The translations under genes and the position numbers were made by a program. The notes below the pieces were generated by a model. It made no database searches. It was not told the origin of the DNA and was given only the letters and a program-made list of their open reading frames with translations. DNA of 64,000 bases from assembly GCA_000771265.1 (NCBI GenBank), contig JDUB01000007.1:62001-126000 (forward strand), written 5' to 3'. Source of the DNA: Bifidobacterium thermophilum DSM 20210. GTDB lineage: Bacteria > Actinomycetota > Actinomycetes > Actinomycetales > Bifidobacteriaceae. How positions within the stretch are numbered: position 1 is the first letter of the stretch; each line of letters begins with the position of its first letter. This document shows, piece after piece, positions 1 through 64,000 of the stretch.

Positions 1-1
1 C

Positions 2-1666
2 GGCATGGGCTCCGACTACCTGCGTGACGGCGAGCAAGGCGGCAATGACGAGGAAGAGGCTGAAATCTTCCTCGACCATGATGTCGAATTCTCCGTACCC
101 ACCGAGGATATGGCCCGTGAATACGTCAAGCTTGACGAAGCACACACCAGCATCCGCGAGGATACCGAAGCAGGCGAATGGGTGGTCACCCGCCATGCCG
201 GCTCGATGATCCGCGTGCCGCGCCGCGCAACCATGACCCGCACGGTCGGCGGCCAGTTCCCCAAGGGCTTCGACCCGCTCAAGTGGGGCATCCCCGCTTC
301 GATGGTCGGCGCTGTCGACCCGATTGCCCTGTGGAACATCGTCACCGCGGTGGACGCCTACCTGTCCGCAGGCTTCACGCCAACGGAGATCTTGCAGGCC
401 GTGCACCCCTCCATGGTCGCGGACACACAAGGTACCGGCTTCGGCGGTATGCAGTCGATGCGCAAGCTGTACCTCGATCGCTTCCTCAACCATGAGATTC
501 CGACCGACATCCTCCAGGAGGCGTTGCCGAATGTGGTTGCCGCCCATGTGATGCAGTCGTACATCGGCGGGTACGGCAATATCATCCAGCCGGTTTCCGC
601 ATGCGCGACCGCTGCGGTCTCCGTCGAAGAGGGCGCTGACAAGATTGCCCTCGGCAAGGCCGATTTCGTGGTCGCCGGCGCCATCGACGACATCGGCGTC
701 GAGTCCGTCATCGGGTTCGGCAACATGAACGCCACCGCGAACGCCCAAGAGATGTACGCCAAGGGTATTGACGCGCGCTTCTTCTCCCGTGCGAACGACC
801 GTCGTCGCGGCGGCTTCGTCGAATCACAGGGCGGCGGCACGATTCTGCTGACTCGCGGCGATATTGCGCTCAAGCTTGGCTTGCCGGTCGCGGGCGTCGT
901 CGGATTCATCCACTCCTACGCGGATGGAGCGCACACCTCGATTCCGGCTCCGGGTCTGGGTGCGCTCGCCGCCGGCATGGGTGGCCGCGATTCCAAGCTC
1001 GTGCATGATTTGGCGCGGCTCGGTGTCACCCCGGACGATATCGCCGTGGTCTCCAAACATGACACGTCCACGAACGCGAACGACCCGAACGAGTCCGAGC
1101 TGCACAACACGCTCGCGCACGCCATCGGCCGCACCGAAGGCAACCCGCTGCTCGTCATCTCCCAGAAGAGCCTGACGGGCCACGCGAAGGGCGGCGCCTG
1201 CGTGTTCCAGATCAACGGTCTGACCCAGCTGTTCCGCACGGGCATCGTTCCGGCGAACGCTGCGCTCGACTGCGTCGATCCGAAGCTCAAGCGCGACGAT
1301 TTCATGGTCTGGCCGACCAGCCCGATCAAGGTCGGTCCGGTTAAGGCGGGATTGGCGACATCCCTCGGCTTCGGTCATGTCGGCGGTTTCGTGGCGATTG
1401 TCAGCCCCGGTGCCTTCGAGGCCGCGGTCGCGCACACCGCGGGCGATGAGGCGCTCCAAGCGTGGCGCAAGCGCGCGAACAGCCGTCTGGCCGCCGGTCA
1501 CCGTCGTCTGGAAGAAGGCATGATGGGCCATGCCGCGCTCTACGAGCCCATCGACGAGCGTCACTTCCACAAGGACGGCCACGGCTATGACGCGCATGAA
1601 GTCGAGAAGGCCATGCTGCTCGATCCGAACGCCCGTCTGGGGACCGACGGATACTACGAGGTCTGA
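2..1666 (+). CDS. fas: Type I fatty acid synthase, C-terminal ketoacyl-synthase part (5' truncated by window)
   Basis: This is the last ~554 residues of a multifunctional fatty acid synthase; the frame is open from the window edge, so the ATG at 5 is internal. The visible part is the ketoacyl synthase (condensing) domain, which elongates acyl chains held on the ACP of the same polypeptide. The active-site Cys lies in VSACATAAVS (Cys codon at 602-604), and the two family histidines are in VSKHDTST and SLTGHAKGG. Bifidobacteria, like mycobacteria, use such a single-chain cytosolic synthase. The downstream acpS (3311) would supply the phosphopantetheinyl transferase that activates its ACP, a job that in fungal FAS is done by a fused domain. 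The stop at 1664-1666 is followed by a tandem repeat and a hairpin. Confidence 0.93.
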   Translation, partial: GMGSDYLRDGEQGGNDEEEAEIFLDHDVEFSVPTEDMAREYVKLDEAHTSIREDTEAGEWVVTRHAGSMIRVPRRATMTRTVGGQFPKGFDPLKWGIPASMVGAVDPIALWNIVTAVDAYLSAGFTPTEILQAVHPSMVADTQGTGFGGMQSMRKLYLDRFLNHEIPTDILQEALPNVVAAHVMQSYIGGYGNIIQPVSACATAAVSVEEGADKIALGKADFVVAGAIDDIGVESVIGFGNMNATANAQEMYAKGIDARFFSRANDRRRGGFVESQGGGTILLTRGDIALKLGLPVAGVVGFIHSYADGAHTSIPAPGLGALAAGMGGRDSKLVHDLARLGVTPDDIAVVSKHDTSTNANDPNESELHNTLAHAIGRTEGNPLLVISQKSLTGHAKGGACVFQINGLTQLFRTGIVPANAALDCVDPKLKRDDFMVWPTSPIKVGPVKAGLATSLGFGHVGGFVAIVSPGAFEAAVAHTAGDEALQAWRKRANSRLAAGHRRLEEGMMGHAALYEPIDERHFHKDGHGYDAHEVEKAMLLDPNARLGTDGYYEV

Positions 1667-1679
1667 CCTACGCATGAGG

Positions 1680-1751
1680 CCGGATTGTCTGGACTGTCCA
1701 GATTGTCTGGATGGTTCGGATTGTCCTGACAGTCCGGCCTGTCCGGCGCGT
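1680..1751. repeat. Four degenerate 18-bp tandem repeats after fas
   Basis: Units 1680-1697, 1698-1715, 1716-1733 and 1734-1751 follow the pattern CCGGATTGTCTGGACTGT, with 3-8 changes per unit. They begin 13 bp after the fas stop codon. No coding role is evident. Confidence 0.8.
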
Positions 1752-1759
1752 TGATTCCT

Positions 1760-1816
1760 GCTGCGTCCGCCGGCACTGAGCGATTCCTCAGCGTCGACGG
1801 ACGCAGCACGCGTTTT
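1760..1816 (+). terminator. Hairpin and short U-run downstream of fas
   Basis: A 10-bp stem GCTGCGTCCG (1760-1769) / CGGACGCAGC (1798-1807) encloses a second small stem CTGAG/CTCAG (1776-1780/1787-1791). TTTTA follows at 1812-1816. The U-run is a few bases away from the stem, so this is a likely but not textbook terminator. Confidence 0.55.
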
Positions 1817-1919
1817 ATCCCCATGAAACGGTCAGCAGCGACTGCGATGATGGCAACACGACGATGGCGACAGCGCACGGCAGCCTCGCATGCGCGGGGC
1901 GCGGCAGGAAAGAGAACAC

Positions 1920-3311
1920 ATGAGCAACCAGAGCGATGATGCAGACAAGACTTGCACAAATCGGCCGGAACATGTCGCACCGACCGGTCAGCAGCCGCCG
2001 ATGATGCAGCCGCAGCAGACCGCGCGGCAGGAATATCAGCAGGTCCCGCCAGCGCAGGCCAGTGCGCAGCCTCAGCCATATCCGCAATTCCCGCAGCCGG
2101 CGGCTCCGGCGGCGCCATACCCGAATCCCGCGTATCCGGTCCAGATACAGGTGCCGCCCTACCCGTACCAGCCGTACCAGTATCAGGCGGTCCCGCCCCA
2201 GTCATATCAGCCATACCCTTATCCGCCTCAAGCCGCGCCGCCCTACCAGCAGGCCCCGCCATACCCCTACCCGCCGCAGCCGATGCCACAGGCCCAACAG
2301 CCTGCATGGATTCCTCGACGCTTCCTCACCTACGCCCAGCAGGTGCGTCGTGCGGTCGGCCGCGAGGCGCGGCTTGTGCTGTTCTATTGCGTGGTCATGA
2401 CGGCTGTCGCGCTGGTTGCCCAGATGACCATCGCCACGGTGATGATTCTTCAAGGCACCCCCGAATCGGAGGTGTTCAGTGACGCATTCAGCAATCGGAT
2501 ATCCGGCGCCGTCAGTCTGATTGCCCTCGTCGGATGCGCGATCTACCTGGCCCTCATGCGTTCGCACGACCCGTTATGGCGCGGCTTGCCGCACGAGCTG
2601 CGTCTGGAACTGACCGGCAGCGGCGAACGCGCGCACCGCAAGATGACGCCTGTCGTCTTTCTGCTTGCCATCATGCTGATTCTCGGCGCTTCCGACGTCT
2701 ACACCTTCATCCTCGAACCGGCGCTTGACTGGCTGTCCGGCCTGTTCGACTTCCAGCCCAGCACGGCGATGGACAGCATCGACGCCTCGATGGGCACGCT
2801 CGCCATGGTCCTGTACGCCGGATTCTTCGGCCCGATTATGGAGGAGTTGCTGTTCCGTGGTCTGGTGATGCCCGCGCTCGCCAAGTACGGCAAGGTGTTC
2901 TCAATCGTCACCAGCGCGGTCCTGTTCGGTTTCTTCCACACGGATCTGTTGCAAGGCACCTACGCGATTCTCGTCGGACTGGTCTTGGGCTATATCGCCG
3001 CCGAATACGGGCTGGTGTGGTCGATCGCACTGCATATCACGAATAATTTCGTCTTCTCCGACCTGTTCTCCCGCTTGCTGACCGTGATGCCGGAAAATGC
3101 GCAGAACATCGTCGGCTATGGGCTCTACATCGCGGTCGGCGTGGGTTCCCTGCTGTACCTTGTCTTGCGGTTCAGGGGTATCCGCGGGTACATGAAGGCC
3201 AACCGCAGCCCGCAGGGTACGGTTGCGGCGTGCTGGAGTTCGCCGTGGTTCCTGGTGTTCCTCGGGTTGTCGCTCCTCTTCGCGTTCGTGACCGGATTTA
3301 CTACGGTGTGA
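1920..3311 (+). CDS. CPBP-family intramembrane metalloprotease with Pro/Tyr-rich N-terminus
   Basis: A membrane protein of the CPBP (CAAX protease/bacteriocin-processing, Abi) family, 463 aa from the ATG at 1920, which has GGAAAGAG upstream. The family motifs EELLFRGLVMPAL and FGFFHTDLLQG carry the Glu-Glu, Arg and His residues expected for the intramembrane active site. About seven hydrophobic segments occupy the C-terminal two thirds. The first ~130 residues are a Gln/Pro/Tyr-rich low-complexity segment, presumably cytosolic. The stop overlaps the acpS start (ATGA), so the two are probably cotranslated. Substrate is unknown. Family assignment is firm; proteolytic activity is inferred from the motifs. 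Confidence 0.85.
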   Translation: MSNQSDDADKTCTNRPEHVAPTGQQPPMMQPQQTARQEYQQVPPAQASAQPQPYPQFPQPAAPAAPYPNPAYPVQIQVPPYPYQPYQYQAVPPQSYQPYPYPPQAAPPYQQAPPYPYPPQPMPQAQQPAWIPRRFLTYAQQVRRAVGREARLVLFYCVVMTAVALVAQMTIATVMILQGTPESEVFSDAFSNRISGAVSLIALVGCAIYLALMRSHDPLWRGLPHELRLELTGSGERAHRKMTPVVFLLAIMLILGASDVYTFILEPALDWLSGLFDFQPSTAMDSIDASMGTLAMVLYAGFFGPIMEELLFRGLVMPALAKYGKVFSIVTSAVLFGFFHTDLLQGTYAILVGLVLGYIAAEYGLVWSIALHITNNFVFSDLFSRLLTVMPENAQNIVGYGLYIAVGVGSLLYLVLRFRGIRGYMKANRSPQGTVAACWSSPWFLVFLGLSLLFAFVTGFTTV

Positions 3312-3901
3312 TGATGCGCGATTCGGACGACACGGCGGTATCGAAGGCGGCGATGACGTCAAGCGTTGCGATGGCGGCGATGACGGCGACGGATGGGCAG
3401 GAACCCGGGGACCGTATTGCCGGTCTCGGCCATGATGTCGTGGCACTGGACGTCTTCGCCGAACAGCTCGCGGAACCCGATGGGGGCATGCGCCGGCTGT
3501 TCTCGCCGCGTGAACTGCGGCAGAGCGCCTTGCGCGGCCGACTTAAGGCGGATGGTGACGCTGTGCATCTCGCCGCACGCTGGGCCGGCAAGGAAGCGGT
3601 AATCAAGGCGTGGTGCGAGGCGCTGGGGGAGACCTGCCCGCTTCCGTACACCGTGGACAACGTCCCGTGGGCGCGGATCGAGATTCTTGATGATGCCCGT
3701 GGGGTGCCGCATGTGGTGCTTGCCGACGATGACGCACGGGCACTGTCCGAGGCCTTGCGTGGTGTCCAACGTGACGTGCCCACAGCGTCGGATGCCGGCG
3801 CACAACCGGGGGAGGGGGCGCCGCGCTGGCGTTGGCATATCTCCCTGAGCCATGACGGCCCGGTCGCCTCGGCGGTCGCGATATTGGTCGTTCGCAGATA
3901 G
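3311..3901 (+). CDS. acpS: Holo-[acyl-carrier-protein] synthase (4'-phosphopantetheinyl transferase)
   Basis: AcpS transfers 4'-phosphopantetheine from CoA to the conserved serine of carrier proteins, here most likely the ACP domain of the neighbouring fatty acid synthase. The family signatures are GLGHDVVALDVF (metal-binding Asp) and HLAARWAGKEAVIKAW (catalytic Glu and Lys). The start at 3311 overlaps the stop of the CPBP gene. The first ~35 residues are Met/Ala/Thr-rich and not conserved, so an internal Met could be the true start. An Ala/Gly/Pro-rich insert (around PTASDAGAQPGEGAP) lies near the C-terminus. Linkage with fas supports a dedicated role. Confidence 0.88.
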   Translation: MMRDSDDTAVSKAAMTSSVAMAAMTATDGQEPGDRIAGLGHDVVALDVFAEQLAEPDGGMRRLFSPRELRQSALRGRLKADGDAVHLAARWAGKEAVIKAWCEALGETCPLPYTVDNVPWARIEILDDARGVPHVVLADDDARALSEALRGVQRDVPTASDAGAQPGEGAPRWRWHISLSHDGPVASAVAILVVRR

Positions 3902-3955
3902 CACCGCTCCCGCGGCGTGGAATCAGTGGAATATCGCCGCATCCGGAGTGTCGCG

Positions 3956-3984
3956 TTGCCCGGCTCGAACCGGTTCGATATACT
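3956..3984 (+). promoter_or_regulatory. Amylosucrase promoter with palindromic operator in the spacer
   Basis: A -35 box TTGCCC (3956-3961) and -10 box TATACT (3979-3984) are separated by exactly 17 bp. Most of the spacer is the perfect palindrome TCGAACCGGTTCGA (3965-3978). A partial copy, GAACCGGTCC, lies in the 5' UTR at 4005-4014. CG-centred palindromes of this length are typical of LacI-family operators, so repression relieved by a sugar signal is likely. The regulator is not in the window. Confidence 0.7.
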
Positions 3985-4041
3985 GAAAGCCACCTGGACC
4001 CGAACGAACCGGTCCCAGGATGAGAGACATAGGAGTTTCAG

Positions 4042-5853
4042 ATGGCTGCCAAGCATATCGATACCGTATTCGCCGAGCGTCTCGCGCCGCGTCGCGCCGA
4101 ACTCGAAGAGTTGTTCCATTCGCTGTACGGCGATTCGCCGGAACTCGCGCATTTTGAACGTGTTATGGCCAAAGCGCACGCCGACCGGCCCGCCGACCTC
4201 AAGAGCCTCGACGTCGCCCGCGAGCAGGACCCTCAGTGGTACCGCCGCGGCGACATGTTCGGCATGACCATGTATACCGACCTGTTCGCGGGCAAACTGA
4301 CCGACCTCGCCAAACATATCGACTATCTCAAAGAGCAACATCTGACCTATCTGCACCTCATGCCGCTGCTAACCATGCCGCATCCGGACAACGACGGCGG
4401 CTACGCCATCGAGGATTTCGACACCGTCGACCCGTCCATCGGCACCAATCAGGACCTCGCCGACCTCACTGCGAAACTGCGTAAGGCCGGCATCAGCCTG
4501 TGTCTTGATTTCGTCATGAACCACACTGCGTCCACCCATCGCTGGGCGAAAGCCGCGCAAGCGGGCGACCGCGAATATCAGGACTACTACTTCTGCTATG
4601 ACGACCGCACCATCCCCGACCAGTATGATGCCGTCGTCCCACAGGTCTTCCCGACCGCCGCGCCCGGCAACTTCACATGGAACGAGCGGATGGGCAAATG
4701 GGTCATGACCCAGTTTTACCCGTTCCAATGGGACCTCAACTACCGTAACCCCAAGGTCTTCGTCGCCATGATGTCCAGCCTGCTGCATTTGGCCAATCTC
4801 GGCGTCGAAGTCTTCCGCATCGACGCGGTGCCGTACATCTGGAAGCAGCTCGGCACCAACTGCCGCAACCTGCCGCAGGTCCACACCATCGTGCGCATGA
4901 TGCGCATCATGTCCGAAATCGTCTGCCCAGCCGTCGTGTTCAAAGGTGAGGTCGTCATGGCCCCCAAGGAGCTCGCCGCCTACTTCGGTACTCCCGAAAA
5001 GCCCGAATGCCACATGCTGTACAACGTGTCCGTCATGGTCAACTTGTGGAGTGCGCTCGCCAACGGCGATACCCGGCTGCTGAAAACTCAGATCGACAAG
5101 CTCGACGCGCTGCCCGACAACTGCTGGTTCGTCAACTATCTGCGCTGCCATGACGACATCGGCTGGGGCCTGGACGAGGATGTCGAACGCCAGCTGGGCA
5201 TCGACCCGCTCAAGCATAAGGAATTCCTGTACCACTTCTATGAGGGCATGGTGCCTGGCAGCTGGTCGATGGGCGAACTGTACAACTACGATCCGGCGTC
5301 CGGCGATGCGCGTAGCTGCGGAACCACGGCGAGCCTGTGCGGCATCGAACGGGCGATCGTCACGCATGACCGGCCGCTGTACGAGCGCTCAATCCAGCGT
5401 GACCTGCTTATGCATCACGCGATGGGCTTCCTGCGTGGGTTCCCGATGCTCAACTGCGGCGACGAAATCGGTCAGCTCAACGGCTGGGATTATAAGGAAG
5501 ACCCGGACCGTGTCGTCGACAGTCGCAATCTGCACCGCAGCAAGTTCAACTGGAAGAACGCCGCGAAGCGCGATGTCCCTGGAACCTTGCCGAACCGGCT
5601 GTGGGAAGGCATGGCGGATGTGCGGCAGATGCGCTCGGACCCATGCTTCGCCCCCAACGCTTGGGTGACGACGTGGGACGCACATGATGACGGCGTTCTC
5701 GCGATGGTCCGGCAGGCGGGCGGGCGCACGCTGCTCGGCGTGTTCAATTTCGCGAACCGCGATGCGACGGCCACGCTCGACAGCATTGAGGGCGTAAGCC
5801 TGCCGCGCACGGTGGTGCTCAAGCCGTACGAGTGGAAAATCGAGGCCTGCTGA
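4042..5853 (+). CDS. ams: Amylosucrase (GH13 subfamily 4)
   Basis: Amylosucrase splits sucrose and builds alpha-1,4-glucan from the glucosyl unit, releasing fructose; it also isomerises sucrose. The protein (603 aa, close to the ~630 aa of the Neisseria enzyme) matches that family along its length: LTYLHLMPLL, DGGYAIEDF, DFVMNHT, QWDLNYRNP. The GH13 catalytic residues are present: nucleophile Asp261 (FRIDAV), acid/base Glu303 (FKGEVV) and Asp371 (RCHDDIG). AGGAG lies 10 bp before the ATG. It is a single-gene unit with its own regulated promoter; no transporter or sucrose phosphorylase is adjacent. No signal peptide is visible, so it acts in the cytosol. A related GH13 sucrose- or trehalose-active enzyme is less likely. 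Confidence 0.88.
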   Translation: MAAKHIDTVFAERLAPRRAELEELFHSLYGDSPELAHFERVMAKAHADRPADLKSLDVAREQDPQWYRRGDMFGMTMYTDLFAGKLTDLAKHIDYLKEQHLTYLHLMPLLTMPHPDNDGGYAIEDFDTVDPSIGTNQDLADLTAKLRKAGISLCLDFVMNHTASTHRWAKAAQAGDREYQDYYFCYDDRTIPDQYDAVVPQVFPTAAPGNFTWNERMGKWVMTQFYPFQWDLNYRNPKVFVAMMSSLLHLANLGVEVFRIDAVPYIWKQLGTNCRNLPQVHTIVRMMRIMSEIVCPAVVFKGEVVMAPKELAAYFGTPEKPECHMLYNVSVMVNLWSALANGDTRLLKTQIDKLDALPDNCWFVNYLRCHDDIGWGLDEDVERQLGIDPLKHKEFLYHFYEGMVPGSWSMGELYNYDPASGDARSCGTTASLCGIERAIVTHDRPLYERSIQRDLLMHHAMGFLRGFPMLNCGDEIGQLNGWDYKEDPDRVVDSRNLHRSKFNWKNAAKRDVPGTLPNRLWEGMADVRQMRSDPCFAPNAWVTTWDAHDDGVLAMVRQAGGRTLLGVFNFANRDATATLDSIEGVSLPRTVVLKPYEWKIEAC

Positions 5854-5966
5854 CGCGGTTTGTCATAGCGGCCGATGCGATCGCCAATCCGTCTGTTGTG
5901 TGAGCCGGCTGTCGCATGACAGCGGTGGAAGATCTGCGGCGCGCGGCGCGTCGTCGCGGTTTCGTG

Positions 5967-5972
5967 TATAAT
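5967..5972 (+). promoter_or_regulatory. -10 box for tRNA-Gly
   Basis: TATAAT lies 39 bp upstream of the tRNA-Gly 5' end. No clear -35 box was found. Confidence 0.5.
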
Positions 5973-6011
5973 GACACGAGTTGCGCCGTATGCTTGCAGA
6001 TGGTGCGATAC

Positions 6012-6085
6012 GCGGATGTAGCTCAATGGTAGAGCCTCAGTCTTCCAAACTGATTACGCGGGTTCGATTCCCGTCATCCGCTCCA
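6012..6085 (+). tRNA. tRNA-Gly (anticodon TCC)
   Basis: The acceptor arms GCGGATG (6012-6018) and CATCCGC (6075-6081) pair perfectly. The anticodon loop contains TTCCAAA (anticodon TCC), the T-loop is GGTTCGATTCC, and CCA is encoded at 6083-6085. Confidence 0.95.
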
Positions 6086-6087
6086 CA

Positions 6088-6110
6088 AGCCCCGGAATCC
6101 CGGGGCTTTT
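6088..6110 (+). terminator. Intrinsic terminator of tRNA-Gly
   Basis: Stem AGCCCCGG / CCGGGGCT (6088-6106) is followed by TTTT. Confidence 0.8.
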
Positions 6111-6137
6111 CCATTCCCGCGCAGCCGCCCTCCTTCC

Positions 6138-6182
6138 CCAAACTGGTTACGCTGGGAGCGCTGTTGTCGTCGCCAGTTTGTG
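6138..6182. repeat. Dispersed inverted repeat, copy 1
   Basis: Arms CAAACTGG (6139-6146) and CCAGTTTG (6173-6180) bound a 45-bp element with the shared core AAACTGGTTACGC. Same family as the elements at 11051, 16801, 30666, 30717, 40752 and 40807. Confidence 0.8.
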
Positions 6183-6483
6183 TGACTTCGCGGTCCGATA
6201 TGCCGGCAGTCTCGTGTGCCACGCGGGAAATCTGAAAAAAATCAGCAAACAGCACGGTTGATGAGAGATGTTGAGACTTTTCTCTTAATATCTCGCCGGC
6301 ACACGCTGATTCTCGCAGATGTTGAGATTTTGTCTGTCCTGATCGCCTGACGATAAGGGAGATGTATGTGACGATGCCCTGCCCCGATTCGTGCGCATCC
6401 ATCCGGCATGCGGCATACTAGAGTGGATAGCGAAACAACGCGTGTGGCCATCGCGCCGCATGTCCGGACAAGTGAGGCAATGG

Positions 6484-7356
6484 ATGGCGGAGACGAGCCC
6501 ACACAACAACGCAAACGCGGGCGGGGCGAACACTGACGTGATCGATGTGGATGCGACCAAGGCGTCGGACCGCGTCATTGACCTCTCCGATGCGGGCAAA
6601 GCGGCCGTCCCCTCTACGATTGGCGACGCAGACGATTCTGCCGTCTCCTCCTCGGCGCAAGCCACCACCGCCGATTCCAGCACCGCTCCGGACGAATCGA
6701 ATACCGCGACCGAAATCGTGCGGGGGAAGGTCGAACACGTGGATGTGTCCAAACATCCCGAACCCACCATCCCAGACAGCGATTTGTCGTTGGCAGATAT
6801 CGAACGCAGCAAGTCACATCCGGTGCAATGGGCGGTGTTCGCAATATTGCTGCTCTTGGCCATCATCGTGCCGTACGGCATCGGCCGTGATATCGCCGTG
6901 CGCAATACCTCCGATTTGGTCGCCGCGGTCAGCAAGCTGTCTGTGCAAGGGGTCATGTTCATCTCTTGGCTGGTCACGGTGCTCGCGTTCACGGGTCTTG
7001 GCATGTTGATTGTCGACACGCGCCGTTGGCTGTGGCGAGTGGTGTTCGTGCTCGGGGTCATCGCCGAGCAGTTCATCGCGGGCATGTGCCTGTTGCGATT
7101 CAATTTCTGGTATTCGACGTATGTCGTGTATGGTTCGGACGCACCGCTGGCGAACGCCGCGAACCTCGGGATCATGGCGGCGGGCGCCGCGGTGGCGGTC
7201 TACGCGCTGGTGTTCGTCGGGCTGCTGGTCGCGATCCGAAAGGATTCCCCGCTCAACGCGCTCACGCACAGCTGGGCTTCACTCACCATGTTCTTTGTGA
7301 TTGAGGTGGCCGCGTTGTGCATCGTGATGTTCGGCGGCCTGCTCGAGGCGGTTTGA
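6484..7356 (+). CDS. Four-helix membrane protein of unknown function
   Basis: About 290 aa. Residues 1-110 are hydrophilic and Asp/Ala/Ser-rich. The rest has four clear hydrophobic segments (AVFAILLLLAIIVPYG, GVMFISWLVTVLAFTGLGML, WRVVFVLGVIAEQFI, MAAGAAVAVYALVFVGLLVA) plus a fifth near the C-terminus (SLTMFFVIEVAALCIVMF). The ATG at 6484 has AGTGAGG 7 bp upstream; an in-frame ATG at 6460 lacks a ribosome-binding site. No catalytic motif was recognised. It stands alone between tRNA-Gly and rpsO, all on the same strand. Confidence 0.75.
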   Translation: MAETSPHNNANAGGANTDVIDVDATKASDRVIDLSDAGKAAVPSTIGDADDSAVSSSAQATTADSSTAPDESNTATEIVRGKVEHVDVSKHPEPTIPDSDLSLADIERSKSHPVQWAVFAILLLLAIIVPYGIGRDIAVRNTSDLVAAVSKLSVQGVMFISWLVTVLAFTGLGMLIVDTRRWLWRVVFVLGVIAEQFIAGMCLLRFNFWYSTYVVYGSDAPLANAANLGIMAAGAAVAVYALVFVGLLVAIRKDSPLNALTHSWASLTMFFVIEVAALCIVMFGGLLEAV

Positions 7357-7408
7357 ACGTCGGTGCATCGTTGACGTCGCCATGCCATAGGTTTTCCATA
7401 CCTTGGTT

Positions 7409-7414
7409 TACAAT
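7409..7414 (+). promoter_or_regulatory. Probable -10 box of rpsO
   Basis: TACAAT sits in a locally AT-rich stretch (TTTACAATTATATTTT) about 90 bp before rpsO. No convincing -35 box was found at 17 bp spacing. Confidence 0.45.
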
Positions 7415-7501
7415 TATATTTTGGCGTGTTTCGCCCGCGGATAGAGAGCGCTCCGGCATTGGGCCGGTGGCACCGCGCAGCTAGAACCCAAGGAGGAAGC
7501 C

Positions 7502-7771
7502 GTGGCACTTACGGCTCAGGACAAGCAGGAAATCATCAGCAAGTACGCGACGCACGAAGGCGACACCGGTTCCCCGGAGGTCCAGGTTGCACTGCTGACC
7601 AAGCGCATCACCGATCTGACCGAGCATCTCAAGACCCACAAGCACGATCATCATTCGCGCCGTGGTCTGCTGCTCATGGTCGGCGACCGTCGTCGTCTGC
7701 TTGACTATCTCAAGCGCGAGGACATCGATCGTTACCGTTCCCTGATCGACCGTCTCGGCCTGCGTCGATAG
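7502..7771 (+). CDS. rpsO: 30S ribosomal protein S15
   Basis: The 89-aa product has the exact usual length of S15 and its signatures: [31 protein letters not shown] and [18 protein letters not shown]15 binds the central domain of 16S rRNA early in 30S assembly. The start is GTG at 7502 with a strong AAGGAGG ahead of it. It precedes pnp as in most bacteria. Confidence 0.98.
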
Positions 7772-7859
7772 AAGACTTACGCCCGTGCCTTGTGCGCGGG
7801 CGCTCGTATATCACGCTCGAACTTATAAACGTCCCGCCCACAGGGGGCGGACCGATGTC

Positions 7860-7896
7860 GGCGGCGGCAGGCAGCATGGCAGCGCCTGTCGCCGCC
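7860..7896 (+). promoter_or_regulatory. Long hairpin in the rpsO-pnp spacer
   Basis: A 13-bp stem GGCGGCGGCAGGC (7860-7872) / GCCTGTCGCCGCC (7884-7896), with one G-U pair, closes an 11-nt loop. Two shorter stems precede it (CGCCCG/CGGGCG at 7780-7785/7797-7802 and CCGCCC/GGGCGG at 7834-7850). No U-run follows, so it is unlikely to be a terminator. In Escherichia coli a hairpin at this position is cut by RNase III during pnp autoregulation; a similar role here is inference. Confidence 0.55.
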
Positions 7897-8105
7897 TTCG
7901 AGGCAAGACAACACCAGGGGCCGGCGGGGCATGCACGGGGTGCGATGCCGCAAGCGAAAAGTCAACGAATAAGTGAATAATGGAACTGACGTTCTGACAC
8001 GAGGAAAACGAAGGATTCGCGGCCAGGTATGCCGCGTGACACGCAAGGCCTGCGTCAGGTCAGTAATGGTTTAGGTAGATAGATAATCAAACAAAGGAGG
8101 AACCC

Positions 8106-10826
8106 TTGGAGGGTCCCGAAATCAAGGCCGTAGAGGCCGTAATCGACAATGGTTCATTTGGCAAGCGCACGTTGCGTTTTGAGACGGGTCGTCTCGCCCA
8201 GCAGGCGGATGGGGCCGTGGCCGCCTATCTTGATGATGATTCGATGGTCCTGTCCACCACCACGGCCGGCTCCAGCCCGAAGGAGAACTACGACTTCTTC
8301 CCGCTGACCGTTGACGTGGAAGAGAAGATGTACGCCGCGGGCAAGATCCCGGGCTCCTTCTTCCGCCGTGAGGGCCGCCCGAGCTCCGAGGCGATTCTCG
8401 CCTGCCGTATCATCGACCGTCCGCTGCGCCCGCTGTTCCCGCACACGCTGCGCAACGAAGTGCAGGTCGTTGAGACCGTGCTCGCCGTCAACCCTGACGA
8501 CGCCTACGATGTGCTTGCCCTGAACGCCGCATCCGCATCCACCATGATTTCCGGTCTGCCGTTCGAAGGTCCGGTTTCCGGTGTGCGTCTCGCCCTGATC
8601 GACGGCCAGTGGGTCGCCTTCCCGCGCTGGAGCGAGCGTGAGCGTGCGGTCTTCGAGATCGTCGTCGCCGGCCGCGTGGTCGAGAACGGTGATGTCGCAA
8701 TCGCCATGATCGAGGCCGGTGCCGGCAAGAACGCCTGGCACCTCATCTATGACGAGGGCCAGACCAAGCCGGATGAGGAAGTCGTCGCCGGCGGTCTTGA
8801 GGCCGCCAAGCCGTTCATCAAGGCGATTTGCGAGGCCCAGAACGAGCTCAAGGCCAAGGCTCCGAAGCCAGCCAAGGAGTTCCAGCTGTTCCCGGAGTAC
8901 ACCGAGGACCTCTACAACCGCATCGACGAGATCGCCCACTCCCAGCTCGACGAAGCCCTGTCCATCGCGGAAAAGCTGCCTCGTCAGGAGCGCATCCACG
9001 AAATCAAGGAACAGGTGCGCGAGCAGCTGGCCAACGAGTTCACCGACATGGACGACGCCGAGAAGGAAAAGGAACTCGGCAACGCGTTCAAGGAGCTGCA
9101 GCGCCAGATTGTGCGCCGTCGCATCCTGACCCAGGACTACCGCATCGACGGCCGCGGCCTGCGCGACATCCGCACCCTGTCCGCCGAAGTGGACATCGTG
9201 CCGCGCGTGCACGGCTCCGCCCTCTTCCAGCGCGGCGAAACCCAGATCCTGGGTGTCACCACGCTCGGCATGCTCAAGATGGAACAGCAGATCGACGCGC
9301 TGAGCGGCCCGCAGTCCAAGCGGTACATGCACAACTACGAGATGCCGCCGTATTCGACCGGCGAAACCGGCCGTGTCGGCTCCCCGAAGCGCCGCGAAAT
9401 CGGCCATGGCGCCCTCGCCGAGAAGGCTCTCGTGCCTGTGTTGCCGAGCCGCGAGGAGTTCCCGTACGCCATCCGTCAGGTCTCCGAGGCCATCGGTTCC
9501 AACGGTTCCACCTCCATGGGCTCCGTGTGCGCCTCCACTCTGTCGCTGCTGTCCGCCGGCGTGCCGCTGAAGGCCCCGGTTGCGGGCATCGCGATGGGCC
9601 TGGTCTCTGGTGACGTTGACGGCCAGCACATCTACAAGACGCTGACCGACATCCTGGGCGCTGAGGACGCGTTCGGCGATATGGACTTCAAGGTGGCTGG
9701 CACTTCTGAGTTCATCACCGCGTTGCAGCTGGATACCAAGCTCGACGGCATTCCGGCCGACGTGCTCGCCGCCGCCCTGCAGCAGGCGAAGGAAGCCCGC
9801 GCCACGATTCTCGACTTGATCAACGAGTGCATCGACGGCCCGGCCGAGATGAGCCCGTTCGCTCCGCGTATCATCACCACCAAGGTGCCTGTCGACAAGA
9901 TCGGCGAGGTCATCGGCCCGAAGGGCAAGATGATTAATCAGATCCAGGAGGACACCGGCGCCGAGATCACCATCGAGGACGACGGCACCGTCTACATCTC
10001 CTCCGAGGGTGGCGAGGCTGCCGAGAAGGCGAAGGGCATCATCGATTCCATCGCCAACCCGCATGTCCCTGAACCGGGCGAGGTCTACAACGGCAAGGTC
10101 GTTAAGACCACCAGCTTCGGCGCATTCGTGAACCTGACCCCGGGCACCGACGGCCTGCTGCACATCTCCCAGGTGCGTAACCTCGCCAACGGCGAGCGTA
10201 TCGACGCCGTTGAGGACGTGCTCAAGGAAGGCGACACCGTCGAGGTCGTCGTGCAGGGTGTTGATGACCGCGGCAAGATCTCCCTGGCCATCCCCGGTTT
10301 CGAGGACCAGGAGTCTTCGGCTCCACGTTCCGCCGGTCGCGGGCGTGACGAGCGTCGTGGCGGCGGCCGTGGCCGTCGTGATGAGGGCGAGGATCGCGGA
10401 TATCGCGGTGGCCGTCGTTCCCGCGATGACCGTGACGAGCGTGATGATGAGTATGATGATCGTCCGCGTCGTGGCCGTCGTTCCGACCGTGATGACCGTG
10501 ACGACCGTTACGATGACGACCGCCGTCCGTCTCGCCGCAACCGTGACGACCGCTATGACGATGAGCGTCCGGCCCGTCGTTCCCGTGATGATCGTGACGA
10601 GCGTGATGATGAGTATGATGATCGTCCGCGTCGTGGTCGTCGCTCCGAGCGTTCGGAGCGTGACGACCGTGGTGGCCGTGGCTATCGTGGCGGCCGTCGT
10701 GACGACCGCAACCCGCGCTATGCGGCGGATGATCACTATGACGAGTATCGCGCTGACCGCGAGGAGCGTCATGAGCGTCCGCGTCGCCGTGTGCGCCGCG
10801 ATTTCGATCCGTTCGAGGAGGACTGA
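8106..10826 (+). CDS. pnp: Polyribonucleotide nucleotidyltransferase (PNPase) with long RD-rich tail
   Basis: PNPase degrades RNA 3'->5' by phosphorolysis and can add nucleotides in reverse. Order: first RNase PH-like domain (~15-150), helical linker, second RNase PH domain (~330-560, with [21 protein letters not shown] and [19 protein letters not shown]), KH domain (~585-645, [13 protein letters not shown]) and S1 domain (~655-725, [15 protein letters not shown]). About 165 extra C-terminal residues follow, made of Arg-Asp-Asp-Arg blocks with an internal 55-residue duplication. This makes 906 aa against ~711 in E. coli. The start is TTG at 8106 with AAAGGAGG upstream. The charged tail is probably disordered and RNA-binding, or a hub for degradosome partners (inference). 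Confidence 0.96.
10414..10648 (+). repeat. 165-bp internal repeat in the pnp tail
   Basis: The 70-bp segment at 10414-10483 recurs with few changes at 10579-10648, a period of 165 bp (55 codons, so in frame). Both copies encode [20 protein letters not shown]. Confidence 0.8.
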
Positions 10827-10881
10827 TCGCACACTAGGCAGGTTGTGCATGGTATGACCGCCCGGTTCCGCTGAACTGATT

Positions 10882-10911
10882 GGGCCGTCGGGATTTCCCG
10901 GCGGCCCTTTT
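10882..10911 (+). terminator. Intrinsic terminator of pnp
   Basis: Stem GGGCCGTCGGG (10882-10892) / CCCGGCGGCCC (10897-10907), with one wobble pair, is followed by TTTT. Confidence 0.85.
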
Positions 10912-10922
10912 GTGTGGGATGC

Positions 10923-11018
10923 CCTGTTGTCCCCAACGCCCTATGCTCTGAATACCCTGTGCCTTGAACGTCCTGTGCCTGGAAGGTCCTGGCCGCTCAA
11001 CGTCCTCTGCCTTGAACG
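10923..11018. repeat. Six degenerate 16-bp tandem repeats
   Basis: Units start at 10923, 10939, 10955, 10971, 10987 and 11003, with a partial seventh at 11019. The approximate consensus is YCCTGTGCCTTGAACG. They follow the pnp terminator. Together with the inverted repeat at 11051 they fill most of the 10827-11253 spacer. Confidence 0.85.
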
Positions 11019-11050
11019 CCCTGTGCCGCCGCAACCGTGGCACTCACTTT

Positions 11051-11096
11051 CACAAACTGTCTACGCTGATAGGCGGTTTAGCGTCACCAGTTTGGG
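11051..11096. repeat. Dispersed inverted repeat, copy 2
   Basis: Left arm CACAAACTGTCTACGCTGA and right arm TTAGCGTCACCAGTTTGGG pair imperfectly. Same family as the element at 6138. Confidence 0.75.
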
Positions 11097-11253
11097 AAGT
11101 ACCATGTTCTCGATGGGTAGGCTCTAAGTCCTCGATGGGCAGACCCCAAGAATCCAACGATGTGTCCGTTGGTACAAGGCTTCTGTAATAATTGAACAGT
11201 TGGACAGTCCTGCCGGGTTCATGGCGATTCCCGGAATTTCGAAGGAGAGAACG

Positions 11254-11817
11254 ATGGTGTGGATCATCATTGCCGTCATCGTGCTGCTGATCATTGTGTG
11301 GATGATCAGCGCCTACAACAATCTGGTCACCCTGCGCAACCGGGTCAAGAATGGTTGGGCGCAGATTGATGTCCAGCTCAAGCAGCGTGCCGATCTGGTG
11401 CCGAACCTTGTGGAAACCGTCAAGGGGTATGCCACCCATGAGTCCCAGGTACTCACGCAGGTCACCGAGGCTCGCGCGAAGGCCGTCGCCGTGGCCGCCG
11501 ACAAGCAGGCAGGTACCGCGGAACGCATCGCCGCCGAGAACGAGCTGACCCGGGCCCTGTTCAACCTGCAGGCCACCGCTGAGGCGTATCCGCAACTTCA
11601 AGCGAATCAGAACTTCATGGATCTGCAACACCAGCTGCAAGATCTCGAACAGAAGATCGCCTACGCGCGTCAGTTCTACAACGATGTCGTCATGAAGCTC
11701 AACAACGCAATCGAGACCTTCCCGAGCAATATCGTGGCCGGCCTGTTCCACTTCGAGCAGGCGGATTACTTCCAGGTGGACGACGCCTCCAGGCTTGCCC
11801 CGCAAGTGAAGTTCTGA
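11254..11817 (+). CDS. LemA family protein
   Basis: LemA-family membrane protein, 187 aa, with an N-terminal hydrophobic segment (residues ~2-21) and a helical body. The family signature YNNLVTLRNRVKNGWAQIDV followed by LKQRADLVPNLVETVKGY is clear. The ATG at 11254 has AAGGAGA 7 bp upstream. The function of LemA proteins is not settled. The next two genes are DUF2207-type membrane proteins, a pairing common in Gram-positive bacteria that suggests a shared membrane or envelope role. Confidence 0.92.
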   Translation: MVWIIIAVIVLLIIVWMISAYNNLVTLRNRVKNGWAQIDVQLKQRADLVPNLVETVKGYATHESQVLTQVTEARAKAVAVAADKQAGTAERIAAENELTRALFNLQATAEAYPQLQANQNFMDLQHQLQDLEQKIAYARQFYNDVVMKLNNAIETFPSNIVAGLFHFEQADYFQVDDASRLAPQVKF

Positions 11818-11931
11818 GCCGAATCCATAGAGGCTCACAGGTAAGTTCTCCAAGTGGTCCGCGGTGCTTACAGTGCCGCGGACCGCGTGGATTGTCGTCG
11901 TGAATTTTCGAGGATTGTCGGAAGGGCAAAT

Positions 11932-14142
11932 ATGCAGAACCGGGGTAAGACTTGGCTGAAGACCATTGCTATCATGGTCGCGGTGACGTTGGTCGCCGCC
12001 GCCGCGTTGGTCTTGACGACTGGTTGGACCAGCTCCCCGGATCTGTCGTATCGGAGCGTGGACTATCAGGTCAAGGTGATGGCCAACGGTGACCTGCGCA
12101 TCACCGAGCATATCGATGTCAAGCTCAAAAACCGTGACAGGCCGTGGCGGCAGCTGTACCAGCGCTATACGCTGGACCCTGACAAACTCACCGCGATCAC
12201 GGACATCAGCGTGAAGAACACCACCGCCGGGGTGAGCTATTCGCAGGGCGATCCTGTCATCGCCGGTTCGCAGACCGTCTCCCAGTGGGACAGCCAGTAT
12301 GCAGGGCATTGGTATATCGGTACTGTCGACTCCAGTGACTCGCTGCAACAGTACGATCCCGCCTCCACAACCAACGGCACCGTGGAGCTCGGCTGGAATA
12401 TTCCGGCGGTCAATGCCGCCGACAGCATCGGCTTCGATATTTCTATGACATTCAAAGGTGTCGCCACGGCATACGACGATGTCGCCGCATTCCAGTGGGA
12501 GCCCGTGGGCGAATCAAACAGCGTCCCGATCGGCAAACTGACCGGTACCGTCACCTTCCCGGAGGGAATCAACGAGAAGAACTCGTGGGCGTGGCTGCAT
12601 TATGAGGGCACATCAACCACTGCGCGCGGCAAGGGCGGGTCGCTCAATTTCACCGCATACGACGTGAAATCCGGCATGTATCTCGATCTTGTCACCATGT
12701 ACGACGTGTCGGCGACCAAAGATGTCGCCCGTCACGCCAGCGGCGACTACCGTAGCACGCTGATGAGCACGGAACAACGCAAAGAGCGGGAGTGGAACTC
12801 GAAACGCAGGGTGGAGGCCGCGCTGCTGATCGCCAAGATTGCGCTCGCCGTGATCATCGGCATCCTGATCATGCTCTGCCTAATCATGGCGATCATCCGC
12901 AGCAAGCGCAAAGCGGCGTTCCCCCAAGACCCCGGATACCGCCGCGATCCGCCGGATATGAGCCCGAACAATGCCGCGCAGCTCAATGGGGTGATTGAGC
13001 ACATCTCCTCCGAACAGACCCAGTCGCGCGCGTTGAATGCTACCATGCTGTCACTCGCCTCGAAACACGCCATCAGGATCCTGCCCGGCTCGGCAGCCTC
13101 GTATGGCGCCATCGACGTGTCCCATCCGGACGGCGCAACCGTGTCATCCTATGTCAACACCCCGCAGGTAGCGGCATCCGTGACATCGGTCCCGTCCTAC
13201 TACAACGTGACGATCGCAATCGAACCTGGCAGCTATGACCCTGCGCACCGCGACGCGTTGAACCTGTGCGAGTCGGAGAGCGCGCTGCTCGACTACTTGC
13301 AGCTGGTGGGCGAACACCACGCGTCCCGCGTGTTCGACATGCAACAGATGCGCGCCATGATGAATGACTGGGAGGAGGGCGCCAGGAAGCTACAGGACCT
13401 GAAACTCAAGTTCATTCTGGAGTACGGCAAGCTCAACGCGTCCACCTCATACGGCGGCTGGAGCAATCTCGTGGCTTGCCTGAGCGTGGTATATGCGATT
13501 GTGTGCCACAACATGTTTGCCAGCAACCTGTTCCTGCAATTCGTGACCGTCCTGCCGGTCGCCTGCTGCGTCGGCGCGTACATCGGCCTCATACATCTCC
13601 AGGTGCTCACCGACAAGGGCAAGGCGCTGGCCACCCAGATCGACGCGTTCAAGCGCTACATCACCGATTTCAGTGATTTCAAGGATCGCGGCGCTGCCGA
13701 TCTCGCCTTGTGGGACCGGTATCTCGTGTATGCGGCGGCTTTCGGATTATCCGAGGTAGTCATGCGGCAACTGGCCCATGCGGCCCCTGAGCTGTCCGAT
13801 GCGCGATGGCTTGACGAGAACGCCACCGATTCGCTGCTGTACTGGATGTACCGCCCGAGCCTGTGGTCCTTCGACTTCGGGCCGAATGCGGGCGCTGCGT
13901 TTGGCGGTGCTGCGGCAGGCGCCTCGTTTACGCCATCGTCCTTCACTGATCTGGGTGACCAGCTGAGCGCCGGATTCGCACAGGTCTCGGATGCCGCGCA
14001 GACTTTGCTCGCCCCGGCAAGCTCGTCGTCGGGCGGCAGTTTCTCTGGTGGTAGCTTCTCCGGTGGTGGTAGCTTCTCCGGTGGTGGCGGCTTCGGCGGT
14101 GGTGGCGGCGGAGCCGGCGGCGGCAGTTTCGGCGGCCGCTGA
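11932..14142 (+). CDS. DUF2207 domain membrane protein, Gly-rich C-terminus
   Basis: 736 aa from the ATG at 11932 (GGAAGGG upstream). An N-terminal membrane segment (~8-28) precedes an extracellular DUF2207 domain (~35-270, starting SYRSVDYQVKVMANGDLRI). A second membrane helix (~300-325), a cytosolic region, two further helices (~510-560) and the family's FSDFKDRGAADLALWDRYLVYA segment follow. The tail is a Gly/Ser/Phe repeat (SFSGGG and similar), probably disordered or adhesive. No catalytic residues were identified. It lies between lemA and a shorter paralogue and is likely cotranscribed with both. Confidence 0.85.
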   Translation: MQNRGKTWLKTIAIMVAVTLVAAAALVLTTGWTSSPDLSYRSVDYQVKVMANGDLRITEHIDVKLKNRDRPWRQLYQRYTLDPDKLTAITDISVKNTTAGVSYSQGDPVIAGSQTVSQWDSQYAGHWYIGTVDSSDSLQQYDPASTTNGTVELGWNIPAVNAADSIGFDISMTFKGVATAYDDVAAFQWEPVGESNSVPIGKLTGTVTFPEGINEKNSWAWLHYEGTSTTARGKGGSLNFTAYDVKSGMYLDLVTMYDVSATKDVARHASGDYRSTLMSTEQRKEREWNSKRRVEAALLIAKIALAVIIGILIMLCLIMAIIRSKRKAAFPQDPGYRRDPPDMSPNNAAQLNGVIEHISSEQTQSRALNATMLSLASKHAIRILPGSAASYGAIDVSHPDGATVSSYVNTPQVAASVTSVPSYYNVTIAIEPGSYDPAHRDALNLCESESALLDYLQLVGEHHASRVFDMQQMRAMMNDWEEGARKLQDLKLKFILEYGKLNASTSYGGWSNLVACLSVVYAIVCHNMFASNLFLQFVTVLPVACCVGAYIGLIHLQVLTDKGKALATQIDAFKRYITDFSDFKDRGAADLALWDRYLVYAAAFGLSEVVMRQLAHAAPELSDARWLDENATDSLLYWMYRPSLWSFDFGPNAGAAFGGAAAGASFTPSSFTDLGDQLSAGFAQVSDAAQTLLAPASSSSGGSFSGGSFSGGGSFSGGGGFGGGGGGAGGGSFGGR

Positions 14143-14160
14143 CACCGAGGCGAAGATACC

Positions 14161-15657
14161 GTGTATATCGTTGATGCCGGCGGCAGGCCGGACCATGCGC
14201 TGGATTGGCTGTCGGCTATGCCGTTGCCGCATTTCCTCGAGCATCATCGGGTGCTGCGCGGGGCATTCGCGGGTCTTATCGTGCTGGCCCTCAGCGTGGC
14301 AGCCATGGTCTACATCGCCGGTGACCGGTTCCGTTCGGATGTACTGCGTGCCGTGAGCAGTGCGGCGCCGCCGAGCTTGACGACCGGTCAGTTGAATCTG
14401 CTCGCGTTGTGCGTTGCGCTTGCGGTGGCCGGACTCGTATCGATGGTCGTCGCCGCGTTAAGCGCACGCGTGGTGAAAAGCATCGGGTATTGGCGCCAGG
14501 AACCGGATATCAGTCCGGCAAGCGCTGCTTGGATTCGCGGCATGATGAACGGGCGAGATTGGTCCAGTGTGCTTCCCCGTGCACTGGCCGCGTCGGTGCT
14601 GTCGCTTGCTTCCAAAGGCGCAATCGCGCTGCTGCCTGGGAATGTGGGTCGTAACGCCACCGCCGGGGCGGCGGGCCGGAAGCAAACTGCCGGCCATCCA
14701 GGCGAATACATCGCCGACGCTTACGGCAACCCCCGCGCTTCTGTCGCATTCGCTGACGTACCGGGCGCGCAGGTCCTCGATGCGATGCCGGGGCAAACGT
14801 TCACGCCAGTGTCGTCGCAGCCGTCCACCCCAACAGGGGTGCCCGGACCGGCAGTTGCCGTCACGCCCTCACCGTATGCTCCGGCCGATTCTGATACATC
14901 CCCCGGCAAGACAACGCCTGACCCCATTCATCACGTAGCAGACGGCTGGCTGGGATTTGACGGCCCCGAGGGCAGCGTCACCACCATCGTGATCCTGCCC
15001 GCTGCTCATGATCCGCACCTTGCCCTGTACGACAGCGAAATGGCTGCGCTTGATGTTTTGGAACGTGTGGCGCAGCATAAGGGCGTCACCATGTTCGACA
15101 CCTCGCAGATGCGTGAAACATACCGCAATTGGGGTGACGGCACGCAGGCACTCACCGGTTTCTCCGACCGCATGCGGCTGGAATTCCGCGGTTTGCATGC
15201 CACCCATCGTGTGGGGCGGCTCGCGCTGGTATGTGGGCTGGTGCTGCTGCCTGTCTCGTTCGTCGCATTAGCTGTGCTGATGGCACAAGGTCTGATTGCA
15301 TTGCTCCCGGCGGTGACGATGGTGCTTGCCGTGACGATGCTGCTCGGCACGAATCGGTACGGTTTGACGTATACCGGTCGCTACTATGCGACCCAGGTCA
15401 ACGGTCTTGCCGACTATCTTGAGGATTTCGGCGAGTTCAAGGATCGTGACATCCCTGATTTGAAGTTGTGGAACCGGTATCTGGTGTTCGCCGCCGCCTT
15501 CGGTATTGCCAATAAGGCGCTGTGGCGTGGCCGGGACACGATTCCGATTGTTATCGACGAGCAGGAGTTTGAGGACCAGTTCACCTTTGTCGGCATGGCG
15601 TTGGACGCAGGCGTTGACCATGCCATCAACCTGTGGAATTGGCTGTTCGGTGACTGA
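14161..15657 (+). CDS. Membrane protein, paralogue of the DUF2207 C-terminal half
   Basis: 498 aa starting at GTG 14161, 18 bp after the preceding stop, with GAGGCGAAG upstream. It lacks the extracellular DUF2207 domain. It keeps the cytosolic/transmembrane half, shown by DTSQMRETYRNWGDG (matching DMQQMRAMMNDWEEG in the previous protein) and FGEFKDRDIPDLKLWNRYLVFAAAFGIANKA. There are hydrophobic segments near residues 40, 80, 350 and 375. A Pro/Thr/Ser-rich insert lies at ~200-265. It looks like a duplicated and trimmed copy. Function is unknown; a complex with the neighbouring protein is a reasonable guess. Confidence 0.8.
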   Translation: MYIVDAGGRPDHALDWLSAMPLPHFLEHHRVLRGAFAGLIVLALSVAAMVYIAGDRFRSDVLRAVSSAAPPSLTTGQLNLLALCVALAVAGLVSMVVAALSARVVKSIGYWRQEPDISPASAAWIRGMMNGRDWSSVLPRALAASVLSLASKGAIALLPGNVGRNATAGAAGRKQTAGHPGEYIADAYGNPRASVAFADVPGAQVLDAMPGQTFTPVSSQPSTPTGVPGPAVAVTPSPYAPADSDTSPGKTTPDPIHHVADGWLGFDGPEGSVTTIVILPAAHDPHLALYDSEMAALDVLERVAQHKGVTMFDTSQMRETYRNWGDGTQALTGFSDRMRLEFRGLHATHRVGRLALVCGLVLLPVSFVALAVLMAQGLIALLPAVTMVLAVTMLLGTNRYGLTYTGRYYATQVNGLADYLEDFGEFKDRDIPDLKLWNRYLVFAAAFGIANKALWRGRDTIPIVIDEQEFEDQFTFVGMALDAGVDHAINLWNWLFGD

Positions 15658-15911
15658 CCAAGGCAGCCGAAGTGGCAGGCGTCAGAATCCACAGTACCGG
15701 TGGATCAGCTGACAGAATCGCCCTGCGTGATTATCGTGCAATTGCTACGTACTCACTGCGAAATCACCGCGAAATCCATATCCGCCCGTAGGCTGGAACT
15801 GATTGCGTCAAGCTGCGATAGGCGAATCGGCGCCGAGGCCGCTTGGCCGACGGACACGTTGTCCGGCAGCCGCCTGCCATGAGGGTATGCGGTGTCCGCG
15901 AAGGAGGATTC

Positions 15912-16775
15912 ATGACGTTATTCCGTGATCTGGGACCGTTCCACACCACCGCCATCGGGCATGGCGAAATGCCGCTGACCATCGAGAACAACCGCGGACA
16001 TGCGGTCGGCATCGAGACGCTGCATGCCTCCCTTGACGCCGGCTGCCGCCATATCGACACCGCGTGGGCATATTACACGCCCGGCGAGGAGGAGCAGACC
16101 GGCGAGAAGCTGGTGCGCGAGGCGCTTGACACGTGGAACGGCCCGCGTGACGAGGTACTGGTCGCCACCAAGGTGGGGTTGCGCCGCGCATGGGACGGCG
16201 ACAAACCGATCTGGCCGCGTGACGGCAAGCCGGAGCATCTCATCGAATACGGCAAGCAGTCGGCGCAGGCGCTCGGCGTGGACGCGATCGACCTGCTGTA
16301 CCTGCACCGCCATGACCCGGAGGTCCCGTACGAGGAGTCCTGCGAAGGCATCAAGGCGCTGCTCGACCAGGGTGTGGCCAAATGGGCGGGCGTGTCGAAC
16401 GTCACTATCGAACAGCTGGATATCGCCCGGCGCGTGTTGGGCGACAAGCTGGTCGCCGTGCAGAACCAGTATTCCCCGATTCATCTGGAAACTCAGGACA
16501 CGCTTGATTACTGTGCGAAACTCGGCCTCGCATTCGTGTGCTGGAGTCCGCTTGGCGGGTATCGCCACCCCTACGACGAGCATCTGTTCGACCCGTTCCG
16601 TGAAGTCGCCGCGAAGCATGGTGTCAGCTACCAGCGGGTGGTGCTCGCGTGGGAGCTCGCCAAGGGCGACCACATGTTCGTGATTCCGGGCGCGCATCGA
16701 CCCGAAACCATCCTTGATTCGCTCAAGGCCGACGAACTCGAGCTCAGCCCCGACGAACTCGCCTATCTCGGCTGA
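15912..16775 (+). CDS. Aldo/keto reductase
   Basis: A 287-aa NAD(P)H-dependent oxidoreductase of the aldo/keto reductase fold. Family landmarks are the catalytic Asp/Tyr region HIDTAWAYYTPGEEEQTGEKL, the Lys in LVATKVG and the His in LLYLHRHDPEVPYEESCEGI. The C-terminal cofactor region is VIPGAHRPETILDSLKADEL. The ATG at 15912 has AAGGAGG 6 bp upstream. Substrate cannot be told from sequence. It stands alone; the ~250-bp spacer before it (15658-15911) shows nothing recognisable. Confidence 0.9.
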   Translation: MTLFRDLGPFHTTAIGHGEMPLTIENNRGHAVGIETLHASLDAGCRHIDTAWAYYTPGEEEQTGEKLVREALDTWNGPRDEVLVATKVGLRRAWDGDKPIWPRDGKPEHLIEYGKQSAQALGVDAIDLLYLHRHDPEVPYEESCEGIKALLDQGVAKWAGVSNVTIEQLDIARRVLGDKLVAVQNQYSPIHLETQDTLDYCAKLGLAFVCWSPLGGYRHPYDEHLFDPFREVAAKHGVSYQRVVLAWELAKGDHMFVIPGAHRPETILDSLKADELELSPDELAYLG

Positions 16776-16800
16776 GCTGGTCTCCAGCACCTGCTGTCTT

Positions 16801-16848
16801 CCACAAACTGGTTACGCTGAGGGGCTTGTCAGTGTAACCAGTTTGTGG
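16801..16848. repeat. Dispersed inverted repeat, copy 3 (best preserved)
   Basis: Two 20-bp arms, CCACAAACTGGTTACGCTGA (16801-16820) and TCAGTGTAACCAGTTTGTGG (16829-16848), pair with a single G-U and an 8-nt loop. No U-run follows. Confidence 0.9.
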
Positions 16849-16943
16849 AATGGAGCGATTCGTGGGGAGGCGGTTCTGGGGAAAAGACGCTGCAGAACGT
16901 TGCAGGACGTGTCATCGTGGCGAGGTTGTTATGCTATGCGGTG

Positions 16944-18452
16944 ATGAATGAACAGATGACGACTTCGCAGACTCCACAGGCCGGACAGATTCCGGCGGCG
17001 ATCACACCAATGACCGCACAGACTTCACAGACCGCGTCGATTGCGGACGCAGCCGCAGCTCCGATTGCGGCGACCTTACGCCATACTCGCCGGCGCCCCG
17101 AAGTGCTGGCGCCGGCCGGCAACCTGCGCAGCCTGAAAACCGCAGTCGATTTCGGCGCGGACGCCGTCTATTGCGGTGGCAAGGCCTTCGGCATGCGTTC
17201 GGCACCGAAGAATTTCACGCTCGAGGATTTCGAGGAGGGCGTGCGGTACGCGCACAAGCATGGCGCCCGCGTGTACGTGACCTGCAACATCCTGCCGCAT
17301 AACGACGAGGTCGCGGCCATGCGCGAGTATCTGGGCCAGCTCGCCGAAGTCGGGGTCGACGCGCTGATCGTCACCGATATCGGCATCATGATGGAAGCCT
17401 GCCATATCGCCCCGAATCTCGAATTGCATGTGTCCACGCAGGCAGGCGTCACCAACTACGGTGCCGCGAACGCGCTGTACGAACTGGGCGCGAAGCGTGT
17501 GGTGCTCGCCCGTGAGCTTGACTTGGACGCGGTCCGTGACATCCGCGCGAACACGCCGGACGATCTTGATATCGAATGCTTCGTGCACGGCTCGATGTGC
17601 ATGGCCTTCTCCGGGCGCTGCCTGCTGTCGAATTATCTGACCGGACGCAGCGGCAACCACGGCGATTGCGCGCAGCCCTGCCGCTGGAAATACCATGTGG
17701 TCGAGGAGAAGCGTCCCGGCCGGTTCTTCCCGGTCGAGGAGAACGGCGAGGGAACGTTCCTGTTCAATTCGCAGGATATGAACATGCTCGGCCATCTTGA
17801 TGACCTCATCGACGCGGGAGCGACGAGCCTGAAAATCGAGGGCCGGGCGAAAAGCGCATATTACGTTGCCGCAGTCACGAACGCCTACAAGACGGCGGTG
17901 GACGCGTATATGGTCCAACGCGGGTTCGAGGACAGGCAAGGCCATACGCTGCGGCCGTTCGCCGACCGGGTCCGCCGAACGCCGGCAGGACAACCCGCGT
18001 TGCTGGGCGATGCCGCGCGCATGCCCGGTGACGCGCCGCATGTCCGCCTGCCGCAATGGGTGCTGGACGAGCCGTATAAGGTATCGCACCGCGAATACAG
18101 CACGGGCTTCTACTATCCTGAACATCCGGTCGGGCAAAATACAGACCGCGGCGGGTATTTCCGCGATTGGATCGTCGTGGGCGAAGTGATGTCGTATGAC
18201 GCTGCGACACAGCGAGTCACGCTCATGAGTCGCAACAAAATCGAAGCCGGGCAGGAAGTCGAGTTTCTGATGCCCGGTCGCGAGCCGCTGCGCATGACCG
18301 TGCCGGCGGGTGGGTTCCTTGACGCCGAGGGTCATTGGGTTGAATCGGTGAACAACCCCGCCCATGTGTTCTCCATGCCCTGCCCTGAGCCGGTGACCGA
18401 GAACGCCGCGATCCGTTCGCGCGCCCGCAATCGCACGCTGAAAGCCGAATAG
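16944..18452 (+). CDS. Peptidase U32 family protein (TrhP/YegQ-like)
   Basis: 502 aa with U32-family signatures: PEVLAPAGNLRSLKTAVDFGADAVYCGG at the start of the barrel, FVHGSMCMAFSGRCLLSNY, the Cys pair in GNHGDCAQPCRWKY, and SLKIEGRAKSAYYVAAV. In E. coli, YegQ/TrhP helps hydroxylate uridine 34 of tRNAs and RlhA modifies 23S rRNA, so an RNA-hydroxylation role is more likely than collagenase activity. The first ~45 residues are Ala/Thr/Gln-rich. The start at 16944 has no Shine-Dalgarno but has TATGCT (16930-16935) 8 nt upstream, suggesting a leaderless mRNA. An upstream in-frame ATG at 16845 lies inside the repeat and is unlikely. Confidence 0.87.
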   Translation: MNEQMTTSQTPQAGQIPAAITPMTAQTSQTASIADAAAAPIAATLRHTRRRPEVLAPAGNLRSLKTAVDFGADAVYCGGKAFGMRSAPKNFTLEDFEEGVRYAHKHGARVYVTCNILPHNDEVAAMREYLGQLAEVGVDALIVTDIGIMMEACHIAPNLELHVSTQAGVTNYGAANALYELGAKRVVLARELDLDAVRDIRANTPDDLDIECFVHGSMCMAFSGRCLLSNYLTGRSGNHGDCAQPCRWKYHVVEEKRPGRFFPVEENGEGTFLFNSQDMNMLGHLDDLIDAGATSLKIEGRAKSAYYVAAVTNAYKTAVDAYMVQRGFEDRQGHTLRPFADRVRRTPAGQPALLGDAARMPGDAPHVRLPQWVLDEPYKVSHREYSTGFYYPEHPVGQNTDRGGYFRDWIVVGEVMSYDAATQRVTLMSRNKIEAGQEVEFLMPGREPLRMTVPAGGFLDAEGHWVESVNNPAHVFSMPCPEPVTENAAIRSRARNRTLKAE

Positions 18453-18534
18453 TCGGGGCGGGCGGCTCGGGTTCGGGTGGAGCCGGCGGTACGGCTCAGT
18501 TCGGCCGAGGCCGGGACGTGGCGTATGGCTGATT

Positions 18535-18700
18535 GCGTATGCCGCGGCATACACGGCACGCTGGATGGTCGGCATCCGCCGTTCCTCTGAGTTGAACTAT
18601 CCAGCTGCGTATGCCGTGGCATACACAAGTCGTCGAACCCGATGGCATCCTGCCGCTTTTCGCCGCGGTCCGGCAGGCTGCGTATGTTCCGGCGTACGAA
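18535..18700. repeat. Palindrome-bearing ~72-bp degenerate repeat, three units
   Basis: The perfect palindrome GTATGCCGCGGCATAC (18537-18552) recurs as GTATGCCGTGGCATAC (18609-18624) and as the weaker GTATGTTCCGGCGTAC (18682-18697). They are spaced 72 and 73 bp apart. Flanking bases are loosely similar, so this may be either a decayed tandem repeat or three operator sites. It fills most of the 18453-18804 spacer. Confidence 0.7.
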
Positions 18701-18804
18701 ATCTGGCAGAACCGGGCAAAACTAGGCAGGGTGCCACGACCACGCTGAGAGTGGGCAAGGTCGGACGTATGGCGATTGCATGGCATGCCGCTAGGATAGG
18801 CGGT

Positions 18805-19848
18805 ATGAACGATCCTGCGAACATCGTGGACAGCAACGCCATCCCGCCGGTAGACGAATCCGGCAATCCAATCCCCGTCACCATTCCGGTCATCCTTGCG
18901 CCGGGTATCACCGTGACCTACACGACCCGGTTGGGCGGGGTCAGCCAAGACGATTACGCGGCGTGCAATCTGGGCGGCAAATCCGGAGACGACCCCAAAC
19001 ATGTGCTCGCCAACCGGGTGGCTTTGCGCACCGCGGTCGGCGCTGACCTGTCGCTGATCAGTCAAGTCCATTCCGGGGAAGCAGTGGATGTCGACGGTTC
19101 CTTCACCATCAACACACCCTTCGGATTCGATGTATCCGGCACCGTGCGGGCAGACGGCACGGCTGCAGACGCCGCGAACTCTGAGGCCACCGACACAGGC
19201 GTCGACACGGACAGGCAGCCTCAGGTGGTCGCCGCCGACGGCCAGGTGACCTCGCGCACCGGCATCGCGCTCGGTATCTTCGCAGCGGATTGTCTGCCTG
19301 TTCTCATGGCAGATCCGGTATCCGGCATCATCGCGGGTGCGCATTGCGGCAGGCGAGGGTTGGAACGCGACATTATCGCCCATACCATCGATCTCATGTG
19401 TTCCAAAGGTGCAGAACGCTCCCGTATCGTCGCCACGCTCGGACCATGCATCTGTGGCGACTGCTATGAGGTAGGTGGGGATATCGCCGACGCGTTCGAC
19501 GCGAAATTCCCCGGCACCTACACGCTCACCCGCTTCGGCGGCCCTGGCATCGATATTGCCGCCGCCGCCCGCCAGTGCCTGGACAAGGCCGGTGTAAGCG
19601 CCGAACGCATCATCGATTCGCGGCCCCGCGTCGCCGCCGCAACGCAATATCTCGCGCAAGACCAGGAACTGCGCGACTTGTGCCGTATCGACAACGAGGG
19701 CGATCCTGAGCTTGACGAGCGGGTCGGCGCCATCAAACACAGCCTATGCACCTTGGAGAACCCGCTGTGGTACTCGCATCGCCGCGCCGCGCTCGCGAAG
19801 AAAACCCATGAGGGCCGTATGCTCGCCTTGATCTCGCGCCAAGCCTGA
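18805..19848 (+). CDS. Polyphenol oxidase / PgeF (YfiH) family protein
   Basis: 347 aa with the metal-site residues of the family: His in ISQVHSGEAVDVDG, Cys in FAADCLPVLMADP, and His in IIAGAHCGRRGLERDIIAHT, plus ATLGPCICGDCYEVGGDI. In E. coli, PgeF removes misincorporated residues from peptidoglycan precursors; other members act on adenosine or phenolics, so the substrate is open. An acidic insert (~115-150) separates the first two motifs. The ATG at 18805 has TAGGAT (18792-18797) 7 nt upstream and no Shine-Dalgarno, so leaderless translation is likely. Confidence 0.85.
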   Translation: MNDPANIVDSNAIPPVDESGNPIPVTIPVILAPGITVTYTTRLGGVSQDDYAACNLGGKSGDDPKHVLANRVALRTAVGADLSLISQVHSGEAVDVDGSFTINTPFGFDVSGTVRADGTAADAANSEATDTGVDTDRQPQVVAADGQVTSRTGIALGIFAADCLPVLMADPVSGIIAGAHCGRRGLERDIIAHTIDLMCSKGAERSRIVATLGPCICGDCYEVGGDIADAFDAKFPGTYTLTRFGGPGIDIAAAARQCLDKAGVSAERIIDSRPRVAAATQYLAQDQELRDLCRIDNEGDPELDERVGAIKHSLCTLENPLWYSHRRAALAKKTHEGRMLALISRQA

Positions 19849-19921
19849 CCGTCTGTCGGCCGGCGTAGCGCGTGCGATAAAGATTCGGTGCAGAAACCCG
19901 CGGATATCGTGGCATCAGGGC

Positions 19922-20911
19922 ATGGTTGCGTTTACGGTGGGGCGTATGTGCGAAGAGAGTCCAGAATCCCAGCATGACCGGCAGCCCGACCGTGCCCGGC
20001 AGTCGCAGGCTTGCGATGCCGACCCGCAAGAGGCAGTCCAATCCCAACCGGCCACCGAACCCGCCGAATCGCCTGTCGAACCTGCTGATTCGGCCGGCGC
20101 ACCAGCCGAATCAGCCGCCGAACCGGCCGCCGCACCAGCCCAGGTCCCTGTGGTCGCGGTGGTGCTGGCTGCGGGCTTCGGAACCCGTTTCGATGCCCGA
20201 AACCCCAAGCAATTGGTCGCGGTGGCCAATAAACCGGTGGTGTGCTGGAGCATCGAGGCCTTCGAATACGACCCGAGAATCACGGATATCGTCGTCGTGG
20301 TGAACCCGCAGGTGCGCGACGAGGTCGAGCGTCTGGTGGACGAAGGCGGCTACGCGAAAGTCCGTGCAATCATCGAAGGCGGCGCCGAACGCGTAGACAG
20401 CACGGAGAGCGCGTTGCAGATGCTTGCGGATTTCGGTATCCCGCAGGACGCGAAGGTGCTGATCCATGATTCGGTGCGTCCGTTCGTCGAGCGGTCCTCG
20501 ATCGACGGTTGCATCGACGCCTTGGATGAATTCGATGCGGCGACGGTCGCCATGGCCTCGACGGACACGATTCTCGTCACCGAAGATTTGGGCGACCGCA
20601 AAGTAGTGCATGCGGTGCCCGATCGCAGCGATATGTTCCGCGCCCAGACCCCGCAGGCCTTCCGCTTCAAGACAATCCGCCGCGCATACGAGCTCGCCGC
20701 GCAAGACCCGGATTGCCATCCGACCGACGATACTCGCGTCGTCGTGGATTATCTGCCGGATACGCGTGTTGCGATTGTCGCCGGCAGTGAAAGCAATATG
20801 AAAATCACCACGCAGGACGATCTGGAGATGGTCAAGCGTTTCGCGTTCGAGGCGACCCGCAAACGCGCCATCGACCGCGTGCAGGGCATGGTGCGTCCCG
20901 ACGAGGCGTAG
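19922..20911 (+). CDS. ispD: IspD/TarI-family cytidylyltransferase
   Basis: A nucleotidyltransferase that links CMP to a sugar or polyol phosphate. The CTP-binding motif is VLAAGFGTRFDARNPKQL; further motifs are IHDSVRPFVERS, AVPDRSDMFRAQTPQAFR, DDTRVVV and NMKITTQDDLEMVK. IspD makes CDP-methylerythritol in the MEP isoprenoid pathway; TarI makes CDP-ribitol for teichoic acid. The DSVRPF and NxKITT forms are at least as TarI-like, so the symbol is provisional. About 75 residues of Pro/Ala/Glu-rich sequence precede the domain, which is unusual for either family. An ATG at 19946 (GGTGGGG upstream) is an alternative start. Downstream lies a pyroglutamyl-peptidase homologue. Confidence 0.8.
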   Translation: MVAFTVGRMCEESPESQHDRQPDRARQSQACDADPQEAVQSQPATEPAESPVEPADSAGAPAESAAEPAAAPAQVPVVAVVLAAGFGTRFDARNPKQLVAVANKPVVCWSIEAFEYDPRITDIVVVVNPQVRDEVERLVDEGGYAKVRAIIEGGAERVDSTESALQMLADFGIPQDAKVLIHDSVRPFVERSSIDGCIDALDEFDAATVAMASTDTILVTEDLGDRKVVHAVPDRSDMFRAQTPQAFRFKTIRRAYELAAQDPDCHPTDDTRVVVDYLPDTRVAIVAGSESNMKITTQDDLEMVKRFAFEATRKRAIDRVQGMVRPDEA

Positions 20912-20976
20912 GTAGGCGTATATCGGCGTAAGCCCGTGCTCACAGGAGTAATGCGGTTGTGGCTAGACTTGAAGGT

Positions 20977-21654
20977 ATGAAGCAGATCAATGTGGTGATG
21001 TCCGGATTCGAGCCATACGAGGGCATCGACGTCAACCCATGTCTCGAGGTGCTGTCCGCGTTGGAACGCGACGGGCTTGCCGGGTTCGCCGAGCAAGACC
21101 GCCTTTTGGCTGATGCGCAGGTGACCATCCACACGGTGCTGCTCCCGGTCAGTTTCGCCAAGGCGTGGCCGATGCTGTTGGAGACCATCGAGCGCACGCA
21201 CCCGGATATCGTCATCGCGACGGGTCTCAAACGTGCGGCGCGTGGCATGCAGTTGGAACGTTGCGCCACCAATCTGATGGACGCCGCCAAACCTGATGCA
21301 GACAATCGTCGCCCGCGGCGCATGCCGATTGACCCCGAAGGGCCGGCCGCATATTGGACGCGTCTGCCCCTGCGCTCCATCCTCAAGGATTTCGCCGACC
21401 ACCATATCCCCGCGACTTTGAGCTCCGACGCGGGCACCTACGTGTGCAACTCGCTGTTCTACAACCTGTTGAACTGGGCTGCGACGAAGGACCATGTCAT
21501 CGGTGGTTTCCTCAATTTCCCCACGGTCAACGAGCAACCGCACCCCCAGCACGGCCTTCCGCTCGCCCAGCAGATCTCGGCGGCGCGTGATGTGGTCCAT
21601 GAGACGGTGCGCTACTATCTGGAGCCTTCGTCGGGGGAGATTTTGCTCGCATAA
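20977..21654 (+). CDS. pcp: Pyroglutamyl-peptidase I homologue with altered catalytic His
   Basis: A 225-aa member of cysteine peptidase family C15, which removes N-terminal pyroglutamate. Fold markers are VMSGFEPYEGIDVNP, LPVSFAKAWPML, and HPDIVIATGLKRAARGMQLERCATN. The catalytic Glu94 and Cys157 (GTYVCNSLFYNLL) are kept. Where the family has GFIHVP with the catalytic His, this protein has GFLNFP, placing Asn180 at that position, so activity may be lost or changed. The ATG at 20977 has TAGACT (20964-20969) 7 nt upstream, a leaderless arrangement; GTG at 20959 is an alternative. Confidence 0.82.
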   Translation: MKQINVVMSGFEPYEGIDVNPCLEVLSALERDGLAGFAEQDRLLADAQVTIHTVLLPVSFAKAWPMLLETIERTHPDIVIATGLKRAARGMQLERCATNLMDAAKPDADNRRPRRMPIDPEGPAAYWTRLPLRSILKDFADHHIPATLSSDAGTYVCNSLFYNLLNWAATKDHVIGGFLNFPTVNEQPHPQHGLPLAQQISAARDVVHETVRYYLEPSSGEILLA

Positions 21655-21798
21655 GCGGCTTGTCCACGCCTGCGTCGGCGGGTTTCGAACGCAACTGTGA
21701 ACATGAAGTGATGGCGTTCCTGAACGTCCTATTTTTGGGGTAGAGTTCAATCGGTTGTGTGTTGCGGAGCACTCGCTCCGTGGGCGAAAGGAATATTC

Positions 21799-23211
21799 AT
21801 GGTTGATCGGTTCCCGATCGTGTTTCACGGTTACGACAAGGAGAAGGTCGACGAGGCCATCAATGCGTCGCAGGAGTCGCTGAATCGTCTGCGTGAGCAG
21901 GTCAAGTCAAGCGATGACACGATTCTGCAGTTGCAGGCGCAGTTGCAGGAAGAGAAAAACAACGTCAAGAAGGCGTCGAAGGGCAATTCCTTCGCTTCTC
22001 TTGGCGCAAACGCCCAGCAGATGCTCGCCTCCGCAGAGCAGACCAGCCAGGAGCTGCTCAACCGCGCCAAGCAGGACGCCGCCTCGACGCGCGCCTCAGC
22101 CCAGGCGCAGGCTGAGACTCTGCTGAACAACGCGAAGCTCGATGCCAAGCACATCACCGACGAGGCGAATGCGAAGGCAAAGGCCACGCTGGACAAGGCG
22201 AATTCCGAAGCTGCGACGATCACCGCGAACGCGAAGGAAGAAGTCGCGCAGATGCGTGCCGAAGCTGCCAAGGCCGTCACCGAGCAGCGCGACACCGTCA
22301 AGCTTGAGCTGAGCAACGCCCGTGAAGAGCAGAAGAAGCGTATGGCCTCCGATCTGGCCAAGCAGAACCGTGAGATCTCCGACATGAAGGCCGACGCCAC
22401 GCAGAAGATTGCGGCTCAGCGCAAGGCTGCGAACGAAGAGATCGCGCATTTGAAGAGCGAAGCCAACGATCAGATTGAGAAGGCGCTCGCCGAGGCGAAT
22501 AAGAAGCTCGCCGACGTGCGTGAGCAGGCGTCCCGCACGATGACCGAGGCCCAGCGCAAGGCCGGTGAAATCACCGATGCCGCCAAGGCCAAGGCCCAGG
22601 AGATCTCCGATCAGGCCGAGGTGTATCGTACGAAGACCATGAGCCAGGTCGATGCCGAGGCCGAACAGATTCGCGCTGACATCGCGGCCCAGCAGGACGA
22701 TGCGACCAAGAAGGTCAACGAGCTGCTTGACAATCTCGAAGAGCGTCGTACCGCCGCCAAGCAGGAAGCGAACGATCTGATTGGTAAGGCGAAGAAGATC
22801 CGCGAGGAAGCCGACGCTTACGCCGACCAGAAGCGCAAGGCCGCCGATGAGCAGGCTGCGCAGATTCTCCAGAAGGCCCAGGAAGACGCCGCCAAGCAGA
22901 TTGAGGAACGTCGCCAGGCCGCAAAGAGCGAGCTTGACGGGCTCCAGCAGCATATCGCCGAGCTGCAGCAGCGTGAATCCAGCATCACCCAGCGTGTCAC
23001 CGAGCTGCGTTCGATGTTCGCCAACGCATTCTCCGGCTTCAACTTCGGTGCGCCGAAGGCTGAAAACGACGATGTCGCGGTCACCGGCGTGGTCGCCGAC
23101 GGCGAGGGGGCGAAGCCCAAGGCCGCCGCGCAAGACCAGCAGTTGCCGGCTTCACAGCAGGCTCAGCTGCCCGCGTCTTCCGCGAACGAGGATGGTAACG
23201 CAAACAACTGA
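21799..23211 (+). CDS. DivIVA-like coiled-coil protein
   Basis: 470 aa, almost entirely heptad-patterned Ala/Glu/Lys/Gln coiled coil. The N-terminus DRFPIVFHGYDKEKVDEAINAS resembles the membrane-binding start of DivIVA/Wag31, which marks negatively curved membrane at poles and septa. The coil runs from ~30 to ~420 with repeated EANAKAKATLDKANSEA-like blocks; the last ~50 residues are Ala/Gln/Pro-rich and probably flexible. The ATG at 21799 has AAAGGAAT upstream. Its length and long coil suggest a polar scaffold rather than classic DivIVA, so cell-division involvement is inferred. Confidence 0.75.
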   Translation: MVDRFPIVFHGYDKEKVDEAINASQESLNRLREQVKSSDDTILQLQAQLQEEKNNVKKASKGNSFASLGANAQQMLASAEQTSQELLNRAKQDAASTRASAQAQAETLLNNAKLDAKHITDEANAKAKATLDKANSEAATITANAKEEVAQMRAEAAKAVTEQRDTVKLELSNAREEQKKRMASDLAKQNREISDMKADATQKIAAQRKAANEEIAHLKSEANDQIEKALAEANKKLADVREQASRTMTEAQRKAGEITDAAKAKAQEISDQAEVYRTKTMSQVDAEAEQIRADIAAQQDDATKKVNELLDNLEERRTAAKQEANDLIGKAKKIREEADAYADQKRKAADEQAAQILQKAQEDAAKQIEERRQAAKSELDGLQQHIAELQQRESSITQRVTELRSMFANAFSGFNFGAPKAENDDVAVTGVVADGEGAKPKAAAQDQQLPASQQAQLPASSANEDGNANN

Positions 23212-23303
23212 TTGCTGAACCTGATATGATGTGCCATGGAAAAACCCGCTGACGCCGTCATCACGGCATCGGTCAGCCCATGACGTTCAAGGCATTGACA
23301 CAT

Positions 23304-23333
23304 GGAGGAGCGTCCGGATTCCGGCGCTCCTCC
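23304..23333 (+). promoter_or_regulatory. GC-rich hairpin between the DivIVA-like gene and pepC
   Basis: Stem GGAGGAGCG (23304-23312) / CGCTCCTCC (23325-23333) with an inner CCGG/CCGG. No U-run follows. It may be a transcript-end stabiliser or a poor terminator. Confidence 0.5.
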
Positions 23334-23375
23334 TGCCGTATGTACCACGCTCGCCATGCGCACGGGCGAAACACA

Positions 23376-23407
23376 GGAATACCGGAAATCGGGAATACTG
23401 GAATACA
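23376..23407. repeat. Four 8-bp tandem repeats before pepC
   Basis: GGAATACC, GGAAATCG, GGAATACT and GGAATACA run consecutively from 23376, 38 bp before the pepC start. Confidence 0.75.
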
Positions 23408-23444
23408 GACAGAAATCATCACTATGAACAGACAAGGGGTAGGA

Positions 23445-24782
23445 ATGGACCAGATCACGCCGTTGAGCGCTGAAGCATTGGACAATCTGCGTCAGGAATT
23501 CGACGCGAGCGAGCATAATCACCTCGCCATGAATGCGGTTACTGTCGCCGGCATCCAGAATGTCGCACGCAACTATGACCGTGCCCGCCGCCTGCAGCGG
23601 CGCTTCTCCACGGTCGTTGACAACGGCACCGTCACCCATCAGGACCATTCCGGCCGCTGCTGGCTGTTCAGCTCGCTGAATGTCGCCCGCTTCATCGCGA
23701 AGAAGAACCTGGGGCTGAAGGAGTTTGAGTTTTCCCAGAATTACGCGATGTACTATGACAAGCTCGAGCGCGTCAACTACTTCCTCAAGGACGTCGCCTC
23801 GTTGGTGCGCGCCGGCGAGCCGTCGGATTCCCGCCTGATGCAGCATCTTCTGCATGACGTGATGGGCGACGGCGGCCAGTGGACGATGGCGATGAACGTG
23901 TACAAGAAGTACGGCGCCGTCCCCAAGGACCTGTTCCCGGAGACCGCGTCCTCGAAGAACACCGGCGAGATGAACACGCAGCTGCGTGCGCTGCTGCACA
24001 CCGCGGTCGCGCATATGTACGCGAACAAGGCGCAGATCGACGAGATTATCGCGCGTACGACCGACGCCGGGCATCGCATCCTCACCATCCACCTTGGCGA
24101 ACCGCCGAAGAGCTTCGATTGGGAGTGGACCGACACGGACGGCAATTTCCATCGTGACGGCGAGATTACGCCGGTCGACTTCTGGAAGAAGTATGTGAAT
24201 GCTGGGCTCGAGGACTACGTGTGCCTCGTGGATGATCCGCGCGTCGAACATCCGAAGGGCCGCAAGATTGGTATCGAGCATTTGGGCAATGTCGCCGGGG
24301 GAGACCCGACCGAATACCTCAATGTGCCGAACGAGTTCATGAAGGACTGCGTGCGCCGGATCCTGACCGAGCAGGGCATCCCGGTGTGGTTCGGCGCGGA
24401 TTGTCATCCGATGATGGACCGCGAGTCAGGCGCCTGGGCGACCGACCTGTTCGAGTACGGCCGTGTCTACAATGTGGACTTCGATATGAACAAGCAGGAT
24501 CGCGTGCGGTTCGCCGATTCCGCGATGAACCACGCGATGGCGTTCGTCGGTGTTGACGTGGCCGATGACGGCAAAACGACCCGTCGTTGGCGTGTCGAGA
24601 ACTCGTGGGGCGAAAAGATTGCTGACAAGGGCTACTTCACCATGAGCGACGACTGGTTCACCGAGTACGTGTACGAGGTGGCCGTGCCGCGCACGATGCT
24701 CCCGGCCGAATACCAGGCAGCGCTGGGCGAGCCCGCCATCATGCTCCCCGCCTGGGACCCGATGGGTGCTCTCGCCGACTGA
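23445..24782 (+). CDS. pepC: Aminopeptidase C / bleomycin hydrolase family (C1B)
   Basis: A 445-aa cytosolic papain-like aminopeptidase. The catalytic Cys72 is in DHSGRCWLFSSLN, the His in MNHAMAFVGVD and the Asn in VENSWGEK; length matches the ~440-aa family norm. These enzymes form hexameric barrels that trim N-terminal residues from peptides. The chosen ATG (23445) has GGGGTAGGA immediately upstream; ATG 23424 is the alternative. No signal peptide is visible. It stands alone between the coiled-coil gene and the aro genes. Confidence 0.93.
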   Translation: MDQITPLSAEALDNLRQEFDASEHNHLAMNAVTVAGIQNVARNYDRARRLQRRFSTVVDNGTVTHQDHSGRCWLFSSLNVARFIAKKNLGLKEFEFSQNYAMYYDKLERVNYFLKDVASLVRAGEPSDSRLMQHLLHDVMGDGGQWTMAMNVYKKYGAVPKDLFPETASSKNTGEMNTQLRALLHTAVAHMYANKAQIDEIIARTTDAGHRILTIHLGEPPKSFDWEWTDTDGNFHRDGEITPVDFWKKYVNAGLEDYVCLVDDPRVEHPKGRKIGIEHLGNVAGGDPTEYLNVPNEFMKDCVRRILTEQGIPVWFGADCHPMMDRESGAWATDLFEYGRVYNVDFDMNKQDRVRFADSAMNHAMAFVGVDVADDGKTTRRWRVENSWGEKIADKGYFTMSDDWFTEYVYEVAVPRTMLPAEYQAALGEPAIMLPAWDPMGALAD

Positions 24783-24895
24783 CGACACCTGTCATCTCAC
24801 GTTCCCGCCTGCCGACGCTGAAACACCAGTAGCGTCGGCAGGCGGTTTGCGTTTCAGCATGCAATCACCCGATGGGTTAGCTCCGCGCCTTGCGA

Positions 24896-24901
24896 TAGGG
24901 T
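24896..24901 (+). promoter_or_regulatory. Candidate -10 box upstream of the first DAHP synthase gene
   Basis: TAGGGT ends 37 bp before the aroG start. A 17-codon open frame begins at ATG 24911 (MSGMPKGESDGWSAWSR) and overlaps the aroG start out of frame. Confidence 0.35.
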
Positions 24902-24938
24902 GAGTAGTCCATGTCCGGAATGCCGAAAGGAGAGAGTG

Positions 24939-26075
24939 ATGGCTGGTCTGCGTGGTCCCGATAGTGCTGAGGATGAGCGCCGATTCGGCGATGCGGCCGT
25001 GCTCCCCGAGACTGTGGACATCAACATACGCCAGCTTGACCCGATTCCCGCGCCGCGCGCCTTCCTGCGTGAGTTGCCGTTGACCGACGATGCGCGTGAT
25101 CTGGTGCTGCGTTCGCGTCAGGAAATCCGCGATATTATGCACGGTCGTGATGACCGTCTGCTCGTGCTTGTCGGCCCCTGCTCGATCCACGACCCCAAAG
25201 CGGCCCACGAATACGCGACCAAGCTTGCCGCCGTCAACCGCGAGTTGAGCGACCGTCTGCTCATCGTCATGCGCGTGTATTTCGAAAAGCCGCGCACGAC
25301 CATCGGCTGGAAAGGCCTGATCAACGACCCAGACCTCGACGGTCGGTTCAATATCCGCAAAGGCATGTGGCTGGCGCGCAAAGTCCTGACTGATGTGCTG
25401 GGTCTGGGCTTGCCGGCCGCCACCGAATGGCTTGACCCGATTACTCCGCAGTACTTGTGCGACCTGATCAGTTGGGGCGCAATCGGCGCCCGCAACACGG
25501 AAAGCCAGGTGCACCGCGAGCTGGCGAGCGGTCTGTCCATGCCGGTCGGTTTCAAGAACTCCACGGACGGATCGATTAAAGCGGCTGCGGATTCCTGCTA
25601 TACCGCTGGATTCGAGCATCATTTCCTCTCGATTAATCTTGATGGCCGTGTGATTTCGGCTGAAACGAAGGGCAATCCCGACTGCCATGTGGTTTTGCGC
25701 GGTTCCAGCCACGGCCCCAATTACGACCCCGAGTCGGTCGCTGCCGCGCTTGAGGCGCTCAAGGCCTCGAAGGCGACCGGCGTAAGCGAGGCGGGCGTAG
25801 TCATTGATGCCGCCCATGGCAACTGCGGCAAGGACGAGGTCCGCGAAGCAGCTGTGGTCGAAAATATCGCCGGGCGCATCGCACAAGGTGAGCCGGGTAT
25901 TTTCGGTGTGATGATGGAAAGTTTCCTGAAGGGCGGTCATCAGAAGCCCGCTCCACTCGACCAGCTTGTCTACGGCCAATCCGTCACGGACGCCTGCGTG
26001 CCGTGGGATCGCACCGACCAGCTGCTGCACACGCTCGCTGACGCGGTCACTGCACGCCGTTCCTTGAACCAGTAG
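24939..26075 (+). CDS. aroG: 3-deoxy-7-phosphoheptulonate (DAHP) synthase, first copy
   Basis: The 378-aa enzyme condenses phosphoenolpyruvate and erythrose 4-phosphate, the first step of the shikimate pathway. Class I (AroFGH-type) markers are VGPCSIHDPKAAHEYA, RVYFEKPRTTIGWKGL, WGAIGARNTESQ, VLRGSSHGPNYD and VIDAAHGNCGKD. The ATG at 24939 has AAAGGAGAG 7 bp upstream. The second copy lies 127 bp downstream. In E. coli such isozymes differ in feedback inhibition by Phe, Tyr or Trp; which applies here cannot be read from the sequence. Confidence 0.95.
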   Translation: MAGLRGPDSAEDERRFGDAAVLPETVDINIRQLDPIPAPRAFLRELPLTDDARDLVLRSRQEIRDIMHGRDDRLLVLVGPCSIHDPKAAHEYATKLAAVNRELSDRLLIVMRVYFEKPRTTIGWKGLINDPDLDGRFNIRKGMWLARKVLTDVLGLGLPAATEWLDPITPQYLCDLISWGAIGARNTESQVHRELASGLSMPVGFKNSTDGSIKAAADSCYTAGFEHHFLSINLDGRVISAETKGNPDCHVVLRGSSHGPNYDPESVAAALEALKASKATGVSEAGVVIDAAHGNCGKDEVREAAVVENIAGRIAQGEPGIFGVMMESFLKGGHQKPAPLDQLVYGQSVTDACVPWDRTDQLLHTLADAVTARRSLNQ

Positions 26076-26127
26076 CCTGGTGGTCCGGTAGTCCCGTGAT
26101 CAGGTAGTCCGGTACTTCGGTAGTCCG
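26072..26127. repeat. Seven 8-bp tandem repeats between the DAHP synthase genes
   Basis: Consecutive units GTAGCCTG, GTGGTCCG, GTAGTCCC, GTGATCAG, GTAGTCCG, GTACTTCG, GTAGTCCG. The first unit includes the TAG stop codon of aroG. Confidence 0.85.
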
Positions 26128-26202
26128 GGCCTGCCGTCGGTCACTGTCTTGCCCGCCTTCTACTCGGTGGCGTTATGCTTGAGTCAGTATGGACGAAAGG
26201 GC

Positions 26203-27501
26203 ATGATGAACGACCAGAAGAAGGACCCGAGAACCCCGTCGGCATCAGAGCGGCCGTCAGGCAGGCCAGACAGCCAGGAGGCGCCGCAGCACGCGGCGTA
26301 TCCTTTGCATGTCGGCCAGCAGCCGCTGAATTCGCCGGAGGATTTGCGCGCGATTCACGAGGCAATCAGCGAAGGCAAGAATCCTTTGGAAGCGACGGAT
26401 GTTCCGCGCTGGGAGGATCAGGTCGGTGTCAGCCGCATTATCAACCGCCGTGTGCTTGAACTCGAGCCGCTGCCCACGCCGGCGCAAGTGCTGTCGTCGC
26501 TGCCGCTGTCGCAGCAGGCGGAGAATCTCGTCGCCTATTCGCGCGATGAGATCCGGGCGTGCCTGTACGGGCAGGACGACCGTCTGATGGTCATCGTGGG
26601 CCCCTGTTCGGTCCATGATCCCAAGGCTGCGCTTGATTACGCGCATCGCCTGTCCGCGCTGAAAGACGAGCTGGATGACCAGTTGCTGATCGTCATGCGT
26701 GTGTATTTCGAAAAGCCGCGCACGACAATCGGTTGGAAAGGTCTGATTAACGACCCCGACATCGACGGCAGCCATCAGATTCGCAAGGGCCTGCTGCTCG
26801 CCCGCCGCGTGCTGCTCAGCGTGCTGGACACCGGGCTTGCTGCCGCGACCGAATTCCTGGAGCCGACATCGCCGCAGTATATCGCCGATGCGATCAGCTG
26901 GGGAGCAATCGGCGCGCGTAATACGGAAAGCCAGATTCACCGTCAGCTGGCGAGCGGCCTGTCTATGCCAGTTGGTTTCAAGAACGCCACGGACGGATCC
27001 GTCAAGGCGGCGGTCAATGGGTGCTATGCGGCCGCCCAACAGCACACGTTTTTCGGTATCGACCATCTGGGACGCGCGAGCGCTGTCGAAACGCTCGGCA
27101 ATCCCGACTGCCATGTGGTGTTGCGCGGCTCGAGCCACGGGCCGAATTACGATGCGCAATCCGTCGCGCAGGCGATGGCGGACATCCGCGCGATGCTGCC
27201 CGCTGATTCCGCGGCGGCGCATGGGTTGATCGTCGATTGCTCGCACGGCAATTCCGGCAAGGACGAGCATCGTCAGGCGCAGGTCGTGCGCGATATCGCC
27301 GCGAGGATCGCCCAGGGCGAGCGCGGCATCACCGGTGTGATGATGGAGAGCTTCCTTGAGGGCGGCAACCAGAAGCCTGCCCCGCTTAATCAGCTGGTTT
27401 ACGGCCAATCCATAACCGACCGTTGCCTGTCGTGGCCTGATACCGAACAACTGTTGCGTGAATTGGCGCAAGCCGTCGCGCAACGTCGCTGGAACGAGTG
27501 A
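26203..27501 (+). CDS. DAHP synthase, second copy with N-terminal extension
   Basis: 432 aa, the same class I fold as the upstream gene and clearly paralogous: VGPCSVHDPKAALDYA, VYFEKPRTTIGWKGL, WGAIGARNTESQIHRQLASG, VLRGSSHGPNYD and VDCSHGNSGKD. It has about 55 extra N-terminal residues, Pro/Gln/Ser-rich and then helical, that the first copy lacks and that could affect regulation. Start 26203 (or ATG 26206) follows GAAAGG. TATGCT at 26174-26179 is a likely -10 box, so the gene may have its own promoter. Two adjacent isozymes allow separate feedback control. Confidence 0.93.
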   Translation: MMNDQKKDPRTPSASERPSGRPDSQEAPQHAAYPLHVGQQPLNSPEDLRAIHEAISEGKNPLEATDVPRWEDQVGVSRIINRRVLELEPLPTPAQVLSSLPLSQQAENLVAYSRDEIRACLYGQDDRLMVIVGPCSVHDPKAALDYAHRLSALKDELDDQLLIVMRVYFEKPRTTIGWKGLINDPDIDGSHQIRKGLLLARRVLLSVLDTGLAAATEFLEPTSPQYIADAISWGAIGARNTESQIHRQLASGLSMPVGFKNATDGSVKAAVNGCYAAAQQHTFFGIDHLGRASAVETLGNPDCHVVLRGSSHGPNYDAQSVAQAMADIRAMLPADSAAAHGLIVDCSHGNSGKDEHRQAQVVRDIAARIAQGERGITGVMMESFLEGGNQKPAPLNQLVYGQSITDRCLSWPDTEQLLRELAQAVAQRRWNE

Positions 27502-27513
27502 TTCGGGCGGCAA

Positions 27514-27585
27514 ATCAACGCACCAACGCACTAACGCGTCGGCACGGAACAACATCAGCGCATCAACACGTCAACACATCAAACC
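27514..27585. repeat. Nine 8-bp tandem repeats before the nucleosidase gene
   Basis: Consecutive 8-mers beginning ATCAACGC, ACCAACGC, ACTAACGC, then more degenerate units and ATCAGCGC, ATCAACAC, GTCAACAC, ATCAAACC. The run starts 13 bp after the preceding stop and is C/A-rich with little secondary structure. Confidence 0.8.
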
Positions 27586-27615
27586 AACGCAACACACAAG
27601 AGCAAAGGAACAACA

Positions 27616-28311
27616 ATGACCACCACCATCGCCATCATCGGGGCATTGGATGAGGAAGTCGCGCTCATCGCAGCTTCGCTGGACCACGTGGAGCACCACC
27701 GTGAGGCAAGTCTCGACGTCGCGCACGGCACCCTGACCACGAACGCTGGCGAACAGGTCCGTGTCGCCGCAACCGTCGGCGGCATGGGTCTGGTCAATGC
27801 GGCCGCGACCACCCAGTACCTCATCGACACCTACCATCCGCAGGCTGTGATTTTCTCCGGCATCGCCGGCAATCTCAACCGCGACCTGCATATCAACGAT
27901 GTCGTCCTGGGCGGCACCTTGCGTTATCTGGACACTGACATGCGTCTGGTCGGCCAGTGGAAGCCGAAAACCGAGGAATTCCATTCCGATGTCCACCTGT
28001 TGGACGTCGCCTCGGCAGCCCTCGATGCGGCCGGAATCAAACATGTTGTCGGCACGATCGCATCCGGCAATTACTTCGTCGATTCGCCTGAGAAGGTCGA
28101 GGAAGTGCGGGAGACTACCGGCGCCGACGCGGTCGAGATGGAAGGCGCCGCTGTCGCGCATGTCGCTGCACGCAACGATGTGCCGGCCCTCGTGATCCGC
28201 GCGCTGAGCGACAACGCCGACACCGATTATGAAGTGTTCAAGGAATTTGACATCTCCGAGTACGCGGATACCGCTGCCCGCCTTGCCATCGACATCGTGC
28301 GCCGGCTGTAA
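27616..28311 (+). CDS. mtnN: 5'-methylthioadenosine/S-adenosylhomocysteine nucleosidase
   Basis: The 231-aa enzyme cleaves adenine from MTA and SAH, recycling methyl-transfer and polyamine by-products; the SRH product feeds LuxS where present. Family motifs: IAIIGALDEEVALI at the N-terminus, GGMGLVNAAATTQYLI, IFSGIAGNLN, ATIASGNYFV-like (GTIASGNYFVDS), DAVEMEGAAVAHVA and IRALSDNAD with the catalytic Asp. The ATG has AAAGGAAC upstream. It is monocistronic, flanked by two different tandem repeats. Confidence 0.95.
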   Translation: MTTTIAIIGALDEEVALIAASLDHVEHHREASLDVAHGTLTTNAGEQVRVAATVGGMGLVNAAATTQYLIDTYHPQAVIFSGIAGNLNRDLHINDVVLGGTLRYLDTDMRLVGQWKPKTEEFHSDVHLLDVASAALDAAGIKHVVGTIASGNYFVDSPEKVEEVRETTGADAVEMEGAAVAHVAARNDVPALVIRALSDNADTDYEVFKEFDISEYADTAARLAIDIVRRL

Positions 28312-28341
28312 GCGGCTGTAAACGCTGTCAGCGGCGGTCAG
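28303..28341. repeat. Four ~10-bp tandem repeats at the mtnN stop codon
   Basis: CGGCTGTAAG, CGGCTGTAAA, CGCTGTCAG, CGGCGGTCAG. The first unit contains the mtnN stop. Confidence 0.7.
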
Positions 28342-28505
28342 CGGGAATACGCTGCCGTAAGTCCGCCGTGCGCGACACAGCGCAGCCGCGGATTCGGCGG
28401 TGAATATGAACAGCAGGCGAACTTTAGTCAAACTCGGGTATGCCAAAGCATCTGTGAGGTTACGCTTGACATGGAGTCGCCGCGACTGCGGCACAGGGAG
28501 GAACG

Positions 28506-29963
28506 ATGGACGCACGTCAATTGGCCATCGCCGTAATCGTTGTGGTCGCGGTGTCGGCGCTCGCCGTCCTGCTTGGATACCGTTGGGGACGCCGCGCGAG
28601 CGCACAGACCCGGCATGATGCGGGCGAATCTGGAGCTGGCACGAAGGGCAATCCGGCAGAGGAACCCGCCAAGGAGACTGCCGCCCAATCGAACGATGTC
28701 GGCGGCTTCACCCGGCAGCAGAGCGTGTTCGGCTGCGGAACGGTCCGTCAGGCGGAAGAACAGTTCATCAAGACGATGCCTGACATGCTGGTAATCGCGG
28801 ATGATCAGGGGCATATCCGCTATGTCAGTCCCGCGGCAGAAGCGCTCGCCGTCGTCAAAGATGGTCAATTCGTCAGTGACGACATGGCGCAGGTTGCGGC
28901 GATGGTCGCGGCGGACGGGCAAATCCGGGACCGCGAAATCACCTTGGAAAGCCGGCAGCTGCTCGGCGAAGGAGACCGGCCGGGCCGCGGTGTCAAAGCA
29001 GGGACGGCAAGCCCGACGCACACGCGCCATCTCATGATTCACGCAGGGCCGATCGACGAGAGCCGTGTGGCCGTGTTCATCCGCGATATCAGTGAACGCC
29101 GCCGGTTTGAAATGATGCGCCGCGATTTCGTGACGAATGTATCGCACGAACTGAAAACACCTGCCGGGGCGATATCGTTGCTTGCCGAGACCATCACCGA
29201 CGCGGCGGACGACCCGGATGCCGTGCGTTATTTCTCGGGCCGGATTTCGAAGGAATCAGAACGCCTGACCAATCTCGTCCAGCGTCTGATCGAGTTGCAG
29301 CGCGCGGAAAGCACGGCCGGCATCGCTTCCGCACGTCAAGTCGACGCGCTGGATGTGGTCAGGGACGCCGCCCAACAGAACGCCGTGCAGGCCGAGCACA
29401 AGAATATCGATATCCGTGTGACGCATACCGGTGGTCCGGCGCTTATCATGGTTGATTCCCGTGCGCTGACCACGGCGGTCAAGAACCTGATTGAGAACGC
29501 GATTCACTATTCCCCCGAAGGGACGACCGTCACCGCTGATATCGCGCGGCATGACGCCGAGGGGACGGTGACCATCCGGGTGATTGATCAGGGGATAGGC
29601 ATTCCTGAACAGTCACTGGATCGTATCTTCGAGCGCTTCTATCGCGTGGACCCTGCCAGGTCGCGCGATACCGGCGGAACCGGGCTCGGGCTGGCAATCA
29701 CGAAACATTGCGTCGAGGAGTGCGGCGGCACGATTTCAGCGTGGTCGCACGAGGGGAGCGGCTCGACGTTCACGATTGAACTTCCGTTGGCCTGTGGCGA
29801 CGATCATGATGCGTCCGCAAGCAGCCAAGAGGCTGCTGATACGTCCATCCGGGCTGTCGGGAAGCCGCCGTCGCAAGAGCGGACGGACAGGCAGGCCGTA
29901 GAGACGGGACAGATGGAACAGCAAGGAGCAGAACAACAGCATGACACGCATTCTGATCGTTGA
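28506..29963 (+). CDS. senX3: Sensor histidine kinase, SenX3/PhoR-like
   Basis: 485 aa. One N-terminal membrane helix (~6-25) with no sizeable outside domain, a PAS-like domain (~75-200, DMLVIADDQGHIRYVSPAAE), a HisKA domain with phosphorylated His214 in FVTNVSHELKTPAGAISLL, and a HATPase domain (NLIENAIHYSPEG, DQGIGIP, GGTGLGLAI). The C-terminal ~55 residues are Gln/Ala/Ser-rich. It overlaps the response-regulator gene by 23 bp and sits upstream of pstSCAB, which points to phosphate sensing. As in PhoR/SenX3 systems, the signal probably comes from the Pst transporter. No phoU is present in this window. Confidence 0.88.
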   Translation: MDARQLAIAVIVVVAVSALAVLLGYRWGRRASAQTRHDAGESGAGTKGNPAEEPAKETAAQSNDVGGFTRQQSVFGCGTVRQAEEQFIKTMPDMLVIADDQGHIRYVSPAAEALAVVKDGQFVSDDMAQVAAMVAADGQIRDREITLESRQLLGEGDRPGRGVKAGTASPTHTRHLMIHAGPIDESRVAVFIRDISERRRFEMMRRDFVTNVSHELKTPAGAISLLAETITDAADDPDAVRYFSGRISKESERLTNLVQRLIELQRAESTAGIASARQVDALDVVRDAAQQNAVQAEHKNIDIRVTHTGGPALIMVDSRALTTAVKNLIENAIHYSPEGTTVTADIARHDAEGTVTIRVIDQGIGIPEQSLDRIFERFYRVDPARSRDTGGTGLGLAITKHCVEECGGTISAWSHEGSGSTFTIELPLACGDDHDASASSQEAADTSIRAVGKPPSQERTDRQAVETGQMEQQGAEQQHDTHSDR

Positions 29964-30645
29964 AGATGAGGAATCCTATCGAGAACCGTTGGTCTATCAG
30001 CTGACCCGCGAAGGATATGACGTCGAGGCCGCCGAAACTGGCGAGGAGGGCTTGGAACTGTTCACTCGCGGCGGCGCAGACCTGGTTTTACTTGACCTGA
30101 TGCTTCCCGGCATCGACGGAATCGCGTTGTGCCGGCGCATCCGCGAGCAGAGCCGCGTGCCGATTATCATGCTCACCGCGAAAAGCGCGGAGATCGACAA
30201 AGTCGTCGGGCTGGAAATAGGTGCAGATGACTATGTGACCAAACCGTATTCGTTCCGCGAGCTGTTGGCGCGCATCCGTGCGGTGCTGCGCCGCAATCAG
30301 TCCGTAGAACAGGCGTCCGGCGCGCAGGATGACGATGTCGCGCTCGTCTGCGGCGATATCACCATGCATGTGGGCGAGCATCAGGTCACCGTGCGCGGGC
30401 AGGATGTGTTCTTCCCGCTCAAGGAATTCGAGTTGCTCGAATACCTCATGCAGAACAAGGGGCGCGTGATGACCCGACACCAGCTGATTGACCGTATTTG
30501 GGGGTCGAATTATGTCGGCGATACCAAGACGTTGGACGTGCATGTCAAGCGCGTGCGTTCCAAGATCGAGACCGATCCGTCCCACCCGCAGTACCTGACG
30601 ACCGTGCGCGGCCTGGGCTACAAAATCGACGACCCCGCCAAGTGA
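29941..30645 (+). CDS. regX3: OmpR-family response regulator, RegX3/PhoP-like
   Basis: 234 aa: receiver domain (1-120) with phospho-acceptor Asp52 in LLDLMLPGIDG and Lys in VTKPYSFRELLARIRAVLRR, then a winged-helix DNA-binding domain (~135-230) ending TVRGLGYKIDDP. It overlaps the kinase gene. The likely target is the PHO-box-like direct repeat at 30874-30895 before pstS. The ATG at 29941 has GCAAGGAG about 11 bp upstream. Confidence 0.92.
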   Translation: MTRILIVEDEESYREPLVYQLTREGYDVEAAETGEEGLELFTRGGADLVLLDLMLPGIDGIALCRRIREQSRVPIIMLTAKSAEIDKVVGLEIGADDYVTKPYSFRELLARIRAVLRRNQSVEQASGAQDDDVALVCGDITMHVGEHQVTVRGQDVFFPLKEFELLEYLMQNKGRVMTRHQLIDRIWGSNYVGDTKTLDVHVKRVRSKIETDPSHPQYLTTVRGLGYKIDDPAK

Positions 30646-30665
30646 CCCCGCGCGCGTCCGCTTTC

Positions 30666-30710
30666 CCAAACTGGTTACGCAGCGGGCCGTGTCGGCGTAG
30701 CTGGTTTGTG
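30666..30710. repeat. Dispersed inverted repeat, copy 4
   Basis: CCAAACTGGTTACGC at the left and GGCGTAGCTGGTTTGTG at the right; same family as 16801. It lies 20 bp after the regX3 stop. Confidence 0.85.
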
Positions 30711-30716
30711 TGCTTA

Positions 30717-30762
30717 CCCAAACTGGTTACGCGACGGGCGCTCCCAGCGTAGCCAGTTTGTG
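30717..30762. repeat. Dispersed inverted repeat, copy 5
   Basis: CCCAAACTGGTTACGC at the left and AGCGTAGCCAGTTTGTG at the right, in tandem with copy 4. Confidence 0.85.
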
Positions 30763-30873
30763 TAATTCCTGTTTCTGCCGATGCTCACACCGCCCTCAGC
30801 ATCGGTAGAAGGTTGTGGGTGGGTAATTTGCAGGAGACGCAATCCTGCGGCGGCCCCCACGATATCGACAAGA

Positions 30874-30928
30874 GTTCATCTTCCGTTCACCTGATTTGGC
30901 CCGTAGCCCCCGCAATCTCCCATAGGCT
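30874..30928 (+). promoter_or_regulatory. PHO box and promoter of pstS
   Basis: Two contiguous 11-bp direct repeats, GTTCATCTTCC (30874-30884) and GTTCACCTGAT (30885-30895), match the GTTCACC-type repeat units bound by actinobacterial PhoP. A -10 box TAGGCT lies at 30923-30928. The boxes cover the -35 region, as expected for activation. Confidence 0.7.
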
Positions 30929-31033
30929 TGAATTGTCATGAATGGAAAGGTGCCATGTTTATGATGCGGGGTACACGCTCCGAGGCACAGGGCGCAATCG
31001 CGCCCGTTGCAATGTTCAGAGGGATTAGAAGAC

Positions 31034-32164
31034 ATGCGTAAGAATTTGCTTGTACGTTCCATCGCCGCTGTTTCCGGTGTCGCCATGATCGCGGCACTTG
31101 GCGCCTGCGGAAACAACGAGCCTGCGTCTGGTACTTCCAGCTCCGGCTCGTCCTCCTCTGCCGCCGAGAAGATTTCCGGCGAGTTCCAGGGTGCCGGCGC
31201 CTCCTCGCAGCAGTCCGCTGTCGAGGCTTGGATTGCCAGCTATCAGGAGCAGAATCCTGACGCGAAGATCTCGTACAACCCGAGCGGTTCGGGCGCTGGC
31301 GTGAGCACCTTCCTCACCGGTGCCACCGCGTGGGCCGGTTCCGATGCCTCGCTGAGCGATGACGAGGTCTCCCAGTCGAAGAGCGTGTGCGCTTCCGGCA
31401 CCGCGTTCGACGTCCCGGTCTACATTTCCCCGATCGCCATCGTATTCAACTTGAAGGGCATCTCCGGCAAGGACAAGCACCTCAACCTCGACGGCGAGAC
31501 CATCGCCAAGATCTTCGACGGCAAGATCACCAAGTGGAACGATGACGCGATCAAGCAGCAGAACCCGAAGGTCAACCTGCCCGACACCGCGATCACCGTG
31601 GTCCACCGTTCCGATAAGTCCGGCACCACCAAGAACTTCCTGAGTTACGTCAAAGATGTCGCTCCGGATGCCTGGAGCTATGACCTCGGCGAGAACTGGC
31701 CGAACGAGGTCGGCCAGGGCGCCAAGGGCACTGATGGCGTGATCAACACCGTCAGCCAGGCCGACGGCACCATCGGCTACGCCGACGCCTCCAAGGCCGG
31801 CGATTTGGGCACCGTGGCCGTGAAGGTCGGCGAGAAGTACGTTCCGTATTCGGCTGAAGCCGCCGCCAAGGTCGTGGACGCTTCCCCGCTCGACGATTCC
31901 GCCAAGGGTGACAACCGTGTGGTCGTCAAGCTCGACCACACCACCAAGACCGATGGCGCCTACCCGGTCGTGCTGGTCTCCTACGACGTCGTGTGCCCGG
32001 CCTACAAGGACGCCAACACCGCGAAGTTCGTGAAGTCCTGGCTCACCTACGTGGTCAGCAAGGACGGTCAGCAGGTCGCCGCCGACAACGCCGGCTCCGC
32101 CCCGATGAGCGACACGCTGCGCGCCAAGATCACCAAGTCGATTGACGCGATCAAAACCAAGTAA
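31034..32164 (+). CDS. pstS: Phosphate ABC transporter substrate-binding lipoprotein
   Basis: 376 aa. A lipoprotein signal peptide ends in the lipobox ALGAC with the lipidated Cys at ~27, followed by a Ser/Gly-rich linker. The phosphate-binding fold shows GEFQGAGASSQQSAVEAWI, GSGAGVSTFLTG, WAGSDASLSDDEV and VHRSDKSGTTKNFLSY. It captures phosphate outside the membrane and delivers it to PstCA. The ATG at 31034 was chosen because it directly precedes the charged start of the signal peptide (MRKNLLVRS). Expression is probably under RegX3 control through the upstream PHO box. Confidence 0.95.
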   Translation: MRKNLLVRSIAAVSGVAMIAALGACGNNEPASGTSSSGSSSSAAEKISGEFQGAGASSQQSAVEAWIASYQEQNPDAKISYNPSGSGAGVSTFLTGATAWAGSDASLSDDEVSQSKSVCASGTAFDVPVYISPIAIVFNLKGISGKDKHLNLDGETIAKIFDGKITKWNDDAIKQQNPKVNLPDTAITVVHRSDKSGTTKNFLSYVKDVAPDAWSYDLGENWPNEVGQGAKGTDGVINTVSQADGTIGYADASKAGDLGTVAVKVGEKYVPYSAEAAAKVVDASPLDDSAKGDNRVVVKLDHTTKTDGAYPVVLVSYDVVCPAYKDANTAKFVKSWLTYVVSKDGQQVAADNAGSAPMSDTLRAKITKSIDAIKTK

Positions 32165-32257
32165 CGCGCGCTGAACGGTTCGCCCGGGTAGGATTCCGGG
32201 CGGGCCGTGATACGCCCGTCAGACGGTATCATCGATAATGGAATGATGAAACGATTT

Positions 32258-32294
32258 CAGGCCGCGGCCCAGCTTCAAGCCGGGGCGCGGCCTG
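32258..32294 (+). promoter_or_regulatory. Hairpin between pstS and pstC
   Basis: Stem CAGGCCGCG (32258-32266) / CGCGGCCTG (32286-32294) with a GC-rich inner part. A smaller stem, CGCCCGG/CCGGGCG, precedes it near 32183-32204. There is no U-run. Such a structure would protect pstS mRNA and lower downstream expression (inference). Confidence 0.5.
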
Positions 32295-32348
32295 AAGCCG
32301 GTTCCACCATGTGCCCGATTTACGGGCGTAAGCCCTTAAGGAGAACCT

Positions 32349-33302
32349 GTGAGTTCCGAGAAATCCACGATCGACCAACCGGTCGGCGGTAAAGCAGCGG
32401 ACAAGGTGTTCAGATGGGTCGCATTCGCATGCGGCACCCTCATCCTTGTCGTGCTTGCCGCGGTCTTTCTCTTCCTCTTCTTCCGCGCTTGGCCGCTCAT
32501 CGGCGGCGACCAGAACGCCAACAAGGCGACTATCGAGTCGTTCACCGGCAGCAAGGCGCATAACTTCTGGCAATATGTAGGGCCTCTTGCGTTCGGCACC
32601 ATCCTGGTTGCGGCGCTCGCCCTGCTTATCGCTTTCTTCGTATCCGTCGGCATCGCGCTATTCATTTCGCAGTATGCCCCCAAGGGATTGGCGACCGCGC
32701 TGAGCACGATTGTCGACCTTCTGGCGGCGATCCCGTCGGTTATCTACGGCCTGTGGGGCGGCATCGTTCTGGTGCCGGCCATCTACCCGTTCTGGAACTG
32801 GGTCGCCAAATACCTCGGCTGGATTCCGCTGTTCAAGGGACCTGCCGCCAACCCTGCCCGTACGGTCGCCACGGTGGCTGTCGTCTTGGCTGTCATGATT
32901 CTGCCGATTATTACCTCCATGGCGCGCGACGTCTACTTGCAGACTCCGCGTTTGCAGCAGGAGGCAGCGCTCGCGCTCGGTGCCACCAAGTGGGAGATGA
33001 TTAAGCTCGCGGTGCTGCCGTTCGGCAAGTCCGGCGTCGTTTCCGCTTCGATGCTCGGCCTGGGACGCGCGCTCGGCGAGACGATGGCAGTCCTCATGAT
33101 TCTTTCTCCCGGCCTGCATTACTCGTTCAAGATCCTTCAAGCGTCGCAGAACCAGACCATCGCAGCGAATATTGCCGCCCAGTATCCTGAGGCGAACTCG
33201 CTGGGCGTGTCCACGTTGATCGGCACCGGCCTTGTGCTGTTCCTGATCACCTTCGTGGTCAACTACATCGCCCGCAAGATCACGCAGAAAGTGAGCGCAT
33301 GA
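32349..33302 (+). CDS. pstC: Phosphate ABC transporter permease PstC
   Basis: 317 aa with about six membrane helices and the binding-protein-dependent permease loop (LQQEAALALGATKWEMIKLAVLPFGKSGVVSASMLGLGRALGETMAV). It forms the channel together with PstA. GTG start at 32349 with AAGGAGA 6 bp upstream. Its stop overlaps pstA (ATGA), indicating translational coupling. Confidence 0.95.
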   Translation: MSSEKSTIDQPVGGKAADKVFRWVAFACGTLILVVLAAVFLFLFFRAWPLIGGDQNANKATIESFTGSKAHNFWQYVGPLAFGTILVAALALLIAFFVSVGIALFISQYAPKGLATALSTIVDLLAAIPSVIYGLWGGIVLVPAIYPFWNWVAKYLGWIPLFKGPAANPARTVATVAVVLAVMILPIITSMARDVYLQTPRLQQEAALALGATKWEMIKLAVLPFGKSGVVSASMLGLGRALGETMAVLMILSPGLHYSFKILQASQNQTIAANIAAQYPEANSLGVSTLIGTGLVLFLITFVVNYIARKITQKVSA

Positions 33303-34312
33303 TGACCGCTTCGGAAGAGTATGCGAAAGCTGCTGGCGAGTCGCCGATGAAAGGCGCGCCGGTTATCGACTTCGACAAGTTCAAACCCACGCGTTCCATG
33401 GTCGCCCGCCGCAAGCGTCATGACGTCGCCATGGCGGCGTTGATCTCGGTCGCGTTCGTCGTCGCGCTCATCCCGCTGTTCTCCGTGCTGTGGACGACTA
33501 TCTCCAACGGCGTGCAGAGGCTCAATCTCAACTTCCTGTCCTACAACATGTCCGGCGTGATTGGCGGACGGCCGACCGCGACCGGCGGGTATGGCGGCAT
33601 CCAGCACGCCATCATCGGCACGCTGGAAATCACGCTCGGCGCGCTGGTCATTTCAGTGCCGATCGGCATCATGTGCTCGGTGTTCCTCATCGAATACTCG
33701 CGTGGCGGCAAATTCGCCAAGTCCATCGGCCTGCTTGTCGATGTCATGAGCGGTGTGCCTTCGATTGTCGCAGGCTTGTTCGCGTTCTCCATGTTCACGA
33801 TTCTCGTCGGACCGGGTACGTTCAACGGTTTCGAGGGTTCCGTCGCGTTGTCTCTGCTGATGATCCCGACGGTTGTCAAATCCAGCGAGGAGATGCTCAA
33901 GATCGTGCCGAACGATTTGCGTGAAGCCTCGTACGCGCTGGGCGTGACCAAGCAGCGGACGATTACCAAGATCGTGCTGCGCACCGCTCTGCCGGGCATC
34001 GTGTCGGGAGTAATCCTCGCGATTGCGCGTGTGGTCGGCGAAACCGCCCCGCTGCTCATGACGGCCGGCTACATCTCCACGACGAACGTGAACCTGTTCA
34101 GCGGTCAGATGACCACGCTGCCGGTCTACGTCTACCAGGAGTACAGCAAGCTCAAGGTCGCGTGCCCCGCGTCCGCCGGAGCTTCCTGCGTGACTGACAT
34201 CCCGATGCAGCGTGCATGGGCTGCGGCTTTGATGCTCATCGTGATCGTGCTGATTTTGAACCTGATCGGTCGTCTGGTCGCCCGCGTGTTCTCGGTGAAG
34301 TCTGAACGCTGA
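33299..34312 (+). CDS. pstA: Phosphate ABC transporter permease PstA
   Basis: 337 aa. A ~45-residue hydrophilic N-terminus precedes six hydrophobic segments. The permease signature LREASYALGVTKQRTITKIVLRTALPGIVSGVILAIARVVGETAPLL contacts PstB. It overlaps pstC by 4 bp and is followed 48 bp later by pstB. Confidence 0.95.
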   Translation: MMTASEEYAKAAGESPMKGAPVIDFDKFKPTRSMVARRKRHDVAMAALISVAFVVALIPLFSVLWTTISNGVQRLNLNFLSYNMSGVIGGRPTATGGYGGIQHAIIGTLEITLGALVISVPIGIMCSVFLIEYSRGGKFAKSIGLLVDVMSGVPSIVAGLFAFSMFTILVGPGTFNGFEGSVALSLLMIPTVVKSSEEMLKIVPNDLREASYALGVTKQRTITKIVLRTALPGIVSGVILAIARVVGETAPLLMTAGYISTTNVNLFSGQMTTLPVYVYQEYSKLKVACPASAGASCVTDIPMQRAWAAALMLIVIVLILNLIGRLVARVFSVKSER

Positions 34313-34360
34313 CGCGAATGCAATCGTTTTCGGAAATCCGGAACAAACTGAAGGAAAACA

Positions 34361-35140
34361 ATGGGACAACGTATTGATGTCAAGAATCTGAACATCTACT
34401 ACGGCGATTTCCTCGCTGTGGAAGATGTGAACATCAACATCGAGCCGAACAAGGTCACCGCGTTCATCGGTCCGTCCGGGTGCGGCAAGTCGACGGTGCT
34501 GCGCACGCTCGACCGCATGCATGAGATCATCCCCGGCGCTCATGTGAAGGGTGAAGTGCTGCTCGAGGGCCGTAACCTGTATGACAAGGATGTGGATCCG
34601 GTGGCTGTTCGCCGCGATGTTGGCATGGTCTTCCAGCGTCCTAACCCGTTCCCGACGATGTCGATTCGCGAGAACGTGCTTGCCGGTGTGAAGCTCAACA
34701 ACAAACACCTGAGCAAGTCGGACGCCGATGATCTGGTCGAGTGGGCGTTGCGTGGCGCGAATCTGTGGAACGAAGTGAAGGACCGCCTCGACAATCCGGG
34801 TGTGGGCCTGTCCGGTGGGCAGCAACAGCGCTTGTGCATTGCGCGCGCTGTGGCTGTTCACCCTCAGGTGCTGCTGATGGATGAGCCGTGCTCCGCGCTT
34901 GACCCGATTTCCACGCTGGCCGTGGAGGATCTGATCAACGAGCTCAAGCATGATTACACGATTGTGATCGTGACCCACAATATGCAGCAGGCGGCGCGTA
35001 TCGCCGACTTCACCGCCTTCTTCAACCTGAAGGCCGTTGGCCAGCCTGGTCATCTCGAGTATTTCGCCGACACGACCACGATGTTCAACAACCCCCAAAA
35101 CGAAGAAGCCGAGCGATACGTATCTGGACGATTTGGCTGA
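34361..35140 (+). CDS. pstB: Phosphate ABC transporter ATP-binding protein
   Basis: 259-aa ATPase with Walker [11 protein letters not shown]-loop [12 protein letters not shown], signature [14 protein letters not shown], Walker [14 protein letters not shown] and switch His in VTHNMQQAA, so it should be fully active. AAGGAAA lies before the ATG. It is the last gene of the operon; phoU, often next, is absent. Its final codons and stop lie inside the first hairpin of the repeat that follows. Confidence 0.97.
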
Positions 35141-35347
35141 TTTATCAGCCAAATCGTAGCGTCGGCCCAGTGGGCCGACGCAAGCCGGCTTCAGCCGGCC
35201 AGAAAATGTTGCCCCGCGCGCGAGTGCGGGGTTCGATAATTGCACGTGAGGCTGATTTATCAGCCAAATCGTAGCGTCGGCCCGGTGGGCCGACGCAAGC
35301 CGGCTTCAGCCGGCCGGGAAATGTGGCCCCGCGCGTCGGCGCGGGGC
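35130..35347. repeat. Duplicated ~98-bp multi-hairpin element after pstB
   Basis: Two near-identical copies (35135-35232 and 35250-35347, offset 115 bp) each hold a series of stems. In copy 1: GATTTGGCTGA/TCAGCCAAATC (35130-35155, overlapping the pstB stop), GCGTCGGCCC/GGGCCGACGC (35159-35181), GCCGGC/GCCGGC (from 35184) and CCCCGC/GCGGGG (35213-35232). No U-run follows any stem. It may be a structured RNA, a REP-like element or a transcript-end block. Confidence 0.85.
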
Positions 35348-35476
35348 ATATCCGTTGTCGGCTTTCAACCTGCATCTGACTCGGAGCACGTCGTCCGCTG
35401 CGCTATGCCGATTCATGGGAGCGCGCCGCCTATCCCGCCAATCCGTCCTAAATTTCCTTGCCAGGCGTCCTACGCC

Positions 35477-35860
35477 GGGAGTTTATGCGTGTTCTTCTAT
35501 TTCCACCCTGTTCTCCCGCATCGGCGTGGGACTTCTCGCTTGATTTGCGATTGGGAGCGTAAACTCCCATTGGCGTAATTATGCTCGTGTTGGTATTTCA
35601 ACGTTCTTCTTGTCGCATCTGTGCCAAATTTCGCCTTGGCAATCAAACTCCCGGGAGTTTAGTCGCTCTTCCACGGATTTGTCGTAAACTCCCACTGCCC
35701 TCATTGAGGGAGTGTTGGTATTCCAACGTTTTCTTTGTCATATGAGTGGCAAAACGCGTCCTTGCTCCTAAACTCCCGGGAGCTCAGCCACCATTGTGCG
35801 AATCTGCAAGAACTCCCGGGAGCTCGGCACTAGTTTGGCGAATCCGCCCGGGAGTCCCGC
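35477..35860. repeat. Degenerate 125-bp tandem repeat with AAACTCCCGGGAGTTT palindromes
   Basis: Matching landmarks recur exactly 125 bp apart: AAACTCCCA at 35561 and 35686 (and AACTCCCGG at 35811), TGTTGGTATTYCAACGTT at 35588 and 35713, and AAACTCCCGGGAG at 35645 and 35770. AAACTCCCGGGAGTTT (35645-35660) is a perfect 16-bp palindrome. A weaker partial copy starts near 35477. No gene was found here. The stretch looks richer in A/T than its flanks. Confidence 0.8.
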
Positions 35861-35989
35861 TAGTGTCTGCCACTGTCTTCGCTCGACTGCCTGCGTCTCT
35901 TTGAATTTTCTCCTCCCGTGCAGCCATTGTTGCCGCGCAACAGCAACATTCGCATCTACTGCGTGCCCCCGCGCTTGATCGCTTCTCCT

Positions 35990-36973
35990 TCACAACGGCT
36001 TCGCAATGGGTCGGAATCCTGACATGACACCGCGCTGGCTGAGCACCCGCGCTACATTGAGCGCAAAGTGCGCCCGGGCGTCAACGGTGTTGATGGTATC
36101 CGCGTCAATGGTGAAAATGTGCCACCCGTTCTGTTGCAAACGATTGCGTTTTTCGTGGTCGTTGCGCCATTGCCTTCGATCGGTGCGGTGGTGGTCTCCG
36201 TCATATTCGATGCCGACTTTTGCCTCAGACCATGCAAGATCTAGCGTGTACGGCACTCCTGAATTGAAGGTCAGAAGATTGACTGCAAGATTACAATCGG
36301 GTCGGGGCAACCCATGTTGGATCAGCGCAAGTCGTACTCGTGTTTCTTGCATGGACATCGATCCGCAAGCAATATATTGCGCGGCTCGGATGCATGCTTT
36401 TTTCCCGTGGTACCGTTCCGTGCGACTGACGAATCTACGGATGGTTTCGACTACTGCGGATTGAACTGGAATCTGATGTTGTGCAGTCTGCGATTGTAGC
36501 TCCGCTTGTGTGGCGCGCAGTTGCTGCGTCAACTCCTTGCTGAGGAGAGTATTGTTCTTTGCCAGGGTTGTGGCTACTGCATCACCGATGATGATGAGTT
36601 CTTCAAGCGTGCGCTGTGTGGCCAGTTGCGCCCACGAGTGGAGCAGATCAAGCGTGCGCAGCCCGCTACGGTGCCGGATTACTGATTCCTGAGTCCCGAT
36701 GTGCCATCGGTGTTCTCTGATTCCCATGCATCGTGCGCGCGGCATACCGGGCAGACTGGTCGCGTCGAGGAGATTCAGCGTTTCGTCGGGATGTCGAAGT
36801 ACTGGGATGCATTGAAGTTCCAGAGATGTCGCCGCTGCGAAGATGAGTTGCGCGCCGGCGTTGTTCGGTAGTGACAGACATTGTTGTTGTGCGGCGATAC
36901 TTCGCGCCTGCAGTTGCTCGTGGAAGCCCTGTGTTTTCGGAGCGGGGTTCGGTGATCGCTGGGTAATATTCAT
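35990..36973 (-). CDS. DUF559/Vsr-like endonuclease-domain protein, accessory
   Basis: About 327 aa from the ATG at 36973, which has AGGAAC 7 bp upstream; ATG 37021 is a longer alternative. The C-terminal ~110 residues look like a DUF559/Vsr-type PD-(D/E)XK nuclease fold: YTLDLAWSEAKVGIEYDGDHH, then RNDHEKRNRLQQNGWHIFTID. The N-terminal two thirds resemble the helical region of AbiEi-like actinobacterial proteins (RTLDLLHSWAQL, LEELIIIGDAV). It is on the opposite strand to its neighbours, Gln/His/Asn-rich and beside the repeat tract, suggesting horizontal gain. No partner toxin or methylase is adjacent. Nuclease activity is inferred, not shown. Confidence 0.7.
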   Translation of the reverse strand: MNITQRSPNPAPKTQGFHEQLQARSIAAQQQCLSLPNNAGAQLIFAAATSLELQCIPVLRHPDETLNLLDATSLPGMPRARCMGIREHRWHIGTQESVIRHRSGLRTLDLLHSWAQLATQRTLEELIIIGDAVATTLAKNNTLLSKELTQQLRATQAELQSQTAQHQIPVQSAVVETIRRFVSRTERYHGKKACIRAAQYIACGSMSMQETRVRLALIQHGLPRPDCNLAVNLLTFNSGVPYTLDLAWSEAKVGIEYDGDHHRTDRRQWRNDHEKRNRLQQNGWHIFTIDADTINTVDARAHFALNVARVLSQRGVMSGFRPIAKPL

Positions 36974-37292
36974 GATGATGTTCCTGTTGTGATGTTCGTT
37001 CCCGGATTCTTTCTGATGCAATACATGTGCATATTACGAATGCGCTGCCGGTGGGTCCACCACGCCGGGCAAATGTGGTCGGAAGATGCCCCCGCGTCTT
37101 CATGACTTCTCCACATGCTATCGTGAGCATGTCCGATGGGTCGGCCCAGCGTCAAGGCGCTGCCCGCCCACCACGTGAACCTTGCCACCGGCCGTCTGTG
37201 CTGGCGACTGGGCGAGTCGCAGTAACCTCAGCACGGCGCCCATCCGCCGCGCGCAAACCAAGAATCCAAGAATCAAGGAGAGAGCGGAACTT
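36974..37292. other. Divergent spacer between the DUF559-like gene and the purine permease
   Basis: 319 bp without a credible gene. It ends in a short 8-bp repeat, CCAAGAAT twice (37258-37273), just before the permease ribosome-binding site AAGGAGAG. No purine riboswitch was recognised. Confidence 0.5.
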
Positions 37293-38687
37293 ATGGAGAA
37301 GTTCTTCCATCTCAAGGAGAACGGCACCACGGTATCCACCGAGATCACCGCAGGCCTGACCACGTTCTTCGCGATGTCGTACATCATCGTCGTCAACCCG
37401 CAGATCCTGAGCCAGACGGGTATGCCGTGGGGCGGCGTGTTCCTCGCCACCATCATCGCCGCGATTATCGGCACGCTGGTCATGGGCCTGTTCGCCAATG
37501 TCCCGTACGCGCAGGCCGCCGGCATGGGTCTGAACGCGTTCTTCACGTATACGGTGTGCTTCGGGCTGAAGTTCACGTGGCAGGAGACCTTGTGCATGGT
37601 GTTCCTGTGCGGCCTGATCAACATCATCATCACAGTTACCAAGATCCGCAAGATGATCATCCAGGCGATTCCTGAGGTGTTGCAGCACGCGATTGGCGGC
37701 GGCATCGGCCTGTTCGTCGCGTATGTGGGCATGCTCAATGTCGGCTTCATCACCTTCACCCCGAAGGACACGAAGGCCGCGGGCAAGGGTCTGGCAACCG
37801 CCGCGACCCCTGGTCTGGCCACACTGAACAACCCGACGCTGTGGCTGTTCCTTATCGGCCTGCTGCTGGCCATCGTGTTCACGGTGACCAAGGTGAAGGC
37901 CGGCCTGCTGCTGACCATCATTATCACCACGATCATCGGCATCCCGATGGGCCTGACCACGATGTCGAATTCCGTGTCAATCGGCCAGACCTTCTCCCAG
38001 CTGCCGACCACCTTCTGTGCGATCTTCAGCGCCAAGGGCTTCCCGGCACTGTTCTCCGACCCGGCGCGTATCCCGCTGGTGCTGGTGACGATTTTCGCGT
38101 TCTCGATGTCCGATACCTTCGACACACTGGGCACCTTCATCGGTACGGGACGCCGCAGCGGCATCTTCTCCGACGAGGATGAGAAGGCTCTGGAGAACGG
38201 TTCCGGCTTCAGCTCGAAGATGGATCGCGCGCTGTTCGCTGATTCCATCGCCACGTCGATCGGCGCGATTTTCGGCACCTCGAACACGACGACCTATGTG
38301 GAGTCTGCGGCTGGTATCGGCGCCGGCGGCCGCACTGGCCTGACGTCGGTTGTGGTGGCGATCTGCTTCGCCCTGTCCGCATTCCTGTCCCCAGTGATTT
38401 CCGCTGTCCCGTCCGCCGCGACGGCCGGCGTGTTGGTGATTGTCGGTTGCATGATGGCGGCAAGCCTGAAGGAAATCGCGTGGGATAACATCGATGACGC
38501 GATTCCGGCGCTGTTCGCCGCCGTGTTCATGGCGTTCTCCTACTCGATCTCGTACGGCATCGCCGGCGGTTTCATCACGTACTGCATCGTGAAGACCTGC
38601 AAGGGTAAGGCCAAGGAGGTTCATCCGGTGATCTGGGTGGTCTCTGCGCTGTTCATCCTTGATTTCGTCTGCATGGCGGTGCTGTGA
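37293..38687 (+). CDS. NCS2-family purine (guanine/hypoxanthine) permease, AzgA-like
   Basis: 464 aa with about 12-13 hydrophobic segments. The AzgA-like start (ITAGLTTFFAMSYIIVVNPQIL) and the motifs GMGLNAFFTYTVCFG, SDTFDTLGTFIGTGRR and FGTSNTTTYVESAAGIGAGGRTGLTSV are characteristic. It probably imports guanine or hypoxanthine with protons; xanthine and adenine specificity cannot be excluded. The ATG at 37293 has AAGGAGAG upstream. Monocistronic. Confidence 0.92.
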   Translation: MEKFFHLKENGTTVSTEITAGLTTFFAMSYIIVVNPQILSQTGMPWGGVFLATIIAAIIGTLVMGLFANVPYAQAAGMGLNAFFTYTVCFGLKFTWQETLCMVFLCGLINIIITVTKIRKMIIQAIPEVLQHAIGGGIGLFVAYVGMLNVGFITFTPKDTKAAGKGLATAATPGLATLNNPTLWLFLIGLLLAIVFTVTKVKAGLLLTIIITTIIGIPMGLTTMSNSVSIGQTFSQLPTTFCAIFSAKGFPALFSDPARIPLVLVTIFAFSMSDTFDTLGTFIGTGRRSGIFSDEDEKALENGSGFSSKMDRALFADSIATSIGAIFGTSNTTTYVESAAGIGAGGRTGLTSVVVAICFALSAFLSPVISAVPSAATAGVLVIVGCMMAASLKEIAWDNIDDAIPALFAAVFMAFSYSISYGIAGGFITYCIVKTCKGKAKEVHPVIWVVSALFILDFVCMAVL

Positions 38688-38779
38688 CCGGGCTATGACC
38701 GGCGTTGTGACGGTCTGCCGTCCGGCAGCGCTGTTGGCTTTGCAGCCGATGACGTGCCTCGGCGGCGTAGACCGGCCGC

Positions 38780-39331
38780 ATGAGTCATGATTTCAGTCAG
38801 CGGGGTCGTCGCATTGGTGGCGGCCTCGCTGTCGTATATTACGCCCGTGGATCTGGCCACCTGTACGGCACGTCGCTTCCGGTCGGTGGCAAGAACACCC
38901 ATGCCGTGCTCACCGGACATCGCGGCATGGTCAACGCGCTCATGTTCACGCGCATCGACGAACTCAACAAAGGCGACGACTTCTACATCAAGGTCATGGG
39001 GGAGACGCTCGCCTACCAAGTGGACTCGATCACCGTGATCCTGCCGACCGAAGGCGACCGGTATCTGCGCATCAGACCCGGCGAGGACAGGGTCACGCTC
39101 ATGACCTGCACGCCGTACGGTGTCAACACGCATCGGTTGCTGGTTTCCGGGCATCGAGTGCGGATGCCGGTCCCGGCGCCATACCCGCAGGATGCGCGCG
39201 GAGATGCCCGCGTTCTGGCGGTAATCATCGGATTCGTGGCGCTTGCCGTGACCTTGGCCGGCTGGACGGTGCTGCACCGCCGGTTCCGCTGGATGCTCAT
39301 GCGGCATGCCGCCGACCGCCATGGCTTCTAA
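38780..39331 (+). pseudogene. Class C sortase remnant lacking its N-terminus
   Basis: The frame encodes the second half of a pilin-polymerising class C sortase: HLYGTSLPVGGKNTHAVLTGHRG (catalytic His), LMTCTPYGVNTHRLLVSGHRV (catalytic Cys and Arg) and a C-terminal membrane helix (ARVLAVIIGFVALAVTLAGW). The expected N-terminal membrane anchor, lid and first ~100 residues are missing; the first ~25 codons (DFSQRGRRIGGG and so on) do not resemble a sortase. No pilin gene with an LPXTG motif is adjacent. It is most likely a decayed remnant, although the catalytic triad survives. Confidence 0.75.
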
Positions 39332-39369
39332 CGCGACACGCCGGTAGCCAGCAAGTCTGCGTCGCCGCG

Positions 39370-39562
39370 TATGCTACCCACTTGTAAACCACAGACCGTT
39401 GGTGTGACCGCAAGGTCGCCGAAATTGGTTCGCCAAGCCATCGCAGGTTGAACAGAAAGCCGCTGAAGCGGCGAGTGTGCTCTGCCTGTGTGCAGGGCTT
39501 TTTTATTGCCCGGCTTGGTGGGTCGGTTCCGAACGTCAACGGTTGACTTAGGAAGGAACGCC
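39370..39562 (+). promoter_or_regulatory. L10-type leader of rplJ-rplL with attenuator hairpin
   Basis: A -10 box TATGCT (39370-39375) opens a ~180-nt leader before rplJ. It contains GCCGC/GCGGC (39459-39472) and then a GCCTG/CAGGGC hairpin (39484-39498) followed by six U (39499-39504), which looks like an intrinsic terminator inside the leader. L10 leaders, bound by L10-L7/L12, are known upstream of rplJ in many bacteria. The terminator suggests transcriptional as well as translational feedback (inference). Confidence 0.65.
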
Positions 39563-40084
39563 ATGAAGAGGCCCGAAAAGGAAGCGGTGATCGCCGAGCT
39601 TACGGACAAATTCCGTAACGCTGACGCGATTTACCTGACCGAGTACCGCGGGCTTACCGTTCCGCAGATCTCTGAGCTGCGCGAAAAGCTAGGCCGCGAT
39701 ACTTCCTACGCTGTGGCTAAGAACACGCTGGCTCGCATCGCCGCAAAGGAAGCCGGTATCGAGGGGCTCGATGAGCTGCTCGCCGGCCCGACCGCCATCA
39801 CTTTCGTGAATGGCGACGCCATTGCCGGTGCGAAGGTCCTGCGTGACTTCGCCAAGAAGAACAAGGCTCTTATCGTCAAGGGCGGTTTCTACGACGGAAC
39901 CGTGTACGACGCCGAGGGCACAAAGCAGCTGGCAGACCTCAAGTCTCGTCCGGAACTGCTTTCCGAGATGGCCGGCGCAATCAAGGGCACCATGTCCAAG
40001 GCTGCGTACCTGTTCACCGCACTGCCGACCAAGGCCGTGCGCACCATCGACGCTCTGCGCGAGAAGCAGGAAAAGGCTGCCTGA
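39563..40084 (+). CDS. rplJ: 50S ribosomal protein L10
   Basis: 173-aa L10, base of the ribosomal stalk that carries L7/L12 dimers. Recognised by MKRPEKEAVIAELTDKF, YLTEYRGLTVPQISELR, AKNTLARIAAKEAG and FVNGDAIAGAKVLRDFAK. The ATG at 39563 has AGGAAGGA upstream. It precedes rplL, and the leader above is its likely autoregulatory site. Confidence 0.97.
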   Translation: MKRPEKEAVIAELTDKFRNADAIYLTEYRGLTVPQISELREKLGRDTSYAVAKNTLARIAAKEAGIEGLDELLAGPTAITFVNGDAIAGAKVLRDFAKKNKALIVKGGFYDGTVYDAEGTKQLADLKSRPELLSEMAGAIKGTMSKAAYLFTALPTKAVRTIDALREKQEKAA

Positions 40085-40196
40085 TTTCGCGCGGGCTCGC
40101 CCGTTACGATATCGGTATCTCACAAATAAGAAAAAATGTAGGCCGCGGGACACCAACCCAAAACCAACCCGCTGCCATGATTGAAAGGAAGCCATT

Positions 40197-40580
40197 ATGG
40201 CTAAGCTCAGCAATGAAGAGCTCCTGGATGCGTTCAAGGAAATGACCCTCGTCGAGCTCTCCGAGTTCGTGAAGGCCTTCGAGGATGAGTTCGACGTCAA
40301 GGCTGCCGCTCCGGCCGCTGCTGTCGTCGCTGCTGCTCCGGCTGCTGGCGATTCCGCTGAGGAAGAGAAGACCGAGTTCGACGTCGTCCTGACCTCCGCT
40401 GGCGACAAGAAGATCCAGGTCATCAAGGCTGTCAAGGCCATCACCAACCTCGGCCTGGCTGACGCCAAGAAGCTCGTGGACGAGGCTCCGAAGCCGGTTC
40501 TCGAGAAGGCCAAGAAGGAAGACGCCGAGAAAGCCAAGAAGCAGCTCGAAGAGGCTGGCGCTACCGTCGAGCTCAAGTAA
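40197..40580 (+). CDS. rplL: 50S ribosomal protein L7/L12
   Basis: 127 aa with the N-terminal dimerisation domain ([29 protein letters not shown]), an Ala-rich hinge (~40-58) and the C-terminal factor-binding domain ([44 protein letters not shown]). AAAGGAAG precedes the ATG. Terminator downstream at 40626. Confidence 0.98.
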
Positions 40581-40625
40581 TGATCGCGGCTTGAGCCGCA
40601 CCATTTCGCTTGAGTTTTGAGCGTA

Positions 40626-40665
40626 ACGACCCCGTATCGTCCATTGGGCGGTCGGGGTCGTTTTT
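40626..40665 (+). terminator. Intrinsic terminator of rplJL
   Basis: Stem ACGACCCCG (40626-40634) / CGGGGTCGT (40653-40661) is followed by TTTTT. Confidence 0.85.
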
Positions 40666-40751
40666 GTTGTGTCTTGGGTGTTGCATCCACCTGAATCGCA
40701 TCCGGCGGAATCGTATCCGGCGATATCACACCGCGCGGTCCCCGTTCACCC

Positions 40752-40800
40752 CTCACTAACTGTTTACGCTGGGGGTCTTGTTTGCGTAGATAGTTTGGGG
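40752..40800. repeat. Dispersed inverted repeat, copy 6
   Basis: ACTAACTGTTTACGC at the left and GCGTAGATAGTTTG at the right; a diverged member of the 16801 family in which both arms carry partly compensating changes. Confidence 0.7.
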
Positions 40801-40806
40801 GACTGT

Positions 40807-40853
40807 CCAATCTGGTTGCGCTGTGTGGGTTGTCAGCGTAGGTAGTTTGTGGG
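40807..40853. repeat. Dispersed inverted repeat, copy 7
   Basis: CCAATCTGGTTGCGCTG at the left and CAGCGTAGGTAGTTTGTGG at the right, in tandem with copy 6. Confidence 0.7.
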
Positions 40854-40943
40854 TGTTCGCAACCTGATGGCGTCCGGAAACGACACGTCATTGCGTGGAA
40901 CTTGTCAATACCTTCCAAGGCTATGAGCGATAATAGGGAGAAC

Positions 40944-41009
40944 ATGGCACAATGGCAGGTAGTGTGCAATTGCGCGTACCAGGCGAAAGGAAGGCCGCAA
41001 GGTGACTGA
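40944..41009 (+). CDS. Possible 21-codon leader ORF overlapping the FHA gene start
   Basis: ATG at 40944 with AGGGAG 3 bp upstream and GATAAT at 40929-40934 as a possible -10 box. It encodes MAQWQVVCNCAYQAKGRPQG plus Asp, and its stop (41007-41009) overlaps the GTG start of the FHA gene at 41002. It could couple translation or be chance. Confidence 0.25.
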   Translation: MAQWQVVCNCAYQAKGRPQGD

Positions 41010-43041
41010 GCAGCGATCCGGGCAGCAGTGGATCATCAAGGTCAATGGCGCCGAACAGACGGATGTAAAGCCGGGGGAGAGCATTGAAATCGGTCGTAAA
41101 CCGTTGCGCCCGCTTGCCGATGACGGCAATCGAAGGCTTGAAGTCCCCGACAGCGAACGCTCCATGTCCAAACGCCATGCCTTGTTCACTGTGCATGAGG
41201 ATGGTTCCGCGGACGTGCGTGATCTCAACTCCACGAACGGTTCGTATATGATCCGCGAGAACGGCGAACTGACGCGGCTGCAGCCCGGTGTGGAATGCGA
41301 GCTGAAATATTCGCCGATTCGCCTGCAATTCGGTGATATTCCCGTCGATTTCATCCGTGTGGACGCGCAGGAGCGGGTCGAGCCCAAGGTGACGGACCTG
41401 TTCTCCTATGCCTCTGGTGACGCGAAGCAGGAACCTGATCCGTCTGATATGTCCGTGGACGACATCCTCAATCTGCGCGCAGGTGAGCCGACTGCGATGT
41501 TTAGCTCGCAGAATGTCGCCGACCGCCTGCGTGAGTTGCGTGACGCCTCGCTGCATGTGCCGAAGCTCGCCGGCACTGAGCCGGAGCAGCCCGTGGATGG
41601 GAATGCGTCGGATGATCAGCTTCAGGCCCAGCCGGGGCAAGAAACAGTGCAAGAGCAAGCGTCCCCCGCCGGGCATACGGTTTCCGGCGCGGATGCCGGT
41701 CAGCGCGATTCCGCTTCTCGCCAGTCCGCCTCCGGTGCGATGCCTGTGCAGCGCGAGACTTCGCCGGCGCGTGCGTTCGGCGCGCAGCCCATCCTGCCTG
41801 ATCCCGTGGTCACTGTCACTCAGCAACGTCAGTTCGCCGAACAGCATCCGCTCGAAGAGCTGCCGTTGACCGTGCAGCCGGGAGGTATGAACGAGCCTGG
41901 CCCGCGTGATTTGTTCGCCGATGCCGAGAAGCGCAGCAAGCAGGAAGATCAAGCCAAGCAGCAGCCGTCTGAGTCGGATGCCGGTTCGTCGGCATCGGGT
42001 CAGGACGGAGCTGAGGCTGCCGGCGGCCAGCATCAGGCCGAGAACACGACCGCCCAGGGAGATTCCGCGGACAACATGCCCGCCGACATCGCCAATGGTG
42101 GCTCTGTTGCACCCGAGCAGAGCGAAGCCCCCGCCTCGAACCCGTCAAAGCCGGATGTGGTGTCAGTGCATGATTTGTTCAGCGCACAGCGAATTCATGA
42201 AGTACAGGCGGCGCGTGCCGCGAGCGACCGTGATGCACAGCGCCAGCCGGTCAATGCACAACAACCGACCGCTGAGGGGCAGTCGGCCAATCAATCAGCC
42301 GATGAATCTTTGGCTGATCAGTCCCCGGCCCATGAATCCCCGGCATCTGCCGTACAAGCCCCTGCAGAGCAGATTGCGCAAGCCGGTTCTGGTCCCGTGG
42401 CGGCGCAACAGCCTGCTCAGGCAGCGCAGCAGCCTACTCAACAGGCGGCGCGTGTGACCTTCACACCGATGGACGCTTCCGCCGCGCAGGCATCTCCAGC
42501 GGACCAGTATGCTCCAGCCGCGCAAGGCGCACAAGCTGTCCAGCCTGCGCAAGCTGCCCAGCCCGCGCAGGCCGTTCCGGTCATGCAGGCTACGCAACCC
42601 GTTCAATCCGCGCCGCAGCAGGCATCGCAGACCGTTGAATCGCAGGATTACAGCCGTTTCGCTCGTCCCACCGCGGGGCAGCCCGCAGCCCAGCAGCCGG
42701 GTATGCAACAGCCGCAGGTATCTGCCGATCCGCAACAGAACTTCAAGCCGGTATTCGAGCCAGGTTCGGTGTTCGAACGTGTCTCCCGCGGGGATTTTGA
42801 CAAGCAGGAGCAGATGGTGGAGGTCGGCGGATACACCTCGCAGCAGGCGAAGACCACCAGTGATTACACCGTCCAGTTCCAGATCGCGCGGCACGCCCAG
42901 CTGCTGCCGTTCCTTGCGATGAACCCCTCGCTGTACGATGACCTGTACACGTGGCTTGCGGCGCAGGGCAACGCCGATGTCGACGCGGCGCTTTCGCGCA
43001 ATCAGGGCTATCAGGAATACCGCAAAGCGGTAGGGAAGTGA
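41002..43041 (+). CDS. FHA-domain protein with long Gln/Ala/Pro linker and C-terminal variant-Leu-rich motif
   Basis: 679 aa. An FHA domain occupies ~5-115: IEIGRKPLRPL (Arg of the phosphothreonine pocket), SMSKRHALF (Ser-x-x-His) and DLNSTNGSYM (Asn) are all kept, so it should bind phosphothreonine peptides. Residues ~180-590 are low-complexity Ala/Gln/Pro/Ser. The C-terminal ~60 residues (ARHAQLLPFLAMNPSLYDDLYTWLAAQG) resemble variant leucine-rich repeats of actinobacteria. The GTG start has AAGGAAGG upstream. It ends 7 bp before the helicase-like gene, so the two probably work together. Role unknown; a Ser/Thr-kinase-linked adaptor is plausible. Confidence 0.82.
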   Translation: MTEQRSGQQWIIKVNGAEQTDVKPGESIEIGRKPLRPLADDGNRRLEVPDSERSMSKRHALFTVHEDGSADVRDLNSTNGSYMIRENGELTRLQPGVECELKYSPIRLQFGDIPVDFIRVDAQERVEPKVTDLFSYASGDAKQEPDPSDMSVDDILNLRAGEPTAMFSSQNVADRLRELRDASLHVPKLAGTEPEQPVDGNASDDQLQAQPGQETVQEQASPAGHTVSGADAGQRDSASRQSASGAMPVQRETSPARAFGAQPILPDPVVTVTQQRQFAEQHPLEELPLTVQPGGMNEPGPRDLFADAEKRSKQEDQAKQQPSESDAGSSASGQDGAEAAGGQHQAENTTAQGDSADNMPADIANGGSVAPEQSEAPASNPSKPDVVSVHDLFSAQRIHEVQAARAASDRDAQRQPVNAQQPTAEGQSANQSADESLADQSPAHESPASAVQAPAEQIAQAGSGPVAAQQPAQAAQQPTQQAARVTFTPMDASAAQASPADQYAPAAQGAQAVQPAQAAQPAQAVPVMQATQPVQSAPQQASQTVESQDYSRFARPTAGQPAAQQPGMQQPQVSADPQQNFKPVFEPGSVFERVSRGDFDKQEQMVEVGGYTSQQAKTTSDYTVQFQIARHAQLLPFLAMNPSLYDDLYTWLAAQGNADVDAALSRNQGYQEYRKAVGK

Positions 43042-43048
43042 GTCGAAG

Positions 43049-46000
43049 GTGAGTGAATCCATCCAGTCTGAGGAAGCACTCAGGCGTATGCGTCATTGGC
43101 GTGACGACTATCGCAACGCCTTGGCGCCGTCTCCGCTTGAGGATATCAGCCAGCTGTCGGCGCAGCTTGATTTGACGCACGCGCATCCTTCAGGTATCGC
43201 CCAGCTGTTCGCCAGTGGCAAGGCGCCGCTTGATTCCCTGTTCCGTGACGCCGGCATGCTCCGGGCTGCAGGGCGTCGTCTGGAACGCGTCTACGAGGAC
43301 CAGACCACGAAAAGCCGGCTCAGCGGAGTCGCCGAACTGTCCATGGTCGTCGGCGTGGCAACATGGTCGGGCAAATCCGTCCCGGTGCTGCTGTATCCGG
43401 TCGATGTGACGCGCAAGCCGGGCGGTGGCGAAACCGACGCAACCATCAGCTTCACGGGTCGCGGCCGGCTCAACCCCTCGTTCGTGACCGCCCTGCATGA
43501 TCAAGGCGTCAACCTCGACGAAGACGAACTGTTCGACGGCTCCAACTACCCCAACGGCACCCCGGAGACTTCCGCAGTGTTCGCCGCGATAGAACGGCAG
43601 GCCCGCAAGGCGTTCACCGATTTCAACATCGATCGGTACATCATCGTCGGCTGCTTCATGGATCCGAGCGCGCAGATTCTGCTGGAAAGCCAGCGGATCA
43701 TCGACGCCTTGCGCCATGGGGCCAGCGGCAACACCATTCTTGACGCGCTTGCCGGCTTGCCTCAGGCGCTTCACGACATCGAAACCGATAAAATCCCCGA
43801 ATTCAGCCCGTTCGACGGCGATCCGCATGCCGAATTCGAAATCGGCGATGTAGACAACACCGTGCGGTATGCGGCCAATCTCGCCGCAGCCGGACACTCC
43901 ATCATCGTGGATAGCGAGGTCGGCAGCGGCACTGCCGCCCAAGCCGCGGCAATCGCCTCGCGGTGCGTAATGAACGGCAAATCCGTGCTCTACGTCCCAT
44001 GCGTGGCCGAGCAGAAGCGCCGCTTCACCCGGCTTATGGGCGCCAACAGCATGGGCGATATGGTTCTTGACATCGCCGACGAGCAGGGCAACACCGCCAT
44101 CGACAAGCAGCTGATCGCCGCGGTGGGGTACCGTACGGGCAACGCGGCAAGCCGTTTCGACCAGCTGTCCGACGAGCTGGTGGGCGTGCGCTCGCGGTTG
44201 ACCCGGTATCTGGGCGACCTGCACGGCGTCAACGAGCGTTGGGGTGTCTCGGCATACCAGACCATCCAGAACCTCGCGAGCATCGCGACATTGCCGACCC
44301 ACCCGGCGACCCACGTGCGGCTGAGTCAATCCGCTGCTCGCACCCTCAACGGGCATATGGACGAGTGGGCACACAAGCTCACCACCGCGGGCGAACTCGG
44401 CGAATTCACGATCGGCCCGGACGATACCGCTTGGTATCAGGCGTCCTTGACGACCGAAGATCAGGCTGTCGACGCGTATCAGCGGGTCGTCGACGTCATG
44501 CAGAAACTGCTGCCCGCCACCCGCGAGCAAGTGGCGACCACCGTGCAGACCTGCGGATTCCCTGTGCCTACGACAGCGCAGGAGTGGGGACGTCAGGTGA
44601 CGGTGTTGAAGAATCTGCGCCGCGTGCTTGACGTGTTCCAACCGGAGATCTTCGAACGCGATATCGACGCGATGATTGAGGCGAGCAAATCCAAGCAGCA
44701 ACGCAAGGCCGAAGGCTCCGATCTGGGCTTCTGGGAACGTCGCCGCCTCGTCAAGGAAGCCAAGAGCCTGCTGCGTGTCGGCGCCCAGGTTGAGAACTTG
44801 CATGACGCCCTTGTCGTGGTCGCCAAGCAATCCGAGCAATGGCATCTGTTCGTGCCTCACGGCGGCTGGCCGGTGCTCCCGCCGAAGCTGGACACGATTC
44901 TGGAAACCCAGGACGCTCTGATGCGCGACATCACCTCCCTCGATGCGGTGCTGGCTACCACGCCGAAGGGCGGCAACCTGGAATCGCTTGATTTCAACAC
45001 GCTTGAGGAACGGCTCAAGGCGCTGTACAACGACCACATGGCATTGGACACCCTGCCCGGCCGGTGCCGTCTCGAACAGGACTTCCGCTCCGTCGGGTTG
45101 GATGAGCTGGTCGACGATTTGCGGGCGCGCCACGTTCCTGTGGAAGCGGTTGAAGGCGAGCTTCAGCTGTCGTGGTGGACGACCGTGTTCGAGGACATCG
45201 TCAAGGAATCCGCCATCATCTCGAATCAGGACGGGTCCGCGCTGCAGACAGCCGCCGACCGGTTCGCACAGGTCGATACCGAGCATGTGCGCTCGATCGG
45301 CCCGATGATTCACCAGGAATCCATCCGCAAGCTGTGCGATCTGCTGTTCTCGAAAACGCAGGAGGCAAACCAGCTGCACACTGTGCTCGCGGGCGGGCAG
45401 AACACCCCGTTCAACCGTGTGCTGCACGACCACCCGCAGATTATGGCGCTCGCCAAGCCGGTGCTTATGGGTACGCCGTCCACACTCGCGGCGCTGACCG
45501 ATCCCGCCCCGCTCGCCGATGTGGTGATTATCGACGCCGCAGCCCATCTGCCGGCGATCGAACTGCTCACCATCGTCTGCCGTGCCCGTCAGGTGGTGCT
45601 CATCGCGCATTGTGCAACAGTAACTTCCCCGAGCGTGAAAGCCTTGATCGACATCCTGCCGCATGTTTCGGTGCGATCCCGCCTGACGCGGCGTTCCCCG
45701 CAGCTGTCGGTATTCCTGCGCAAGGAAGGCTACGGCGAGATTCGACATGCCGCGCCGACGGAAGGCATGCAGGGCACGGTTCGACTGCACCGGATCGAAG
45801 GCACGGGCGTGCCGGTCATCTCCTCCGGACTCGTAGAAAGCAGTCAGCAGGAGATTTCCACGGTCACTAAGCTGATTTGCGACCGTGCCGGGTCATTCAC
45901 CGTGGTGCCCGTTGACTACATGCTCACCGTCGTGACGCTGACCGAAGCGTTCCGTTCCCGTCTGGGCGCAGAACTCAAGTCCTTGGCGACCAAGGACAAG

Positions 46001-46663
46001 GCGATGGGGCGGTTCCTCAGGCATGTCCGGCTGATCGGCATCGACGAAGTCGCCGGGGCGCAAACCACCGACGCCATCGTTTCGATGTGCTATGCGAAAA
46101 CCACGCACGGCAGGCTGTTGCAGCAGTTCGGCCCGCTTGAAGGCAACGGCGGCAAGGGCATGCTGCTTGACGCGCTCGCGCTCGCCGACCGCAATCTTGA
46201 TATCGTCTCCTCCTTCGGTCCTGAGGATCTGGATGATGAGCGTCTTCACCAGCCTGGCCCGCAGCTGCTCAAGCGATTGTTGCAGTGGGCGGAAACGCTG
46301 GATTCCGGTGCGTTGCGTCCGCAGCCTGCGTCGGCCGGCGACAATGTCCTGTTCAACGATTTGGCGGACCGTATTCGCGCCCGCGGGCTGGACGTTGCCG
46401 TGGATTACGGCTTCTCCGATGGCATGCGCATTCCGCTGGTCATCGGTGTCAAAGGCAAGCCATACGCGCTGGCCGTACTCACCGATGACGCCCAGTTCAT
46501 GGGCATCCAGTCCACGCGTACCCGCCACCGCCTGCTTCCGCAGGAGTTGGCTCAGCTTGGGTGGTCGGTGATGACGGTATGGAGCGTCGCCGCATTCGTC
46601 AACCCCGATAAGGAGGTTGACCGCATGGTCGCCCGTATCGGCACGCTGTACCGGGAGGCGTGA
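43049..46663 (+). CDS. DUF4011/SF1-helicase-like protein with degenerate ATPase motifs
   Basis: 1204 aa. The order recalls large DUF4011-helicase-nuclease proteins: an N-terminal DUF4011-like region (~10-170, VPVLLYPVDVTRKPG and LNPSFVTALHDQG), a split RecA-like helicase core, and a C-terminal MTES_1575-like REase fold (~1095-1200, ending LLPQELAQLGWSVMTVWS). The Walker A position reads VDSEVGSGTAAQ (~288-299), without GKT/S. Walker B reads VVIIDAAAHL (Asp829), without the catalytic Glu. The nuclease region lacks a clear Asp-Glu-Lys set. It is likely a pseudo-enzyme or scaffold. GTG start at 43049, 7 bp after the FHA gene. Domain assignment is by pattern and needs a profile search. Confidence 0.7.
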   Translation: MSESIQSEEALRRMRHWRDDYRNALAPSPLEDISQLSAQLDLTHAHPSGIAQLFASGKAPLDSLFRDAGMLRAAGRRLERVYEDQTTKSRLSGVAELSMVVGVATWSGKSVPVLLYPVDVTRKPGGGETDATISFTGRGRLNPSFVTALHDQGVNLDEDELFDGSNYPNGTPETSAVFAAIERQARKAFTDFNIDRYIIVGCFMDPSAQILLESQRIIDALRHGASGNTILDALAGLPQALHDIETDKIPEFSPFDGDPHAEFEIGDVDNTVRYAANLAAAGHSIIVDSEVGSGTAAQAAAIASRCVMNGKSVLYVPCVAEQKRRFTRLMGANSMGDMVLDIADEQGNTAIDKQLIAAVGYRTGNAASRFDQLSDELVGVRSRLTRYLGDLHGVNERWGVSAYQTIQNLASIATLPTHPATHVRLSQSAARTLNGHMDEWAHKLTTAGELGEFTIGPDDTAWYQASLTTEDQAVDAYQRVVDVMQKLLPATREQVATTVQTCGFPVPTTAQEWGRQVTVLKNLRRVLDVFQPEIFERDIDAMIEASKSKQQRKAEGSDLGFWERRRLVKEAKSLLRVGAQVENLHDALVVVAKQSEQWHLFVPHGGWPVLPPKLDTILETQDALMRDITSLDAVLATTPKGGNLESLDFNTLEERLKALYNDHMALDTLPGRCRLEQDFRSVGLDELVDDLRARHVPVEAVEGELQLSWWTTVFEDIVKESAIISNQDGSALQTAADRFAQVDTEHVRSIGPMIHQESIRKLCDLLFSKTQEANQLHTVLAGGQNTPFNRVLHDHPQIMALAKPVLMGTPSTLAALTDPAPLADVVIIDAAAHLPAIELLTIVCRARQVVLIAHCATVTSPSVKALIDILPHVSVRSRLTRRSPQLSVFLRKEGYGEIRHAAPTEGMQGTVRLHRIEGTGVPVISSGLVESSQQEISTVTKLICDRAGSFTVVPVDYMLTVVTLTEAFRSRLGAELKSLATKDKAMGRFLRHVRLIGIDEVAGAQTTDAIVSMCYAKTTHGRLLQQFGPLEGNGGKGMLLDALALADRNLDIVSSFGPEDLDDERLHQPGPQLLKRLLQWAETLDSGALRPQPASAGDNVLFNDLADRIRARGLDVAVDYGFSDGMRIPLVIGVKGKPYALAVLTDDAQFMGIQSTRTRHRLLPQELAQLGWSVMTVWSVAAFVNPDKEVDRMVARIGTLYREA

Positions 46664-46867
46664 ATGCCTTCGTATGATGCGCACCGTCACACGCCTCGCC
46701 GTCATCATCGTGTCACGATGAAGGGCACTGAACGCTTCGATGCTGATGGCGTCAAGCTGGAGCCTTCCGACGTGCAGACGCGCGAACAGCGCGATGCTGA
46801 CGACGATCAGCGTATTCTCGGCGAATTGCCGCCGCACTGGGCCGTGTTCAACGAGCGCGGTCGGTAA
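46664..46867 (+). CDS. Small charged protein in the FHA operon
   Basis: 67 aa starting at the base after the helicase-like stop, with GGGAGG upstream. The sequence has a His/Arg-rich start (YDAHRHTPRRHHR), an acidic middle (REQRDADDDQRILGELPPHW) and no membrane segment. I do not recognise a family. Tight spacing indicates translational coupling to the helicase-like gene. Confidence 0.65.
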   Translation: MPSYDAHRHTPRRHHRVTMKGTERFDADGVKLEPSDVQTREQRDADDDQRILGELPPHWAVFNERGR

Positions 46868-46957
46868 TTCGCCGATTTGCCGGTCGCATCGCCGGATTTC
46901 ACGCGCGGCTGGGAGTTGCCTCTTGGGCGCTGCCTTGGGTGCTGTGTGTGTCGGTTG

Positions 46958-47824
46958 TCACTGAGCGCCCTGATCTGAAGCCGATTGCGCTGCACGTCGC
47001 GCCGCGATGACCGGCAGGCCATCCGGCAAACGCATGAGCGCGAGGGCCTCTTCGGGACGCATGGCGATGGCCGTCTTGCTGTCTGTGCCCGGCGCGACGC
47101 CGTCCGAAGTGTCCGAAGGGACAGCGATGACGGTGGCTTCTTGTGCAATCACACACGGTTGGCCGGGCTGGCTGTCAGTTCCCGCCGACGCATCCGCGGG
47201 CGGATACTCCTCGGGGGTTTGCGAAGGTGCTTGAGCTCGCGGTTGTTGGGCTTGTGGCTGTTGGGATTGCTGCCCGTCGTCGGTTCCGGCGTGTTCTGCG
47301 GTCGAAGATGAAGCCGAATACCCAATCGCATCGCAGGATTGGCCGACAATCAGGTCGACCGTATCGCCCGCAACCATACTGTCGGGTTGACTGGCCAGTG
47401 GTGTTTCGATGACTGTGGAGCCTTCCGGTGGTATAGGACGGCCGCGGATATGCGATGCCAGAATGAGTGTGCCGGCTGGCATATCGACGAGCGCGATTGA
47501 CGATTCAACCTGAGCTGGTGTCGCTGGAGCTTGGGCGAACGAGGCATGCGCGGGCACGCTGGTGGTAGCCAGTTGCGTGGCGCGAAGCCGTTCCCCGCGG
47601 CTGATGTGTGCGGTGGTGACGAGCATCGGCTGGGTGCGCACCGTCGCCATCACACATTGGAGCACGCTGAACACCGCCAGCCCTGCGAGTAGTGCGCTTG
47701 TCAGTCGTCGCGTCCGGGCAATCAACCGCCGTCGGGCAAGACTCATCCCGCGTCGGTGCTTGCGTTTGGTGGCGTCCCCGGATTTGACAGAGGCGGCTGC
47801 GAATGTGGTCTGTGATGATTCCAT
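46958..47824 (-). CDS. SAF-domain (CpaB-like) membrane-anchored protein
   Basis: 288 aa from the ATG at 47824 (GGATGGTG upstream); a TTG start at 47860 is less likely. A basic N-terminus is followed by one membrane helix (LTSALLAGLAVFSVLQCVMA, ~47-66). A SAF domain (~78-150) includes TTAHISRGERLRATQLATTSVP and DMPAGTLILASHI. A Gln/Pro/Ser-rich stretch follows, then a short conserved end (MRPEEALALMRLPDGLPV). CpaB-type proteins help assemble Tad/Flp pili, but no other pilus gene is nearby, so the role is uncertain. It converges on the FHA operon. Confidence 0.75.
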   Translation of the reverse strand: MESSQTTFAAASVKSGDATKRKHRRGMSLARRRLIARTRRLTSALLAGLAVFSVLQCVMATVRTQPMLVTTAHISRGERLRATQLATTSVPAHASFAQAPATPAQVESSIALVDMPAGTLILASHIRGRPIPPEGSTVIETPLASQPDSMVAGDTVDLIVGQSCDAIGYSASSSTAEHAGTDDGQQSQQPQAQQPRAQAPSQTPEEYPPADASAGTDSQPGQPCVIAQEATVIAVPSDTSDGVAPGTDSKTAIAMRPEEALALMRLPDGLPVIAARRAAQSASDQGAQ

Positions 47825-48013
47825 GTCACCATCCGACCATGCCCCGACGCGGCTGCGCAACCGTCACCGGGGAATGTGGTCAAAAGTTGCGGATTTTTGA
47901 TTACTCCGTCTGATGGAGTCCGGATTTCGGTTCGTCATCGCCTCCACTGCTGCCGGCGCGGAAACCACGTCCGCCTGAGCCGCTGCGCCTGCCGGTATCG
48001 TCGGATACGGCAA

Positions 48014-48041
48014 CGCCCCCGCTGGATTGTCCGCGGGGGCG
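48014..48041 (-). terminator. GC-rich hairpin downstream of the FmdB-like gene
   Basis: CGCCCCCGC (48014-48022) / GCGGGGGCG (48033-48041), a 9-bp stem in the 3' region of the minus-strand fmdB-like gene. Only two U follow on that strand, so termination efficiency is uncertain. Confidence 0.45.
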
Positions 48042-48089
48042 CCACATGATTGATTTCGCCGGAACCTGACGGTTCAGGACTCAAGGCGG

Positions 48090-48281
48090 CTACTTCGATG
48101 AGCTGCCGCTGTCGGTACGGTAGAAGCCACTGCCCTTGAACTCAATGGACGGCGCGGCATAGACCTTGCGCACACGCTCCTGTCCGCACTGCGGGCATAC
48201 GGTGATCGGGGCGTCGCTGAACGACTGCTGTTCGGTGAAATCATAGCCACAGTTCTTGCAACGGTAATGATAGGTTGGCAC
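48090..48281 (-). CDS. FmdB-family zinc-ribbon protein
   Basis: 63 aa. It starts at GTG 48281, which has a strong GGAGGGAA upstream; longer readings lack such a site. The start (M)PTYHYRCKNCGYDFTEQQSF and a second Cys pair CPQCG define the FmdB/CxxC_CxxC regulatory-protein family. Function is poorly known; it binds one zinc. It lies downstream of the cyclo-ligase gene on the same strand. Confidence 0.88.
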   Translation of the reverse strand: MPTYHYRCKNCGYDFTEQQSFSDAPITVCPQCGQERVRKVYAAPSIEFKGSGFYRTDSGSSSK

Positions 48282-48396
48282 GGTGTTCCCTCCACGAGAA
48301 TCGACAGGTCGGTACGTTTCGTAATCCGTACATATCCTAGTCGATTCGGTGACACTCATGGTGTTCTCGTATTGCGAACCGGGATAAGCGCGCGAA

Positions 48397-49116
48397 TCAG
48401 TCAAATATCGTCAGGCTTTCCGGGGTGAGGATACCGCCGACCGGCACGTCATGCGGGTCGCGCGGCAGGTCGTGCACGTTCGCCTCCCATGGCCAGCACA
48501 CGCCGATGATGGTGGCCTGGGGGGAGGCGTGCAGCAGCGCCCGGTCATACCATCCCGCGCCGCGTCCCAGCCGCAAGCCGTGTGAATCGATTGCGAACGC
48601 CGGAACAAGAATGAGTTCGGCTTGCTCGAGGCTGTCCGACGCAAGGGCCGGACCTGACGGTTCACGTGGACGCAAGCCGCCGGAAGCGCTGCGCGGCATG
48701 TCGTGGAGCCGTTCAAGAGCGTCCAGTTCGCTCCATGCACAGACCAGTTCCTTGCTCGATCCAAGTCGGGGAACCAGCACCCGCATCCCTTGGCTGAGCA
48801 GGCGTTCGAGCACTCCGTCAATCGGAGGCTCCGTGCCCATGGATACGTACGCGGCGACGGTTGTCCCGCGGACAAGCGGCGAGACCAGCGGTTCGGCTTG
48901 ACGGGCGAGCGAGGCACGCGCATCGGCGAAGGCTTGGGCGCTCAGCGTTGCTCGACGTTGCAGGGCTTGATGTCTTGCCGCGCGTTTCGCCTGTGCGCGC
49001 GCTGCCGCTAGGTTCGCGGCGGGCATTGCGGAGTACGGCGTCGCATTCGGCCCAATAGTCGTCGGTATTGCAGCGGTTGTCGCCGCCGATGCGTGGTCGC
49101 TCTGTGTGGTGGTCAT
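48397..49116 (-). CDS. 5-formyltetrahydrofolate cyclo-ligase
   Basis: 239 aa. It converts 5-formyl-THF to 5,10-methenyl-THF using ATP. Family signatures are VAAYVSMGTEPPIDGVLERL, VLVPRL, ILVPAFAIDSHGLRLGRGAGWYDRAL and DVPVGGILTPE. The first ~35 residues are Ala/Thr-rich and probably dispensable, so the true start may be internal. It diverges from the rimJ-like gene, an arrangement also seen in mycobacteria. Confidence 0.9.
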   Translation of the reverse strand: MTTTQSDHASAATTAAIPTTIGPNATPYSAMPAANLAAARAQAKRAARHQALQRRATLSAQAFADARASLARQAEPLVSPLVRGTTVAAYVSMGTEPPIDGVLERLLSQGMRVLVPRLGSSKELVCAWSELDALERLHDMPRSASGGLRPREPSGPALASDSLEQAELILVPAFAIDSHGLRLGRGAGWYDRALLHASPQATIIGVCWPWEANVHDLPRDPHDVPVGGILTPESLTIFD

Positions 49117-49260
49117 ACCTCACGGATATCACAACGCGTGGAGACGGCGGTTCATCCGCAAATCGTACGAAGAAACGGCATGATGATGTCTCTGAATGAT
49201 TTCGCACAATGATATCGCACGATGATCTGACACGGCGCTTCGGCGCGACGGTGTGGCACA

Positions 49261-49947
49261 ATGAAACCGATGTCTGTTCTGCAATCATTCCGCGGCATCA
49301 TGCACGGCAGACCGCCGCGCGAATTCGTGATGCCGAAGTCCTTGACCGCTCCGGCCGGCGCCACGCCGATTGAACTGCGGCCCTGCACGCTTGACGATGA
49401 GGATGAGCTGCAAACCTTGCGCTGGCGTAACCAGGCATGGCTGTCCCCGTGGGATTCCGACGATCCGCTTGGCGGCCCGGGGCTGACCTTCAACCGGTGG
49501 GTGTATGAATTGCGTAGGCGGGAACGCGACAGTTCGGGCGCGCTGTTCCTGATCACAGAACACGGGCGTATTGTCGGGCAGGTGTCGCTGGGCGCCATCA
49601 CGTATGGCGCGATGCGTACCGGTCTGGTGGGGTATTGGGTTGATGAGGCGGTTGCCGGGCGGGGTATCGCACCGCTTGCGGTCGCCATTGTGGCGGATTG
49701 GGCCTTTGATTGCCCGGACGGACCGCGGTTGCATCGCATTGAAATCGCGATTATTCCGGACAATCATCGTTCCCGTCGCGTGGCGGAGAAGCTGGGCGCC
49801 ATCGACGAGGGGGTGCGGCGGCAGTACATGCATGTCAACGGCCGTTGGCGCGATCACAAATCGTATGTGTTGTTCGCACAGGAGCGTCCCTCTGACGGTC
49901 TCGCTGCAGCGTTCGCCGCGCGTGGTCAGGTGCCGCCATCTGCCTGA
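49261..49947 (+). CDS. GNAT acetyltransferase, RimJ-like
   Basis: 228 aa. GNAT fold with RimJ/RimL features: IELRPCTLDDEDELQTLRWRN at the start, the acetyl-CoA loop region YWVDEAVAGRGIAPLAVAIVADWAF, and LHRIEIAIIPDNHRSRRVAEKLG. It probably acetylates N-terminal residues of ribosomal or other proteins. ATG 49261 and ATG 49270 are both possible; neither has a Shine-Dalgarno, and CACAAT lies 7 nt before the second. Confidence 0.85.
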   Translation: MKPMSVLQSFRGIMHGRPPREFVMPKSLTAPAGATPIELRPCTLDDEDELQTLRWRNQAWLSPWDSDDPLGGPGLTFNRWVYELRRRERDSSGALFLITEHGRIVGQVSLGAITYGAMRTGLVGYWVDEAVAGRGIAPLAVAIVADWAFDCPDGPRLHRIEIAIIPDNHRSRRVAEKLGAIDEGVRRQYMHVNGRWRDHKSYVLFAQERPSDGLAAAFAARGQVPPSA

Positions 49948-50016
49948 TGCGTGGCTGCACGACACGCCCCGGGACTGTGCTGCTATTTTCAGCTTGGTCA
50001 CCTATTCTAGGTGATT

Positions 50017-51441
50017 ATGGATTATGAAGGTGTCAGCGCTATTGTTGTGCTTGCGGTGCTGATACTTTTCATCGCCGGATGGCTGCCCACAAGGACAGCT
50101 GACAGCATGAAGCGGGTGATCAGGCGCCGCCAGGACAAATATTCGCCGTCGTTGCATCTGATTGATGAGCACAGCGGTACGAGGTTTTCGGACGGTCATT
50201 CGCCGGTGACGAAAGGGGCTGTGATGCGGCCAGCACAGGCAAAGGGGGCGCGGGTGTCCCATGAGCATATCGCCGAGGTTCGTCGTCTGCGTAGGGCGTC
50301 GATCCGCCGTCGTCGCATCATCGCATGTGTGTTGTTGCTGGCTTGCGTTGTCGTGGGTGTGCTGTCGTATTTGTTGCATTTCTCCCCGTTATATGTGTTG
50401 ATTCCGGCTGGATTCCTGGTATTGACGATTGCTCTGGGAGCGCGGGCGAGCCGCCATGCGCGTGCGTGGGAGACCAAGGTATCCAAGCTGTTGGCGCAGG
50501 AGCGTCGCGAGCGCACGCGTTCCGGAAAACCGCAGACCGCAGCAGCGGAACATGTCGCGGCAGCCAAGGCTGTCGATGGTGTGTCGGGCAGCGCGTCCGA
50601 AGGTATTGAGGCCGCGGAGCATTCCGCCCCGGCGCCAGCCGATCAAGCGCCGGTCGATCAGACACCGGAAGCCCAGGCGGATGCCGTGGAGACATCGCTG
50701 ATGGAACAGCAAGAGATTCATCGCGCAGTTGAACAGGGCATGGCCGAACGCGACCGCAGGTTGGCGCGCAAGGCGTTCCGTCAGTCCGTAGACGCTGAAA
50801 CTGGTCCGGAAACCGGTTCCCATGACCGCAAGGATGCTGCAGGGCAAGGCGGGCAACAGTACGCTGATGCCGGGGCGGTGCGCGATATCCAGGGCGCTCG
50901 CGGAGCGAACGGGCGAGATGATGCTGATGCCGCCGCGCAAGCCGCGACCGACGATACGAACGCGCGTAACACGCAATCTGCCGCACCTGCCGAGCCGGCT
51001 ACCGCCGAGCATGGCGAATCCGCCGGGCCTGCCGAACCCGGTGCGCGCAATGAGCAGGCTGAACAATCTGAGCCTGCCGACCAGACGCGTGAACTCAGCC
51101 AAGTGAGTCCTGCATCTTCGCTGGATGTGTTCGACATGGCTGCCGGGCGTCATCAGGATCTCATCTCCTTCTCGTGGGGCGCACCGCGCAACATCGAAGA
51201 ACATGCGGAACAGGATGCCCCGGAAAGCTTGGAAATCAAGTCAACCCGGCAAGTTGCCAAAGCGGTTCCAGTCAAGGAACATGCGCATGAGCGTACACAG
51301 GGCAAGCACGGCGACACGCCGGTGAACAACGCGGAAACCTTCCATCATGCTGAATCGAACGCGCATGTGGATGTGCCCGAGGAAACGACCGATTCGTTGG
51401 GTCACGATTTGCGCGCCGTGCTGCAGCGCCGCTCTTCTTGA
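50017..51441 (+). CDS. Membrane protein of unknown function downstream of rimJ (GlpR-like position)
   Basis: 474 aa. An N-terminal helix (ISAIVVLAVLILFIAGWLP-like segment, ~6-24), then a basic loop with AEVRRLRRASIRRRR. Two close helices (~107-145) and a long Ala/Glu/Gln-rich tail follow, ending GHDLRAVLQRRSS. The mycobacterial order cyclo-ligase, rimJ, membrane protein (Rv0992c-Rv0996 from memory) matches, and a corynebacterial protein there is a cell-division membrane receptor; equivalence is an inference. The ATG has TATTCT (50003-50008) 8 nt upstream and no Shine-Dalgarno. Confidence 0.7.
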   Translation: MDYEGVSAIVVLAVLILFIAGWLPTRTADSMKRVIRRRQDKYSPSLHLIDEHSGTRFSDGHSPVTKGAVMRPAQAKGARVSHEHIAEVRRLRRASIRRRRIIACVLLLACVVVGVLSYLLHFSPLYVLIPAGFLVLTIALGARASRHARAWETKVSKLLAQERRERTRSGKPQTAAAEHVAAAKAVDGVSGSASEGIEAAEHSAPAPADQAPVDQTPEAQADAVETSLMEQQEIHRAVEQGMAERDRRLARKAFRQSVDAETGPETGSHDRKDAAGQGGQQYADAGAVRDIQGARGANGRDDADAAAQAATDDTNARNTQSAAPAEPATAEHGESAGPAEPGARNEQAEQSEPADQTRELSQVSPASSLDVFDMAAGRHQDLISFSWGAPRNIEEHAEQDAPESLEIKSTRQVAKAVPVKEHAHERTQGKHGDTPVNNAETFHHAESNAHVDVPEETTDSLGHDLRAVLQRRSS

Positions 51442-51482
51442 CTCCTGTAATCGTTGTGATTCCTAGGGTTTCACTCTCAGCG

Positions 51483-51523
51483 TTAGCACTCGAGTTGGCA
51501 GAGTGCTAACAACGCGCTACGAT
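51483..51523 (+). promoter_or_regulatory. CIRCE operator and promoter of groES
   Basis: TTAGCACTC (51483-51491), a 9-nt spacer, then GAGTGCTAA (51501-51509): a perfect CIRCE element, bound by HrcA. The promoter TTGGCA (51495-51500) / TACGAT (51518-51523), with 17 bp spacing, overlaps it, so HrcA would block transcription until heat shock. Confidence 0.92.
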
Positions 51524-51627
51524 GAGGTGTAGCGCAAAGGGACGGCGCCGATAGTGATCGTCAGCCTCTTGAAAGCGATGTCCTGGCGCGGGAAGTATCG
51601 ATTTCTCTTAGAAAGAGGAGGTCCACA

Positions 51628-51921
51628 GTGTCGATCTCACTCACACCGTTGGAAGACAAGATCATTGTCAAGCAGGCGGAAGCCGAAACCAAGACCGCTT
51701 CGGGCCTGTTCATCCCGGACAACGCCAAGGAGAAGCCGCAGCAGGGTGAAGTTCTGGCTGTCGGCCCCGGCCGTCGCGACGACAAGGGCGAGCGCATCCC
51801 GATGGATGTCAAGGTCGGCGATAAGGTGCTGTACTCCAAGTACGGCGGCACCGAAGTGCACTATCAGGGCGAGGATTATCTGATCGTCTCCGCCCGCGAC
51901 GTGCTCGCGATCCTGAACTGA
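51628..51921 (+). CDS. groES: Co-chaperonin GroES
   Basis: 97 aa, GTG start with AGAGGAGG upstream. GroES caps GroEL to make the folding chamber. Markers: [26 protein letters not shown] (mobile loop included), [38 protein letters not shown] and [13 protein letters not shown]. It is monocistronic; groEL is not in the window. Confidence 0.98.
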
Positions 51922-51936
51922 CGTTCCGCGTCTTGT

Positions 51937-51965
51937 AAGGCCTCGGCTTATGCCGGGGCCTTTTT
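51937..51965 (+). terminator. Intrinsic terminator of groES
   Basis: AAGGCCTCGGC (51937-51947) / GCCGGGGCCTT (51952-51962) with a U-run to 51965. Confidence 0.88.
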
Positions 51966-52070
51966 GTTTGCCCAGCCAGATCCGACGTGACACGCGGCGT
52001 GGACCGGGCGGTAAGATGGCTTTGGTCGTGTGTTCCGACACGACATCTGCTACGAGGCAGGGGACAACAT

Positions 52071-53042
52071 ATGGTCACTTCGATGGGAACCTCACAGGCG
52101 CGGGACGTGTTGCATGCCGTGGCCGACGCGTTGAACGCGGTGCTTGCATGCCCGCGCGAGACGGTGGAGACAACGGTTCTGACCTTCGCTGCCGGCGGTC
52201 ACGTGCTGCTCGAAGATGTTCCGGGAGTCGGTAAAACCACGTTGGCGAGAGCTCTGGCTACGGCAATCGGCGGGACAGTACGGCGGATCCAGTTCACTCC
52301 GGATTTGCTGCCGGGCGATTTGCTCGGCATGAACGTGTATTCGCGCGCCACGGAGTCCTTTGCGTTCCATCCTGGCCCGATTTTCGCCAATATCGTGATC
52401 GCCGACGAAATCAACCGTGCCGATCCGAAAGTGCAGTCCGCACTGTTGGAAGCGATGGGCGAGGGGCAGGTGTCTGTGGACGGGCAGACGCATCATCTGG
52501 AGCAGCCGTTCATCGTTGTCGCCACGCAGAACCCGATTGAGCTTGAAGGAACCTATCCGCTGCCTGAGGCACAACTCGACCGGTTCATGATCCGCATGGG
52601 CTTCGGGTATCCGGTTGCCGGGACGGAGGAGCGGATGGTGATGTCGGATCATGCGTCCAGACCGCTTGAAGGATTGCATCGTGTCGCGGAACTCGACCAG
52701 ATGCAGGCGATACGCGATACCTGCGCCGTGGTGAAGATTTCGCAGCCGGTGGCCCATTATCTGGTGTCATTGACGGCCGCTACCCGCACGATGGAGGGCG
52801 TATCCTACGGCGTGTCGCCTCGCGGCAGTCTGCAGCTCGCCGCTCTGTCCCGTGCGAAGGCGCTGTATGAGGGCAGAGGTTTCGTGCTTCCTGACGATGT
52901 GCGTTGGGCGGCGCCGTTCGCGTTGTCGCACCGGTTGGTGCTGGAGAACGCCGGATACGGTACCGCACCGACCGGTCTGGCGCGTCAGCTGGTGGAATCG
53001 CTGATTGAGCGCACCCCGGTCCCGCGGTCGTCTGACAGGTGA
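52071..53042 (+). CDS. MoxR-family AAA+ ATPase
   Basis: 323 aa. Walker A is in LLEDVPGVGKTTLARALA; the MoxR sequence RIQFTPDLLPGDLLGMNVY, Walker B VIADEINRADPKVQSALLEAMGEGQV and sensor region VVATQNPIELEGTYPLPEAQLDRFMIR are complete. MoxR ATPases act as chaperones for partner proteins, usually encoded next to DUF58 and transglutaminase proteins, exactly as here. The ATG at 52071 follows AGGGGACA. Its stop overlaps the next gene's GTG (GTGA). Confidence 0.95.
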   Translation: MVTSMGTSQARDVLHAVADALNAVLACPRETVETTVLTFAAGGHVLLEDVPGVGKTTLARALATAIGGTVRRIQFTPDLLPGDLLGMNVYSRATESFAFHPGPIFANIVIADEINRADPKVQSALLEAMGEGQVSVDGQTHHLEQPFIVVATQNPIELEGTYPLPEAQLDRFMIRMGFGYPVAGTEERMVMSDHASRPLEGLHRVAELDQMQAIRDTCAVVKISQPVAHYLVSLTAATRTMEGVSYGVSPRGSLQLAALSRAKALYEGRGFVLPDDVRWAAPFALSHRLVLENAGYGTAPTGLARQLVESLIERTPVPRSSDR

Positions 53043-56000
53043 ATCATATGACCGACGAATCGTCAGCTGGCGGCAAGCCCGCCCGCCACGCATCCAGCCA
53101 AGCTCGCTTGCGCAGGGCAGGGGTGCCGTGGAGAATGCGCCGCGGGTGCGTCCGCCCGGGTGCCGCGGGGCTGGTGGCCGGTCTGGCGATTGTGGCGTTG
53201 TGGCTTGTCGCGTTGACCTTCGACGCCCGTGTGCTGGTAGCCGCAGCCATCGCGTGGACAGCGGTGTGGCTGATGTCCGGGTGCTGGGGTGTTGTGCAAT
53301 CGGTTGCAGTACGGCGTATTCAGTCTGGACGGCCGGTCGGGACGAATACAGCCGCGGACACGGCCGCGGGAACGGAACGGATTCCCCGCTGGCGTCGGCT
53401 CTGCCATGCGGTGATGCTGCCGCATGATATCCGCACCGTCGGCACGTACATCCGGCTCAATCCGGAGGAGTATGTCGGCAGTGTCCCCAATCAGCGTGGA
53501 TGGTATCGGCGTGTCGGCATGGTATTGTCGTGGCGCGAACCGCTCGGTCTGTTTGTTGTGCGTACGGTCATCCCCGATGATGCGGAACTGGTGATTCTTC
53601 CTGAACCGGGGCCCGTCAACGTGACTGCCGGCGAACCTGCGTCAGGTGCGCGTGGCGGGGGACGGGCGACCTTCGGATTCGCGGGTTTGCGTGAATATGA
53701 GCCCGGCGACCCCGTACGCAGCATCGCGTGGAAACGTAGCGCCAGCGCGGGCCGTCTCATGGTCAAACGCGCCCCGCGCAGCATGGTGCATGCGGTCATG
53801 CTCGTATGCGATATGGCCTCCTGTACTACCGACGCCCAGGTTGATGCCGTCGCCTACGCTGCGATGAGCCGGTATGCCGGTCTGTGTGCCGGCTTGGAAC
53901 GGCACGGCGGCAAGCTGATTGTCACTGACGGACAGGCAGTCGCCACATCCTCAGGCCAGACCATGCGGCTTATCGCCTCGCTACAGGCCGGAGGGGACGC
54001 CGACCATATGGCTGCAACCGTGTGCAATGCCGCTTCTGCGCAACATATGCCGGTCAACGTGGTCGTCATCACGGCAAGCACATCAAGCACGGCAAGCGGC
54101 GTAAATACGGCGAACGGCACCAACGCCACAACAGCCCAAGGAATCCGGCTCGTCGCAAGTCTGCGTGCCGCCGGGCAGCCGAATGTGCAGACGGTGTCGG
54201 TCCAGGGCGACCACGCCTCGTACCGGTTGCGCTCGTATGAGATGGATGACAGTGAGGATGATGCCGTCGAGGGCAGTGAACCCCTGAGCGGTCGGGCATC
54301 CGCGCGCAGACACATCCGTCGGGTCGGTGCGTGGCTGCCCGCCGCCCACGAATCCGGACCGAACCACGACCACACGCCTGCCGGGCAATCCGGCCGACGC
54401 CGGTGGGTCGCAGCACAAGTTGCAGGACTGCTTGTGCGAACCACAATCGTGGCGCTCACCATGGAACTGAGCGTGCAGTGGGCGCTGATGCTGGTCCAAG
54501 GGAAGGGGTTGTGGTGGCCGGTATTCGCGCGGATAGGCGTCGCGGCGCTTGCCATCACCTCGCAGATTCCGACACCGCGGCGGTTCAAGCACAGGCGGTT
54601 GGTGGCAGCGATTCGGGGCATCGCATTCGTCCTGACAGCCCTTGTGACAGGGATTGTCATTGCAGGGCTACGGTTGCGTGAAACCCTCGGATTCCTGCCG
54701 TGGCATCCCGTCTACACGCAAGTGTCCGCAGGCGGGGAGCAGACCGTCGTGCACGTCCCGTTCACCCAGGTCTGGGGACGATTCGCGACAACGGTTGCAT
54801 CGGGTTTCAAGCAGTTGTATGCGCAAGTACCGCCGCTGAATATGGGAGCGGCGTCGGATGCCGCCGTCATCATCGCTGTCGTCGGGGTGATGCTGGTTGT
54901 CCGGCTGCTTGCCGGCATTCCCGCTGCAATCCCGTGGATGGGCATCCTCCCCGTTGTCGTGGGTGCGGCGGCGAATGTGTCGATGCTGCAGGAAGTGCCG
55001 TGGGTGGGGGTGCTGCTACTGGCGGCATCGCTCGCCTTGGCGTGGTGGTCGGTCCGTCCGCACGCCGCATCTCTGGTCATGCCGTGTGTCGCATCGGTGG
55101 TGACGATGGCCTTGGTGACGTCTTGCACGTCGGCGGGGCTTGCGTTCGCGCGGTCCGTCCCGCTCACCTTCGACGCGGGCAACGGCATGTTCAGTTCCAC
55201 GACCATCAACCCGATGATCGATCTCAAACGCTCCCTGACGACGGGCTCCTCGGCGACTGCCTTGACCTACCAGTCCAACAGGGCACGATACCTGCGTATG
55301 GCCACGCTGGATGATTTCGACGGCGATACGTGGAATTTCGATGCCACATTGTCGGCGAGTGCGAATCTGTATCGCCGCAGCTCCTCCACTGCATTCGTCA
55401 ACTTGCAATCCGATGTGGACAAAGCCGCCTCCAAGCTTGCCGCGTCCTCAGGTGGATACTCGTCCGCAGCTCAGCCGTTGGCCACATATCTGACGTATGA
55501 CAACGGGTCGCTTGATTCCGCGAACGTCGCGGATAGTTGGCTCGATATCAAAATCGCTGAAACCGATGTCACCATCGACAAGCTCAGCACGCGTCTGCTG
55601 CCGGTCGGCGGCCTGCTGCTCGACTATTCCGGAGTCAGCGGCGACTGGACCGACAACTCCTCGGGCGGCATCACGTCGCGGAACGCCACCACGACACGGG
55701 GGCAATCCTATACGACGACGGGCATCTATATTGATCCAATCAGCTCGTCCCTAGGCTTCCAACAAATCGACACCATTGAGAAAGCCGTGTTGACCTTGCG
55801 CGACACCGGGCATCTGACTGTGCCGGATGCCGCCACGGCGAATGCGGAACGCGCACGATGGGTGTCCTCGGGGGCCGCGCAACGCGCCGGTGATCTGCTG
55901 CTCATTCCCGTCACGAGCAGCGACGGCATCCTGACCGTCGCAAATTCCGACACTTTCGACGGAGCGCTCGCCTACGAATGGTCGAAAAACGGGTACAGCG

Positions 56001-57376
56001 GCGATGCGAATTCCAACGACCCGGGAAGTGCCAGTATGTACACGCTGAGCACGTCGTTCGCCAATGCCGTCGGTTTCAATCCGAACAAAGACAGTGCCGT
56101 GCTCGTGCATGATTCGGGCGGCGGAACCTGGATGCTTGCGCTTCCCGCCACCGTGGGTGCAGCTGATTTCTCGGACGCCGATGCTGTCACGTCACTGTTC
56201 GCCAAGGCGGGGATGACCGTGTCGTCAGTGATATCGGTAGCGTTGGAAAGCGGGCTGGTCGACGGATCTGACCTGTTCGCCCGCATCGATGCTCTCGACA
56301 AAGCTGTGCTCGCCCGCTACCGGTCACTCCCGGCGAAGCTGCCGTCCGGCGTCAAGGCGGTGATCTCCCAAGCGAAGGCCGATGGCATACCATCCGAGGG
56401 ATCCACCTTCAACGAGCAGGAACAGGCGTTGCAATATCTGGTCAGGTATTTCTCCTCGAACGGCTTCACCTATTCCCTGGACGTGCCGGGCGATGAAACC
56501 GGCGACGACAGCAATATCGCGATGGTCGGCAGCTTCCTCAAGCGCAAAAGCGGCTACTGTGCGCATTATGCGAGCGCATTCGCCATCCTCGGGCGAGCGC
56601 TCGGGGTGCCCACACGCATGGTGCTCGGCTACAGCACGAGCGGGGTGGTGGATGAGAACGGGTCGTACAGCGTCAGCGCGAAACAGCTGCACGCTTGGGA
56701 TGAAGCCTACCTGTCGGGGGTTGGCTGGGTCCCGTTCGATGTGACCCCGGCTGCATCCGAGGAATCGTCCGATGCCGGCCAAAGCCCCTCTTCGGCTGCG
56801 TCGTCGTCAAGCCCGTCGGAGTCGTCCTCGCCTTCAGCTTCACAGTCCGCTTCGCCGTCGGCTTCCGCCTCGGCGTCGTCATCGGGTTCCATTGGCGGGC
56901 CCAGCTCCCGGACGCAGGGTCGCGATGACGCTTCTCAGACGGGCTTACCGGTCCGCCAGTGGATGGTGTTCCTGGTGGCTGTCGCGGGGTTGGGGGCGCT
57001 GTGCTGCGTACCGATGGGCATACGTTCGCGCAGGAGACGTCGCCGGTTATGGGCGTTCGATCGTGCGGCGTGTGGGGGAGCGGACGACGACACGCCGGTC
57101 CGGTCCGCGTGGATTGGCGCGTGGCGCGAGCTTCAGGACACCGCGTGGGATTGTGGGGCGCGATGGCCTGTTACGGCCACGGATCGGGATATCGCCGATG
57201 TCGTAGGGGCCGCGCTCGCCTGCGAGGCGGCCGGAAAGGTCGCCGGTCGGGCAGCAGCGTGCGTATTTGGGCACGGTGATGTTCCAGCGCCGTCGCTCAA
57301 GGATGCCGCCGATGTGCGCGCAGCTGTGGAAGGCCGCCGCCGGTTCATGCCCATGTCGCTGTTCCGTCGGCGTTGA
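53039..57376 (+). CDS. DUF58-transglutaminase (TgpA-like) fusion membrane protein
   Basis: 1445 aa. Residues 1-420: two membrane helices then a DUF58 domain (FAGLREYEPGDPVRSIAWKR, the family hallmark). Residues ~450-700: about seven helices as in TgpA. Residues ~700-1260: a large extracellular region with a transglutaminase-like fold carrying Cys1174 (SGYCAHYASAFA), His1218 (LHAWDEAYL) and Asp1234 (WVPFDVTP). A Ser/Pro/Ala-rich stretch, one more helix (~1305) and a cytosolic tail follow. DUF58 and TgpA proteins are usually separate genes after moxR; here one frame covers both. It probably acts on the envelope with MoxR. Target unknown. Confidence 0.85.
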   Translation: MNHMTDESSAGGKPARHASSQARLRRAGVPWRMRRGCVRPGAAGLVAGLAIVALWLVALTFDARVLVAAAIAWTAVWLMSGCWGVVQSVAVRRIQSGRPVGTNTAADTAAGTERIPRWRRLCHAVMLPHDIRTVGTYIRLNPEEYVGSVPNQRGWYRRVGMVLSWREPLGLFVVRTVIPDDAELVILPEPGPVNVTAGEPASGARGGGRATFGFAGLREYEPGDPVRSIAWKRSASAGRLMVKRAPRSMVHAVMLVCDMASCTTDAQVDAVAYAAMSRYAGLCAGLERHGGKLIVTDGQAVATSSGQTMRLIASLQAGGDADHMAATVCNAASAQHMPVNVVVITASTSSTASGVNTANGTNATTAQGIRLVASLRAAGQPNVQTVSVQGDHASYRLRSYEMDDSEDDAVEGSEPLSGRASARRHIRRVGAWLPAAHESGPNHDHTPAGQSGRRRWVAAQVAGLLVRTTIVALTMELSVQWALMLVQGKGLWWPVFARIGVAALAITSQIPTPRRFKHRRLVAAIRGIAFVLTALVTGIVIAGLRLRETLGFLPWHPVYTQVSAGGEQTVVHVPFTQVWGRFATTVASGFKQLYAQVPPLNMGAASDAAVIIAVVGVMLVVRLLAGIPAAIPWMGILPVVVGAAANVSMLQEVPWVGVLLLAASLALAWWSVRPHAASLVMPCVASVVTMALVTSCTSAGLAFARSVPLTFDAGNGMFSSTTINPMIDLKRSLTTGSSATALTYQSNRARYLRMATLDDFDGDTWNFDATLSASANLYRRSSSTAFVNLQSDVDKAASKLAASSGGYSSAAQPLATYLTYDNGSLDSANVADSWLDIKIAETDVTIDKLSTRLLPVGGLLLDYSGVSGDWTDNSSGGITSRNATTTRGQSYTTTGIYIDPISSSLGFQQIDTIEKAVLTLRDTGHLTVPDAATANAERARWVSSGAAQRAGDLLLIPVTSSDGILTVANSDTFDGALAYEWSKNGYSGDANSNDPGSASMYTLSTSFANAVGFNPNKDSAVLVHDSGGGTWMLALPATVGAADFSDADAVTSLFAKAGMTVSSVISVALESGLVDGSDLFARIDALDKAVLARYRSLPAKLPSGVKAVISQAKADGIPSEGSTFNEQEQALQYLVRYFSSNGFTYSLDVPGDETGDDSNIAMVGSFLKRKSGYCAHYASAFAILGRALGVPTRMVLGYSTSGVVDENGSYSVSAKQLHAWDEAYLSGVGWVPFDVTPAASEESSDAGQSPSSAASSSSPSESSSPSASQSASPSASASASSSGSIGGPSSRTQGRDDASQTGLPVRQWMVFLVAVAGLGALCCVPMGIRSRRRRRRLWAFDRAACGGADDDTPVRSAWIGAWRELQDTAWDCGARWPVTATDRDIADVVGAALACEAAGKVAGRAAACVFGHGDVPAPSLKDAADVRAAVEGRRRFMPMSLFRRR

Positions 57377-57476
57377 AGACGTCTGAAGCGACACGCCGCG
57401 GGGCTGATGTCCGCATGGTGACCTTCCGGCCGGTATGTTACGGGGAGATTGACGCCGCCGCGTATAGGATTGAGTC

Positions 57477-58556
57477 ATGGCATACCTACATCGTGCAATC
57501 ATCGATACCATTCCCAGCTACAAGCAAGGCAAGCCCGCACCGAAGACGCCGGGTCTGACCGCGTACAAGATCTCCAGCAACGAGAACCCGTACGAGCCGC
57601 TTGCCAGCGTTAAGCAGGCCATCGTCGACAAGGCCGTCGGCCGCATGAACCGTTACCCGGACATGCGCGGGACAGCGGTTGTGGAGCGTTTGGCCGACCA
57701 GTTCGGCGTCAAACCGGAGAATGTCGTCCTGGGCTGCGGATCCACCGAAGTCATCACCCAGCTGGTCAATCTGGTCGCCGGCCCTGGAGACGAAGTCGTC
57801 TACCCGTGGCGCAGTTTTGAAGCCTACCCGATTATCGTGGCGAACGCGGGCGCGACCAGCGTGAAAGTACCGAACCGTCCCGACGGCAGCCATGACATCG
57901 ATGCGATGATCGCCGCCGTCAACGAGCGCACGCGCCTGATTATCGTCAACAATCCGAACAACCCGACCTCCACATCCTTGTCTGATGCGGATGCGCGCAA
58001 GCTCATGGCCGCCGTGCCCAAGGACGTGCTGGTTCTGTTTGACGAGGCGTATATCCAGTTCAACACCGCCGCCGACACGAATGTCGCGATGGACCTGTTC
58101 CGCGAATACCCGAATATCGTGGTCGCACAGACCTTCTCCAAGGCGTACGGGCTTGCGGGTCTGCGCATCGGCTATGGCATCGCCCCGGCCGATGTGATCG
58201 ACGGCATGCGCAAGGTGGCCATTCCTTTCGGTGTCACGGAGATCGCCCAGACCGCGGCGCTCGCGTCCATGGACGCCTATGACGAGCTGGACGAGCGTGT
58301 CAAGGCGCTGGTCGCGGAACGTGCGCGTGTGGTCGCGGCCTTGCGCGCTCAGGGATGGGAGTTCCCTGAACCGTACGCGAACTTCTTCTGGCTGCCGATC
58401 GGTGAGCGTACCGACGAGGCGGCGGAACACTTCGTCAAGGCGGCGTTGTCCGTGCGCGTGTTCAGCGGCGAGGGCATCCGTATCTCGATTGGTGAGCGTG
58501 AGGCGAACGACCGGGTGATTAGCGTCTGCGCCGACCTCAAACGGCTTGGATTCTGA
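57477..58556 (+). CDS. HisC-family PLP aminotransferase
   Basis: 359 aa, fold type I aminotransferase. The PLP Lys is in QTFSKAYGLAGLRIGYG; other family features are ISSNENPYEPL, GCGSTEVITQL, NNPNNPTS and LFDEAYIQF. Members act on histidinol phosphate or on aromatic amino acids (phenylalanine aminotransferase). No his genes are adjacent, so an aromatic aminotransferase role is as likely as histidine synthesis. The ATG at 57477 lies 6 nt after TAGGAT (57465-57470) with no Shine-Dalgarno, suggesting a leaderless mRNA. Confidence 0.88.
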   Translation: MAYLHRAIIDTIPSYKQGKPAPKTPGLTAYKISSNENPYEPLASVKQAIVDKAVGRMNRYPDMRGTAVVERLADQFGVKPENVVLGCGSTEVITQLVNLVAGPGDEVVYPWRSFEAYPIIVANAGATSVKVPNRPDGSHDIDAMIAAVNERTRLIIVNNPNNPTSTSLSDADARKLMAAVPKDVLVLFDEAYIQFNTAADTNVAMDLFREYPNIVVAQTFSKAYGLAGLRIGYGIAPADVIDGMRKVAIPFGVTEIAQTAALASMDAYDELDERVKALVAERARVVAALRAQGWEFPEPYANFFWLPIGERTDEAAEHFVKAALSVRVFSGEGIRISIGEREANDRVISVCADLKRLGF

Positions 58557-58805
58557 TCGGCGGACGCGCTGTGGCGGTGTTTCGGATGTGCCGTGGTTGC
58601 GTTTGGACTGCTGGTGGCTGTGTTGTCGTCGTGCAGGTCTGATGCGCGGGCTGTGCGGGCCTGGTGTGCGGCCACGGCGTGTCGCCTGAAATACCGCCGA
58701 TTTGGCGGGGCGATTTCCGGCTTGCGACACGCCTGATTTGCATTTGTCCCGCAAAAATGCCATTATAGCCAAGTTGCCGGTTGCGGCTAGGTCGCTTGCG
58801 GCAAG

Positions 58806-58887
58806 GGCTGGTTTCCCAAGCGGTCAAAGGGACCTGACTGTAAATCAGGCGCTTCGTGCTTCAATGGTTCGAATCCATTACCAGCCA
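58806..58887 (+). tRNA. tRNA-Tyr (anticodon GTA)
   Basis: Acceptor arms GGCTGGT / ACCAGCC. Anticodon region CTGACTGTAAATCAG, a long variable arm (GCGCTTCGTGC) and T-loop GGTTCGAATCC. CCA is not encoded. First of a three-tRNA cluster. Confidence 0.93.
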
Positions 58888-58888
58888 C

Positions 58889-58960
<72 letters not shown>

Positions 58961-58965
58961 CTCAT

Positions 58966-59039
58966 GGCGGGGTAGCTCAGCTGGCTAGAGCGTACGACTC
59001 ATAATCGTAAGGTCAAGAGTTCGAGTCTCTTCCTCGCTA
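58966..59039 (+). tRNA. tRNA-Met (anticodon CAT)
   Basis: Acceptor arms GGCGGGG / CCTCGCT pair with two wobble pairs. Anticodon stem-loop TACGACTCATAATCGTA. T-loop AGAGTTCGAGTCTCT. The 5' G-U acceptor pair and D-arm fit an elongator tRNA-Met. Confidence 0.9.
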
Positions 59040-59090
59040 CAAAGGCCGGCGACACCGCCGGTAAGCAATCGACCACAGAGGTGAACCAAC

Positions 59091-59261
59091 ATGGCAAGCA
59101 AGAGCGCCGACATCCGTCCGGGTATCACGCTGGCATGCACGGAGTGCAAGGAGCGTAACTACATCACGACCAAGAATCGTCGTAACACTCCTGACCGTCT
59201 TGAGCTGAAGAAGTTCTGCCCGCGTTGCGGCAAGCAGACGGTTCATCGCGAAACCCGCTGA
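59091..59261 (+). CDS. rpmG: 50S ribosomal protein L33
   Basis: 56 aa: [20 protein letters not shown], then [21 protein letters not shown] and a C-terminal CPRC. The CxxC pairs form the zinc-binding version of L33. It follows tRNA-Met within 55 bp, a common arrangement (tRNA then rpmG), and ends before a strong terminator. GAGGTGAACCAAC precedes the ATG. Confidence 0.96.
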
Positions 59262-59293
59262 ATCTGTTCGAGCGTGGCATCACGCTTGTGAGA

Positions 59294-59319
59294 AAGCCTG
59301 ACTTCGGTCAGGCTTTTTT
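59294..59319 (+). terminator. Intrinsic terminator of the tRNA-rpmG unit
   Basis: AAGCCTGAC / GTCAGGCTT with a TTCG loop, then a run of T. Confidence 0.93.
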
Positions 59320-59378
59320 GTTATCCCCGACCTCTGGCGGGACGCCGTCTCGGCAAGCCTGCGGCTAGTATTGCGGGT

Positions 59379-60578
59379 ATGACCACAGAGCACAGCACCA
59401 CGACGTTCGCCGACCTGACCACCATTGGTGTGGGCGGGCCGATCCGCACCTTCCTGACTCCCGACACCCGTGACGGTGTCATCGACGCTGTGCGGCAGGC
59501 CGATGCCGCAGGGTCTCCGCTTAGCGTCATCGGTGGAGGTTCGAATCTTCTTGCCGCCGATGCCCCCTTCGACGGTGTTGTCGTGCGGGACGCGCGCCAA
59601 GACATCCGTTTCGGCTCGCCGCAGGCGGATGATACGGTCGCCGTCAGCGCGGACGCCGGCTGCAACTGGGATGATTTTGTCGCCGAAAGCGTCGCCCACG
59701 GGCTTGAAGGCATCGAGGGACTCTCGGGGATTCCCGGTACGGTCGGCGCGTCGGTCGTGCAGAACATCGGCGCGTACGGCCAGGAGGTCGCCTCCAGTGT
59801 CATCCAAGTCGAGGCTTGGGATCGTGAGGAATCACGCACGGTGACCCTCGACCCGCAGCATTTGCGTTTCGGATACCGCATGTCCGCACTGAAAGCCAGC
59901 ATGTACGACGCTCCTGCGCAGCCGTCCGACAGGTTTTTCCCGACTCCGCGCTTCGTGGTCCTGTCGGTGACGTTCCGGCTGCATCGCGGGGCGGAAGGCA
60001 CCGTCGGCTATGGACAGCTCGCCAAGGCGCTCGGCGTTGAGGTCGGCGATCGTATGCCGGTTGCGGCGATCCGCGACGCCGTGCTCAAGGTGCGCGCCGC
60101 CAAAGGCATGCTGGAAGACGCTCACCGCTATGGCATCCCGGTCATGGCTGGCGCCAAACGTGCCGACACCGTACAGGCGGCATTACAAGCCCAGCGTGAG
60201 GCGACCGGCTCGGACGACCCGGATTTCAACCGGCACAGTTGCGGCAGTTTCTTCATGAACCCGATTCTTGACGACACGCAGGCGGCCAGGCTGCCTCAGG
60301 ACGCCCCGCGCTTCCCCGCCGTGTTGCCGTCAGGCGAGCCCGGCACCAAGACTTCTGCGGCATGGCTCATTGACCATGCCGGATTCCACAGGGGGTACGC
60401 CGTCGCAGCCGGCGCCCCGGCGAGCCTGTCCACGCTGCACACGCTCGCATTGACCAATCGCGGTTCGGCGCGCGCTGCGGATATCGCGGAACTCGCCCGG
60501 ACAGTCCGTGACGGCGTCGAACAGGCGTTCGGCGTGCGGCTGGTACCCGAACCCGTGCTCGTCGGTGTCACGTTGTGA
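59379..60578 (+). CDS. murB: UDP-N-acetylmuramate dehydrogenase (UDP-N-acetylenolpyruvoylglucosamine reductase)
   Basis: The 399-aa FAD/NADPH enzyme reduces UDP-GlcNAc-enolpyruvate to UDP-MurNAc in the cytosol. Markers: TTIGVGGPIRTFL, VIGGGSNLLAAD (FAD-binding), GIEGLSGIPGTVGASVVQNIGAYGQE, the catalytic Ser in CGSFFMNP and KTSAAWLIDHAGF. The ATG at 59379 has TAGTAT (59366-59371) 7 nt upstream and no Shine-Dalgarno: a clear leaderless candidate. Confidence 0.95.
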   Translation: MTTEHSTTTFADLTTIGVGGPIRTFLTPDTRDGVIDAVRQADAAGSPLSVIGGGSNLLAADAPFDGVVVRDARQDIRFGSPQADDTVAVSADAGCNWDDFVAESVAHGLEGIEGLSGIPGTVGASVVQNIGAYGQEVASSVIQVEAWDREESRTVTLDPQHLRFGYRMSALKASMYDAPAQPSDRFFPTPRFVVLSVTFRLHRGAEGTVGYGQLAKALGVEVGDRMPVAAIRDAVLKVRAAKGMLEDAHRYGIPVMAGAKRADTVQAALQAQREATGSDDPDFNRHSCGSFFMNPILDDTQAARLPQDAPRFPAVLPSGEPGTKTSAAWLIDHAGFHRGYAVAAGAPASLSTLHTLALTNRGSARAADIAELARTVRDGVEQAFGVRLVPEPVLVGVTL

Positions 60579-60607
60579 CCTCCTGGGGCCGCAGCGACCG
60601 TGGCAGG

Positions 60608-60646
60608 CCGGATCCACCGGATCAGACCGGAACAGACCGGATCCGG
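60608..60646. repeat. Four ~10-bp tandem repeats after murB
   Basis: CCGGATCCA, CCGGATCAGA, CCGGAACAGA, CCGGATCCGG in a row. Confidence 0.75.
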
Positions 60647-60810
60647 CATCAGCCAATCCGGGCTCATCAGGTGACAATCAATCGGAAATCGCCGGATTGC
60701 GGCCATGTCCTGCGTCCGCCGTTCAGACGGCAGTAGAATCAGACGCCGTGCGAACTGCCACCACCCGTGGCATACCACACAGCGCATTGAGGAGAGGATC
60801 TGAGAGCTGT

Positions 60811-62430
60811 ATGCATCTTTTCAGGACGAAATCAGTTGAGCAGACGCTCGCGGAAACAGGCGACAGCGAGCGCAAGCTGGTGCGCACGCTCGGTGTGTGG
60901 GATCTGGCGATGATGGGTGTCGCGGTCGCGGTCGGCGCGGGCATATTCTCCGTGGGCGCCCAGGCGATCGCCTACCATGCGGGTCCTGCGGCGATTCTGA
61001 GCTTCCTGATTGCCGGTATCGTGTGTGGTGCAGCCGTCATGTGCTATGCGGAGTTCGCATCAATGATTCCGGTCGCCGGGTCCGCATACACCTTCACCTA
61101 TACGACGATGGGGGAGCTGGTCGCCTGGGTTATCGGCTGGGATCTGATCCTCGAGATGCTCATGGCCGGTTCGGTCATCGCGAAATACTGGGGCGTCTAT
61201 TTGAATGACTTCCTGCATCTGATCGGCTGGAACACCACCACGCAAGTGCATGTTGGCGGATTGACCATCGACCTCGCCCCCTTGGTGATTGTGGCGTTCT
61301 TCACCGTGCTGCTGGTGCTCGGCACCCGGTTGTCCACGCGCGTTGACGGCGCGTTGACGGTGCTGAAGATCGGCATCGTGCTGTTCGTTGTCATTGTCGG
61401 TTTCTTCTATGTCAAAGCAAGCAATTTCACGCCGTTCATCCCGCCTGAACAGCCGGCTTCGAGTGTTCGCGGCGCGTCGGCGAGCGGGGCGATGATGCAG
61501 CCGCTGTGGCAGTGGATGACCGGTATGAAGCCCACTGTCTACGGCGTGCCGGGGATTTTGTCGGGAGCCGCGCTGGTGTTCTTCGCCTTCCTCGGCTTCG
61601 ATGTGGTCGCCACCGCTTCCGAGGAGACGAAAAACCCCGGTCGCAACGTGCCGCGCGGCATCGCCTTGGGCATGAGTCTGGTCACCGTGCTGTACATGCT
61701 GGTCGCCGTGGTCACGACCGGTATGGTCTCCTATAAACAGCTTGCCAAAGCGGACAGCCCGTCATTGGCGACCGGGTTCGAACTGGTGGGGGCGACTTGG
61801 GCGGCCAAGATCATCTCGCTGGGTATCGTTATCGGCCTGACCACTGTCGTCATGGTGCTGCTGCTCGGCTTGACGCGTGTCGTGTTCGCGATGAGCCGCG
61901 ACGGTCTGCTGCCGCGAGGCCTGTCGAAAGTAGGCAAACACGGCACTCCGGCGCGCTTGCAGATCGCTGTCGGTCTGATTGTCGCGCTGGTCGCGTCCTG
62001 CTTCGATATCGATATTCTGGCGGATATGGTCAATATCGGCACGTTGTCGGCGTTCACTCTGGTGGCGCTCGGCATCCCGATTATGCGGCGTAAGCGGCCC
62101 GACCTGCCGCGCGCCTTCCGCATGTCCGGCAATCCGTGGGTGCCGGTGCTGATCGCGCTCGCGAACTTCTGGCTTATGCTCAATCTCAGCGTGTTGACTT
62201 GGTTGCGGTTCCTGGTGTGGCTCGCCATCGGCTTTATGATCTACTTCGGCTACTCGTACCGGCATTCGCGGCTTGGTAACGGCGAGTTGGTCGATTGTCT
62301 GCCCGGCGGAACGGATGTGCGGGCGGACACGCCCACGTCGTCGGTGTCTGCGGCGTCTTCGCCTGACTCGTCGGTTCCCGCGTCCCCTGCGCCCACGTCC
62401 CCGACCGTGGGTAGTGTGGATGGCGAATGA
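60811..62430 (+). CDS. APC-family amino acid permease (cationic amino acid transporter type)
   Basis: About 539 aa with 12 hydrophobic segments. APC/YfnA-like markers: RTLGVWDLAMMGVAVAVGAGIFSVG at helix 1, AYTFTYTTMGELVAWVIGWDLILE, and FFAFLGFDVVATASEETKNPGRNVPRG. The C-terminal ~50 residues are Ser/Pro/Ala-rich. The ATG at 60811 has GAGAG close upstream. An in-frame GTG at 60748, 8 nt after TAGAAT (60734-60739), could instead be a leaderless start adding 21 residues. It ends 10 bp before fdxA. Substrate unknown, amino acid likely. Confidence 0.88.
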   Translation: MHLFRTKSVEQTLAETGDSERKLVRTLGVWDLAMMGVAVAVGAGIFSVGAQAIAYHAGPAAILSFLIAGIVCGAAVMCYAEFASMIPVAGSAYTFTYTTMGELVAWVIGWDLILEMLMAGSVIAKYWGVYLNDFLHLIGWNTTTQVHVGGLTIDLAPLVIVAFFTVLLVLGTRLSTRVDGALTVLKIGIVLFVVIVGFFYVKASNFTPFIPPEQPASSVRGASASGAMMQPLWQWMTGMKPTVYGVPGILSGAALVFFAFLGFDVVATASEETKNPGRNVPRGIALGMSLVTVLYMLVAVVTTGMVSYKQLAKADSPSLATGFELVGATWAAKIISLGIVIGLTTVVMVLLLGLTRVVFAMSRDGLLPRGLSKVGKHGTPARLQIAVGLIVALVASCFDIDILADMVNIGTLSAFTLVALGIPIMRRKRPDLPRAFRMSGNPWVPVLIALANFWLMLNLSVLTWLRFLVWLAIGFMIYFGYSYRHSRLGNGELVDCLPGGTDVRADTPTSSVSAASSPDSSVPASPAPTSPTVGSVDGE

Positions 62431-62440
62431 GGAGGTAGCC

Positions 62441-62767
62441 ATGGCCTATGTCATTGCCCAGCCGTGCGTCGACGTCAAGGACAAAGCCTGTGTCGACGAA
62501 TGCCCGGTGGATTGCATCTACGAGGGTTCACGTTCGCTGTACATCAATCCCAACGAATGCGTGGATTGCGGTGCTTGCGAGCCGGTGTGCCCGACCGAAG
62601 CCATCTTCTACGAGGACGATCTTCCCGAGGAGTGGGCCTGGTACAAGGACGCCGCGGTGAGTTTCTTCGACGAAGTCGGCGATCTGGGCGGAGCGTCAGC
62701 GGCCGGCCCGATCGGCAAGGACCCTGCGCAGGTGGCCGCCCTGCCACCGCAGAACCAGGAGTCCTGA
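62441..62767 (+). CDS. fdxA: 7Fe ferredoxin
   Basis: 108 aa actinobacterial ferredoxin. The N-terminal AYVIAQPCVDVKDKACVDECPVDCIYEG and the second cluster motif CVDCGACEPVCPTEAIF give ligands for a 3Fe-4S and a 4Fe-4S cluster. It carries low-potential electrons to unknown partners. GGAGG precedes the ATG. dapC follows 156 bp downstream, the usual actinobacterial pairing. Confidence 0.95.
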   Translation: MAYVIAQPCVDVKDKACVDECPVDCIYEGSRSLYINPNECVDCGACEPVCPTEAIFYEDDLPEEWAWYKDAAVSFFDEVGDLGGASAAGPIGKDPAQVAALPPQNQES

Positions 62768-62923
62768 GAACATTCAGGCGTGTTGGACGGCCGCCGCACC
62801 TTTCGTGTGACGGCCGTCCTCGTATATCTCGTCAACCCGTCGCATCTTGGCCTGGCTGAGCGTCGGCCGGGCGCGGCGGAAACCCAGACGCAACCCCGCG
62901 CTGGGGCGGAGAGGAGCAACATC

Positions 62924-64000
62924 ATGGGATTCGCGGCATTCGATAACACCTACGATTGGTCGAAACTCGCCACATACCGGCAAACAGCCATGAACACGCC
63001 GAACGGGCAGATCGACTTGTCCGTCGGCTCCCCGGTCGATCCGGTCCCGCAATCCGTGCAGCGTGCGCTCGCTGCAGCCGCCAACGAACACAACGCCTTC
63101 GGATACCCCAAGACCATTGGCACCGATGATTTGCGCGGGGCGATCGCCCACTGGATGCGCGTGTGCCGCGGTGTCGACATGGACGCGGTCGGCGCCGGTG
63201 TTGTTCCCACGGTCGGATCCAAGGAAGCGGTGGCGCTGATGGCCTCACTGCTCGGTCTCGGCCAGGGGGATGTCGTCATCCAGCCGAAGGTGTCCTATCC
63301 GACGTACGAAATCGGCACGCAAATCGCGGGAGCCTCAGTACACAAGGTCGACGATGTCGCCGACACGGATTCCTGGCGGACCATCCCCGGAGTCAAAGCC
63401 ATCTGGATCAACTCCCCGTCCAACCCGACCGGGGCGGTGCTGTCCGCCGACCAGCTTGCCGGCATCGTTGCAGCGGCGCGCGAGATCGGCGCTGTCGTGC
63501 TGTCCGACGAATGCTACGCGATGATGGATTGGCGCACTGCTTCCACTCATGATGACTCCAACGAGGCGCAGGCTGCGAATTCCTTCTCGCTGTCCTCCAC
63601 GCCGTGTGTGCTGTCGCCCGCGGTATGCGAGGGGAGTGCGAAGGGTGTTCTCATGCTGTATTCGCTGAGCAAACAGTCGAATATGGCCGGGTATCGCACC
63701 GCGTTCATCGCCGGTGATGCGGACATCATCAAGCACATGTCCGCATATCGCAAACAGCTCGGCTTGATTATTCCGGGACCCGTGCAGGCGGCGATGGCTG
63801 CCGGACTGCGCGATGTCGCATCCGTGCACAATCAGTGGAAGCGCTACCGGTATCGCCTCGAATCGCTTGTCAGCGCGCTGCGCGATTACGGCTATGACGC
63901 GCACATGCCGCAGGGAGGGCTCTACGTGTGGGTCAAGGCGTTGAGCGGTGACTGCTGGAAAGATATGGCGGCGCTCGCTGATTTGGGCATCGTCCCCAGC
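62924..64000 (+). CDS. dapC: Succinyldiaminopimelate aminotransferase (3' truncated by window)
   Basis: 359 codons are visible from the ATG at 62924 (GAGAGGAGC upstream) to the window edge, with no stop. Fold type I PLP aminotransferase: IDLSVGSPVDPVP, GYPKTIGTDDLRGAI, NSPSNPTGAVLS, LSDECYAMMDW and the PLP Lys in MLYSLSKQSNMAGYR. DapC makes N-succinyl-LL-diaminopimelate for lysine and cell-wall synthesis. Placement next to fdxA supports DapC over other aspartate-family aminotransferases. Confidence 0.92.
   Translation, partial: MGFAAFDNTYDWSKLATYRQTAMNTPNGQIDLSVGSPVDPVPQSVQRALAAAANEHNAFGYPKTIGTDDLRGAIAHWMRVCRGVDMDAVGAGVVPTVGSKEAVALMASLLGLGQGDVVIQPKVSYPTYEIGTQIAGASVHKVDDVADTDSWRTIPGVKAIWINSPSNPTGAVLSADQLAGIVAAAREIGAVVLSDECYAMMDWRTASTHDDSNEAQAANSFSLSSTPCVLSPAVCEGSAKGVLMLYSLSKQSNMAGYRTAFIAGDADIIKHMSAYRKQLGLIIPGPVQAAMAAGLRDVASVHNQWKRYRYRLESLVSALRDYGYDAHMPQGGLYVWVKALSGDCWKDMAALADLGIVPS

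What the first reader, a model, noticed from the sequence alone, without database searches (positions are those of the whole stretch)
40944..46867. FHA adaptor + dead-looking DUF4011/SF1 helicase-nuclease + small protein operon
The FHA protein keeps its phosphothreonine-binding residues. The 1204-aa partner keeps the DUF4011-helicase-nuclease architecture, but Walker A (GSGTAAQ, no GKT), Walker B (DAAAH, no Glu) and the REase motif look inactive. A 67-aa charged protein follows with no gap. DUF4011 helicases with MTES_1575 nucleases are often linked to defence or nucleic-acid repair. A chromosomally embedded, ATPase-dead version controlled by an FHA protein suggests a phospho-regulated scaffold rather than an enzyme. 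I know of no description of it.
Basis: partly seen in the sequence, partly recalled or inferred. Interest (0 to 1): 0.62.

Follow-up and report, generated by a model that had tools for sequence, protein, structure and literature searches.

The report
Conserved dead helicase-nuclease scaffold module
A very large protein that looks like a DNA-unwinding and DNA-cutting enzyme has lost every part needed for either job, yet nearly every bacterium of one large order keeps it under strong selection beside a small partner protein, and the bifidobacteria family adds a phosphate-reading partner, so it probably works as a switchable scaffold.

Summary
Window 41002-46867 is a three-gene operon: an FHA/LRV protein, a 1204-aa SF1B (Upf1-like) helicase-nuclease with both active sites destroyed, and a 67-aa protein. 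Three points change the picture. (1) It is not a Bifidobacterium oddity. Orthologues occur in 193 of 195 good Actinomycetales genomes (71 of 71 genera), in most sampled families at one conserved locus (FmdB, SAF, MscL, 5-FCL). The Walker A lysine is missing in every sampled member of 18 of 20 families. Syntenic orthologues from one family (f4) and from Intrasporangiaceae/Dermacoccaceae keep intact motifs, so an active enzyme was inherited and then inactivated. (2) The 67-aa protein carries an acidic 'DDxRIL-ELPPHW' motif that is encoded downstream in most relatives and fused to the helicase's C-terminus in at least ten: a gene-fusion link. (3) The FHA partner is specific to Bifidobacteriaceae; its pThr-pocket residues are invariant in 38 of 38. 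dN/dS for the helicase is 0.03-0.07. I read it as a domesticated, catalytically dead relative of anti-phage ProA/PDC-S37/Hhe helicase-nucleases, now a scaffold coupled to Ser/Thr phosphorylation in bifidobacteria. Scaffold function and partner binding are inferred; death of both active sites is strongly supported by sequence.

The parts
41002..43041 (+). FHA-linker-LRV_2 adaptor protein (679 aa, GTG start)
   Evidence: Pfam FHA and LRV_2; orthologue directly upstream of the helicase in all Bifidobacteriaceae loci except genera g69/g74; full-length hits confined to Bifidobacteriaceae
41089..41286 (+). FHA domain, residues 30-95; pThr-pocket residues G31 R32 S56 K57 H59 T78 N79 G80
   Evidence: Pfam; 38 of 38 invariant
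41389..41502 (+). conserved linker stretch (DLFSYAS...VDDILNLRAGEPT), candidate docking motif; further DLF motifs near residues 303 and 391
   Evidence: conservation; repeated motif
42841..43002 (+). LRV_2 domain, residues 614-667
   Evidence: Pfam
43049..46663 (+). pseudo helicase-nuclease (1204 aa), DUF4011-type N-terminus + SF1B core with a long helical insertion + MTES_1575 REase fold
43916..43942 (+). degenerate motif I / Walker A, EVGSGTAAQ (PPGTGKSQT in intact orthologues)
45533..45547 (+). degenerate motif II / Walker B, DAAAH (DEASQ in intact orthologues)
46358..46639 (+). MTES_1575 REase-fold domain with Asp>Pro and Glu>Leu substitutions and a new fixed signature IPLVxG...TDDxxFM
   Evidence: Pfam; column counts
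46664..46867 (+). 67-aa small partner protein: basic patch, FDADGVKLEPSD, acidic DDDQRILGELPPHW tail
   Evidence: conserved in all Bifidobacteriaceae loci with the FHA; PPHW motif fused to the helicase C-terminus in at least ten other loci
46829..46840 (+). PPHW motif (PPHF in some relatives)

Best explanation
The operon encodes a pseudoenzyme module. The 1204-aa protein descends from an active DUF4011-type SF1B helicase fused to an MTES_1575 nuclease, of the ProA/PDC-S37/Hhe anti-phage superfamily, which settled in one chromosomal locus of Actinomycetales ancestors. Most descendant families then lost ATP binding and hydrolysis and, in Bifidobacteriaceae and their neighbours, nuclease catalysis as well, while the fold stayed under strong purifying selection. 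It now most likely acts as a non-catalytic platform: the SF1B/REase surfaces hold nucleic acid or a nucleic-acid enzyme, and the long helical insertion between motifs I and II holds proteins. The small PPHW protein is its constant partner, probably docking through the acidic-PPHW tail. In Bifidobacteriaceae the FHA-LRV protein was added as a phosphothreonine-reading subunit that recruits a Ser/Thr-kinase substrate to, or releases it from, the platform. Shown: loss of catalytic residues, conservation, synteny, fusion link, invariant FHA pocket. Inferred: physical complex, nucleic-acid binding, phospho-control.
For: Walker A Lys absent in all Bifidobacteriaceae and in every sampled member of 18 of 20 Actinomycetales families; Walker B Glu replaced in 38 of 38 main-clade Bifidobacteriaceae (A/G/S) and REase Asp>Pro in 38 of 38, against E in 17 of 17 and D/E in 17 of 17 intact relatives. 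Conservation of motif I falls from the 91st to the 23rd percentile, and the top conserved windows include several in the helical insertion. dN/dS 0.027-0.072. Present in 128 of 130 good Bifidobacteriaceae and 193 of 195 good Actinomycetales genomes, including 0.8-0.9 Mb genomes that keep all three genes. Shared FmdB/SAF/MscL/5-FCL locus with intact orthologues. PPHW fusion. FHA pocket invariant and five Ser/Thr kinases in the same genome. High-confidence SF1B model. Precedent: D. radiodurans PriA is a pseudohelicase that still binds DNA and DnaB (PMC4504706).
Against: No direct evidence of any interaction, nucleic-acid binding or phenotype. The FHA partner is absent outside Bifidobacteriaceae, so phospho-regulation cannot be the ancestral function. 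AlphaFold of a naturally fused relative (L107) gives the PPHW tail only moderate confidence (pLDDT about 70-76 after a disordered linker), and contacts could not be inspected. The ligand of the FHA domain is unknown; no fully conserved Thr stood out in the 67-aa protein. Essentiality data for B. breve exist but the gene tables could not be consulted.
Confidence: 0.6

Rival explanations
1. It is the structural subunit of a larger active complex: the dead helicase-nuclease pairs with an active helicase or nuclease in trans, as with one-sided active subunits of AddAB/RecBCD-type machines, and contributes substrate binding or processivity.
For: Foldseek also aligns weakly to AddAB and RecBCD chains (low TM-score); the REase fold is kept and carries a new fixed signature; dead subunits in repair complexes are known from general knowledge.
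Against: No conserved adjacent gene encodes an active helicase or nuclease; the own genome holds no second relative of this protein.
Confidence: 0.18
2. It is a defence pseudoenzyme: a guard or decoy derived from an anti-phage helicase-nuclease that senses phage DNA or proteins and signals through FHA and kinases.
For: Intact orthologues score about 780-820 bits to ProA and PDC-S37 anti-phage profiles; the window protein scores 183-192 bits.
Against: Order-wide vertical inheritance at a fixed housekeeping locus, kept in 0.8 Mb genomes, very low dN/dS, essentially absent from phages and plasmids; defence genes are usually patchy and mobile.
Confidence: 0.1
3. The protein is still an enzyme that uses non-canonical residues for ATP or metal binding.
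For: Walker B Asp is kept (37 of 38) and some families keep a GTGxTQ-like P-loop or motif VI arginine.
Against: The P-loop is among the least conserved parts in Bifidobacteriaceae (23rd percentile), and Lys, Glu, motif VI Arg and REase Asp/Glu are replaced together.
Confidence: 0.05
4. The FHA gene is only co-transcribed and acts elsewhere, for example in cell-wall kinase signalling; only the dead helicase and PPHW protein form a unit.
For: PPHW and helicase are linked across the order, the FHA only in Bifidobacteriaceae; FHA-like and LRV-like proteins also occur elsewhere in these genomes.
Against: The FHA gene is adjacent in every Bifidobacteriaceae locus with a normal helicase, including genomes reduced to 0.8 Mb; 7-bp gap in the window.
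Confidence: 0.2

Closest known systems
Anti-phage ProA (NCBIfam NF058533), PADLOC candidate PDC-S37 and Hhe (NF042953): DUF4011 SF1 helicase-nucleases
   Same: Architecture and homology: DUF4011-like N-terminus, SF1 helicase core, MTES_1575-type nuclease; intact syntenic orthologues score about 800 bits to ProA and PDC-S37
   Different: Catalytic residues lost, score far below the ProA cut-off (183 against 1500), vertical order-wide inheritance at a core locus, PPHW and FHA partners
UPF1-like SF1B helicases (UPF1, Sen1/senataxin, IGHMBP2, DNA2)
   Same: Predicted fold of the helicase core
   Different: Dead motifs I, II, III, VI; very long helical insertion between motifs I and II; REase domain at the C-terminus
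Pseudohelicases such as Deinococcus radiodurans PriA (PMC4504706) and yeast Utp25 (PMC9539457)
   Same: Helicase descendants that lost ATPase motifs and are kept; D. radiodurans PriA retains DNA and DnaB binding
   Different: Different helicase family; here helicase and nuclease sites are both lost, across many families, with dedicated small and FHA partners
Actinobacterial FHA adaptors (OdhI/GarA, FhaA, FhaB)
   Same: FHA fold with intact pThr-binding residues
   Different: Joined to a C-terminal LRV_2 domain by a disordered linker and encoded with the pseudohelicase; only weak NCBIfam matches

Membership tests
ProA / PDC-S37 / Hhe anti-phage helicase-nuclease | Profile score above the curated cut-off | tested here: not met
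   183 bits against a cut-off of 1500 for ProA, 58 against 2000 for Hhe; PADLOC gives no cut-off, 192 bits
ProA / PDC-S37 / Hhe anti-phage helicase-nuclease | Intact Walker A, Walker B and REase catalytic residues | tested here: not met
ProA / PDC-S37 / Hhe anti-phage helicase-nuclease | Protection against phage | not testable with these tools
   needs phage assays
SF1B (UPF1-like) helicase fold | Two RecA-like domains of UPF1 type | tested here: met
   AlphaFold pLDDT 90, Foldseek hits to SETX, UPF1, Sen1, DNA2; profile hits to SMUBP-2, NAM7, DNA2
SF1B (UPF1-like) helicase fold | Active helicase motifs GKS/T, DE, GDxxQ, motif VI Arg | tested here: not met
   EVGSGTAAQ, DAAAH, AHCATV, LALADR
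MTES_1575 REase domain | Pfam PF18741 score above gathering cut-off | tested here: met
   43.8 bits against 38.2
MTES_1575 REase domain | Catalytic Asp and Glu | tested here: not met
   Asp>Pro in 38 of 38; Glu>Leu in the window
FHA domain | Pfam FHA above cut-off with GR, SxxH and NG pocket residues | tested here: met
   27.8 bits against 20.7; invariant in 38 of 38
FHA domain | Binds phosphothreonine | not testable with these tools
   needs peptide-binding assay
DUF4011 | Pfam PF13195 above cut-off | tested here: inconclusive
   no match in the window protein but met by intact orthologues over the aligned region

The most novel reading that the evidence does not exclude
An anti-phage-type helicase-nuclease was captured in the core genome of early Actinomycetales, stripped of both activities, and became an order-wide, perhaps essential, scaffold with its own PPHW peptide partner; in Bifidobacteriaceae it was placed under Ser/Thr-phosphorylation control by an FHA protein, making a new kind of pseudoenzyme signalling complex.
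Probability: 0.35. Interest if true: 0.8.

Novelty: new variant of a known kind. Interest (0 to 1): 0.64.

Why it matters
A large gene found in nearly every Actinomycetales genome sampled (annotated simply as 'DNA helicase' in the Actinomyces oris record) appears to have lost helicase activity in 18 of 20 families sampled, and nuclease activity too in Bifidobacteriaceae and their neighbours, yet it is strongly conserved even in 0.8 Mb genomes. It offers a clear example of a defence-type enzyme turned into a housekeeping pseudoenzyme, with intact orthologues available as natural active controls, and a possible Ser/Thr-phosphorylation output in bifidobacteria, where few such outputs are known to me.

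Tried and rejected
Bifidobacterium-only decay: rejected, since the same losses occur across 18 families. Pseudogene: rejected, dN/dS 0.03-0.07 and no stop codon inside any listed match. Mobile defence gene: not supported. 67-aa ORF as chance: rejected. Conserved FHA ligand Thr in the 67-aa protein: GTE and TPR sites are replaced in several species, not supported. LRV_2 neighbourhood elsewhere in the genome (beside a gene resembling rsmI) gave no clue. Two class-level searches with an intact query failed technically. A mixed alignment was too divergent for the named-genome scan, so the scan used an intact-motif alignment, which is biased towards intact proteins. B. breve essential-gene paper: the gene tables are in supplements, which could not be read; the main text names neither helicase nor FHA. 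The docking test on the fused relative L107 was inconclusive. phmmer of the FHA protein against the PDB gave no hit. Literature searches for DUF4011, MTES_1575 and pseudohelicase found no description of this module.
Full report
1. What is there. The window holds a tight three-gene operon on the + strand. The FHA protein (41002-43041, 679 aa) carries an FHA domain (residues 30-95) and a C-terminal LRV_2 domain (614-667) joined by a long, poorly conserved, low-complexity linker. After 7 bases comes a 1204-aa protein (43049-46663), and at the very next base after its stop codon a 67-aa protein (46664-46867).

2. The large protein is a helicase-nuclease by fold. Pfam finds only the MTES_1575 REase domain, but NCBIfam and PADLOC show sub-threshold, highly significant similarity to the anti-phage proteins ProA, Hhe and PDC-S37. 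Syntenic orthologues with intact motifs score for DUF4011, AAA_11, AAA_12 and MTES_1575, and about 780-820 bits to ProA and PDC-S37. An AlphaFold model from 74 orthologues has mean pLDDT 90 and pTM 0.78; its best PDB matches are senataxin, Aquarius, UPF1, Sen1, IGHMBP2 and DNA2, and a profile search finds SMUBP-2, NAM7/UPF1 and DNA2. About 530 mostly helical residues separate motifs I and II.

3. Both active sites are dead, and not only here. In the window and in 37 further Bifidobacteriaceae loci (three very divergent loci set apart), motif I has no Lys, the motif II Glu is A/G/S in 38 of 38, the motif III GDxxQ and the motif VI Arg are gone, and the REase Asp is Pro in 38 of 38. The matching residues in 17 intact relatives are E in 17 of 17 and D/E in 17 of 17. 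Across Actinomycetales the Walker A Lys is missing in every sampled member of 18 of 20 families (for one of them, f12, the motif I stretch is cut off by the contig end and the call rests on motif II and the REase); one family (f4) is intact and one (f17) is mixed. Some families stop part-way, with GTGATQ, GTGQTQ or GTGHTQ P-loops and a motif VI Arg kept. The tree, built without motif columns, puts intact proteins near the base and the sampled rows of 16 families in one well-supported clade without the Lys (two more families, represented only by truncated contigs, were left out of the tree); separate losses occur in f25, f38 and one f17 row.

4. It is a core gene. Matches are present in 128 of 130 good Bifidobacteriaceae genomes and 193 of 195 good Actinomycetales genomes, 71 of 71 genera, but only patchily in the rest of the class. 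These counts are of matches to the protein and can include related paralogues in some genomes. Genomes of 0.8-0.9 Mb still keep it. Most sampled families place it beside FmdB, a SAF-domain gene, MscL and 5-FCL, including loci with intact motifs from Intrasporangiaceae and Dermacoccaceae (Knoellia, Pedococcus, Nostocoides, Luteipulveratus, Flexivirga). More distant intact relatives (Dactylosporangium, Nonomuraea and others) lack this neighbourhood and the PPHW motif. In Actinomyces oris the order is 'DNA helicase', 104-aa 'hypothetical protein', mscL, SAF, 5-FCL, glp; its helicase motifs are degenerate and the 104-aa protein ends in DVPPHWG. Relatives on phages and plasmids are distant: one phage record, and one plasmid-labelled A. 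oris record covering at least 80%.

5. It is under selection. dN/dS is 0.027 against a 97%-identical orthologue and about 0.07 against 89% and 72% ones (Nei-Gojobori, dS near saturation for the last). Motif I drops from the 91st conservation percentile in intact relatives to the 23rd in Bifidobacteriaceae, while several of the best conserved windows lie in the helical insertion (WGVSAYQTIQNL, LSWWTTVFEDIV, LGFWERRRLVKE, LDVFQPEIFERD) and a new REase signature (IPLVxG...TDDxxFM) is fixed.

6. The small protein. All 38 Bifidobacteriaceae loci with the FHA have a short downstream ORF with a tail ending in PPHW, or PPHF in the reduced genomes and two others. A matching motif lies on a small downstream ORF in many other families and at the C-terminus of the helicase itself in L033, L042, L044, L051, L106, L107, L118, L121, L123 and L126. 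Recurrent fusion implies that the two work together. The motif is short, so homology of the rest of the small proteins is less certain. A model of a naturally fused relative gives the tail helix pLDDT of about 70-76 after a disordered linker, suggestive at most.

7. The FHA partner. It is directly upstream in all Bifidobacteriaceae loci examined except three of genera g69/g74, and no orthologue was found beside the gene elsewhere. Pocket residues are invariant, the linker holds a conserved SVDDILxLRAGEPT stretch and repeated DLF motifs in many species, and the genome encodes five Ser/Thr kinases. It is a lineage-specific addition to an older helicase-PPHW unit.

8. Mechanism. I infer a non-catalytic platform that binds nucleic acid or a nucleic-acid enzyme, with the PPHW protein as constant partner and the FHA protein as phospho-reader in Bifidobacteriaceae. 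D. radiodurans PriA shows that a pseudohelicase can keep DNA and partner binding (PMC4504706). The defence reading fits the ancestry but not the distribution. No paper found describes the module.

Noticed in passing
window 51987-57376: MoxR-type AAA ATPase followed by a single 1445-aa ORF that joins DUF58, TgpA_N and a transglutaminase core; related genes sit directly beside the pseudohelicase orthologue in L036.
   Followed up: partly
L106, L107, L108 (genera g69 and g74 of the same family): Very divergent pseudohelicases without the FHA partner; in L106 and L107 the RPPHW tail is fused to the helicase.
   Followed up: partly
L091, L092, L094 (another order of the class): Same synteny and PPHW ORF, but a P-loop with Lys replaced by Arg (GTGRTQT): a separate partial inactivation.
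   Followed up: partly
window 41002-43041, linker near residues 133, 303 and 391: Repeated DLF motifs in the disordered linker of the FHA protein, shared by many Bifidobacteriaceae orthologues; possible docking sites.
   Followed up: no
window 38780-39328: Sortase-domain ORF just upstream of the rplJ-like and rplL-like ORFs (Pfam Sortase).
   Followed up: no
NZ_CP116225.1 375040-390720 (L218): A 415-kb record labelled as a plasmid of Actinomyces oris carries this core locus (mscL, SAF, 5-FCL, glp), so it may be a chromosomal fragment or a chromid.
   Followed up: no
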